Shown in pieces: positions 1 to 42,529 of a stretch of 42,529 nucleotides of DNA (its first letter is position 1; every line of letters starts with the position of its first letter). Source of the DNA: Nitrospirota bacterium. Lineage in GTDB: Bacteria; Nitrospirota; Thermodesulfovibrionia; Thermodesulfovibrionales; Dissulfurispiraceae. The stretch covers positions 1 through 42,529 of the forward strand of contig JADFXI010000011.1 in the NCBI GenBank assembly GCA_015233655.1, read 5' to 3'. The position numbers and the translations under genes were made by a program. The notes under the pieces are model-generated. The model ran no database searches. It was not told the origin of the DNA and was given only the letters and a program-made list of their open reading frames with translations.

Positions 1-1
1 A

Positions 2-121
2 ACATACTGGTGGATGATCGACTATAACGAGCAGCGGCCTCACGATTCTCTGGGCGATTTGACACCTGCTGAATATATGGAACAAAATGTCGGAACCTCT
101 ACTTTACAACTGTCAACCTAA
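2..121 (+). mobile_element. IS3-family transposase, C-terminal fragment
   Basis: Frame 2 is open from the left edge for 39 codons to a TAA. It contains DYNEQRPHDSLGDLTPAEY, the typical end of the DDE integrase core of IS3-family OrfB transposases (W..DYN..RPH.SLG..TP.EY). The catalytic residues lie outside the window, so it cannot be said whether the element is intact. The TAA overlaps the ATG of the next ORF. No convincing terminal inverted repeat of the insertion sequence is visible downstream. The family call is established pattern recognition on a short fragment. Confidence 0.75.
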
Positions 122-531
122 TGGGGAAGCTTACGATAGATTCTCCTATTTACCAGCAGCTATTGTATACGTACAAAGTCTATCGTTTTATTCAGAATAG
201 ACTATTTCAAGATGGACATGAGAAAGACTTTGCAGTTCATATTAGTGAACTTCTTGCCTATGGCATTTATAAGAAACTTGAAGACACTATAGTTGATTTG
301 AACGACGAGAAGCTGCGGAATGCTTATTCTTATGCCTTTAAAATAATTGAGAAAATAGTAAATGCAGAGTTGGTCGAGCACAATAAACAAGGGAAGGCAT
401 TTTCTTATAACGGTTACTTCAAGAAACCTAAATGCAGATTTGAATACAATAAAGAAGCAGGTCTTATTGAGAATGATAATATCCTGGCGACCTTAAAGAC
501 ACGTAATAATAAAGGGGAAGGTTCTATTTAA
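121..531 (+). CDS. hypothetical protein, AT-rich orphan ORF
   Basis: A 136-residue ORF that I do not recognise. It is mostly helical-looking and rich in Lys, Tyr, Glu and Asn, with no membrane segment or signal peptide. It starts at the ATG overlapping the transposase stop (TAATG) and has no clear ribosome binding site. Its last codons (NNKGEGSI) lie inside the left arm of an inverted repeat, so the natural C-terminus may have been replaced. Base composition is visibly more AT-rich than the genes after 670, which fits acquired DNA or a gene remnant next to an insertion sequence. It could be a passenger ORF, a broken host gene, or not expressed. Confidence 0.4.
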   Translation: MGKLTIDSPIYQQLLYTYKVYRFIQNRLFQDGHEKDFAVHISELLAYGIYKKLEDTIVDLNDEKLRNAYSYAFKIIEKIVNAELVEHNKQGKAFSYNGYFKKPKCRFEYNKEAGLIENDNILATLKTRNNKGEGSI

Positions 532-630
532 TTAGCCTAATGGAAACAATCGAGGATAAAGAGTCTAAAATGTGTATCAGTGCAGGCTTTGCCGGTAAAA
601 TACCCAAAATAAAATAGAACCGTCCCCTTT
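511..630. repeat. imperfect inverted repeat, RAYT/MITE-like
   Basis: The arms at 511-529 (AAAGGGGAAGGTTCTATTT) and 612-630 are reverse complements over 19 nt with one mismatch (A versus C). About 82 nt separate them. The left arm overlaps the end of the 121-531 ORF; the right arm lies in non-coding DNA. GGGGACGGTTCTATTT-type sequences resemble the repeats I associate with REP/RAYT-type elements in metagenomic genomes, but that link is from memory. No coding region lies between the arms. Confidence 0.55.
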
Positions 631-669
631 AATTTTCTTGATCGATTCCCGACATTAGGATGCCTCTTC

Positions 670-1326
670 TCAAGAGGTCGCTTGCCTGGGTTGCATAACA
701 GTCGCCTGGGCAGGGCAGACAGAGACGCAAAGTCCGCATCCTAGGCATTGATCGGCGTTATAATGCATCTGCTCGTCTGTAAAAGTTCGGGCATCGAAGA
801 CGCATCTTTTGACACAATCTCCGCAGTCGATGCACTTGTCTATGTCGGTTACGGCAACATATTCAGACCGGACCATCAAATCCTTGCGGTTAAATGACTT
901 CATTAACTGGATATCATGGCAGCAACAGGAGCAACAACTGCACAGCGCAACAATTTTATGGTCCGGCATGTAAAGGCTCAGATGGACCAAACCGTTTTCA
1001 TCGGCTTTGCGCAATACTTCCGCTGCCTCTGATAAGGAGATGTGACGCGCTAACCCTTTTGCAACGAATTTCTCCCCAAGCTCATTAAGCGTTAAGCAGA
1101 CCTCTAAAGGCTTATCGCAGCGGGAATAATGGACCCTGCAAAGGCATTTCTGCAACGCAATGGATTTTGCATCACTTAAAATATTCTTGACTTGCTCAGC
1201 CGGGAGTATCCATTGCTGAGCTTGAAGGGATTCCCCGACAGGGACCACTCTTGAAGAAAAGGAAATCGTTCCGCTCGCCAGCCACTGATCATATTTAACA
1301 AGTCTCTCTTTCAGGAAATCATCCAT
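670..1326 (-). CDS. 4Fe-4S dicluster ferredoxin-like protein
   Basis: A 218-residue protein with two C-terminal 4Fe-4S motifs: C165, C168, C171, C175 and C194, C197, C200, C204. They are the classic CxxCxxCxxxC and CxxCxxCxxxCP pattern of 8Fe ferredoxins. The N-terminal part is also Cys-rich, with CLCR at 61-64, C70 and C77, and a dense CSCCSCCC run at 129-136 that could hold another metal site. There is no signal peptide, so it should be cytoplasmic. The start has a good ribosome binding site (GGAGGC, minus strand, about 1334-1340). It probably moves electrons, but the partner is unknown. It lies downstream of the radical SAM gene on the same strand, 56 nt away. Confidence 0.8.
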   Translation of the reverse strand: MDDFLKERLVKYDQWLASGTISFSSRVVPVGESLQAQQWILPAEQVKNILSDAKSIALQKCLCRVHYSRCDKPLEVCLTLNELGEKFVAKGLARHISLSEAAEVLRKADENGLVHLSLYMPDHKIVALCSCCSCCCHDIQLMKSFNRKDLMVRSEYVAVTDIDKCIDCGDCVKRCVFDARTFTDEQMHYNADQCLGCGLCVSVCPAQATVMQPRQATS

Positions 1327-1382
1327 AACTTTTTGCCTCCGGCTTAATCTCGTTCAAGACTGTTCAGCCACTCCTGAATATA

Positions 1383-2306
1383 TCAATGCCGATAACACGC
1401 GCACTTTGAGCCCTGGACAGCCTTTCTCTCAGCAAACCTCTTTTCTATATCGATGATGATCTCCTGCCTGGTCTTGCCCCAGATGGGTGCGATCAATATG
1501 GCGTCAGGGGACGTAGCGAAGAAGCGCTGCAAGACGATTTCGGGAGAGAGCCTTTCGACGAAGTTGACGAGAAAATCGAGATACTCTTCATAAGCGAACG
1601 TAGGGAAAGGATCACTTAGATATGCGGTTGCAAGCGGCGTGTTCTTTACTATCTGGAGTTGATGTATTTTTAGAAAGCCGATGGGAAGATTCGAGAGTTC
1701 ATCAGCCATCGCAAGCGTCTCATCCAACGTTTCAGTAGGCAGCCCGGCAATTATATGAGCGCCGATGTGAATGCCTTTGCCTGTGGTCATTTCAACGGCA
1801 TCGAGAAATGTCTGGTAATCATGGCCGCGCAATATATAGTCGAGTGATTTGTCATACATCGATTGCAGGCCGTACTCGACGAGGACGAAGTGTTTCTCGG
1901 CGAGTGACTGTAGCAATTCAATCTTCTCAGGGTCGACGCAGTCAGGTCTCGTGCCGATTGCGAGACCGATAACGCCTGGTTCGGCAAGGGCCTGGCCGTA
2001 AGCATCTGCCAGCTCGTTCACCGAGGCGTACGTGTTTGTATACGGCTGGAAATAGACGAGAAATTTAGACGCCTTGTACCTGCCCGAAAGATATGTAATC
2101 CCATCTCTAATCTGTTTCGAAAGCGGGATTTCAGACTTGCATTCCGACGGCCTGAAACTGCTGTTATTGCAATAGATACAGCCTGTTACGCCAAGTGTGC
2201 CGTCCCTGTTCGGACAGGTGAAACCTGCATCGACATTCACCTTATACACGATGGTGCCGAATCTCTTTCTCAGCCAGGGGCCGAACGCATTATATCTGCC
2301 TGCCAT
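1383..2306 (-). CDS. YhcC-type (TIGR01212) radical SAM protein
   Basis: A 307-residue radical SAM protein. The cluster-binding cysteines are C31, C43 and C46 in CPNRDGTLGVTGCIYC, which is the widened spacing typical of the YhcC/TIGR01212 family rather than CxxxCxxC. Further family-like stretches are YFQPYTNTYA near residue 90 and the GLQS.....L..I.RGH region. The biological substrate of this family is not well established. There is no Shine-Dalgarno before the ATG; instead a -10-like AATAAT lies 5 nt upstream, so the mRNA may be leaderless. It is divergent from the aldolase gene. Confidence 0.85.
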   Translation of the reverse strand: MAGRYNAFGPWLRKRFGTIVYKVNVDAGFTCPNRDGTLGVTGCIYCNNSSFRPSECKSEIPLSKQIRDGITYLSGRYKASKFLVYFQPYTNTYASVNELADAYGQALAEPGVIGLAIGTRPDCVDPEKIELLQSLAEKHFVLVEYGLQSMYDKSLDYILRGHDYQTFLDAVEMTTGKGIHIGAHIIAGLPTETLDETLAMADELSNLPIGFLKIHQLQIVKNTPLATAYLSDPFPTFAYEEYLDFLVNFVERLSPEIVLQRFFATSPDAILIAPIWGKTRQEIIIDIEKRFAERKAVQGSKCACYRH

Positions 2307-2311
2307 ATTTA

Positions 2312-2341
2312 ATTATTCAGATTCGGCGTCGGTCTTGTCAA
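2312..2341 (-). promoter_or_regulatory. sigma70-like promoter of the radical SAM gene
   Basis: On the minus strand TTGACA (2341-2336) is followed by 18 nt and AATAAT (2317-2312). The ATG begins at 2306, where transcription would be expected to start. This implies a leaderless or nearly leaderless mRNA. Confidence 0.45.
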
Positions 2342-2389
2342 ACAGGCGCGGCATTCGAGCGTCAGCCCGTTAAGTTTTGATTACGCATC

Positions 2390-2417
2390 TTGAAGATATC
2401 TGCCTATCTGCTATAAT
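2390..2417 (+). promoter_or_regulatory. promoter of the carbon-metabolism operon
   Basis: TTGAAG (2390-2395), 16 nt, then TATAAT (2412-2417) preceded by TG at 2409-2410, giving an extended -10. A strong AGGAGG ribosome binding site follows at about 2439-2444, just ahead of the ATG at 2449. Confidence 0.6.
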
Positions 2418-2448
2418 ATGCCCATAAACTTCTTAAATAGGAGGACGT

Positions 2449-3807
2449 ATGGCTCTACAAGGTCTCATGGACGCAATTGATTTGAAAAATGGTTCTGTTA
2501 CTATTAAAGATAAAACTGCCGTCCGTGCTGTTATGGACAGACTGGTCTATGCCGCTGTTTTCGAGCCTGATGATGAAAAGAGGAAAGCCTTTTTTATGCT
2601 TGTAAAAGAGACCGCAAAGGCATACGGCGCGTACCCTGCTTCCATCCAGGGCCTTTATGAAGAGATGGGCAGAAATTATCCCGGCTTTACCGTTCCTGCA
2701 ATGAATATAAGGGGACTTACTTATGATGCGGCAAGGGCGGCATTCAGAAAGGCGCATGCATTGAAAGTCGGTCCCATGATCTTCGAGATCGCAAGGTCTG
2801 AGATAGGCTATACAAAACAGCGGCCGCTGGAATACGCTGCGGTTGTTCTCGCGGCTGCGGTGAGAGAAGGGCACGAGGGCCCTGTTTTTATTCAGGGCGA
2901 CCATTTCCAGTTGGTGAGGAAGAACTACCTGAGTGACCCTGCTGCTGAAGTGAACTACATAAAGGGCCTGATTGCCGAGGCCATTGAAGCCGAATTTTAC
3001 AACATTGATATAGACTCCTCCACACTCGTTGATCTTTCCCAGGCCACCATTAAAGAGCAGCAGAGGCCCAATTTTGAGCGGACCGCTGAATTGGCAATGC
3101 ATGTAAGGCAGTTGCAGCCAACAGGCATAGAGATTTCGATAGGGGGAGAAATCGGGGAAATAGGCACCAAGAACAGCAATCCGGATGAGTTAAAGGCTTA
3201 TCTCGACGGGTTCAAGGAGACTTTTAAAGGGACCAAAGGACTCAGCAAGCTCAGTGTTCAGACCGGCACAAGCCACGGCGGTGTCGTTCTGCCTGACGGC
3301 ACCCTCGCAAAAGTAAAGATAGATTTCGAAACTCTGAGAAGCCTGTCTGAACATGCCAGGAAAGATTACGGCCTGTCAGGGTGCGTACAGCATGGGGCTT
3401 CCACTCTTCCGGATGATGCGTTCCATATGTTCCCTGAGACAACCACTTCGGAAGTGCATCTTGCCACCGGCTTCCAGAACATCATGTACGATAACGCCGG
3501 TCTCGATGCGGCCTTCAGGGCAGAGGTTTACGCTTTCATTTCGAAGGAGTATGCCAAAGAGAGGAAAGAGGGACAGACCGAGGAGCAGTTTATCTACAGC
3601 ACCCGTAAAAAGGGCTTTGGCCCCTTGAAGAAAAAATGGTGGGATTTGCCGGCTGATGTCAAGGCCCCGATTATAAAAGAGCTTGAAGACAAATTCGCAT
3701 TGCTTTTTGGACAGATAAAAGTCACCGGCACCGAGGACATACTCAAGAAAACCATCAAACCTGTTGTGATCAAGAAAGAGATCAGGACGGATTTGCTGGG
3801 CCTGTAG
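2449..3807 (+). CDS. class II fructose-bisphosphate aldolase-like protein
   Basis: A 452-residue divergent member of the zinc-dependent class II aldolase family, which cleaves or forms ketose bisphosphates such as fructose 1,6-bisphosphate. Residues matching the metal and catalytic positions are D151-H152 (GDHFQ), E234/E237 (GGEIGEIG), H276 (GTSHGG) and H315 (VQHGAST). At 452 residues it is longer than the usual 300-360, with about 70 extra N-terminal residues before the barrel. The start is fixed by AGGAGG five nt upstream of ATG. It is followed after 12 nt by a phosphoglycerate kinase and then two phosphofructokinases, which supports a glycolytic or gluconeogenic role. Substrate specificity (fructose or tagatose bisphosphate) is not proven. 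Confidence 0.8.
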   Translation: MALQGLMDAIDLKNGSVTIKDKTAVRAVMDRLVYAAVFEPDDEKRKAFFMLVKETAKAYGAYPASIQGLYEEMGRNYPGFTVPAMNIRGLTYDAARAAFRKAHALKVGPMIFEIARSEIGYTKQRPLEYAAVVLAAAVREGHEGPVFIQGDHFQLVRKNYLSDPAAEVNYIKGLIAEAIEAEFYNIDIDSSTLVDLSQATIKEQQRPNFERTAELAMHVRQLQPTGIEISIGGEIGEIGTKNSNPDELKAYLDGFKETFKGTKGLSKLSVQTGTSHGGVVLPDGTLAKVKIDFETLRSLSEHARKDYGLSGCVQHGASTLPDDAFHMFPETTTSEVHLATGFQNIMYDNAGLDAAFRAEVYAFISKEYAKERKEGQTEEQFIYSTRKKGFGPLKKKWWDLPADVKAPIIKELEDKFALLFGQIKVTGTEDILKKTIKPVVIKKEIRTDLLGL

Positions 3808-3819
3808 AGGGAGACTAAT

Positions 3820-5127
3820 ATGGATAATCAGAGACTGGACCCTGGGCTGCCACTGATCCAGGAGGCAGATCTTGCGGGCAAGACCGTCCTTGTCAGGTTC
3901 GATCACAATGTAGTAAAGGACGGCGTAATTAAAGACCCTTACAGAATTGACAGGACCTTCGGCACGCTCTATAACATTGTGGAGCGCGGCGGAAGGCCGA
4001 TATTGATGACCCATGTCGGAAGGCCGAAGGACAAGAAGACAGGCGACATAACCTGCCGATCCAGCGATTCTGTCGAGCCGATTGCGGAATATCTGGAGCA
4101 TAAGCTGCACACCACTTTCCATATACCACGCTTTAATATTGATGCCAAATTGGGCGTAACCGGCATAGACACTTCCATCAATCTTGCCATCCGCAATCTG
4201 CGCGAACATAAAATAGGCGGCATATATCTTCCGAATACCCGATGGTTTCAAGGAGAAGAGACACAGGGTCCGGCGCGGGAAAACTTTGCGCTACAGCTCG
4301 CGGGGCTTGCCGATATTTATATCAACGATGCATTCGGCTCGTGGCAGCCGCACGCATCGACTTATGACCTGACAAAATTTCTGCCTTCATACGCCGGTTT
4401 TTTGATGCAGCAGGAAATAGCGAATCTGAATTCGGTCATAAATCCGGCCCGTCCGTTTGTCGCCGTCGTGGCCGGGTCGAAATACGACACTAAGATCGGC
4501 CCACTCTATGCTATCTATGACAAGGTCGACAAACTGATTCTGGGCGGGGTTATCTATAACGCTTTCCTCTGCGCCAAATACGGCATCAGCATTGCAGGAG
4601 TATCAGACACCGACATTACTGCGGCAAAAGACCTTGTAGAAAAGGACCGCATGAACCAAAAAATTGTAGAGCTGCCGTTCCTTGTCGAGTCAGACACTCT
4701 CGAAGGAAGAGTTGATGGCAAATACAGGACCATAAGCATAGGAGATTTCTCTCAGGGCAAGAAATATAACTATATACTGGACATAGATGCGCGCTCTTTT
4801 GAAGACGGGGCCGTAGTAGGAAGCATCCTGGGAGCCAAGACGATCTTTGTCAATGCCGTAATGGGTTTCACCCCGCATTTTACAGCGGGGTCCGCCGCAC
4901 TCGACAGCACTATAGACCATAACAGCACCGCGATTAAAATGTACGGGGGCGGAGACACCCTGCAGGAATTCAAGAATTTGTGCCCCGGCCTCTATCTTTC
5001 GGTGCTCGATAATACCAAATACTATTTCTTTACCGGAGGCGGCACGGTCCTTACCGCTATAGAACAAGGCAGCCCTTACGGACTAAAACCCGTTCAGGCG
5101 CTGATGGACAATAAGAAGCGCACATAA
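3820..5127 (+). CDS. pgk: phosphoglycerate kinase, divergent
   Basis: A 435-residue phosphoglycerate kinase, interconverting 1,3-bisphosphoglycerate and 3-phosphoglycerate with ADP/ATP. N-domain substrate motifs are recognisable: RFDHNVV at 26-32 (usual RVDFNVP), HVGRPK at 65-70, NTRWFQGEE near 139-147 and YINDAFGSWQPHAST at 167-181. The C-domain has AGSKYDTKI (usual GGAKVSDKI), GGGDT at 376-380 and TGGGT near 405-409. Two familiar nucleotide-site motifs differ: DIGP.T is not apparent, and NGPMGVFE reads NAVMGFTPH. The protein is therefore a divergent subtype, probably still active. A GGGAGA ribosome binding site precedes the ATG. Confidence 0.88.
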   Translation: MDNQRLDPGLPLIQEADLAGKTVLVRFDHNVVKDGVIKDPYRIDRTFGTLYNIVERGGRPILMTHVGRPKDKKTGDITCRSSDSVEPIAEYLEHKLHTTFHIPRFNIDAKLGVTGIDTSINLAIRNLREHKIGGIYLPNTRWFQGEETQGPARENFALQLAGLADIYINDAFGSWQPHASTYDLTKFLPSYAGFLMQQEIANLNSVINPARPFVAVVAGSKYDTKIGPLYAIYDKVDKLILGGVIYNAFLCAKYGISIAGVSDTDITAAKDLVEKDRMNQKIVELPFLVESDTLEGRVDGKYRTISIGDFSQGKKYNYILDIDARSFEDGAVVGSILGAKTIFVNAVMGFTPHFTAGSAALDSTIDHNSTAIKMYGGGDTLQEFKNLCPGLYLSVLDNTKYYFFTGGGTVLTAIEQGSPYGLKPVQALMDNKKRT

Positions 5128-5198
5128 CAGTCGAACCACTTAGTGCTTTACTCTCTGTCCTCTGTGGTTGATTATTGACAATATATAAGGAGGGTCCA

Positions 5199-6413
5199 AT
5201 GGCGAATATTAAAAAGATAGGTGTAATAACGAGCGGCGGTGATTGCGGCGGCCTTAATGCAGTTATTAAAGGGGTATCACGCGAGGCGTATTTTCATGGA
5301 ATCGAATCGGTCGTAATTCCCAACGGCTATGCCGGCCTGTACAATCTCGTTGACCTCGAATCAGTAGTCTTGCTTAATGCCGAGAGGATAAGCCGCATTG
5401 AGGCCTCGCTTGCCGGAAGCGAAGCCGGCCATTCACGCGTGAAGATAAGTAAAATAGCGGACCCCAACAAGTATGAGCGCATTAAAGCAGGGCTCAAGAA
5501 ATTCGGCATCGACGCCCTCGTCATAAGCGGCGGCGACGACACGGGCAGTGTTGTGGTAGACCTTGGCGGCAAGGGCATACCCTGCATACATGTACCCAAG
5601 ACAATGGACCTGGACCTCCAGCCTTACAGCGTAGGGGGCGATTCATCCATTAACAGGATTGCCGTCTTCACCCGGGAGTTGAAGACAACCGGATTAAGCC
5701 ACAACCGCATTTTGGTAATCGAGGTCTTCGGCAGATATGTCGGGCATACTGCGCTGCACGGGGGCATTGGTGCAGAGGCGGACTGTATTTTGATACCTGA
5801 AATCCCGGTAGACTTTGATGTCGTCTATGACCATATGAAAGCCACGTACTGCAACAGGATCTTGCGAAGCGATGTCAAGGCCGGAACATATATTATTGTT
5901 GTTGCCGAAGGATTGAAAAATGCCAGCGGTGAAATGCTGTACGACGAATCTGCGGGAGTGGATGCGTTCGGGCATAAGAAACTCGCGGGCGCTGCGAGAT
6001 ACGTGAGACAGCAACTCGAAAGACGCCTGAAAGACGATCCGGGGATGAAGGAGTTTATGATCAAAACCGGCATGTATGCTCCGGGCGTATACGAACTCCC
6101 AGAGGTGCGTGAAGTCACTCCGGGACATCTCGTCCGGTCCGGCGGGTCTTCTGCCTATGACGTTAATTTCGGATACAAGGCAGGTGCCTGCGCAGTGCTG
6201 CTTCTGATGGAGGGGAAGACCAGCTTTACCATTTCTGACGTGGACGGCAACAAAATATGTTATATTCCTACGACCGAGGCAATCAAGCGGAGAGAGGTGG
6301 ATGTTGCCGAGATCGCGCTCTTCGAGAGCCTTGGCACCTGTTTCGGGCGGAGGCCTGAGAAGTTCGAGTATGAACTTGTCGAGAGAAAACCCCCTATAAC
6401 GAGGCACGTTTAA
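5199..6413 (+). CDS. phosphofructokinase, PPi-type residues
   Basis: A 404-residue phosphofructokinase of the PfkA superfamily, phosphorylating fructose 6-phosphate. GVITSGGDCGGLNAVIKG at 8-25 is the phosphate loop. GGDD at 111-114 and PKT at 133-135 carry Asp and Lys at the two positions that in PPi-dependent enzymes replace the Gly residues of ATP enzymes, so PPi may be the phosphoryl donor (inference from family rules). The catalytic motif is TMDLD rather than TIDND, but both Asp are kept, as is FGR near 176. I chose the ATG at 5199 over an upstream TTG at 5175 because AAGGAGGG lies just before it. It is immediately followed by a second phosphofructokinase. Confidence 0.85.
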   Translation: MANIKKIGVITSGGDCGGLNAVIKGVSREAYFHGIESVVIPNGYAGLYNLVDLESVVLLNAERISRIEASLAGSEAGHSRVKISKIADPNKYERIKAGLKKFGIDALVISGGDDTGSVVVDLGGKGIPCIHVPKTMDLDLQPYSVGGDSSINRIAVFTRELKTTGLSHNRILVIEVFGRYVGHTALHGGIGAEADCILIPEIPVDFDVVYDHMKATYCNRILRSDVKAGTYIIVVAEGLKNASGEMLYDESAGVDAFGHKKLAGAARYVRQQLERRLKDDPGMKEFMIKTGMYAPGVYELPEVREVTPGHLVRSGGSSAYDVNFGYKAGACAVLLLMEGKTSFTISDVDGNKICYIPTTEAIKRREVDVAEIALFESLGTCFGRRPEKFEYELVERKPPITRHV

Positions 6414-6437
6414 TATGGCCATTGCGAAACATCTGTC

Positions 6438-7691
6438 ATGAACGGTAAAAACAACAATATTTTCGGAATAATAGTGGGCGGAGGGCCGGCCCCGGGGATC
6501 AATGGGGTAATCAGTTCTGCTACTATCGAGGCCATCAATCAAGGCAAAAAAGTTGTCGGCATAAAGGGCGGCTTCAAACCGCTTTTTGAGGGCAATACCG
6601 ACTGTGCTCTTCCACTCACCATAAATGCTGTCTCAAGGATACATGCAACAGGCGGTTCTATCTTAAGGACTTCGAGGGACTTCCCTGACAGGGTAAAAGA
6701 GAAGTTCAGCGTCTTGATGTCGACGCTCAGACAGATCGGCATCAGCCATCTCGTCACTGTCGGCGGCGAGGGCACATTGTTTATGGCCAACTGGATCGAT
6801 CGTGAATCCAGGGGTGACATGAATGTCGTGCATGTGCCGAAGACCATCGATAACGATATCCCATTGCCCGGGGGCGCCTCGACCTTCGGCTATCAGACGG
6901 CGCGCCATTTCGGTGTCGAGATCGTCCAGAACATAATGGAAGATGCCAAGACAACCGGACGGTGGTACTTTATTACGACTATGGGCAGGCATGCAGGCCA
7001 CCTCGCCCTCGGCATCGGGAAAGCTGCCGGAGCAACAATAACGCTCATTGCCGAGGAATTCACTGAGGAAAAGGTCTCCTTTAAAAAGGTCGCCGATGTG
7101 CTCGCAGGCTCCATTATCAAGAGGCTGGCTTACGGCATCGACCACGGAGTTGCCATACTCGCTGAAGGCTTGTCGGAAAAATTTGATTATGAAGAACTGA
7201 AAGATTATGAGCAGGTGGAAAAGGATGAGACCGGCAGGACCAGGCTCTCCGAGATCCAGCTCGGCAGGGTATTAAAGAATATTGTTATGCAGACGCTTGA
7301 GTCTATGGGACTGCACGTTACCATTGTGGATAAGAATATCGGTTACGAACTGCGGGCTGCCGACCCCATCCCCTTCGACCTCGAATATACGAGAGACCTG
7401 GGATATGGCGCTGTCCGTTACCTTATAAAGGGCGGAACAGGCGCAATGATTGTACTCAATGACGGTCATCTCAGGGCAATACCTTTTGCCGACCTTGCGG
7501 ACTATCCGTCAGGCCGCATCAAGGTCAGGATTGTGGACATTACTTCCGAGACCTATGAAGTGGCATTGAAGTATATGCGGCGGCTTGAGTGCGATGACTT
7601 TGAAGGAGAGCGGCTGCAACGGCTGGCGGGAATAACGCATTTGAGCGCCTCCGAGTTTGTCGACAGATTCGGCTATCTCGCAGGCATCTGA
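6438..7691 (+). CDS. phosphofructokinase, second copy, ATP-type Gly
   Basis: A 417-residue phosphofructokinase starting 24 nt after the first. GGEGT at 109-113 has Gly where PPi enzymes have Asp. PKTIDND at 134-140 has the catalytic Asp pair and a Lys. TTMGRHAGHLALG near 176-188 is the fructose 6-phosphate site motif. The Gly plus Lys combination is known from actinobacterial ATP-dependent enzymes of the mixed-substrate clade, so ATP use is the better guess. No clear ribosome binding site precedes the ATG, which suggests translational coupling. The two enzymes are clearly distinct and not a recent duplication. Confidence 0.87.
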   Translation: MNGKNNNIFGIIVGGGPAPGINGVISSATIEAINQGKKVVGIKGGFKPLFEGNTDCALPLTINAVSRIHATGGSILRTSRDFPDRVKEKFSVLMSTLRQIGISHLVTVGGEGTLFMANWIDRESRGDMNVVHVPKTIDNDIPLPGGASTFGYQTARHFGVEIVQNIMEDAKTTGRWYFITTMGRHAGHLALGIGKAAGATITLIAEEFTEEKVSFKKVADVLAGSIIKRLAYGIDHGVAILAEGLSEKFDYEELKDYEQVEKDETGRTRLSEIQLGRVLKNIVMQTLESMGLHVTIVDKNIGYELRAADPIPFDLEYTRDLGYGAVRYLIKGGTGAMIVLNDGHLRAIPFADLADYPSGRIKVRIVDITSETYEVALKYMRRLECDDFEGERLQRLAGITHLSASEFVDRFGYLAGI

Positions 7692-7704
7692 GAAGGGGCG
7701 GGCC

Positions 7705-8154
7705 GTGAACAACCCGGTGGACGATCTCGAGAGGGCCGAAAGACTCAGGCTTGTTTTTCAGTCGCTTTACGAAGTCAACAAGAGGATACCTGTTATTGTC
7801 GAGGGGAAGAAGGACGTTGCCGCCCTGAGGAAGATAGGTCTTGTAGGCGAAATCATCACGCTGCACCGCGGCCACGGCATATATGAATTCTGCGAAGATA
7901 TTGCTGAACGTTTTAACCGGGTGGTCCTCCTTATGGACTGGGACAATAAAGGAGAGGCCCTCTACAAGACCGTGTCATCTAATCTTGGGGGGATTTGGGA
8001 AGAGTTCTCGCCGTTCCGTGAAATCGTCAAAGTGCTTTGCCAGAAAGATATAAAGGACATAGAGGGGGTCCCGCTCCTTCTTGAACGCCTGGCACGCAGT
8101 CAAGTTACTGTCGGAGAGGCCGAAGAGGCAGAAGGCTTCAAAGGCGACATCTGA
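7705..8154 (+). CDS. small TOPRIM-domain protein
   Basis: A 149-residue single-domain TOPRIM protein. VEGKKD at 32-37 gives the conserved Glu, and LLMDWDNKG near 75-83 gives the DxD metal-binding pair; GLVGEIITL lies between them. TOPRIM domains occur in primases, topoisomerases, RNase M5 and nucleases. This stand-alone form resembles small proteins of unknown function in archaea and deep-branching bacteria. I chose the GTG at 7705 because GAAGGGGCGGG precedes it; an in-frame TTG at 7657 would overlap the previous gene. Its stop overlaps the yraN start (TGATG), so the two are probably translationally coupled. Confidence 0.75.
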   Translation: MNNPVDDLERAERLRLVFQSLYEVNKRIPVIVEGKKDVAALRKIGLVGEIITLHRGHGIYEFCEDIAERFNRVVLLMDWDNKGEALYKTVSSNLGGIWEEFSPFREIVKVLCQKDIKDIEGVPLLLERLARSQVTVGEAEEAEGFKGDI

Positions 8155-8498
8155 TGATAAATCAGTTTGGGCGGAAAGGTGAGGACATCGCCGCCGAATA
8201 CCTGAAGGCAAAGGGGTACAAGATACTGCACCGCAATTTCAGGACCCCGGTTGGCGAGGCCGATATAATTGTCAGTGATAACGATGTCCTCGTCTTTGTC
8301 GAGGTAAAGGCAAGGACAGGCAGATCCTTCGGTGAGCCGTTTGAGGCTGTAGACTTTCGCAAGCAGGGAAAGATCAGGAAAATCGCGCTTTATTATCTCA
8401 AGTTGCACAAGTTTGAAAAGCAGGTCAGGTTTGACGTGGTGAGCATTGTATCCAGAAATGGGGACCACGATATAAGGCACATAATGGAAGCCTTTTAA
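8154..8498 (+). CDS. yraN: YraN/UPF0102 family nuclease-fold protein
   Basis: A 114-residue UPF0102 protein. GRKGEDIAAEYLKAKGY at 6-22, GEADIIV at 34-40 and FVEVKAR at 48-54 form the E-xD-ExK pattern of a restriction-endonuclease-like fold. Length and motifs match the family across its whole span. The family's exact role is not settled; a nuclease or DNA-repair role has been suggested from the fold. It overlaps the TOPRIM gene by one base. Confidence 0.9.
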   Translation: MINQFGRKGEDIAAEYLKAKGYKILHRNFRTPVGEADIIVSDNDVLVFVEVKARTGRSFGEPFEAVDFRKQGKIRKIALYYLKLHKFEKQVRFDVVSIVSRNGDHDIRHIMEAF

Positions 8499-8525
8499 TA
8501 AGTATCGGGCGGTACGGAGGACTTT

Positions 8526-9410
8526 ATGTTTGTCTATCTGAACAATAAACTCGTGCCCTCTGCCGAGGCCAAGGTCTCTGTCTTCGACCACGGTTTTCTA
8601 TACGGCGACGGAATATACGAGACGATGCGCGTATATGAAGGCGTCGTTTTCCAGGTTGACGAACACCTGAAACGTTTGCGCCGTTCCGCCTCGCTGATAG
8701 GGCTTGATGTCCCCAAGAGTGATGACGACATTAAGGCATCTGTATATGAGACTCTTATAGCAAACACATTGAGTGATGCATACTTGCGATTGACGATCTC
8801 AAGGGGGTACGGCGAGATAGGGCTCGACCCCGACCTCTGCAAAGAGCCTACCTTTATCATCATTGCCCAAAAATTCAAGAGCTATCCGCGCTCCTATTAT
8901 GAAGAAGGAATAAGCCTGAAGATCGCCTCGGTCAGAAGAAATTTGATAGAAGCGTTGAATCCGCAGATTAAATCGCTCAACTTCCTCAATAACATACTTG
9001 CCAAGATTGAGGCCCGAAAAGCGGGTGCAAACGAAGCTATAATGCTCAATGCATCGGGGCATCTTGCGGAGGGAACGATAAGCAACATCTTCTTTTTAAG
9101 AGATGGCGTACTGAATACCCCCTCAATCGGTTGCGGGATACTTGACGGCATTACCAGGTCGCTGGTTATCGATCTCGCTGCCAAGAATTCAATTCTTGTA
9201 AAAGAGGGCGAGTTTGTCCCTGAGGATTTGCTCGGGGCCTCGGAAGTTTTCATAACCAACTCGACTATGGAAGTGATGCCTGTGAGCAAGGTCGATGAAA
9301 AGACTTTCAAGGCAGGAGAAACCGCCGCCCTGCTCCTTGCTAAATACAAAAAAGAGGTGACCGGCTATGTCAGAGAAAAAAAAGAAGAAGCCCCATCATT
9401 ATGGGAATAA
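8526..9410 (+). CDS. class IV (branched-chain type) aminotransferase
   Basis: A 294-residue fold-type IV PLP enzyme. FDHGFLYGDGIYETMRVYEG at 20-39 is the family start. K149 in IKSLNFLNN is the predicted PLP lysine, EGTISNIFF at 182-190 the cofactor region, and GILDGITR at 204-211 the phosphate-binding loop. Branched-chain transaminase (IlvE), D-amino-acid transaminase and aminodeoxychorismate lyase (PabC) share these motifs and cannot be safely separated here; IlvE-like is the most common outcome. CGGAGG lies 6 nt before the ATG. The 3' end overlaps deoC by 44 nt. Confidence 0.82.
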   Translation: MFVYLNNKLVPSAEAKVSVFDHGFLYGDGIYETMRVYEGVVFQVDEHLKRLRRSASLIGLDVPKSDDDIKASVYETLIANTLSDAYLRLTISRGYGEIGLDPDLCKEPTFIIIAQKFKSYPRSYYEEGISLKIASVRRNLIEALNPQIKSLNFLNNILAKIEARKAGANEAIMLNASGHLAEGTISNIFFLRDGVLNTPSIGCGILDGITRSLVIDLAAKNSILVKEGEFVPEDLLGASEVFITNSTMEVMPVSKVDEKTFKAGETAALLLAKYKKEVTGYVREKKEEAPSLWE

Positions 9411-10077
9411 ACATATTTCGCCGGCGGAATTAGGGCGATATATCGAACAGACTCTCCTGACGCCAAACGCCACGGAAGCGGACGTCATTAAGCTCTGTAA
9501 GAGCGCGATAAGATATAATTTTTGTTCCGTTTGCGTACACCCTTACTATGTTCCGCTCAGCAAGGCCATTCTCAGCGGCCATGAGACAACGGTAACGACT
9601 GTAATCGGGTTCCCGCTCGGCATGACCATGAAGAATATCAAGGTCTATGAAGCTATGCAGGCGGCCCTGTACGGCGCCCAGGAACTTGATGTTGTCCTTA
9701 ATATAGGCGCGGTCAAATCCGGCAACCTCGATTATGTGGCAGGAGAGCTGTCGGAGATCTTAGCTGCCAACAAGTCCATTGTCCACACAGCCATTATCGA
9801 AACATGTTATCTGACAGAGAAAGAGAAGAGCGCCGTTACAGAAATAGCCGCTGGTTGCGGGGTCGGCTTCATAAAAACATCGACCGGATTCGGTCCTAAA
9901 GGCGCAACCGACAAAGACGTCAAGCTGATCAAAAACGTTCTAAAAGATCGGGCTGGTGTAAAGGCGTCCGGCAACATCCGGACTTTACCGCAGGTCATGC
10001 GTTTGATCAAGTCAGGTGCCGCACGCATTGGGACAAGCGCCGGCCTCGAAATAATGCAGGAAGCACTCGCTTCATAA
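9367..10077 (+). CDS. deoC: deoxyribose-phosphate aldolase
   Basis: A 236-residue DeoC, reversibly cleaving 2-deoxyribose 5-phosphate to glyceraldehyde 3-phosphate and acetaldehyde. The Schiff-base lysine is K170 in FIKTSTGFGPKGAT. K199 in VKASGNIRT and D108 in ELDVVLNIG complete the catalytic set. GTSAGLEIM near the end binds phosphate. The first 12 residues (MSEKKKKKPHHY) are a basic tail encoded within the 44-nt overlap with the aminotransferase. An alternative internal start would trim this tail, but AGAGGTG sits well placed for the chosen ATG. It is the last gene before the glycan cluster. Confidence 0.93.
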   Translation: MSEKKKKKPHHYGNKHISPAELGRYIEQTLLTPNATEADVIKLCKSAIRYNFCSVCVHPYYVPLSKAILSGHETTVTTVIGFPLGMTMKNIKVYEAMQAALYGAQELDVVLNIGAVKSGNLDYVAGELSEILAANKSIVHTAIIETCYLTEKEKSAVTEIAAGCGVGFIKTSTGFGPKGATDKDVKLIKNVLKDRAGVKASGNIRTLPQVMRLIKSGAARIGTSAGLEIMQEALAS

Positions 10078-10124
10078 CTCAGTATGCGCAGAATGTTTCC
10101 CGGTCTGCTCAGTCGTTAATCAGT

Positions 10125-10130
10125 TATAAT
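10125..10130 (+). promoter_or_regulatory. -10 element for a leaderless glycosyltransferase mRNA
   Basis: TATAAT ends 6 nt before the ATG at 10137, so the expected start of transcription coincides with the start codon. There is no Shine-Dalgarno and no good -35 box. It marks the probable start of the glycan operon. Confidence 0.4.
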
Positions 10131-10136
10131 AATCAG

Positions 10137-11246
10137 ATGCGCATTCTCCATACAGAATGGTCTGACGCCCTCGGGGGACAGGAAAAAAGGATTTTGGCCG
10201 AATGCTCTGGACTCATTGAGCGAGGACATTATGCTGCCATAGCCTGCCGGGAAATTGCGAGGATTAAGGTGGAAGCGCATAAACAAGGCATCGACGTTTT
10301 TACCTTTCCTTTTAAAAGCACTTCAGATATCGGGACGATCGAGGGCCTGGTCAGACACATAAGGGGCAACGCGTATGATATAGTCAACACCCATAGCGGT
10401 AAAGACTCCTGGGTCGGCGGCATAGCCGCAAAACTCGCCCGCGTGCCGGTGCTTGTAAGGACCAGGCATTTGAACATCCCGCTGAGAAGAAATATTTTCA
10501 ATTTCATACACTACCTGCCTGATATGTACATAAGCTGCGGAGAAAACATGAGGAACACACTCGTATCAAAGTGCGGGTTCCCTGCTGACAAGGTGGTGAA
10601 CATATCTACGGGAGTAAGCGATGATTTTTTCAATGTAAAGAGAAACCCAACGTTGAAAAAGAAATACGGGTTAGAGGCAGATGCCCTTGTAATAGCGAAA
10701 GTCGGCATATTCAGAAGGGTCAAAGCGCATCAGGTCACTCTGAAATGCGTTAGAAGGGTCGTGGACGAATTACCGAATGCGAGGTTCCTTTTTGTCGGAG
10801 ACGGGCCAGACAGGGAGGAAATGGAAGGACTTGCAAGAAAGCTCGGCGTCGCAGAGTATGTTATCTTCACAGGGTTTATTAATGATATAGCCGAAGTGTA
10901 TTCCTTCAGCGATCTGTCTATCCTGAGTTCACTTTCAGAAGGGATCCCTCAGAGCATTATGCAGGCCATGGCTGCCGGTGTTCCGGTAGTTGCAACGCGA
11001 GTCGGCGGCATCCCGGAAATAATATCACACATGGAGACAGGCATACTGGTCGAGCCGCTTGATCACGAGGCCCTTGCAGAGGGCATCATCAAAATATTGC
11101 GAAACAGCGATTTGGCCGCGTCGTTCAGCGAGAAGGCGAAGGAGTTCGTGTTAAAGCATCACTCGATGCGGATTATGCTCGACAAAACCGAGTCACTTTA
11201 TCGTTCCTTGCTCGAAAAGAAGAGAAATGAGAATTCATCCAACTGA
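10137..11246 (+). CDS. GT4 family glycosyltransferase
   Basis: A 369-residue GT-B fold glycosyltransferase. The N-domain has the usual GGQEKRIL glycine motif at 13-20. The C-domain has LFVGDGPDREEME near 218-230 and the retaining-GT4 donor motif SEGIPQSIMQAMAAG at 267-281, followed by PVVATRVGGIPEII. It probably transfers a sugar from a nucleotide donor to LPS core or a lipid-linked glycan at the inner membrane. It overlaps the next gene by 20 nt, so the two are likely cotranslated. Donor and acceptor cannot be told from sequence. Confidence 0.88.
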   Translation: MRILHTEWSDALGGQEKRILAECSGLIERGHYAAIACREIARIKVEAHKQGIDVFTFPFKSTSDIGTIEGLVRHIRGNAYDIVNTHSGKDSWVGGIAAKLARVPVLVRTRHLNIPLRRNIFNFIHYLPDMYISCGENMRNTLVSKCGFPADKVVNISTGVSDDFFNVKRNPTLKKKYGLEADALVIAKVGIFRRVKAHQVTLKCVRRVVDELPNARFLFVGDGPDREEMEGLARKLGVAEYVIFTGFINDIAEVYSFSDLSILSSLSEGIPQSIMQAMAAGVPVVATRVGGIPEIISHMETGILVEPLDHEALAEGIIKILRNSDLAASFSEKAKEFVLKHHSMRIMLDKTESLYRSLLEKKRNENSSN

Positions 11247-12345
11247 TTTCCTTTTATATTGGGCCGTAAATATTTTGAATTCATTCGACCGGAGAGACCG
11301 GTCATTGGAGAGTTTTAGGCCTGAATACGTCAGGACTATCCTTATTATTTCTTCTACCGGACTGGGCGATACCCTGCTTTCGACTCCTGCCATAAGTTCG
11401 ATCAGGCAACGATATCCGCGTGCCAGGATCATAGCCTTTATGAACTATAAGAACATGGAACTCTTTGCAGATAATCCGGACCTCGATATGATAATTCCCT
11501 ACCGCGGCGGTTACCGGAGGTTTCTCAGGACTGTCAGGCAATTCCGAAACCTCAGACCTGATGTGGCTGTAATCCTTCACGGCAATGAGCCCCAGGCCAC
11601 TCCATACTGCTATCTTTCAGGCGCCAGGTACATTGTCAAGGTCCCAAAGTCGCCTGAGTACGGCTATATATTGAGCAATGCCGACAACGGGATCAGTGAC
11701 ATCAGCAAGACCCACAGCATAGATGTCCGCCTGAAAGCAGCGTCCTTAATCGGAGGTGCCGCTGAAAACAAACGCATGACTCTCAATGTCGACAAAGAGG
11801 ATGAAGCATTCGTCGAAGAGTATCTGAAGACGCAAGGGATCAGCAGCAGCAACATATTGATCGGCTTTCAGACCGGGGCTGCAAAGGGATATAAGGTCTG
11901 GCCTGATCAGAATTTTATCGGCCTTGGGAAAAAGCTCCTCGCGGCGGACCCCCGGGTGCGAATTGTTTTGACCGGCGCGCCTAATGAAATTAAGCATTGC
12001 GAATATATCGCCGACAACATCGGGAAAGGTGCCCTCTCCACTGCCGGAAAGATACCGTTGAAACATACGAGGGCACTTATTAAGCGGCTTTCGCTCCTTG
12101 TGACAAACGACACAGGCACAATGCATATGGCTATTGCGCTCGGCACCAGGACGGTCTCTCTTTTCTGCCCTACCGATTACCGCTGTTACGGGCCGCTATA
12201 TGACCTGCATCTCCACAGGGTCATCGCAAAAGAAAAACCCTGTCCAGAATGCAGATACGCAAAATGCAAGGAGCCTTTCTGCATGGGTGCTATTACAACG
12301 GATGAGGTTTTCCGGGTTATCGAAGATGATCTTCTCAGGGATTAA
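11227..12345 (+). CDS. GT9 heptosyltransferase-like protein
   Basis: A 372-residue ADP-heptose:LPS heptosyltransferase-like protein (GT9). ISSTGLGDTLLSTPAISSIR around 42-61 is the N-terminal signature; TNDTGTMHMAIALGTRTV with the following LFCPTD is the C-terminal donor-site signature. A Cys-rich tail (CPECRYAKCKEPFC) is seen in several GT9 proteins. It probably adds heptose or a related sugar to the LPS inner core. The start overlaps the preceding gene by 20 nt, and the end overlaps the next GT9 gene by 20 nt if that gene starts at 12326. Confidence 0.87.
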   Translation: MRIHPTDFLLYWAVNILNSFDRRDRSLESFRPEYVRTILIISSTGLGDTLLSTPAISSIRQRYPRARIIAFMNYKNMELFADNPDLDMIIPYRGGYRRFLRTVRQFRNLRPDVAVILHGNEPQATPYCYLSGARYIVKVPKSPEYGYILSNADNGISDISKTHSIDVRLKAASLIGGAAENKRMTLNVDKEDEAFVEEYLKTQGISSSNILIGFQTGAAKGYKVWPDQNFIGLGKKLLAADPRVRIVLTGAPNEIKHCEYIADNIGKGALSTAGKIPLKHTRALIKRLSLLVTNDTGTMHMAIALGTRTVSLFCPTDYRCYGPLYDLHLHRVIAKEKPCPECRYAKCKEPFCMGAITTDEVFRVIEDDLLRD

Positions 12346-13474
12346 ATCAGTACTCGTTCTCAAGCTGCGCCACATAGGAGATGTGCTCCTGACAGTGCCG
12401 GTATTCAGGGCCCTCAAGGAGACTTTCCCCGATGCCCGCGTGAGTGCGCTGGTAAACGCCGGGACAGAAGCTGTTCTTCAGGGCAATCCTCTTATAAACG
12501 ATATCATTGTCTTAGACAGAGGGGTCAAGTCCCTTCCTCCGGCAACGCGGCTCTTGAAGGAATGGTCTTTCCTCAGGGCCCTTTCGAAGAGAGCATTTGA
12601 CATGACGGTTGACCTGACCGGAGGTGACAGGGCCGCGGTTGCATCCTTTGCAACAGGTGCCAAAGTCAGGATTGGCTTGAACTCCGGAGAAGGACTCATG
12701 GGCAAGAGGCTGCTCTATACCCATCTGTCCTCGCCTGACGTCCATAAACATACTGTGTTTTATAATCTCGAAATTGTTCGCCCGTTCGGCATATCCACTG
12801 ATGACCATTCTATCGACTTCTATACTTCGGAAGAGGACAGAGTGTTTATAGACAAGGTGCTCGAAGAGCATAAAGTCGGAGCAGGGGCCATGATAGTGCA
12901 TGTCCACCCGACGTCCCGCTGGCTCTTTAAATGCTGGAACGACAACTACATGGCCGATGTTATCAGATGGCTGCTGGAGAAGGACATGTTTGTTGCGGTT
13001 ACTGCTTCGCCGGATAGTCGTGAGATCGAGAAGGCAGGCAGGATACTGGAACTGGTCGGCGAAAGACAGAGGCTAATCGACCTGCGGGGGAAAACGACAA
13101 TCAAGCAACTCGGCGCCCTCTCAAAAGCCTCGCGGCTTTTTTTCGGAGTCGATTCCGCTCCCATGCACATTGCAGCAGCAGTGGGCACGCCTGTTGTGGC
13201 GCTTTTCGGCCCCAGCGGTGCTTTTAACTGGGGGCCCTGGGACAACAATGAAAGAGGCGTATCCAGCGGGAGTCCAGCTGTGACGCCATATGCGAAAAGA
13301 AACGGCATCCAGACATTCGGCATTCATACTGTAATTCAGCAGGAAAGGGATTGTGTCCCGTGCGGCTGCGACGGCTGCGCGGGCAGTAAAACGAGCGACT
13401 GTCTTGAGGAAATAAAGGCGTCAGTGGTCAAGGAGATCTTGGCGGAGCGGTTGAAAACCGGCGTCAGTTCCTGA
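12326..13474 (+). CDS. GT9 heptosyltransferase (RfaQ-like)
   Basis: A 382-residue GT9 protein. KLRHIGDVLLTVPVFRALK near residue 13 and FGVDSAPMHIAAAVGTPVV with the following ALFGPSG near the C-terminus are the two family signatures. HVHPTSRWLFKCWNDNYMAD in the middle matches LPS core heptosyltransferase III (RfaQ/WaaQ). I chose the ATG at 12326 because the conserved region begins immediately after it; the open frame extends further upstream only inside the previous gene. A CVPCGCDGC tail is present. It ends 2 nt from a convergent HD-GYP gene, leaving no room for a separate terminator. Confidence 0.85.
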   Translation: MIFSGIKSVLVLKLRHIGDVLLTVPVFRALKETFPDARVSALVNAGTEAVLQGNPLINDIIVLDRGVKSLPPATRLLKEWSFLRALSKRAFDMTVDLTGGDRAAVASFATGAKVRIGLNSGEGLMGKRLLYTHLSSPDVHKHTVFYNLEIVRPFGISTDDHSIDFYTSEEDRVFIDKVLEEHKVGAGAMIVHVHPTSRWLFKCWNDNYMADVIRWLLEKDMFVAVTASPDSREIEKAGRILELVGERQRLIDLRGKTTIKQLGALSKASRLFFGVDSAPMHIAAAVGTPVVALFGPSGAFNWGPWDNNERGVSSGSPAVTPYAKRNGIQTFGIHTVIQQERDCVPCGCDGCAGSKTSDCLEEIKASVVKEILAERLKTGVSS

Positions 13475-13476
13475 CA

Positions 13477-14718
13477 TCATTTTATATTGCCTAATATTTT
13501 TATAAAAGTCTTTAAAAGTTCCGGATCGTAATGCGCAGTCTCGCCGGACATTTTCTGAAGGGCCTGAAACGGTTTATATGCAATCTTGTAAAGACGCTCG
13601 GTTGTCAATACATCATAGTAATCCGCGATAGCGGATATTCTCCCAAAGAGTTCTATTCTACTTCCTGAGAGACCGCCTGGATATCCCTTGCCCGACAGCT
13701 TTTCGTGATGCTGCAACAAAGCGACAAGTGACTCATCGGGAAAGCCCTCATGAGAGCGCATAAGCTTTTCGCCCTCGCTGACATGGTTTTTAAAGATGTT
13801 GAATTCCATATCGTTCAGCCTTCCCTGTCTGTTCAATATTTCGTGGGAAATAGCGATTTTACCTATATCATGAAGAATGGCCCCCAGTCCGAGCTTTTCG
13901 AGATCTCCTGTTTTCATGCCTATTGCCGTGCCAAGGCCGATTGATAAGACAGCGACATTGACAGAATGGGCGTATGTATAATAATCATGTCCTTTTAAGC
14001 TTAACAAAGTGCATATCGCGTCCCTGTTCCCGCTGATAGAACCAATTATCTCGTTGACCAGAGCATGTATCTTCTTTATTTTTTTCCCGCTCTTCGGGTC
14101 GTCAAAAAAATCATGCAATGCTATCTTTGTCATTTCCTTAAGGACCAGCGTTTTTATCCCCGGCTTATTGCTTTCAGACGATTCGAGTTCAGGCAGGGCA
14201 CTTATGTATTCATGATAACGATGAAGGTCGGACCTCTTTATGACCATATCTCCGGAGTCGCCTGGCATGCCCTCGCCAACCTCTGCAGGCATATCATCGG
14301 TTGCTTCGACAACAGGATGAAAATTAAGGCCGTCACGCAAAAACAGGCCGAAATTTATCTTACCGCCGGGCTTGATCAATGCGGGATCTATTTGGTGGAA
14401 GCGCTCCTTGTTATAAGAATATTTCTTGAATTCAGCTGTACTGCCTGCATCATCGTCGGTCTGTAGCGAGGAGCGGTGCCTGGAGATGTAAAATTCAAAA
14501 TCCGGGATATCCCTTGTATGAATGTAGACATTCGATATACCCTTTTCCGTCAGCAATTCCTTTGAAATAATTGCATAAAGCATACCCCTGTTGAGAAAGA
14601 CCTTTAACAGCCGGTTTTCCTTGATAAAAATATCACAGGGGAGTCTTGTGCCGACGATAAGCTGCCTTAACGGAATAGTGGCATACGGCCCTTCTATCTC
14701 AGTGACTTTCGTTACCAT
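13477..14718 (-). CDS. HD-GYP domain phosphodiesterase-like protein
   Basis: A 413-residue protein with a C-terminal HD-GYP domain: LHDIGKI with HD at 283-284, HHE at 337-339 and GKGYPGGL with GYP at 345-347. HD-GYP enzymes hydrolyse the second messenger cyclic-di-GMP. The N-terminal 70 residues resemble the same region of the HD protein at 24741-25979, so the two are paralogs. No signal peptide or membrane segment is obvious. It lies antisense inside the polysaccharide cluster, suggesting c-di-GMP control near surface-glycan genes (inference). TATAAT 6 nt before the ATG and no Shine-Dalgarno suggest a leaderless mRNA. Confidence 0.9.
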   Translation of the reverse strand: MVTKVTEIEGPYATIPLRQLIVGTRLPCDIFIKENRLLKVFLNRGMLYAIISKELLTEKGISNVYIHTRDIPDFEFYISRHRSSLQTDDDAGSTAEFKKYSYNKERFHQIDPALIKPGGKINFGLFLRDGLNFHPVVEATDDMPAEVGEGMPGDSGDMVIKRSDLHRYHEYISALPELESSESNKPGIKTLVLKEMTKIALHDFFDDPKSGKKIKKIHALVNEIIGSISGNRDAICTLLSLKGHDYYTYAHSVNVAVLSIGLGTAIGMKTGDLEKLGLGAILHDIGKIAISHEILNRQGRLNDMEFNIFKNHVSEGEKLMRSHEGFPDESLVALLQHHEKLSGKGYPGGLSGSRIELFGRISAIADYYDVLTTERLYKIAYKPFQALQKMSGETAHYDPELLKTFIKILGNIK

Positions 14719-14724
14719 AATTAT

Positions 14725-14730
14725 ATTATA
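14725..14730 (-). promoter_or_regulatory. -10 element of the HD-GYP gene
   Basis: On the minus strand TATAAT is followed by ATAATT and then the ATG at 14718. The spacing fits transcription starting at the start codon. No matching -35 is apparent. Confidence 0.4.
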
Positions 14731-14792
14731 TATCGTACAATAGAACGTATGTCTTCAATAATCAATACTGAGCCGAAAAGCCGGGGGGCCGG

Positions 14793-15578
14793 GTGAGACC
14801 GGTGCCTGTGCTGATGTATCACCATGTCAACCCGCATAAGGGTGACATGATAACTATTTCCCCCGAGATTTTTGACGGTCAGATGCGCTACCTCGCCGAA
14901 TCAGGCTACAGGACCCTTACCCTCGATGAACTGGCCTCGTATATCACCGGCGAACTAATCCTGGAGCAAAAGGCGGTCGCAATCACTTTTGATGACGGCT
15001 GGCTCGACAATTACCTTTTTGCATGGCCGGTCATCGAAAAATACGGCATAAAGGCAGCTGTCTTTGTTGTAACAGACTGGGTTGAGAAGGCATCAGAAGG
15101 AAAATCGAGTATACCTGAAGCGGTCCCGACCCACAGCGAATCAAAGGACCTCGTTGCCGGAGGGCTCTGCAGTCAGGTCATACTCAACTGGGAAATCATC
15201 GCTAAAATGGCCGGAAGCGGACTGGTTAACTTTTATTCTCATTCCAGAAGCCATCCTGAATGCGACTCGCTCTCACCTGCCGCCCTGACAGACGAACTGG
15301 CGGGGTCCAGGTCTGTAATTGAAGAAAGGCTTAAGCGGCCATGTCCTTATCTCTGCTGGCCTAAGGGGAAATATAGTAATCTCGCTGTAAGTGCTGCCAG
15401 GGATGCCGGGTACAAGACCCTGTTTACTACAAAGGCCGGGGTTGTGACAGCAGGTTCTGACCCGCTTGCAATCAGCAGAATCGTGGTCAAGGACAGCATC
15501 CCGTGGTTTAAGAAAAGGTTGAATATATATACGGGCCCGCTGCTTTCTAAACTCTACCTTCTTATAAAAAAGAAATGA
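14793..15578 (+). CDS. polysaccharide deacetylase (CE4, NodB-like)
   Basis: A 261-residue carbohydrate esterase family 4 protein. VPVLMYHHV at 4-12 is the common start; TFDDGW with D67-D68 and SHSRSHP with H150 and H154 form the predicted metal-binding and catalytic set, and CWPKGKY follows later. The family removes N-acetyl groups from polysaccharides. There is no obvious signal peptide, so it may act on a cytoplasmic lipid-linked precursor. The start is a GTG preceded by a G-rich stretch, divergent from the HD-GYP gene with a 74-nt gap. It is followed after 19 nt by a glycosyltransferase. Confidence 0.88.
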   Translation: MRPVPVLMYHHVNPHKGDMITISPEIFDGQMRYLAESGYRTLTLDELASYITGELILEQKAVAITFDDGWLDNYLFAWPVIEKYGIKAAVFVVTDWVEKASEGKSSIPEAVPTHSESKDLVAGGLCSQVILNWEIIAKMAGSGLVNFYSHSRSHPECDSLSPAALTDELAGSRSVIEERLKRPCPYLCWPKGKYSNLAVSAARDAGYKTLFTTKAGVVTAGSDPLAISRIVVKDSIPWFKKRLNIYTGPLLSKLYLLIKKK

Positions 15579-15597
15579 GAAGGTCGCATAAATAACC

Positions 15598-16788
15598 ATG
15601 ACAGGAAGGAATAACGGCTTAAGCATCGTATCCTATGTGCCGCACGGATCTGTGCCGGACACCAGAGGGTTTGCGCCTTCCTTAGTAGCCTATAATTTAA
15701 TGCGGAACTTCAGCCGGATCTCTTCTATAACTATATGCGGCCTGGAAGCGGCCACAGAGGCTTATGAAGTCAATCCGGAAATCGGGCCTATCTACAGAAT
15801 TGGGGAAGGCAAGATCTATAGGAGGCTGTTTAGGAAAATTACTAAGCTCGATCCTTATCCCCTTCATGCCAGAGCTGCAAATATTGTCCGAAAGATTTCT
15901 CCTGATATCTTTCATGCCCACCAGTTGGAGTTCCCTGTCAACGATTTCCTGAGACGCCTCGGCAGGAGAATTCCTGTAGTTGTCCACGCTCATGTGATAG
16001 ACAGAACGTTTTCTTTGAAGAATGGCAGCGCCGATCTTTATGTTGCTGTCTCCGAATATGTCAGGGATGAATTGGCGGATAAGGGCTATCCGGAAGATAT
16101 AATTGATGTTGTTCGCAATGGGGTAGAGACTAATCTGTTCAGGCCGGCCCTGCCGAATGAGAAGCCGGACATACAAAAGCACCTGAACATCCCGGCAGAC
16201 GCTTTTGTAATATCTTTTGTCGGAAGGATGCAGGAGGCAAAGGGGTTTCACATATTTCTGGGGGCGGCTGAAATCCTCCTGTCAAAATATCCGGGCCTTT
16301 ATGTCCTTGCTGCAGGCCCGGAGCCTGATGATGCCCGGCGGGACAAAAGCTACGGCACCAGCTGCAATACGAGAATGAAATTACGAACAAAGTACGGCAA
16401 GCGTTACAGGGAATTTCCAAGTCTCCCACACAACGAACTCGCTGAGCTGTTCAAAGCAACGGATGTCGCACTGCTGCCGTCGTTTGCAGACGCACAGGGA
16501 ATGGTCATGATTGAGTCGATGTCGAGCGGATGCATTACGGTTTCTTCGAATCTCGGCGGAATAAAAGAGTCTATTTCCCATGGATCAACGGGATTTCTGC
16601 TCAATAAACCTGATAATATAGAAGAGAGCGTTCATTTGATTGAAGAGATAATTGACCACCCCGGACGGTATGAATCCATAAAGGGCAAGGCCCGCCAATT
16701 CATCGTGGACAACTTCGACTGGAAGATTTCGGCGTCAAAGATGGAAAAGCTTTATTTCGGGCTTTTCAATAATTTGCGAAAGGAATAA
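15598..16788 (+). CDS. GT4 family glycosyltransferase
   Basis: A 396-residue GT-B glycosyltransferase. The N-domain has HAHQLEFPVNDFLRR; the C-domain has FVGRMQEAKGFHIF and the donor-binding stretch LLPSFADAQGMVMIESMSSG, then GGIKESISHGSTGFL. The usual E(x7)E is replaced by an AQGMVMIE-type motif, as in many GT4 enzymes. It is likely cytoplasmic or peripheral on the inner membrane and builds the glycan exported by this cluster. AGAAGG lies upstream of the ATG. Confidence 0.86.
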   Translation: MTGRNNGLSIVSYVPHGSVPDTRGFAPSLVAYNLMRNFSRISSITICGLEAATEAYEVNPEIGPIYRIGEGKIYRRLFRKITKLDPYPLHARAANIVRKISPDIFHAHQLEFPVNDFLRRLGRRIPVVVHAHVIDRTFSLKNGSADLYVAVSEYVRDELADKGYPEDIIDVVRNGVETNLFRPALPNEKPDIQKHLNIPADAFVISFVGRMQEAKGFHIFLGAAEILLSKYPGLYVLAAGPEPDDARRDKSYGTSCNTRMKLRTKYGKRYREFPSLPHNELAELFKATDVALLPSFADAQGMVMIESMSSGCITVSSNLGGIKESISHGSTGFLLNKPDNIEESVHLIEEIIDHPGRYESIKGKARQFIVDNFDWKISASKMEKLYFGLFNNLRKE

Positions 16789-16797
16789 AATATTAAG

Positions 16798-16833
16798 ATG
16801 AAAATTCTTTATGCGTGCTGCAGTAAGCTATGA
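16798..16833 (+). other. 11-codon micro-ORF before the ABC exporter
   Basis: ATG at 16798 reads MKILYACCSKL then TGA at 16831-16833. Its TGA overlaps the ATG of the ABC transporter (ATGA). The peptide looks like the first residues of a glycosyltransferase, so it may be a deletion scar, or a leader that couples translation of the exporter, which lacks its own ribosome binding site. Confidence 0.3.
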
Positions 16834-18596
16834 CAATTGAGAAGATTTTTAAACAATTCCCTTCAGGGAGCGCTAAGGATGATATAGGCATATTCTGGCT
16901 CATGTCCAGGCCTTATGTCCTCAGGCTGGCTGCCGCCATGGTTTGCAGTCTCGTACTTTCGGGGATAAACGGCGCGATTGCCTGGAGCACAAAGTCAGCG
17001 GTCGACGACATTCTGATCATGCGTAAAGCCGAATACCTCTACATCCTGCCTGTCGGGGTCATCGTTCTTTTCTCGATGCGAGGCATTTTCACATTCTGCA
17101 ACAACTACCTCATGTCGTCTATAGGAGCAAAGATCGTTCGTACAGTCAGGCAGGAGGTCTATGACAGGCTGCTGTCGCTGCCCATCTCCTTTCACACGCG
17201 TACGTCAAGCGGTGTGATTGTTTCGAAGCTCCTTAACGATATCAGTCTGCTCCAGGGCACAATGGGCACCATAAAGGACTTCAGTGTCGAGATCTGCACC
17301 GTTGTCGTTTTGGCCGGCGTGGCGGTTTCACGAAAATGGGACCTGGCCCTGCTGTCCTTTATCGTGGTTCCCATGATCGTTCTCAGCATCGGCAGGTTGG
17401 GTTCAAGAATGAGAAAGACCAGCATGCTGTCACGACTAATCATCGCCAAAATCACGGCCATCATCAGCGAAAGTCTCCAGGGAATCAAAATAGTGAAGGC
17501 ATTTACTATGGAACATGCCTTAAAGACAAAAACCGAGGATGCACTCGGTGATTATTACCGCAACTCGATGAGGGAGACGCGGATCGCCGAGGCCTCGTAT
17601 GTCATTGCCGAGGCATTGGGCGGCCTGGGGATAGCGGTAATTATGTTCTATGGCTTCAGCCTGGTGCTTTCGAGCCGAATCACTCCGGGTGACTTCATTT
17701 CGTTTATTGCTGCGGTAGGGTTGATGTTCACGCCCCTCAAGCGCCTGAGCCGCGTCCATAATAATTTCCAGCAGGGACGGACGGCCATCGAGCGGATCAG
17801 GGAGATAGTTGCGGTTGAGCCTGAAAAGCTGGGTGGGGAAGACATATCGGCAAAAGGAGACATCACGTTCGAAAATGTTTCCTTAAGATATCCGTCGTCC
17901 CGGAACGATGCCTTGCACAACATAAACCTGTCGGTCAAGCGCGGGGAAATCGTTGCCCTCGTCGGATATAGCGGTGCCGGGAAAAGCACTCTCGTCGATC
18001 TCATCGCCGGTTTTTGGTATCCGACCGGCGGGACCGTTTATATAAACAACACAGACATAAAAACTCTCTCTCTGCAATCCCTCAGAAAACATATCGGCTC
18101 TGTCACGCAGGACATCGTCCTCTTCGATGATACGATCAAAGAAAATATTCTGTTCGGCAGGCCCGGGGCATCGGACGAAGAAGTGACTGAAGCTGCCAGG
18201 GCCGCTTTTGCCCATGAATTCATTATGGAATTGCCCGAAGGCTACGATACGATGATAGGTGAGCGGGGGGTGAGATTGTCCGGGGGACAGAAACAGAGAA
18301 TCACCATAGCCAGGGCCATTATGAGAAATCCCTCTATCCTCATCCTAGATGAGGCCACATCATCTCTCGATACCGAGTCAGAGCAACAGGTGCAGAAGGC
18401 CCTTGAGAAGTTGATGAGCGGCCGGACAACTATCGTCATAGCTCACCGGCTATCGACTGTACAGAAGGCGGACCGGATAGTTGTTATGAGCGGCGGCAAA
18501 ATTATACAGGAAGGCACTCATGACGACCTGCTGGCACAGGGCGGATTATACCAGGAGTTGTACAGCATGCAGTTTATGAACGCTGAGTCGAGCTGA
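16830..18596 (+). CDS. MsbA-like ABC exporter
   Basis: A 588-residue half-transporter with an N-terminal membrane domain (about six segments within residues 25-310) fused to a C-terminal ATPase. Walker A is GYSGAGKST near 377-385, the signature is LSGGQKQR near 483-490, Walker B is ILILDEATS near 501-509, and the H-loop is IVIAHRLSTVQ. The length and single-chain layout fit MsbA/lipid-flippase exporters that move lipid A-core or lipid-linked glycans across the inner membrane as homodimers. Surrounding glycosyltransferases and an O-antigen ligase support that substrate class. The exact cargo is not proven. Confidence 0.9.
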   Translation: MTIEKIFKQFPSGSAKDDIGIFWLMSRPYVLRLAAAMVCSLVLSGINGAIAWSTKSAVDDILIMRKAEYLYILPVGVIVLFSMRGIFTFCNNYLMSSIGAKIVRTVRQEVYDRLLSLPISFHTRTSSGVIVSKLLNDISLLQGTMGTIKDFSVEICTVVVLAGVAVSRKWDLALLSFIVVPMIVLSIGRLGSRMRKTSMLSRLIIAKITAIISESLQGIKIVKAFTMEHALKTKTEDALGDYYRNSMRETRIAEASYVIAEALGGLGIAVIMFYGFSLVLSSRITPGDFISFIAAVGLMFTPLKRLSRVHNNFQQGRTAIERIREIVAVEPEKLGGEDISAKGDITFENVSLRYPSSRNDALHNINLSVKRGEIVALVGYSGAGKSTLVDLIAGFWYPTGGTVYINNTDIKTLSLQSLRKHIGSVTQDIVLFDDTIKENILFGRPGASDEEVTEAARAAFAHEFIMELPEGYDTMIGERGVRLSGGQKQRITIARAIMRNPSILILDEATSSLDTESEQQVQKALEKLMSGRTTIVIAHRLSTVQKADRIVVMSGGKIIQEGTHDDLLAQGGLYQELYSMQFMNAESS

Positions 18597-18599
18597 CCC

Positions 18600-19631
18600 A
18601 TGTGGCAACTGCTGATGCAACACCGCCTGAAAAAATACAGGGAAAAGAACAAGCCTGCCAGGCTTGATGATATCAAGAATGCTTCATCAGTGCTTTTCTC
18701 TGTCTTTGGCCGCTATGGAGACAGCATAATCGCATTTAAAGTCATAAACGAATTTGTCCGCATGTATCCTGGGAAAAAATATATCATACTTACGTCCCAC
18801 CAGACTCTTCCTTATGCCAAAAGCCTTATTAAGGGCAGTGATGTCAACTTTTACAGCGTGAATAAAAGGAGAGATCCAATCAGGCTTTTCAGAATTATCA
18901 GCCTCCTGAAGAAAGAGAATCCGGACATTGGTCTCAATCCGTGGAGTCAGGGGGACGACTCCAGATTTTTTATTACCTTTGCGCGCAATTTCTCTTTTTT
19001 CGGGAGCTTTTTCACACATCCCAAAGAATATAACCTGTATAAGACCGCGAGAGACTATCTCTTGATGGACCAACTTGCAGGTGAGACAAATCCCGCACAA
19101 ACTGCTGTTATCAAGAATATACTTATATCTCCGTTTTCAACAGACGTTACAAAAAGCATGGGCAGTGATGACCTGGCTTCACTGCTGCGCTTCGTCGATC
19201 ACCGTTTTCCTGGTGCTGATGTGACGGTCGCACTCCAAAAGAGTGATCGGCACGATGTCCCGCAACAGGCGCAGAAATTCCTTTTCGGCAAGGGGCGCAG
19301 ATCGTCCGAAGATTTCTTGAGACTGCTCAAATCCTCTGACCTGTTTATAGGTGTTGATGCCGGGCCTCTTCACTTGGCTGATGCCATTGGTGTAAAATCC
19401 ATAGGAATATTCGGACCGACTGCTCCTGAAACCGTTTTAGACAGGGGCAGCGCAGTTGTTCCCTTGCGGCTGCCGGGACTTCAGAACATTTTTTGCTTTG
19501 TCCGGGAGTGCAGAAATCCGCTCTGTATTCATAATCTTTTGAAGAATGACCCGTTGGAATACATGACAACTATGAACTTCTCCACTAAACCGTTGCTGGA
19601 GGTAAATAAATGCGTAATAGCCTCATTGTAA
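18600..19631 (+). CDS. GT9-like glycosyltransferase
   Basis: A 343-residue divergent GT9 (heptosyltransferase-like) protein. FSVFGRYGDSIIAFKVINEF near 33-52 corresponds to the N-terminal signature. FIGVDAGPLHLADAIGVKSI with the following GIFGPTAPE is the C-terminal donor-site signature and is well preserved. A Cys-containing tail (CFVRECRNPLCIH) resembles that of the other two GT9 proteins here. It starts 3 nt after the exporter gene and overlaps the O-antigen ligase gene by 22 nt. Together the three GT9 genes suggest a heptose-containing or heptose-like core. Confidence 0.8.
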   Translation: MWQLLMQHRLKKYREKNKPARLDDIKNASSVLFSVFGRYGDSIIAFKVINEFVRMYPGKKYIILTSHQTLPYAKSLIKGSDVNFYSVNKRRDPIRLFRIISLLKKENPDIGLNPWSQGDDSRFFITFARNFSFFGSFFTHPKEYNLYKTARDYLLMDQLAGETNPAQTAVIKNILISPFSTDVTKSMGSDDLASLLRFVDHRFPGADVTVALQKSDRHDVPQQAQKFLFGKGRRSSEDFLRLLKSSDLFIGVDAGPLHLADAIGVKSIGIFGPTAPETVLDRGSAVVPLRLPGLQNIFCFVRECRNPLCIHNLLKNDPLEYMTTMNFSTKPLLEVNKCVIASL

Positions 19632-20953
19632 ATATCGGCTTTCTGCTTTTGGGTCTGTTGTTCTTCATCTGGCCGATTCCCGGCACTATTACAATCAGGG
19701 ATATATCCATTTTTTTGCTATTTGGCATGTTCGCTTACAGCTCATACAGGTCCGGCCCGATTTTACAAGGGACAAAGAAACTCGACACCCCTTTCCTTAT
19801 ACTTGCCGTACTAACCGCATGGATCATGTTGTCAGCGCTCTTTTTTTCAAAAGAGACCGTATGGTCTCTTAAGGAAATAGAAGGCCAGTGGCTTATATCA
19901 GTAGTGGTTTTTATCACCGCAGCATTTGCAGGCAATTCTGCAGAGGAAGGCACTTTTTTTAGGAGCGGTAATATAATGACCCTGCTTTTCTCCGTGCTTA
20001 TGGTCCATATCCTTTATGTCGATATTTACGCGATATATGTATATGCGAAAACAGATGTCCTGCCGATTTGGGTTTTCGGGCTGACACACGGGAAGTCTAT
20101 AAGCAGCTATCTTTCTCATTTCCTCCTGATGATACTTTGTGTCGAGATCTACTTCAGGAGCAGGCATGGCAAAGGACATCTTACAATCAATAACAGCCTG
20201 CTTTTTTTGGCAATGCTGTTAACTCTTTTCAGCATTTATCTGGAAGCTGTAAGAAACGGCACAGTGGAAGCCGTGCTGCTGTTGTTTGTTTTTATTCTTT
20301 TGTACTTTTCAGGAAATTACAAAAACATGAAAAAACTGGCGATCATGTCTTCTATGATTATTATCCTGCTTATCTTTGGGTATTTAAGCTCCACCAGTCC
20401 CGGTTCCGAGCAGCGGTCCAGGTGGAAGAGCTTCCTCGAAACCGTACCTCTTGCCCTTGATACGCAACACAACAAAGCATGGCTCGATCGCGACAAATAT
20501 CCTTATCCAAAATTGAAAAGCGGCGAGCCGGTCGCCGGTTCCAACTATGAGAGGATCGCCTGGTTCAAAGAGGGAGTCGTACTGATTATCGAAAACCCGC
20601 TCGGAGTGGGGTTTGGCCGCAACGCCTTTGGCCATGCACTCAAATGGAAATACCCTGAAGAGCACATCGGCGGATTCCATAGCCACAGCGGCATCCTGGA
20701 CTTTTCGATAGGGACGGGAGTGCCGGGATTTCTGCTATGGATGCTCTTTATAATAAGCCTGATGTACCGCTCGCTAACAATTTATCGCAATCAAAAGAGC
20801 TATTTTGCGCTTTTGCTTTTCTTTGTCACACTCAACTTTACCCTGAGAAGTGTCGTTGATAGTAATATAAGGGACCACATGCTGCAAATGTTTATGTTTT
20901 TGGCCGGTCTCTTGTATGTTTTGATGCTTCGCGAGAAAAATGAATGCGCTTGA
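19610..20953 (+). CDS. O-antigen ligase family membrane protein
   Basis: A 447-residue integral membrane protein with about ten hydrophobic segments. A larger soluble loop lies between two of them at roughly residues 265-340. The region around 320-370 (ENPLGVGFGRNAFGHAL, then HIGGFHSHSGILDFSIGTG) is typical of the Wzy_C/O-antigen ligase domain, with the conserved loop His in HSHSG. Such enzymes attach O-antigen to lipid A-core (WaaL) or polymerise it (Wzy); these are hard to tell apart by sequence. AGGAGGT precedes the ATG. It sits in the middle of the glycan operon. Confidence 0.82.
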   Translation: MRNSLIVNIGFLLLGLLFFIWPIPGTITIRDISIFLLFGMFAYSSYRSGPILQGTKKLDTPFLILAVLTAWIMLSALFFSKETVWSLKEIEGQWLISVVVFITAAFAGNSAEEGTFFRSGNIMTLLFSVLMVHILYVDIYAIYVYAKTDVLPIWVFGLTHGKSISSYLSHFLLMILCVEIYFRSRHGKGHLTINNSLLFLAMLLTLFSIYLEAVRNGTVEAVLLLFVFILLYFSGNYKNMKKLAIMSSMIIILLIFGYLSSTSPGSEQRSRWKSFLETVPLALDTQHNKAWLDRDKYPYPKLKSGEPVAGSNYERIAWFKEGVVLIIENPLGVGFGRNAFGHALKWKYPEEHIGGFHSHSGILDFSIGTGVPGFLLWMLFIISLMYRSLTIYRNQKSYFALLLFFVTLNFTLRSVVDSNIRDHMLQMFMFLAGLLYVLMLREKNECA

Positions 20954-20969
20954 CGGGGGTATTACATAT

Positions 20970-21800
20970 ATGAAAGATAAACTCAATAAATTCGCTGAAA
21001 ACGTTACTTCACAACATGGAGAAGACGGGATTTTGCGATATATCATCGAATGCCTCGGGGACAAGATTATACGGAGATCCTGCGAATTCGGGGCCTGGGA
21101 CGGCGTTGGTGCGTCCAACACTTATAATTTATGGTTTAACAAGGGATGGGAAGGGATTTTAATAGAAGGCGATGAAAGGCCTTTTAAGAAACTGCTGGAT
21201 AGTATAAAAGGGAAGAAAATAACGCCGATTAATATCTATTTAACGGCGCGCGGTGAAAATTCTCTCGACTCAATCTTCAGGAAATATGAATTGAATCCCA
21301 AACTAGGCATACTCTCGATAGACATAGATTCCTTCGATTATCATGTCTGGAAAAATATTCAATATGTAGATGCCCAGGTCGTATTAGTGGAATTCAATCA
21401 ATGGCTCCCCCCGATCATTGATTATTACGATCCGGAGGGTGAATTATATCTGCGCTGTTCTGCAAAAGCTTTAGAAAGTCTGGGTGCGGGGAAAGGGTAT
21501 AAATTAATCTGCTGCACAAAGACCAATGCCATTTTTATTAAAGATGAACTTTTCGACCCTGCCTTTTTCCCTGATTATCCGGTCGAGCATCTCTTTGACT
21601 GGAGTGAAATTATGCCGATATTAGTTCAAAACGGAGATGGCAACAAATATCCTATCTGGTCCACACGAAATCGGCATGGTTTTAAGTTTGTGCTCAAGAT
21701 TGTTTATTGGATCTCCTCCAGACTTAGCTGGAAGAAAAAGTGGAGAAGACCTTCTCGCGCGGTACGGGACCAATTAAAGAAATTCGGCATGGATTACTGA
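20970..21800 (+). CDS. FkbM-like putative methyltransferase
   Basis: A 276-residue protein. SQHGEDGILRYIIE near 13-26, CEFGAWDGVGASNT near 41-54 and LIEGDERPFKKL near 67-78 resemble the SAM-binding start of FkbM-type methyltransferases and related proteins in LPS and capsule clusters. ILSIDIDSFDYHVWKN near 113-128 is a conserved acidic stretch. The C-terminal 30 residues are strongly basic (WKKKWRRPSR) and may contact the membrane. I preferred the ATG at 20970, with GGGGG 8 nt upstream, over the in-frame ATG at 20940 that overlaps the previous gene. Function is inferred from context; the target is unknown. Confidence 0.6.
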   Translation: MKDKLNKFAENVTSQHGEDGILRYIIECLGDKIIRRSCEFGAWDGVGASNTYNLWFNKGWEGILIEGDERPFKKLLDSIKGKKITPINIYLTARGENSLDSIFRKYELNPKLGILSIDIDSFDYHVWKNIQYVDAQVVLVEFNQWLPPIIDYYDPEGELYLRCSAKALESLGAGKGYKLICCTKTNAIFIKDELFDPAFFPDYPVEHLFDWSEIMPILVQNGDGNKYPIWSTRNRHGFKFVLKIVYWISSRLSWKKKWRRPSRAVRDQLKKFGMDY

Positions 21801-21819
21801 ATCTTAAAATGAAAAACTT

Positions 21820-22938
21820 ATGAAAGTGTTGTTTACAAACTTTCACCCGTTCGACGGTGGAGGACATACCAGCTATATTTTATCGTTGTTTCGGGAGTTC
21901 AATCTGAGAGAAATAGATGCTTTTGTTGCGTGTCCGGCAACGAGCAAATTAAATATAGCGGCCCAAAAAATAAGGCCTGAACATGTTCGTGATATTGATT
22001 TCCCCGGAAAAATAAGAGAGGCAAGGCAAATTATAGATAGCCTTAAAAAAACAGTCAGCCTGCTCAAAAAGACGGATTTCGATTTAATACATGTTAATGG
22101 GTCTCCTGACCATCGCATGATCATTTATGCGAAAATTCTGCTCGGCAGTAAAACGCCTATTCTAAAGACATTGCATAACTCTTTAAGACCGAAAACAGAC
22201 TTATCGGCAAGAATCAGAAGAAGGCTGTTTGAAGATCACACTATTATAGTATCGGATTATCAACGACAGCTTGCTCTCGACGGCGGGTATAGAGAGAAAG
22301 ATGTAACTGTAATCAAAAACGGCATTGACACAAACTATTATTATTTTGCTCCGGTGAATAAAGCGCTCAGGGGAAAGTTCGATATCGGTATAAATGATTT
22401 TGTATTTGTGAGCACTGCTGGTACGGACGTATCCAAGGGCTGGCCTCTTTTAGTAGAGGCTGTCTCCAGATTGAGTTCAAAAGGCCGGATAAAAATATTG
22501 CTTGCCGGAGAGGTCCCGGATCGCTCTGCAATAGATGAATATGTTAAGAAATTCGACATGTCTGCTCAAGTCATATTTACAGGCAGATTGGCTGACGTGC
22601 GTGAAGTTGTCTCTATTGCTGATGTCGGTTTCGTGCTCTCTTATAACATCGAGACAATATCATACGCATGCAGAGAAATGATGGCCATGGGAAAACCCGT
22701 GCTGGTTTCTGACTATGCCGGTCTTCCTGAAAATATAGACGACGGGATAAATGGGTGGACAACTAAAACAAGAGACATTGAAAGCATATACTGCAAAGTA
22801 AAAGAGATTTTGACATACGAAGAACACAATATCGAGAACTTCTCTAAAACAGCAAGAGTCAAGGCTGAAAACGAATTTGGACTGGAACAGTTTGTAAACA
22901 ATACATACGCCTGCTACAAAAAAATAATAAACCGATGA
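21820..22938 (+). CDS. GT4 family glycosyltransferase
   Basis: A 372-residue GT-B glycosyltransferase. FHPFDGGGHTSYILSL near 8-23 is the N-terminal glycine motif. VIKNGIDTNYYYF, STAGTDVSKGWPLLVEAV and the final donor-site region (SYACREMMAMGKPVLVSDYA) fit GT4. It is the last gene of the polysaccharide cluster and noticeably more AT-rich than the earlier genes, as is the gene before it. A four-codon ATG-to-TGA mini-ORF at 21809-21823 overlaps its start. Donor and acceptor are unknown. Confidence 0.85.
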   Translation: MKVLFTNFHPFDGGGHTSYILSLFREFNLREIDAFVACPATSKLNIAAQKIRPEHVRDIDFPGKIREARQIIDSLKKTVSLLKKTDFDLIHVNGSPDHRMIIYAKILLGSKTPILKTLHNSLRPKTDLSARIRRRLFEDHTIIVSDYQRQLALDGGYREKDVTVIKNGIDTNYYYFAPVNKALRGKFDIGINDFVFVSTAGTDVSKGWPLLVEAVSRLSSKGRIKILLAGEVPDRSAIDEYVKKFDMSAQVIFTGRLADVREVVSIADVGFVLSYNIETISYACREMMAMGKPVLVSDYAGLPENIDDGINGWTTKTRDIESIYCKVKEILTYEEHNIENFSKTARVKAENEFGLEQFVNNTYACYKKIINR

Positions 22939-22951
22939 CCCACATCATGGT

Positions 22952-23121
22952 GGTAGCGGGTCAGATTGTTTTTGCGCCGGATCACCGGGGTTCTCAAGAG
23001 TGGGCGAGTATCGCCGAGCCCACAAATCGAGAAATGGCTTAAATTGGCTATCTTCAGTACTTGCCGAGAAAAGAATCAAAAGACTACTTGATCCGGCGCA
23101 AAAACAATCTGACCCGCTACC
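22952..23121. repeat. MITE-like element with 33-bp perfect inverted repeats
   Basis: The arm at 22952-22984 (beginning GGTAGCGGGTCAGATTG) is the exact reverse complement of 23089-23121. The 104-nt centre holds a second hairpin, GTGGGC (23000-23005) with GCCCAC (23018-23023). No transposase is encoded and no clear target-site duplication flanks it. The short ORFs on both strands simply reflect the palindrome. It fills most of the largest intergenic gap, at the edge of the glycan cluster. It could be a non-autonomous transposable element or a large REP-type hairpin. Confidence 0.75.
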
Positions 23122-23202
23122 CATAATTTCAGTCAATTTACACTTCGTCAGTCGGCATGGTACGATAGGAAATGCAAAATATTTTCTGTCGGGGAGAGGC
23201 GC

Positions 23203-23583
23203 TTGCAGCGTTACGGTGAAAAGGCCATAAAAAAAGCCAGCCTTGAGATATGGGAAAATCCGTCTCCTGATAGGGACTACGAGATTTCGATCGCCTTTGC
23301 TGAATTTACCTGTTTGTGCCCGAGGTCAGGGTACCCTGATTTTGCAACCATAAAGGTAAACTATGTACCGGCAAAAACTATCGTTGAATTGAAATCATTG
23401 AAACTGTATTTGAACTCTTTCAGGGACATCCATATTTCTCACGAGGAAGTCACAAACAAGATTTACGCTGATCTGAAACTCCTGCTAAAGCCGCGCTTTT
23501 TAGAAGTCATTGGGGATTTCAACCCCAGGGGGAATGTAAAGACAGTTATACGCGTGGCGTCGAAGCGGTCTGGCCGGGCCTGA
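23203..23583 (+). CDS. queF: NADPH-dependent 7-cyano-7-deazaguanine reductase
   Basis: A 126-residue unimodular QueF, reducing preQ0 to preQ1 in queuosine biosynthesis for tRNA. C39 in [15 protein letters not shown] is the predicted nucleophile and D46 its partner. [14 protein letters not shown] at 62-75 is the QueF motif for NADPH binding, and H80-E81 are also conserved. Length fits the short bacterial form. The start is a TTG with GGGGAGAGG just upstream; no in-frame ATG is available. I looked for a preQ1 riboswitch in the 80 nt between the inverted repeat and the gene and saw none. Confidence 0.93.
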
Positions 23584-23600
23584 TACAGTTGATTTTGAGA

Positions 23601-24575
23601 TTATTTCCCGACGCGATTATTCCTGATAAATAAATTCATATCTTCCGGTACAAGCGCATCGAACGCAACCGGCTCGCCTGATATCGGATGATTTATGATA
23701 AGCCGCGAGGCATGCAAAAGGTGCCTCTGAGTTTCCTGCCAGGGAAGCGGGTCGTAAGATCCGGCCTTAACATTTCTTACGAATACCAGGAATTCATCGT
23801 CTGTCCTTCCATATAGCTTGTCGCCCACCAATGGATGACCGGCATGCGCCAGATGCACCCTAATCTGATTTGTTCTGCCTGTGGCGGGCCTGCACCTGAC
23901 CACTGTGGATGAAGCCAGACGTTCAATTACCTCAAAAGCAGTTGCCGAGTATTTGGCGTCCGCGCCATCATCGGGAACGACCTTCTTTCTTATTGATATG
24001 CAGCTGTCAGGATCAGGCACCAGGAAACCCTTGACCTCAAAGGAATCGTTATTGATTATTCCACGGGCTACTGCAATATACTCCTTTTCTACTGTCCCGG
24101 CTTCAAATTGCTGTACAAGCGAACGGTGGGTGCTCACTGTTTTTGCAGCAACGATTATACCGCTCGTTTCCCGATCCAGGCGATGCGCCAGGTGAAGGGT
24201 ACCATGAAATCCCTGGCCGGCCAATCTCTCACGCAATAGAAAGATTAAAGTATTCTTTATGTACGTACCATCGGAATGCGACGGCAGGTTGCCGGGTTTG
24301 TTTGCTACTATAAAGGTCTCTTCTTCATGCAGTATTTGTATATTCTTATCGACCGGGGGTTCGCTGCGAACATCACAATAAGCTACGATATCGTTTTTTC
24401 TCAGGAGATGCTCGGGCCTTATGGCCTTGCCGTTGACCGTCACCTTGCCGGCCCCGATCATCCGCTCCCATTCTTCGCGGGTCTGATACTTGAAGCGGCT
24501 GGTGAGGAAATCCATCAGACTCCTGCCGGCAAACTGCGTTGAGACCCTGGATGAAAGTGTAGTTTTATCTGTCAT
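23601..24575 (-). CDS. RluA-family pseudouridine synthase
   Basis: A 324-residue RNA pseudouridine synthase. An N-terminal S4-like RNA-binding region (about 15-70) is followed by the catalytic domain with HRLDRETSG at 131-139; D134 is the catalytic Asp. ANKPGNLPSH at 91-100 and the later GRTNQIRVHLAHAGHPL-type region are family hallmarks. The family isomerises specific uridines in rRNA or tRNA; which site cannot be told. It is convergent with queF, 17 nt apart. Confidence 0.92.
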   Translation of the reverse strand: MTDKTTLSSRVSTQFAGRSLMDFLTSRFKYQTREEWERMIGAGKVTVNGKAIRPEHLLRKNDIVAYCDVRSEPPVDKNIQILHEEETFIVANKPGNLPSHSDGTYIKNTLIFLLRERLAGQGFHGTLHLAHRLDRETSGIIVAAKTVSTHRSLVQQFEAGTVEKEYIAVARGIINNDSFEVKGFLVPDPDSCISIRKKVVPDDGADAKYSATAFEVIERLASSTVVRCRPATGRTNQIRVHLAHAGHPLVGDKLYGRTDDEFLVFVRNVKAGSYDPLPWQETQRHLLHASRLIINHPISGEPVAFDALVPEDMNLFIRNNRVGK

Positions 24576-24740
24576 GGATTGTGCGCCTGAGGTAATATTT
24601 GAACGGATTTTATTAAAGTTTAATTTGTCTTATTCTATCACACTTGCAGCCTGAAGATTGGATTTCCTTCGCAATCCCTGGCGGATAAATGCCGATTTTC
24701 AGATTGTTAATATATAATAAACTTAGCAGTTTGCTTTGCA

Positions 24741-25979
24741 ATGGTCAGGATTTACACCATAGATGACGACAGCGAACGTTACATTCCCGTGACCCTCGAC
24801 ACCCTTGTTCCGGGAACACAGATACCCTTCGAAATTTTCACCCACGACGGGACTATCTACAAGTCCTTATTGGACAAAGGGTCCACCTACAGCTACTTCG
24901 CCCAGAAGATGATAGAGCATCAGGCACTAAGCCGTTTCTACATTCGCCAGGGCAGCGCCCTCAGTTTCAACGAGTACATGCATAACGCCGACAAGCTCAA
25001 GGGGATGATCCTCGACCCGCATTTCTTCGAGGCCGGTTATAAGGAATTCAGAGGCAAGTGGTTCGTTATAGACAAGCTGGTGCTCAATTCAGGAATAGAC
25101 TTCACTGTCCCGCTCGGCGGCCTCAGGTTTCCGCTCTATGGGGAGATACCCTTTATTATCGATTGTGACTCAGCATACAGGCTGCTTCTCGATCTGAACT
25201 CGGACATCGCCATTCGCAAGCGTGATATTGATGCATATTACGCCTATCTGGATGCTGTCCTGGATGCGGAAAATATCGATGACCCTCTCCTGAAGATCAG
25301 GGCACGCCGGGAGAAGCTCAAGGTATGGTGTTACCGCGTGCATGAAGAAGCCGGCAATGGCGCTATATCAGCCGATACTTTGTTGAAACTATTCAAGCAT
25401 ATCAGCATCGTCATGACCCTTATAGCCAACGACTTCAGTTACGCCGGGAAGTTTTTACATTTTGATGTTTCAGATGTGTTTCTCTGCATCCACTCCACAA
25501 ATGTCTGCCTGATGTCACTTATGCATGGTCATGTTATGAATATGGATGATGCCTCACTTCTCAATCTCGGGATCGCCGCCATGCTCCATGATGTAGGGCG
25601 TGTGGCGATTGATGAAAATGCGACCGAGAACTCATCCGATGAGATGGAAAGAGAGATATACAAGTCTCACGTTGTGCTTGGCAAAGCATTGCTTGATTCA
25701 TGCAAAGATGTTCCCAAGGCGGCAAAAGAAGTTGCCCTGACGCATCATGAGCGCGAGGACGGCAGCGGATATATGTTCGGGCTCACTGGTGACAAGATAC
25801 ATCCGTTCTCGAAGATAGTGGCATTGGCAGACACCTTTGAAACGCAGAGGGTAACCGGGTATAACCAATCCTTCATGAAGCGCACCAAAATCCTGGAGTA
25901 TCTGGTGCTCAATGGCCACAGGTTTGATCCTGAAGTCCTAAAAACCTTCCTTCGTTTCGTAGCAGGACTTGCGCTGTAA
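24741..25979 (+). CDS. HD-GYP-like protein with altered GYP motif
   Basis: A 412-residue paralog of the HD-GYP protein at 13477-14718, with similar N-terminal (TLVPGTQIPFEIF) and middle regions. The HD pair is at 283-284 in MLHDVGR and HHE at 335-337. The GYP site reads DGSGYMFGL, so Pro is replaced by Met at 345. The Lys that follows HD in active enzymes (HDIGK) is Arg here (HDVGR). Cyclic-di-GMP hydrolysis may be reduced, altered or lost, leaving a binding role. A -10-like TATAAT at 24713-24718 precedes it; no clear ribosome binding site is seen. It converges on trpF with an 8-nt gap. Confidence 0.85.
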   Translation: MVRIYTIDDDSERYIPVTLDTLVPGTQIPFEIFTHDGTIYKSLLDKGSTYSYFAQKMIEHQALSRFYIRQGSALSFNEYMHNADKLKGMILDPHFFEAGYKEFRGKWFVIDKLVLNSGIDFTVPLGGLRFPLYGEIPFIIDCDSAYRLLLDLNSDIAIRKRDIDAYYAYLDAVLDAENIDDPLLKIRARREKLKVWCYRVHEEAGNGAISADTLLKLFKHISIVMTLIANDFSYAGKFLHFDVSDVFLCIHSTNVCLMSLMHGHVMNMDDASLLNLGIAAMLHDVGRVAIDENATENSSDEMEREIYKSHVVLGKALLDSCKDVPKAAKEVALTHHEREDGSGYMFGLTGDKIHPFSKIVALADTFETQRVTGYNQSFMKRTKILEYLVLNGHRFDPEVLKTFLRFVAGLAL

Positions 25980-25987
25980 AGCAGCGA

Positions 25988-26614
25988 TCAGGAACTCTTT
26001 CCAGCCGCGGCCTTTGCGCGTTCGATGAAAAGCCGCATCTTCTTGAGGTCTTTCTTGCCCTTTTTTTCTTCTATCCCGCTGCTGACATCAACTGCATAGG
26101 GCGCTACCCGTGCGATCGCGCGCTCGATATTGTCCGGATTAAGCCCGCCTGAGAGAATTATTTTGCCGAACCGCTTTGCTTCGACAGCGATGTCCCAATT
26201 AAATATCTGTCCCGTGCCGCCGAAGTGGCCGGGGGAAAAGGTGTCCAGTAGAAAGGCTGAAACTTTGCTCCACTCTTCGAGCGGTCTAAGGTCCGTAAAG
26301 TCCTTCACCCTGAGTGCCCTGATGACGCGGTGCCATGCAGCACACATTTCAGGGCTTTCATCGCCGTGGAGCTGAAGGACGTCAATTCCTGCCACCTTCA
26401 TAACATCTATTATTTTTTGCTGCGCTTCATTGGCAAAGACACCGATCGTAGTAATAAAAGGAGGCAGGCAGCATGTTATCTCGCGTGCTTTTTCGGGAAG
26501 AATGTATCTGGGGCTGCCAGGATAAAATACAAAGCCGAGCGCGTCGGCACCGTAATCCACCGCAGCCAGTGCGTCTTCCATGTTGGTAATCCCGCATATT
26601 TTTATGCGTACCAT
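25988..26614 (-). CDS. trpF: phosphoribosylanthranilate isomerase
   Basis: A 208-residue TrpF, catalysing the Amadori rearrangement in tryptophan synthesis. KICGIT at 5-10 carries the catalytic Cys7. FVFYPGSPRYI, LLDTFSPGHFGGTG (with the catalytic Asp) and the C-terminal DVSSGIE are all present. Length is typical. In many bacteria trpF lies just upstream of trpB on the same strand; here it is inverted and divergent from trpBA, with about 160 nt between, and must use its own promoter. Confidence 0.94.
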   Translation of the reverse strand: MVRIKICGITNMEDALAAVDYGADALGFVFYPGSPRYILPEKAREITCCLPPFITTIGVFANEAQQKIIDVMKVAGIDVLQLHGDESPEMCAAWHRVIRALRVKDFTDLRPLEEWSKVSAFLLDTFSPGHFGGTGQIFNWDIAVEAKRFGKIILSGGLNPDNIERAIARVAPYAVDVSSGIEEKKGKKDLKKMRLFIERAKAAAGKSS

Positions 26615-26711
26615 AGTTCATTATATCAGGGCATTCAGAATAATTGGAAATCCGGCCGTTCGGCAGTTTCGGAGCGACTTAATTCAGCCTTACCAGCCAG
26701 TGCGTCCACTA

Positions 26712-26720
26712 TGATATAAT
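26712..26720 (+). promoter_or_regulatory. extended -10 promoter upstream of trpB
   Basis: TGATATAAT: TG at 26712-26713, one base, then TATAAT at 26715-26720. A weak TTACCA lies at 26690-26695, 19 nt upstream. It probably drives the trpB-trpA-accD-folC operon. No attenuator-like Trp-rich leader is visible. Confidence 0.5.
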
Positions 26721-26765
26721 AATCAATCCAGAAGGGTTTTCATGCCCTGGTCAAAAAAGTTCCCC

Positions 26766-26771
26766 GGAGGA
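26766..26771 (+). promoter_or_regulatory. strong ribosome binding site before an ATT codon (trpB)
   Basis: GGAGGA at 26766-26771 is followed after a short A-rich spacer by ATT at 26777 in the trpB frame. No ATG, GTG or TTG lies in this frame between here and conserved TrpB sequence. It decides the trpB start proposed here. Confidence 0.55.
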
Positions 26772-26776
26772 AGAAA

Positions 26777-27973
26777 ATTAAGAAGTCTCCTGATAAAAGA
26801 GGTTATTTCGGTTATTATGGCGGCAGATTTGCGCCTGAAACCCTTATCCCTGCGCTTGAGGAACTTGAGGAGTCTTATACTAAAGCCGGCAAGGATGCCT
26901 CGTTTCAAAAAGAACTCCGGCATCTGCAGTCTACCTATATAGGTCGGCCGACACCTCTTTATTTTGCCAAGCGGCTCACCGAAAAGCTCGGAGGGGCCAA
27001 AATATATTTGAAACGTGAAGACCTCGCGCATACCGGTGCTCACAAAATCAATAATGCTCTGGGACAGGCCCTCCTTGCAAAGAGAATGGGCAAGACGCGG
27101 CTTATAGCTGAAACCGGTGCAGGACAGCATGGGGTGGCGACCGCAACCGGCGCGGCCCTGGTCGGACTTGAATGCGAAATATATATGGGAACGATCGATG
27201 TCCAGAGACAGGCGCTGAATGTATTCAGGATGAAACTGCTGGGCGCAAAGGTCAGAGAGGTCGACATAGGCTCAAAGACACTGAAAGACGCTATTAATGA
27301 AGCGCTCCGGGACTGGACCACAAATGTCCGCAATACGCATTATGTGCTCGGGACAGTTTTTGGCCCTCACCCTTTCCCGATGATGGTCAGGGATTTTCAG
27401 GCAATTATAGGCAAAGAAGCAGCATCGCAGATTATGAAAGCCGAAGGCCGGATGCCGGACTGCCTGATTGCCTGTGTCGGTGGCGGCAGCAACGCGATAG
27501 GTTTGTTTAATGAATTCCTGGACACCGGTATCAGGATGATAGGCGTGGAAGCAGGCGGCACCGGGATCGAATCAGGGGCGCATGCGGCCCGATTTGCCGG
27601 GGGATCAAAAGGCGTCCTGCAGGGATGCAAGACCTATCTGCTGCAGGATGCGGACGGTAATGTGCTCGATACCCACTCTGTGTCCGCAGGACTCGACTAT
27701 GCCTCTGTCGGGCCGCAGCATGCTCATTTAATGGAGTCTGGACGTGTACAATACACAAACGCGACTGATGAAGAAGCCCTTGCCGCATTCAAAATGCTCT
27801 CATTTGCCGAGGGGATAATCCCGGCACTCGAATCCGCCCATGCCGTTGCAGAGGCGATCAAGCGTGCGCCGGAGATGCCGCAGGACAATATCATTATTGT
27901 TAATCTTTCAGGCCGTGGAGACAAGGATGTGCAGCAGGTGGCAAAAATAAAGGGAATTAATCTTTGCGAGTAA
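26777..27973 (+). CDS. trpB: tryptophan synthase beta chain, rare ATT start or frameshift
   Basis: TrpB condenses indole and serine to tryptophan in a complex with TrpA. Conserved sequence begins at [20 protein letters not shown], well upstream of the first in-frame ATG (27008), which would delete about 75 essential residues. From ATT at 26777 the protein is 398 residues, the family's normal length. The PLP lysine is K90 in HKINNALGQ, and GGGSNAIG binds phosphate. Either ATT initiates, helped by GGAGGA, or the upstream ATG at 26742 (MPWSKK, another frame) is the real start and one A is missing from an A-run. The gene is followed immediately by trpA. Confidence 0.9.
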
Positions 27974-27974
27974 A

Positions 27975-28769
27975 ATGAAAAAAACAAAAATCTCCGCATT
28001 ATTCGAAAAACTCAGGGCAGAGGGCAAGAAGGCATTCATACCTTATATTATGGCAGGCGATCCCAACCCGGATGAGACCCTGAATTACACCCTGCTGCTG
28101 GAACGGTGCGGGGCTGATATCATAGAGCTTGGAGTGCCTTTCTCTGACCCACTCGCTGACGGTCCGACCATTCAGAAGGCCGCGGGACGGGCCCTCAAGT
28201 CAGGGACAACGCTTACAAAAGTGCTCGCGCTAGTTAAGGAGATAAGACAGCATACCGCGATCCCTCTGATCCTCATGACGTACTACAACCCGGTATTCAA
28301 ATATGGGGAAGCGCGATTTATTCAAGACTCGGTCGAGGCAGGTGTTGACGGCGTTATCATTCCGGACCTCCCGCCAGAAGAGGCGAAAGAGTTCATAAAG
28401 CTTTCGCATCGCTCTATTTCAGGCAGGCAATTGGATACTGTTTTTCTGGTTGCTCCGACCTCGACACAGAGTAGAATCAAAAAAATAACAGCCGCAAGCA
28501 GCGGTTTTGTATATTATGTGTCCATGACCGGTATTACAGGTTCAAAACTGGAGCTTGATGAGAAAGTCAGGGGCCACTTAAACCTGGTCAGGCAGACCAC
28601 TGATAAACCGATCGCTGTAGGTTTCGGCATCGCGACCCCAGAGCAGGCGCGAACAGTTGCGCAGTTAGCGGACGGCGTCATTGTCGGGAGCGCTATCGTG
28701 AAAGTCTTTAACGAAAGCCCTGAAAAAGCCGAACACTTTATCAGGGGATTAAGGGAGGCAATAAGTTGA
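27975..28769 (+). CDS. trpA: tryptophan synthase alpha chain
   Basis: A 264-residue TIM-barrel enzyme splitting indole-3-glycerol phosphate into indole, which is channelled to TrpB, and glyceraldehyde 3-phosphate. Catalytic E51 and D62 lie in ELGVPFSDPLADGP. FIPYIMAGDP near 21-30 and the phosphate-binding GFGIATPEQ and DGVIVGSAIV regions near the end are intact. It starts one nt after the trpB stop, so expression is coupled. A downstream inverted repeat (28774-28781 with 28804-28811) separates it from accD but lacks a T-tract. Confidence 0.95.
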   Translation: MKKTKISALFEKLRAEGKKAFIPYIMAGDPNPDETLNYTLLLERCGADIIELGVPFSDPLADGPTIQKAAGRALKSGTTLTKVLALVKEIRQHTAIPLILMTYYNPVFKYGEARFIQDSVEAGVDGVIIPDLPPEEAKEFIKLSHRSISGRQLDTVFLVAPTSTQSRIKKITAASSGFVYYVSMTGITGSKLELDEKVRGHLNLVRQTTDKPIAVGFGIATPEQARTVAQLADGVIVGSAIVKVFNESPEKAEHFIRGLREAIS

Positions 28770-28832
28770 TGCATTATAGCGTTTGTGGCCTTAGTATTAG
28801 CTTCGCTATAAAGCCCAACTTTGTGACGTCAT

Positions 28833-29681
28833 ATGACCTGGTTTAAGAAAAAAAAGGAAATAAAGACTGACAAGAAAGTAAAAATCCCGGAAGGGTTATG
28901 GATTAAATGCGATAGTTGCAAAGAGATAATATATAAGAAGGAAATTGAGAAGAATTTCCAGGTCTGTCCAAAATGCAACTACCACTTCAGGATCAGCGCA
29001 ACCGAACGCATACAGTTCATAGCTGATGAAGGCAGCTTTGTCGAAATCGACAGTGACCTCGCTACTACGGATCCTCTCGAATTTAAAGACTCCATTTCGT
29101 ACAAAGAGCGGCTTGAGGAAAACTTCAGGAAGAGCGGCCTTAAAGAAGCAGTCATATATGGAAACGCCACAATAAACGGTATGCCTGTTGTCGTGGCCAT
29201 CATGGATTTTTCTTTTATGGGCGGAAGCATGGGATCTGTAGTGGGTGAGAAAATATCCAGGGCAGCGGAACTTGCGCTTGAGCAGAGAATGCCCCTTTTA
29301 ACCGTTTCATCTTCCGGCGGCGCACGCATGCAGGAGGGTATGTTCTCGCTTATGCAGATGGCCAAAGTGTCGGCTGCCGTAGGAAAATTAAAGGAAATCG
29401 ACATGCCGTATATTTCCATTCTCGCCGACCCTACTTTTGGAGGGGTTACTGCGAGCTTCGCCATGCTGGGCGATATTATTATTGCCGAGCCGAAAAGCCT
29501 TATCGGGTTTGCCGGCCCTCGTGTAATCGAGCAGACCATCAAGCAACAATTGCCGGAGACCTTTCAGCGGGCAGAGTTCGTGCTTGAACATGGCATGATA
29601 GATCTCGTAGTAGACAGGAAAGAACTAAAAAACACTATTTACACTTTGCTCCAACATTTGACCTCCCCTGTCCAGGAATGA
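28833..29681 (+). CDS. accD: acetyl-CoA carboxylase carboxyltransferase beta subunit
   Basis: A 282-residue AccD, transferring carboxyl from carboxybiotin to acetyl-CoA for fatty-acid synthesis, together with AccA (not in the window). The N-terminal zinc ribbon has C26, C29, C45 and C48. The crotonase-like core includes SSSGGARMQEGMFSLMQMAK and DPTFGGVTASFAMLGD. The trpBA-accD-folC order is common in bacteria. It overlaps folC by four bases (ATGA). Confidence 0.96.
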   Translation: MTWFKKKKEIKTDKKVKIPEGLWIKCDSCKEIIYKKEIEKNFQVCPKCNYHFRISATERIQFIADEGSFVEIDSDLATTDPLEFKDSISYKERLEENFRKSGLKEAVIYGNATINGMPVVVAIMDFSFMGGSMGSVVGEKISRAAELALEQRMPLLTVSSSGGARMQEGMFSLMQMAKVSAAVGKLKEIDMPYISILADPTFGGVTASFAMLGDIIIAEPKSLIGFAGPRVIEQTIKQQLPETFQRAEFVLEHGMIDLVVDRKELKNTIYTLLQHLTSPVQE

Positions 29682-31024
29682 TGAGTTATACAAGTGCTGT
29701 AAGCTACCTGTATGACTTGCAGAAGCACAGCATAAAACTCGGCCTCGAAAGGACAGAGAAGCTCCTTACCGCTCTTGGTGAACCTCAACGCCGGTTCCGT
29801 TCCGTACATGTTGCAGGCACGAACGGAAAAGGCTCTACTGCCGCGATGATAGCCTCCATGCTTATGGCCGATGGTTTCAACGTGGGACTCTTCACTTCGC
29901 CGCACATGGTCAGCTTTACGGAAAGGGTCCGCATAAACAATGTTCAAATTTCCGAGGCCGATGTGGTCCAGCTGACGGAAGAGATCAAGGAATTCGCCGC
30001 CGGGATCGCTCCTCAATCCGGAGAGCTGACTTTTTTTGAATTTGTGACCGCTATGGCATTCCTGTATTTTGCCAGGAACAATGTCGATTGGGCCGTAGTC
30101 GAAGTCGGCATGGGCGGCAGGCTCGATGCGACCAATCTGATAACGCCTGCTGTTTCCGTTATCACCGCTATCAGCTATGATCACAGAGAGTTTCTCGGAG
30201 ACACTCTTGCTGACATCGCATCGGAAAAGGCCGGGATCATAAAGACTAATGTCCCGGTCGTTTGTTCAAGCCAGGAGCCAGTAGTGGAGCAGATCATCCG
30301 CAGTAAAGCATCTTTGTCCTCATCCGCTCTTTTCTTATATGGCGCCGACTTCAGCGGCAGACTGAAATCGACTGGCTTGACGGGTACCACATTCGATTAC
30401 GACGACGGCGACCATATTTTTGCTGATTTGTATACTCCGCTTGCAGGAGAACACCAGGTAATCAATGCCTGTCTTGCGGTCAAGGCATTTTTGAACTGCA
30501 TGTCCGGCCCTCGCAGACAGACGCCTGACGCTGTCAGGGAAGGACTGGCTGCCGTGCAGTGGCCTGGAAGGCTCGAACTCGTGCAAGGCCGGCCTATACT
30601 GCTGGATGGGGCCCACAACCCTAAGGCCGCTAACGCCCTCTCTGAATTCATACGGAAACACCTGGCGAAGTACCGTATAATCCTGATCGCCGGCATAATG
30701 GCGGACAAGGACATCGCCGGCATACTTTCCCCCCTTCTTCCCCTCGCATCGGATATAATATTTACCGCGCCCAATTATGGCAGATCAGCGCCGCCTGGAC
30801 TGCTGTCCGAGCATGCCGCATCGCTCGGGTTTCAGTCTAAAGTTGCCTCAACAATAAGTGCTGCAATGTCACTGGCCATGGACGCCGCTTTCGCCCCGCA
30901 GCCCGGGCAGCAGGCCCCGGCGCTTATTGTAATTACCGGCTCTTTTTTCACTGTCGGCGAGGCCAAAGAACTTCTTGGGGAAAAGGCCGTACTCGGAGAT
31001 TTAAGGGAAGGCTACAGCAGATGA
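29678..31024 (+). CDS. folC: folylpolyglutamate/dihydrofolate synthase
   Basis: A 448-residue Mur-ligase-family enzyme adding glutamate to folates, and often also making dihydrofolate. The ATP loop is GTNGKGST at 47-54; GMGGRLDATN, a YDH motif and LDGAHNPKAA are the other hallmarks. Two adjacent ATG codons (29678 and 29681) are possible starts. The folate link is of interest because the same window encodes tetrahydrofolate-dependent MetF and MetV. It overlaps lptD by four bases. Confidence 0.94.
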   Translation: MMSYTSAVSYLYDLQKHSIKLGLERTEKLLTALGEPQRRFRSVHVAGTNGKGSTAAMIASMLMADGFNVGLFTSPHMVSFTERVRINNVQISEADVVQLTEEIKEFAAGIAPQSGELTFFEFVTAMAFLYFARNNVDWAVVEVGMGGRLDATNLITPAVSVITAISYDHREFLGDTLADIASEKAGIIKTNVPVVCSSQEPVVEQIIRSKASLSSSALFLYGADFSGRLKSTGLTGTTFDYDDGDHIFADLYTPLAGEHQVINACLAVKAFLNCMSGPRRQTPDAVREGLAAVQWPGRLELVQGRPILLDGAHNPKAANALSEFIRKHLAKYRIILIAGIMADKDIAGILSPLLPLASDIIFTAPNYGRSAPPGLLSEHAASLGFQSKVASTISAAMSLAMDAAFAPQPGQQAPALIVITGSFFTVGEAKELLGEKAVLGDLREGYSR

Positions 31025-33222
31025 GAAATTGGAAACAGGACATAGGAAAAATCGTATGCGCTTCAGTTAAGAAAGCGCAGCTGCCGGTTTATATTTTTTT
31101 CTTATCTTTCTTAATGTCTTATTCATCTGTTGCATTGGCCGCAACACCTGCAACTATTACAGCAGACTTTATGGAACACTTTAAGGACGAAGATAAATAT
31201 GTAGCAACCGGCAACGTCATACTCAAAAATGATAAAACCGTGGTCCATGCAGACAGGGCGGTCCTTTTCGAAAAGGCGGCGCATGTCGAGGCAGAGGGCC
31301 ATGTGATTTATGAGGACGAGACCACTTTGATCAATGCTGAACGGGCTGAGTTGAACCTAGATACCCGGACCGGCAAAATGTACAATGCACTTATACTGCT
31401 GAAAGATCAAAAGTCTCTCGAAAAGAAAAGAACAAAAATTGATTTCTGGATCAACAGCGACAAAGTCGAAAAGATCAATGACACGCACTACTATGCATCC
31501 ACAGCGACCTTTACTACATGCGAAACAATAGCCGAAACCGAAGGGCGCTACCAGGCCCCTCTCGAAAACAAGGCTTTTGCTCCTGACAATCCTGACTGGT
31601 GCTTTAAAGGGAGCAACGTCGATATTCTCATCGGCGACAGAATTGCCGGCAAGGACATGGTTTACCGCGTTAAGGGACAGCCGCTTATATATTTCCCTTA
31701 TTTCCGCATGCCTGACACCGACCGCCAGACAGGGCTGATATACCCGCTGCTGGGTCATTCAAATACAAAAGGCTACGAGTTCAGCCCTGAGTTTTTCTGG
31801 GCCATCGACGAAAATAAGGACGCGACGCTCTCGCTCGATTATTTCAGCAAACGCGGCGTTGGCGAAGGGCTTGAATACAGATACCTCGATATCGATGACA
31901 AGGGCAAATGGTATGCGTACCACCTCGGCGACAGACAGGAGAAGAAAGACTATTTTGTATTTAAGGGCATGCATGATCAGAAGTTCGGCGATGTAAAAGT
32001 ATGGGCTGACATTAATTATGTGAATCAATGGGATTATTATAATCAATTTGCCCCTAACCGAGACAGCAGGATTGAGCGTTATACCCAGTCATCGGCTGAG
32101 ATTTCGGTGCCTTTCAGTAATTCGCGGGCTTACCTGCTCGGCCAGCACTGGGTAGACCTTCAGACCCCGCCCGCGCTGCAGACCCCGCCTCTGCCTTCGC
32201 AGCCTGTTCCCCAGCGGCTGCCGGAAGTCGGATATGTCATAAATCCGACAAATATAGGTCCGTTGTTATTTTCTATGAATACGAGCCTCGCTGATTTCAT
32301 GAGGACAGGCGACGTCAACGGCCAGAGACTAAATATAAACCCGAGGCTCTGGTATTCGTTCGGAGATGCTGTACAGGTATTTCAGTCGTTGTCCGGCCGC
32401 GAAACCGCCTATAACCTAGCGAACACAGAAAACACTTACAGCTCCAATCCGCACCGTGAAACTTTCCAGTACGATGCATATGCCCTGACTAGATTCGTCA
32501 AACAATATGAGTCAGGCACACATGTAATTGAGCCGTCGCTTTCATATACGCTAAGTCCAGGCTACTCGCACCCCCTGCCTCTTTTCGATTCAGTCGACAT
32601 CAATAATAATTATTACTATACCCAGCCCCTTGGCACATACGCTCTAATAAGCAGGACCTCGTTGGCCCAGTTTTCTGTTTTGAACCAGCTTTCGTTCAGG
32701 GATTTTTCTGTCTCGGCGAGGCTCATACAACCATATGCGTTCAATACGGTGGCGGCCCCGGGCCATGCGTTTCAGCCCACTTCGCTCGCGTTATGGGTGA
32801 CCAGCGGTCCTGTCAGTGTGAGCCTCAACGAGGTAGAGGACCTGAATACCATGAAAGAACAGAGTTCGACAGCAACTGTTTCATGGAAGTTGGCTGAAGG
32901 GACTACAATGTCGGTTTCCCGGTATTATGCCCTAACGGTCCCGGTCACAGAACAGTATAGCGCAGGTTTTGCAACTGCCCTCAGTAAGGCATGGACTGTT
33001 TTCGGCAACATGTGGTATGACCAGAACCAGGGAGGGTTTCGCGACTTCGCATTGCATACCGTTTATACGGCCCAATGCTGGGGCCTCGATCTGTTATTCC
33101 AGAGAAAGCCGCCCGATACCATACACCCGTCGGAGTACAGCCTTTCTTTTATGGTGCAGTTAAAAGGATTCGGCGGGTTAAAGCTCTATGAATATAGTTC
33201 TCAATTTCAACAAAAACAGTAA
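31021..33222 (+). CDS. lptD: LPS-assembly outer-membrane protein LptD
   Basis: A 733-residue LptD/OstA protein inserting LPS into the outer leaflet of the outer membrane. A signal peptide ends near residue 40 (SVALA-ATP). The periplasmic OstA/jellyroll part (TADFMEHFKDEDKYVATGNV and following) covers about 44-150. The rest is a beta-barrel with YFPYFRMPDTDRQTGLIYP, the typical LptD plug-barrel transition. Cys in TTC, DWC and QCWG could form the disulfides known for LptD. A proline-rich loop lies near residue 385. Its presence shows an LPS-bearing outer membrane and fits the glycan cluster. The last 35 nt overlap truB. Confidence 0.92.
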   Translation: MRNWKQDIGKIVCASVKKAQLPVYIFFLSFLMSYSSVALAATPATITADFMEHFKDEDKYVATGNVILKNDKTVVHADRAVLFEKAAHVEAEGHVIYEDETTLINAERAELNLDTRTGKMYNALILLKDQKSLEKKRTKIDFWINSDKVEKINDTHYYASTATFTTCETIAETEGRYQAPLENKAFAPDNPDWCFKGSNVDILIGDRIAGKDMVYRVKGQPLIYFPYFRMPDTDRQTGLIYPLLGHSNTKGYEFSPEFFWAIDENKDATLSLDYFSKRGVGEGLEYRYLDIDDKGKWYAYHLGDRQEKKDYFVFKGMHDQKFGDVKVWADINYVNQWDYYNQFAPNRDSRIERYTQSSAEISVPFSNSRAYLLGQHWVDLQTPPALQTPPLPSQPVPQRLPEVGYVINPTNIGPLLFSMNTSLADFMRTGDVNGQRLNINPRLWYSFGDAVQVFQSLSGRETAYNLANTENTYSSNPHRETFQYDAYALTRFVKQYESGTHVIEPSLSYTLSPGYSHPLPLFDSVDINNNYYYTQPLGTYALISRTSLAQFSVLNQLSFRDFSVSARLIQPYAFNTVAAPGHAFQPTSLALWVTSGPVSVSLNEVEDLNTMKEQSSTATVSWKLAEGTTMSVSRYYALTVPVTEQYSAGFATALSKAWTVFGNMWYDQNQGGFRDFALHTVYTAQCWGLDLLFQRKPPDTIHPSEYSLSFMVQLKGFGGLKLYEYSSQFQQKQ

Positions 33223-34072
33223 TATTACATCCCGTGACGCTGTTACCGCGGCCAAGAGGCTTTTCAAGGTCCGTAAAGCAGGACATGCAGGCACTCTCGA
33301 CCCGATTGCTACCGGCGTCCTGCTGATATGCTTTAACGAGGCGACCAAGATTACCGGTTACCTGTCGGACCTGAGCAAGGAATACATTGTAACTGCAAAG
33401 CTGGGCGAAGCTACCGACACTTACGACACTGAAGGCGCGATAACGCGCCGCGTAGCCGTTCCTGACATTTCCAGGAAGGAAATTGAAGCGACGCTGCAGA
33501 GATTTACCGGCGACATCGAACAGACGCCTCCAATGTTTTCGGCCATCAAAATGAACGGGAGGCCTCTATACGAACTTGCGAGAAAGGGGATCGAAGTTGA
33601 AAGAAGGCCGAGAGTCGTTGTCATTCATTCTCTCGAAATTCTCGAGATGAAACTTCCTTATCTTAGAATGAAGGCGGCTTGTTCCAAGGGGACTTATATC
33701 CGCTCCCTGTGCAATGATATCGGCAATGCCCTGGGAGTCGGGGCACATGTATTCGAACTCGTCAGGACCAGGATAGGGGATTTCACTCTTGAGAATGCCG
33801 CTGCATTGGATGAACTGCCTAACAAGACGGCTTCCCTGCACACGATCGATGATGCGCTCAAGCATCTGCGCGAGTTGGTCCTGGAGGGTAATGAGTACAC
33901 TCGCGCCATAAACGGCAACCCGGTCTCAATTGCGAGGGTGGCGAAACAGATTGGCAGCGACTGGGAGGGCCGGTCGCCTTTTGTGAGGCTAAGGAATACT
34001 GCAGGGAAGGTTTTCGGCATTGGAAAAGTTACGGCGGACTCGATTAAGATAGAAAGACTGTTCAATATTTAA
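33188..34072 (+). CDS. truB: tRNA pseudouridine-55 synthase
   Basis: A 294-residue TruB that forms pseudouridine 55 in the T-loop of tRNAs. GHAGTLDPIATGVLLIC at 32-48 holds catalytic D38. TYDTEGAIT, QTPPMFSAIKMNGRPLYELA and SKGTYIRSLCNDIG are standard motifs; a short PUA-like C-terminus follows. The ATG at 33188 lies inside lptD and aligns with the usual family N-terminus. It is normally found near rbfA and infB, so this position after lptD is less common. Confidence 0.94.
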   Translation: MNIVLNFNKNSNITSRDAVTAAKRLFKVRKAGHAGTLDPIATGVLLICFNEATKITGYLSDLSKEYIVTAKLGEATDTYDTEGAITRRVAVPDISRKEIEATLQRFTGDIEQTPPMFSAIKMNGRPLYELARKGIEVERRPRVVVIHSLEILEMKLPYLRMKAACSKGTYIRSLCNDIGNALGVGAHVFELVRTRIGDFTLENAAALDELPNKTASLHTIDDALKHLRELVLEGNEYTRAINGNPVSIARVAKQIGSDWEGRSPFVRLRNTAGKVFGIGKVTADSIKIERLFNI

Positions 34073-34096
34073 ATTTTACCGAGAGGAGAATAATTA

Positions 34097-35392
34097 ATGA
34101 TAGCCCGATATACCCGTCCTGAAATGGGAAAGCTTTGGGAACCGGCCAACAGGTTTCAGAAATGGCTTGAAGTTGAATTAGCGGTTTGTGAGGCCTGGGC
34201 GGAAATGGGCGAAATCCCTGCCGAGGCCCTTAAAGTCATCCGTGAAAAGGCCGTCTTCAGTATCGCCAGGATCGATGAGATCGAAATGACCGTCAAGCAT
34301 GATGTCATAGCTTTTCTCACCTCGGTAGCTGAAAAGGTAGGCCCGGAATCCAGGTTCATTCATAAGGGCCTCACGTCGTCAGATGTCGTGGATACTGCCC
34401 TTTCACTGCTCATGAGGCAGGCGGCCGACATCATAACTGATGATCTCAAGAAACTGATGACTGTTTTAAGAGAGCAGGCCTTTGTCCATAAGAACACGCC
34501 GTGCATGGGCCGGAGCCACGGCATTCACGCGGAACCCATGACATTCGGACTGAAGTTTGCTCTCTGGTACGAGGACTCAAAAAGAAATCTCAGGAGGATT
34601 GAGCAGGCGAAAAAGACCATAGAAGTCGGTAAGATTTCGGGTGCGGTCGGCACTTTTTCGAACATGCCGCCTCAATTAGAGGAACAGGTTTGCAGAAAAC
34701 TCGGCCTTCAGCCCGAGCCCGTTGCTACACAGGTCATTCAAAGGGACAGGCATGCTGAGTTTATGTCGGCACTGGCGCTCGTTGCCGGATGCATCGAAAA
34801 GATCGCGGTTGAAATAAGACATCTGCAGAGGACCGAGGTGCTTGAGGCAGAAGAACCTTTTACTACGGGACAGAAGGGCTCGTCAGCCATGCCCCACAAG
34901 CGAAACCCAATCGGCTCGGAGAATCTGTCAGGGCTTGCCCGCCTGGTCCGTTCAAACGCGTTTGCTGCGATGGAAGACATAGCCCTCTGGCATGAAAGAG
35001 ACATATCACACTCCTCTGTCGAAAGGATTATCATTCCTGACAGCACCATTCTTATTGATTACATGCTCGACCGTCTGACAGGAATATTGAAAGGCCTCCA
35101 GATTTATCCTCAAAAAATGCAGATGAATATCGATAAGAGCTATGGGCTTTACAATTCGCAGCGTGTCTTGCTAGCCCTTGTAGACAAGGGGGTTTCCCGC
35201 GAAGACGCTTATAGCTGGGTCCAGAGGAACGCGATGGAAAGCTGGGCCAAGGGGGTAAGCTTTATGAAACTTCTCCAGAAAGACAAGGACATAAAGACCC
35301 ATCTTTCTCCGCACGACATCGAGGCGTTGTTTGACCTCGAACACTATCTCAGGAATATTGAATTTATTTTCGACAGGGTTTTCAATGACTGA
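34097..35392 (+). CDS. purB: adenylosuccinate lyase
   Basis: A 431-residue PurB of the fumarase/aspartase superfamily. It removes fumarate from SAICAR and adenylosuccinate in purine synthesis. HKGLTSSDVVDTA, GRSHGIHAEPMTFG near 137-150 and the superfamily signature GSSAMPHKRNPIGSE near 261-275 are intact. Length is typical. GAGAGGAG precedes the ATG. Its stop overlaps the next gene's start region by eight bases. Confidence 0.96.
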   Translation: MIARYTRPEMGKLWEPANRFQKWLEVELAVCEAWAEMGEIPAEALKVIREKAVFSIARIDEIEMTVKHDVIAFLTSVAEKVGPESRFIHKGLTSSDVVDTALSLLMRQAADIITDDLKKLMTVLREQAFVHKNTPCMGRSHGIHAEPMTFGLKFALWYEDSKRNLRRIEQAKKTIEVGKISGAVGTFSNMPPQLEEQVCRKLGLQPEPVATQVIQRDRHAEFMSALALVAGCIEKIAVEIRHLQRTEVLEAEEPFTTGQKGSSAMPHKRNPIGSENLSGLARLVRSNAFAAMEDIALWHERDISHSSVERIIIPDSTILIDYMLDRLTGILKGLQIYPQKMQMNIDKSYGLYNSQRVLLALVDKGVSREDAYSWVQRNAMESWAKGVSFMKLLQKDKDIKTHLSPHDIEALFDLEHYLRNIEFIFDRVFND

Positions 35393-36035
35393 ATATTCGC
35401 CGTCCCCAAATAATGACCCTTCGGGCAGGGAAGTGAAATTCTGTCCTGAATGCGGAAAGGAAATGATACAGCCGGCCAAGTATTGTCCTTACTGCGGACA
35501 TTCCCTTGAGAATGCCGCTAATCATGCAGGACAGGATTCACAGCCAAAACTACAGATTGAAGAACAGGATTTCATCGCATTTGCCGTCAACAATGCAGGT
35601 TACTATATGCATGAATTCCGCAAATTTAGAGTCGCTGGCATAGATGCCTTTTCCGCAACATGGAACTGGGCCGCATTTTTGGGCGGATTCGGGTGGATGC
35701 TCTACAGGAAAATGTATATGTGGGCAATCATCGCCTTCGTATTGTCCCTTATCCCATACCTGGGCCTGGCTGCCTGGATGGCCTTTGGCGCGGTCGCAAA
35801 TTATTTGTATTATGAGCACGCAAAAAAGAAGATCCTCGACATCAGAACAATACACCCTTCAGGCGATATTTCTGTGATCCTCTCTCACATCGGCGGAGTA
35901 AATAAATGGGTGCCTACTGCTGCGACAATTTTAACTATTCTGCTCTTACTGCTGTTTCTGGCCTTTTTTCTGCTGATCCCGTTTAGTTTCTATAATCTCT
36001 TCAATGTGTTCAAAGGGCAGTCGAAATATATTTAA
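35385..36035 (+). CDS. zinc-ribbon DUF2628-like membrane protein
   Basis: A 216-residue protein. An N-terminal zinc ribbon (CPECGKEMIQPAKYCPYCG, near 19-37) is followed by a linker and a DUF2628-like region with three hydrophobic segments (TWNWAAFLGGFGWMLYRKMY; WAIIAFVLSLIPYLGLAAW; a C-terminal LLLLLFLAFFLL stretch). ATG at 35385 overlaps the purB end; a longer in-frame start at 35331 lies deeper in purB and lacks conserved sequence. Function is unknown for this family; the ribbon would face the cytoplasm. Confidence 0.75.
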   Translation: MTEYSPSPNNDPSGREVKFCPECGKEMIQPAKYCPYCGHSLENAANHAGQDSQPKLQIEEQDFIAFAVNNAGYYMHEFRKFRVAGIDAFSATWNWAAFLGGFGWMLYRKMYMWAIIAFVLSLIPYLGLAAWMAFGAVANYLYYEHAKKKILDIRTIHPSGDISVILSHIGGVNKWVPTAATILTILLLLLFLAFFLLIPFSFYNLFNVFKGQSKYI

Positions 36036-36079
36036 CACCCCATGCCGTAACGGACAGAAGCGAATTCTCTCATACTGCG

Positions 36080-37321
36080 TTATGGCCAGACAGGGCCTGC
36101 ATACGTGCGATACTGCGGTCCTGTGGCCGCGCCGCTCAAGACAGTAACGGTGTTGCTGCCGTAATTTGCCACCCATACGTTGCCATTCGCGTCTATGGCG
36201 ATGCTGTCAGGGTTGTTGCCGACCGTATAAGTATTAAATACCACGCCATCGGGGCTTAACTGTGTAACAGTGTTGCCCGGGACGGTGGCGCTGCCGTAAT
36301 TGGCTACCCATACCATACCTGCCGAGTCTACGCAAACGGCATGTGCGCTGTTGACTGTATATGTGCCGACGAGTGCCCCGCTGGCGTTTAACTTAGTAAC
36401 GGAGTTGCCACCCTGATTTACCACCCACACATTGTTCCATGGATCAATTGCGATGCCGGATGGCTTAGCGCCGACCGCAAATGTGCCACCCAATACACCA
36501 CCGGAGTTCAATGCCGTAACGTTGTTGCTTCCGTAATTTGTCACCCACACATTGTTCGATGGATCAATAGCAATACCGGATGGGTTAGTACCGACTCCAT
36601 ATGTGCCGCCCAATGCCCCGCTGGCGCTTAATGCCATAACGCTGTTGCTTCCGTAATTTGTCACCCACACATTGTTCGAGCGGTCGATGAAAATAGCGGA
36701 TGGATTGGTGCCTACTCCATATGTGCCGCCGTATGCCCCTGTGGAGTATAAAACCGTAATATTGTTACCCCCGAAATTTGTTACCCATGTATTGCCGGAT
36801 GCGTCAATAGCAATAGCGGATGGATTGGTGCCTACATTATATGTACCAAGCAGAGCCCCGCTGGGGTTCAGCTCCGTAACATTGTTACTCCCGTAATTTG
36901 CCACCCACGCATTGCCGGATGCGTCAATAGCAATAGCGGATGGATTGGTGCCTACATTAAAAGTGGAAGCGGTAACACTTGTTACTGTAACACTAGAACC
37001 CGCAGACATACCTTGTTCACTGGCAGTAATAGTTGCAGTACCAGGACCTACAGCTGTAACAATGCCGCTTGCGTTAACAGTAGCGACCGCTGGATTGGAC
37101 GAACTCCATGAAACCTCAGAAGTTACGTCACCAATAAACCCGCTGGACTTTGATGCAGTCGCGCGGAACTGGATAGCAACATTTACGGCAATTTTGATAG
37201 CGGTGGGTTGTACGGCAATAGCGTATACTGTCGTTTTGGCTCCGCAACCCATGAATGCTACTGCCATTATAAAAAAAAGAGAAAGTGCAAACACTGTCTT
37301 GCGGCGGGTATTCATTATCAT
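36080..37321 (-). CDS. lipoprotein with Ig-like domain and seven-repeat propeller
   Basis: A 413-residue lipoprotein. A signal sequence ends in a lipobox (AFMGC, Cys near 25). A BIG2-type bacterial Ig-like domain follows (VSWSSSNPAVATVNASGIVT), then seven repeats of about 40 residues of the Vgb/NHL/YVTN kind (for example VGTNPSAIAIDASGNTWVTN). They should close a seven-bladed beta-propeller. Repeats are nearly exact 120-nt units at the DNA level; the sixth is irregular. It probably sits on the outer membrane or surface and binds a ligand or matrix. The ATG at 37321 has GAGG upstream; a GTG at 37330 is possible. The partner is unknown. Confidence 0.8.
   Translation of the reverse strand: MIMNTRRKTVFALSLFFIMAVAFMGCGAKTTVYAIAVQPTAIKIAVNVAIQFRATASKSSGFIGDVTSEVSWSSSNPAVATVNASGIVTAVGPGTATITASEQGMSAGSSVTVTSVTASTFNVGTNPSAIAIDASGNAWVANYGSNNVTELNPSGALLGTYNVGTNPSAIAIDASGNTWVTNFGGNNITVLYSTGAYGGTYGVGTNPSAIFIDRSNNVWVTNYGSNSVMALSASGALGGTYGVGTNPSGIAIDPSNNVWVTNYGSNNVTALNSGGVLGGTFAVGAKPSGIAIDPWNNVWVVNQGGNSVTKLNASGALVGTYTVNSAHAVCVDSAGMVWVANYGSATVPGNTVTQLSPDGVVFNTYTVGNNPDSIAIDANGNVWVANYGSNTVTVLSGAATGPQYRTYAGPVWP
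36135..36967 (-). repeat. tandem 120-bp coding repeats
   Basis: The propeller-coding DNA repeats with a 120-nt period. For example the same stretch recurs at 36541 and 36661, and near-identical blocks lie around 36781 and 36901. The high DNA identity of the central copies suggests recent duplication or gene conversion, and copy number may vary between strains. Confidence 0.7.
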
Positions 37322-37446
37322 TTCGTACACCTCAAATTGGACATAGGATTCTCAAAAGCCAGGTTATTTTAACAGTAGACGATGAAAAAGGGCAAAAAGT
37401 TACAAGCGGCACCTGACAAGCATCCTTGTTATGCTAGGAGAATGTA

Positions 37447-38427
37447 CTATGCATCCGGAAATGTCGGACGCGGATACAGACCAGCGGCTTTAAGTATCTC
37501 GGGCATGGCGCTCTCCCATTCTATCGCCTGTATATGAACGCCCCTGACCCCGGGGATTTCGAGCACCTGCTGGATCAGTTCGACCGCGATTTTTATGCCC
37601 TCTGCTTCCTGGGCCGCCTTGGCTTTCTTCTTATCGTCGCCTGCTGCATCCTTCACCTTGGTCATGCGTTCTATTAAAGCCTTCGGCACACTCACACCTG
37701 CTACTGATGCATCCATGTAGCGCAACATCATAGCGGTCCTCGGGACAATGATCCCGCCGAGGATGGCCGTACGCTCATGCAGGCCGAGCTTTCTGACTAT
37801 CTCCATCTGGGACTTGAACATTTCTATGTCGTAGATGCCCTGCGTCTGAATGAAATCAGCGCCTGCATCGACTTTCTTCTTAAGCCGGTGCGGCCGGTAA
37901 TCCATAGGTTCGCCGCCGGGAGTGAAGGCCGCTCCTATAAAAAATTCCGGCGGCACTTCGAGTTTGTCGCCGCCTTCCTGCAATGATTCGTCGCGCATTT
38001 TCTTGAGTATGCCGACAAGCTGTATGGAATCGACATCATAAACGTTCTTTGCGCCGGGGTGCCCTTTGAGCTTGCCTGCTGAGCTGAAAGACTGGTGATC
38101 GCCCGCTATACAGAGACAGTTCTTTATCCCCAGTGCGGCAGCGCCCAGAAGATCGGCTTGCATGGCTATACGATTGCGGTCCCTGCAGGTCATCTGCATA
38201 ACAGGCTCAAGGCCTTCTTTCAGGGCCAAATAAGCGGCGGCTATACTCGAAATGCGCACCACCGCTGTCTGGCAATCGGTGATGTTAGCCGCATCGCAAT
38301 AGCCTTTAAGAAGATTGGCCTTCTTTATAACTTCATGTGGATCTGCACTCATCGGAGGGCCTAATTCAGCCGTTACTGCCGGTTTTCCGCTAGCGATGAC
38401 TTTTTCGAGATTGCTTCCACTCTTCAT
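37447..38427 (-). CDS. metF: methylenetetrahydrofolate reductase, MetF family
   Basis: A 326-residue flavoprotein of the MetF family that reduces methylene- to methyl-tetrahydrofolate. TAELGPPMSADP at 19-30 carries the active-site Glu (E21). MTCRDRNRIAMQADLLGAAA and CLCIAGDHQ form the FAD-binding region, and FIQTQGIYD the later barrel motif. The family usually spans about 290-320 residues. It lies 18 nt downstream of metV, with hdrA and mvhD upstream, which is the layout of Wood-Ljungdahl methyl-branch enzymes rather than methionine biosynthesis. Confidence 0.9.
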   Translation of the reverse strand: MKSGSNLEKVIASGKPAVTAELGPPMSADPHEVIKKANLLKGYCDAANITDCQTAVVRISSIAAAYLALKEGLEPVMQMTCRDRNRIAMQADLLGAAALGIKNCLCIAGDHQSFSSAGKLKGHPGAKNVYDVDSIQLVGILKKMRDESLQEGGDKLEVPPEFFIGAAFTPGGEPMDYRPHRLKKKVDAGADFIQTQGIYDIEMFKSQMEIVRKLGLHERTAILGGIIVPRTAMMLRYMDASVAGVSVPKALIERMTKVKDAAGDDKKKAKAAQEAEGIKIAVELIQQVLEIPGVRGVHIQAIEWESAMPEILKAAGLYPRPTFPDA

Positions 38428-38445
38428 GTTATATATTTCCTCCGC

Positions 38446-39144
38446 CTAGGATTCTTTCTTTACGTTCTCGTCTTCGAGGTCTTTAATATGTTCGAGCACC
38501 ACCCTGCGCGGCCCTCCATGAGTTCCGCAGGCCCAGTTCCGCGGCGGTTGTATTTCGTACAGTTTCTCAAGGGTGCCGAGCTGCTTCATCCGCTCCACTA
38601 TCAAGAACCAGCCGCAATCGACTTCCTGGCTGATCTCGCATTTTCCTTTATTGGTGCCGCCGCACGGCCCGTTCATAAGTGATTTCGAGCATCGCGCAAC
38701 AGGACAAATTCCCCCTGTAAGGTGAAGTATGCAGTTGCCGCATCCGGCGCAGAGTTCAGTAAAAACACCGGCCTGGGGCACAGCGCCGAAAAACTCGGTA
38801 TTGATGCCGGGGTATACGGGAATATTGCCTATCCTTTCAGACAGGAAATTAACGCCTACGCCACACGCAGTTGATAACACCAGGTCATAGGTCTTGACCT
38901 CTTCCATAAGAGGCTCAAAAAATTCGGGCTCGCAATGCCTTTCAATCCCTGCGTGCTTTACTTCCATCTCCACCTGCTCTTCTGCAGCCTTTATCCGGAT
39001 CATAGATGCAAGTATCTCAGCCTCTTTGCTCCCTCCGGCATGGCAGATAGCAACGCAAGTATTACAGCCAAATACAAGCACTCTTTTAAAACCCTTGACC
39101 ATGTCCCATATTTCATCAAAAGGCTTCTGTTCGCCTACAATCAT
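38446..39144 (-). CDS. metV: MetV, methylene-THF reductase C-terminal (MTHFR_C) protein
   Basis: A 232-residue protein of the MTHFR_C/MetV type. FGCNTCVAICHAGG near 25-38 gives C27, C30 and C34; a second Cys cluster (CAGCGNC, then CPVARCSKSLMNGPCGG and GKC) should hold Fe-S centres. MetV is the small partner of MetF in acetogens and related bacteria, passing electrons to the MetF flavin. Its ATG overlaps the true stop of mvhD (ATGA at 39144-39141), which also supports read-through of the mvhD TGA. Confidence 0.9.
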   Translation of the reverse strand: MIVGEQKPFDEIWDMVKGFKRVLVFGCNTCVAICHAGGSKEAEILASMIRIKAAEEQVEMEVKHAGIERHCEPEFFEPLMEEVKTYDLVLSTACGVGVNFLSERIGNIPVYPGINTEFFGAVPQAGVFTELCAGCGNCILHLTGGICPVARCSKSLMNGPCGGTNKGKCEISQEVDCGWFLIVERMKQLGTLEKLYEIQPPRNWACGTHGGPRRVVLEHIKDLEDENVKKES

Positions 39145-39659
39145 TGCTGCTCACTCCTTTCTGACCCATCCGGTTTGCAGACTCCAAACCAGACAGGGGA
39201 TGGTCCGAGTGCGCGGATTCTCGCGGTAAACTCGGTGCAGATCTCTGCCCACCTGGGACCCATGGCCGCTGACAGGTTGTACATTTGCAAACGCGTGGGA
39301 TCAATGCCCAATTTTGACAATATCTTTTTTAGGTACTCGATGCGCCGTGCTGCATAAGCATTACCTTCCAGGTAATGACATTGGCCCTTTAGTCAACCAG
39401 CGGCAAAGACGCCGTCCACCCCCCGTTCAAAGGCCCTGAGCACATAGATGTGGTCAAGCTTCCCTGTACAGGGAAGGCGGATTACCTTAACATTCGACGG
39501 GTAGGAAAGACGCATGACACCGGCAAGGTCAGCTGCTGCGAATGCACAATAATGACAGGCAAAAGCCAGGATATTCGGCTCCCAGCCTTCCGGTATCTCG
39601 CGGGGCTTTTCGATCGATGAGCGGGGCTCAGGTGTGGCTGTCTCCGCGAGTTTGTCCAT
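39141..39659 (-). CDS. mvhD: MvhD-family iron-sulfur subunit, selenoprotein (Sec at 39393-39395)
   Basis: MvhD hands electrons between an NADH dehydrogenase or hydrogenase and HdrA. The first 88 residues have C35, C38 and C64 (PCTGKLD). Codon 89 is TGA where the family has Cys (GC....CHY). The same frame then reads LKGQCHYLEGNAYAARRIEY and on through LSAAMGPRWAEICTEFTARI to WFGVCKPDGSE, ending at TGA 39141-39143, overlapping metV. The total is 172 residues, a normal MvhD length. No other base change is needed, so TGA is read as selenocysteine; a SECIS-like hairpin lies just after it. GAGGAGG precedes the ATG. If the TGA were a true stop, the protein would lose half its conserved domain. Confidence 0.88.
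39359..39377 (-). promoter_or_regulatory. putative bacterial SECIS element in mvhD
   Basis: On the minus strand, CATTACC-TGGAA-GGTAATG forms a perfect 7-bp stem with a 5-nt loop. The loop starts 22 nt after the TGA, and its second base is G. This agrees with the bacterial SECIS rules (loop 16-37 nt from UGA, G within the first two loop bases). It would recruit SelB to insert selenocysteine. Confidence 0.8.
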
Positions 39660-39678
39660 TACTCAATCCTCCTCAAAA

Positions 39679-42529
39679 TTAACCGCCTACTACCCCTGCC
39701 TCGCACTCCACTGCTGCATCAATCATGGCCAACACCTGATCATCGCGGAAGTTGTTGACCTGAAATGCCTTGGCAGGACAAATGCCGGCGCAGATACCGC
39801 AACCCATGCATTTAACTTCATTATGCGCAACCTTGCCGTCTTCGCCGATATATGGCGAATCAAAGGGACATACCCTGAAGCAGCTCAGGCAGGACATGCA
39901 AAGGTCTTTTCTGTGCTTCGCTATAATGCCCGAAACCGCGAGCCTCTCATGCGACAGGATTACGCCTGCGCGTCCTGCGGCAGCCAGGGCCTGCGTAATC
40001 GTTTCGTCCAGGTTTTTTGGAGCATGGGCCAGACCGGCAACGAATATGCCTTCACTCGGAAAGTCGACCGGACGGAGCTTTACGTGCGCCTCAAGGAAGT
40101 ACCCATCCGTATTACGGGTGACTTTATACATCTCTCCAACTTTATCCGTAGTAGGGTGAGGCCTGAGTCCTGTCGAGAGCACTACCCAGTCGGCATCTAT
40201 AAGCAATTCCTTATTAAGCATATAATCCCAGGTCTTGACGTTGAGCCTGCCGCCCGATTGCATCACCTCAGGCTTTCTGTCTACATCATACCGGACAAAA
40301 ATAACCCCGAGGTCACGGGCTTTTCGATAATAATCTTCGCGAAGGCCATACGTGCGGATGTCCCTATAAATTATAAAGACCTGTGCAGAGGGGTCCTTCT
40401 CTTTTATGGCAATAGCGTTTTTGACGGCATCCTGGCAGCATATACGAGAACAGTATTGGGCAGGCTCTTCACGCGAACCGACGCATTGTATCATTACAAA
40501 CCGCTCGCCTGACTTCTGAGCGCCTCCCTCTGCAAGCCTCTTCTCAAGCTCCCGCTGAGTGACCACATGATCACTTTCTTTATAGAGATATTCAGACGGC
40601 TCGTATTCCACGCCGCCGATTGCTAATATGATCGCCCCGTGGTCAAATGCGCTTCCATCAGTAAGCATAGTTTTGAAATTGCCGACAAAGCCCTCGGTTT
40701 TTTTGACCTCGGTACCGGTGTGAACAGTAATCTGCTGGTTAGCCCTGACCTCGGCTATTCGCTCTTTGATAAATGCCTGGACATCATTGCCTTCGAGTGT
40801 GCGCCGGAGGTTGTTGACCAGGCCTCCGAGTTCATTCTCCTTCTCTACTATATGTACCTTAAATCCCTGATTCGCCAATGAGAGGGCCGCAGTCATACCC
40901 GCAACTCCGCCGCCGATTATCATGCATACAGGAGTAACTCCTACTGTCTCGGTCTTGATGGGCTCCTGAAGTCTCGACTTGGCAACCGCCATTTTAACGA
41001 TCTGCTTCGCCTTACGCGTCGCCTCTTCCTTTTGGCCCATGTGGCACCAGGAGCACTGCTCGCGGATGTCGGCAAGATCGAAAAGATATTTGTTCAGCCC
41101 TGCGTCACGGATGGTTTCCTGGAATAGCGGCTCATGTGTTCTGGGGGTGCAGGAGGCAATGACTATCCGGTTCAGGTTATTGTCCTTCACAGTCTGCTTA
41201 ATTACTTCCTGATTGTCCTGGGCGCATGCATAGATAGTATTTGTGGCATAGACGACGCCAGGCAGCTTTTTGGCCACCTCGACAACTTCATCTACTTTAA
41301 CTGTTCCAGCTATATTGGTCCCGCAGTGGCAAACAAATACGCCTATTCTCGGCTCTTCGCCGGTCAAGTCCTTTTCAGGAGGCAATTCTTTTTTTACTGC
41401 TTCCGTTCCTCTGGCCTCTCCCAAGAGTGCCATCGCCTCGCCTGCCACGGCGCTTCCCTGCATTACCGTATCAGGAATGTCCTTCGGCCCCTGGTACGTA
41501 CCTGTGACAAATATCCCTTCCCTGGAGGTCTCGACCGGCTGGAGCGGCGATGTCTTTGCAAAGAGATATTCGTTCGTTTCTATTCCGAATATATTTGCGA
41601 AGGCCTCGGCATCGCTGTGAGGCTGCAGCCCGACTGAAAGCACAACCATATCGAAGGTTTCATCAGCCAGCTTCCCGTCCTCAGTTGCATAGCGCATCAA
41701 GAGGTCTCCTGAGGCAGCGTCTTCCTTGACTGCGGATATCATGGCCCTCTGGTAGCGAACACCGTAGTCGTTCTTGGCACGCTCTACGTATTTGTCGAAG
41801 TCCTTACCGAAAGCCCTCATTTCCATGTAAAAGATAGTGGGCTCTATATTTTTGTCATGCTCTTTGGCAATGATCGACTGTTTGGTCGCGTACATGCAGC
41901 ATACAGATGAGCACCAGGGGTTTGCATTGTGAGGGTCCCTGGAACCGACGCACTGTATCCATGCCACTTTTCTAGGGTGCTTTCCATCGGACGGTCTTTT
42001 TACCTCGCCTTTGTACGGGCCTGATGCCGACAGGATACGCTCAAACTGGACGGAAGTAACCACATTAGGCCAGCGTCCCAGGCCGAGTTCCCCTCTGACT
42101 TTTGCATTGTACCGGTCAAGCCCGGGACCGAGAATAACTGAGCCTACGTTTACTTCTATGTCCCGGCCCTTGTCTTCGTAATTTATCGCCCCGGCCTTAC
42201 ATACCTTTTCGCAGCTGCGGCATACGCCCTTTGTAAGGAACAGGCAGTTCCTGGCGTCGATGGCCCTTGTGTTGGGAACGGCCTGCGGAAAGAGTGAGTA
42301 TATGGCCTTGCGCGTATTGAGTCCCTGGTCAAACTCGCTCGTTATCTTTTTGGGGCACTTTGCTTCGCAATCGGCGCAGCCGGTGCATTTGGCAGGATCT
42401 ACATACCTGGGGGCCAGCCTTATTCGGGCTTTGAAGTTCCCGGCCTCTCCCTCAACAGACAGCACTTCAGCCAGGGTATGAATCTCAATATTCAAGTGCC
42501 TGCCCACTTCCACCATCTTGGGCGAAATC
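39679..42529 (-). CDS. hdrA: HdrA-like double-module flavoprotein, 5' end cut by window
   Basis: At least 945 residues, still open at the window edge (PKMVEVGRH at the start is an internal HdrA motif). Module 1 is the end of an HdrA: CTGCADCEAKCPKK near 44-57, another Cys cluster near 89-106 and CVGSRDPHNANPWCSSVCC. Module 2 (from about residue 388) is a full HdrA: GVFVCHCGTNIAGTV, FAD-binding MIIGGGVAGMTAALSLANQG, a second CVGSREEPAQYCSRICC and two C-terminal 4Fe-4S motifs (CMSCLSCFRVCP, CMGCGICAGICP). HdrA centres flavin-based electron bifurcation. With MvhD, MetV and MetF downstream it likely couples methylene-THF reduction to ferredoxin or NADH. Confidence 0.88.
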   Translation of the reverse strand, partial: ISPKMVEVGRHLNIEIHTLAEVLSVEGEAGNFKARIRLAPRYVDPAKCTGCADCEAKCPKKITSEFDQGLNTRKAIYSLFPQAVPNTRAIDARNCLFLTKGVCRSCEKVCKAGAINYEDKGRDIEVNVGSVILGPGLDRYNAKVRGELGLGRWPNVVTSVQFERILSASGPYKGEVKRPSDGKHPRKVAWIQCVGSRDPHNANPWCSSVCCMYATKQSIIAKEHDKNIEPTIFYMEMRAFGKDFDKYVERAKNDYGVRYQRAMISAVKEDAASGDLLMRYATEDGKLADETFDMVVLSVGLQPHSDAEAFANIFGIETNEYLFAKTSPLQPVETSREGIFVTGTYQGPKDIPDTVMQGSAVAGEAMALLGEARGTEAVKKELPPEKDLTGEEPRIGVFVCHCGTNIAGTVKVDEVVEVAKKLPGVVYATNTIYACAQDNQEVIKQTVKDNNLNRIVIASCTPRTHEPLFQETIRDAGLNKYLFDLADIREQCSWCHMGQKEEATRKAKQIVKMAVAKSRLQEPIKTETVGVTPVCMIIGGGVAGMTAALSLANQGFKVHIVEKENELGGLVNNLRRTLEGNDVQAFIKERIAEVRANQQITVHTGTEVKKTEGFVGNFKTMLTDGSAFDHGAIILAIGGVEYEPSEYLYKESDHVVTQRELEKRLAEGGAQKSGERFVMIQCVGSREEPAQYCSRICCQDAVKNAIAIKEKDPSAQVFIIYRDIRTYGLREDYYRKARDLGVIFVRYDVDRKPEVMQSGGRLNVKTWDYMLNKELLIDADWVVLSTGLRPHPTTDKVGEMYKVTRNTDGYFLEAHVKLRPVDFPSEGIFVAGLAHAPKNLDETITQALAAAGRAGVILSHERLAVSGIIAKHRKDLCMSCLSCFRVCPFDSPYIGEDGKVAHNEVKCMGCGICAGICPAKAFQVNNFRDDQVLAMIDAAVECEAGVVGG

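Follow-up and report, generated by a model that had tools for sequence, protein, structure and literature searches.

The mvhD gene in the window (the whole 42,529-nucleotide stretch of Nitrospirota DNA analysed here) is interrupted by an in-frame TGA, and by far the best reading of this split gene is a selenoprotein gene whose TGA almost certainly specifies selenocysteine and not termination. Support for this reading, already proposed in the initial annotation, came from conservation of the TGA at a Cys column, from a SECIS hairpin that is likewise conserved, and from the tRNA-Sec, SelB and SelD genes of the genome. Taken together, we consider it very probable that mvhD is functional, that SelB and the hairpin direct the decoding of UGA as selenocysteine at residue 89 (Sec89), and that the product is a [2Fe-2S] protein, MvhD, placed between an HdrA-type flavoprotein and MetVF. 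The features concerned are as follows.

37447..38427, minus strand: metF, methylene-tetrahydrofolate reductase (PF02219, E=4.9e-36)
38446..39144, minus strand: metV, overlapping the mvhD stop as ATGA (PF12225, methylene-tetrahydrofolate reductase C terminal, E=3.3e-35)
39141..39659, minus strand: mvhD, predicted 172-residue read-through selenoprotein, stop codon included in the coordinates (translation with TGA=U; FlpD; PDB MvhD/VhuD matches)
39359..39377, minus strand: bacterial SECIS-type hairpin, CATTACCT-GGA-AGGTAATG (stem in relatives but absent in Cys-type genes; pair counts)
39393..39395, minus strand: UGA codon, predicted selenocysteine 89, in an invariant Cys column (TGA in this column of the related loci; Cys in Cys homologues)
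39679..42516, minus strand: HdrA-type flavoprotein, two HdrA-like copies fused in tandem (three stretches matching HdrA2 NF040770)

The mvhD gene and its predicted read-through product

Translation of 39141-39659 on the minus strand with TGA read as U gave a product of 172 residues (MDKLAET...DGVFAAGULKGQCHYLEGN...GSERSEQQ), with U at residue 89, 88 residues before it and 83 after it. The terminator is the TGA at 39143-39141, which overlaps the metV ATG at 39144-39142 as ATGA. This translation confirmed the initial annotation in that both parts lie in one frame and end at a stop overlapping metV; the standard-code ORF list also behaved as described there, with mvhD seen only as an 88-residue stub at 39393-39659. 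The Pfam family FlpD (PF02662) covered the read-through product end to end (profile 1-123 of 123, E=1.7e-47, 160.9 bits against a cut-off of 22.3), and the solved MvhD/VhuD chains 7bkb_F, 9sfi_K and 5odc_D matched it both before and after the TGA (E=3e-40). The alignment to MvhD/VhuD that had been suggested as a check thus runs across the TGA, for the full profile as well as for the PDB chains.

Four Cys columns, at residues 35, 64, 89 and 94, are invariant in the MvhD family, and the protein here has Cys35, Cys64, Sec89 and Cys94 in these positions. The earlier placing of the TGA at a conserved MvhD Cys was therefore correct, the homologues having an invariant Cys at residue 89. Because every homologue checked conserves the four positions, and HdrA-MvhD fusions keep them despite the loss of Cys38, Sec89 is probably a ligand of the [2Fe-2S] cluster or adjoins one.

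Conservation of the in-frame TGA

A contig scan for mvhD relatives kept 80 loci from other genomes, both MAGs and isolates, titled Nitrospirota and Desulfobacterota. The residue-89 column contained TGA in all 80 of them, while Cys 35, 38, 64 and 94 had the usual codons for Cys; such agreement among loci from other genomes excludes chance. One of the cultured relatives, Desulfoprunum benzoelyticum, has the same gene, with AGULEGQCHF around the predicted Sec. The scan pattern over the TGA stretch was back-translated with Cys codons and was thus biased toward Cys versions, though no Cys version was found among the kept loci. Across 396 Nitrospirota genomes, a TGA was present in 27 of 27 matches at 69% identity or higher, and the best uninterrupted match showed 49% identity. 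The next matches, with 49% identity or less, were mostly uninterrupted, and those examined have Cys at the residue-89 position, apart from a few with Sec. From these sequences, the MetVF-linked MvhD subfamily appears to be always Sec, without a Cys isoform.

In two more distant MvhD paralogues (G015:C69 and G028:C1, 42-44% identity), TGA again stands at residue 89, next to Cys-bearing relatives, so that Sec/Cys exchange has taken place here outside the MetVF-linked subfamily.

SECIS-type hairpin

The hairpin starts 15 nt after the TGA and its GGA loop starts 23 nt after the UGA; this loop distance and the G-initial loop fit the bacterial SECIS consensus of Zhang and Gladyshev. In 86 of 87 distinct relatives, an inner stem of at least 6 pairs is unbroken outward from the loop, and within the hairpin His is encoded by CAT and Leu by CTG in 87 of 87. 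At residue 96, Phe (TTC) occurs only together with Gly GGA (52 relatives) and Tyr (TAC) only together with Gly GGT (35 relatives), with no exception, which by its codon pairing is a compensatory change of one base pair. The Tyr/Phe switch splits Nitrospirota from Desulfobacterota almost cleanly, and the compensatory pair, following the phylum boundary so closely, may represent one evolutionary event. The 28 Cys-type MvhD genes compared lack the stem and vary in the corresponding codons. The covariation score in a 28-sequence subset was reached by none of 500 shuffles, and slid pairing controls failed. The folding energy of the window hairpin alone is unexceptional (z from -0.3 to -1.9, with 85 of 5000 codon-preserving shuffles folding as well), so that the SECIS case rests on conservation; an Rfam scan of the window returned no matches. 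Located just 3' of the UGA, the hairpin at 39377-39359 would direct Sec decoding.

A sequencing or assembly error, turning a Cys codon into TGA, was mentioned in the initial annotation as a possible cause of the interruption, and the Cys found at residue 89 of more distant homologues would agree with it. Independent genomes refute it, with TGA in 80/80 separately assembled loci and in 27/27 close matches within the phylum, and we give such an error practically no chance. Equally negligible is a pseudogene, in which a nonsense mutation sits in a decaying mvhD: a standard gene caller does output a truncated stub, but the downstream half is fully conserved in sequence and length, which refutes decay, and it overlaps the metV start. 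A degraded downstream half in related strains, as considered earlier, was not found, this half being conserved across two phyla, and the hairpin shows constraint at synonymous sites.

Selenocysteine machinery and the use of UGA

The source genome assembly (3.29 Mb, 262 contigs, 84% complete) contained tRNA-Sec with anticodon TCA (68 bits), SelB (368 bits, over the cut-off) and SelD (316 bits). SelA was not found in this 84% complete assembly, and the Sec machinery that the initial annotation had suggested looking for in the genome was thus recovered except for this one protein. Neither SelA nor SelB over the cut-off was found in the same-genus G001, another incomplete assembly, and the SelA protein of a relative, used as query with E up to 10, gave no match in either congeneric genome. 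Of the 40 genomes in the group, 37 have SelA, including 34 of 34 near-complete ones, and the three without it are at most 89% complete. In our view, the absence of SelA from both genus assemblies is probably due to incompleteness. In G000:C224, a transposase-like reading frame lies upstream of selB and runs directly up to it near the contig end; it might account for a broken assembly around Sec genes.

The UGA might be decoded in a different way, through a reassigned code or through a suppressor or near-cognate tRNA, with insertion of Cys, Trp or Gly, and the SelA missing from this assembly, as from both congeneric assemblies, speaks for it. However, UGA retains its normal stop function in the window, where 5 of 11 long ORFs sampled end in TGA, the tRNA-Sec, SelB and a Sec-type SelD are present, and all 34 near-complete relatives have SelA; we regard this route as very improbable. 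Sec decoding usually competes with termination, and the 88-residue termination product could itself be functional under selenium shortage, but the stub lacks residue 89 and the strictly conserved Cys94, leaving the usual four-residue cluster site incomplete, and a dual product is hardly to be expected. For the selenoprotein reading, with the gene and its signals in place, SelB and Sec-tRNA(UCA) are predicted to decode the UGA at 39395-39393 as selenocysteine. A codon-usage screen of the window for further TGA read-through genes did not rank mvhD, its positive control.

Gene cluster and probable role of the protein

The gene order in the window is hdrA-mvhD-metV-metF, forming one cluster with no hdrB or hdrC between hdrA and mvhD. 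Chain 5odc_A aligned to residues 1-313, 387-580 and 767-933 of the HdrA-type fusion, and the first HdrA copy of this fusion starts beyond the window end. Among 109 inspected loci, drawn from two collections in which the same genome may occur twice, hdrA was upstream of mvhD in 109, metV downstream in 104, and metF was present in 96. The mvhD product would be the [2Fe-2S] electron-transfer subunit MvhD, and judged from synteny and from the systems of Moorella and Sporomusa, it probably serves the Wood-Ljungdahl pathway by passing electrons between the HdrA-type flavoprotein and MetVF, the methylene-tetrahydrofolate reductase; the pathway may run here toward CO2 fixation or toward acetyl-CoA oxidation. 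By analogy with the same two genera, a physical HdrA-MvhD-MetVF complex and electron bifurcation may be proposed.

Comparison with known systems

Sec-containing MvhD has been described in Desulfobacterium autotrophicum HRM2 with four copies, MvhD1/2/3/5 (PMC2702500), in Desulfococcus multivorans together with a SECIS (PMC5109826), and as VhuD/MvhD in methanococci (PMC2933860, PMC13188914); a 2026 review restricted the occurrence of Sec-containing hydrogenases of the group, MvhD/VhuD included, to sulfate reducers and methanogens (PMC13188914). Bacterial members of the Sec-MvhD family were thus already on record (PMC2702500, PMC5109826), which makes the finding here much less surprising. The precedent in methanogens given by the initial annotation is real, but the nearest one is in sulfate-reducing bacteria, the host here being an uncultured Nitrospirota bacterium. 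The MvhD proteins of D. autotrophicum and D. multivorans resemble the present one in being bacterial, in UGA-encoded Sec, in hdrA association and in bacterial Sec machinery, and differ from it in host phylum and in the clustering with metVF seen here; the Sec position is the same in the Desulfobacterota relatives compared. Methanococcal VhuD belongs to the same MvhD/VhuD family, and the X of 9sfi_K that aligns with residue 89 is a non-standard residue consistent with Sec. A second X in this VhuD-type chain is at the CxxU position (residue 38), where mvhD here has Cys, and the methanococcal system also differs by its archaeal Sec machinery and SECIS and by its partner, the H2/formate heterodisulfide reductase complex.

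The MetVF methylene-tetrahydrofolate reductase of Moorella and Sporomusa has been connected with MvhD and Hdr proteins (PMC9430772; PMC6085437), and a pulldown in Sporomusa ovata showed MetVF interacting with HdrA and MvhD (PMC9430772). The HdrCBA-MvhD-MetVF system of Moorella thermoacetica and S. ovata shares the hdrA, mvhD, metV and metF gene set with the window, but here HdrA is a two-copy fusion and hdrB/hdrC do not lie between hdrA and mvhD. Selenocysteine is not mentioned in the paper on the Moorella/Sporomusa MetVF system (PMC9430772), and Sec-containing MvhD in Nitrospirota was not named in the literature searched, which was covered in part.

Sec-MvhD as such being already published, what is modestly new is the apparently strict Sec of MetVF-linked MvhD, a hint that the redox properties of an Fe-S cluster in carbon fixation or oxidation are influenced by selenium. 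We might tentatively speculate that MetVF-linked MvhD in Nitrospirota and Desulfobacterota is obligately Sec. Selenium would then tune the entry of electrons into methylene-tetrahydrofolate reductase through the [2Fe-2S] cluster, and the Wood-Ljungdahl methyl branch would depend on selenium at a second step, formate dehydrogenase being the first. Automatic annotation stops mvhD at residue 88, and a Wood-Ljungdahl electron-transfer subunit can therefore seem absent or broken in Nitrospirota.

Other genes of the source genome also contain an in-frame TGA. Its SelD (G000:C221:15759-16694) is itself a selenoprotein by sequence, a TGA of its own encoding the U of AAGUAAK. Two formate dehydrogenase alpha genes (G000:C215:2263-4260 and G000:C222) have the TGA at the UHxP site, as UHAP and UHGP, and a third formate dehydrogenase alpha gene on C262 has one TGA inside.
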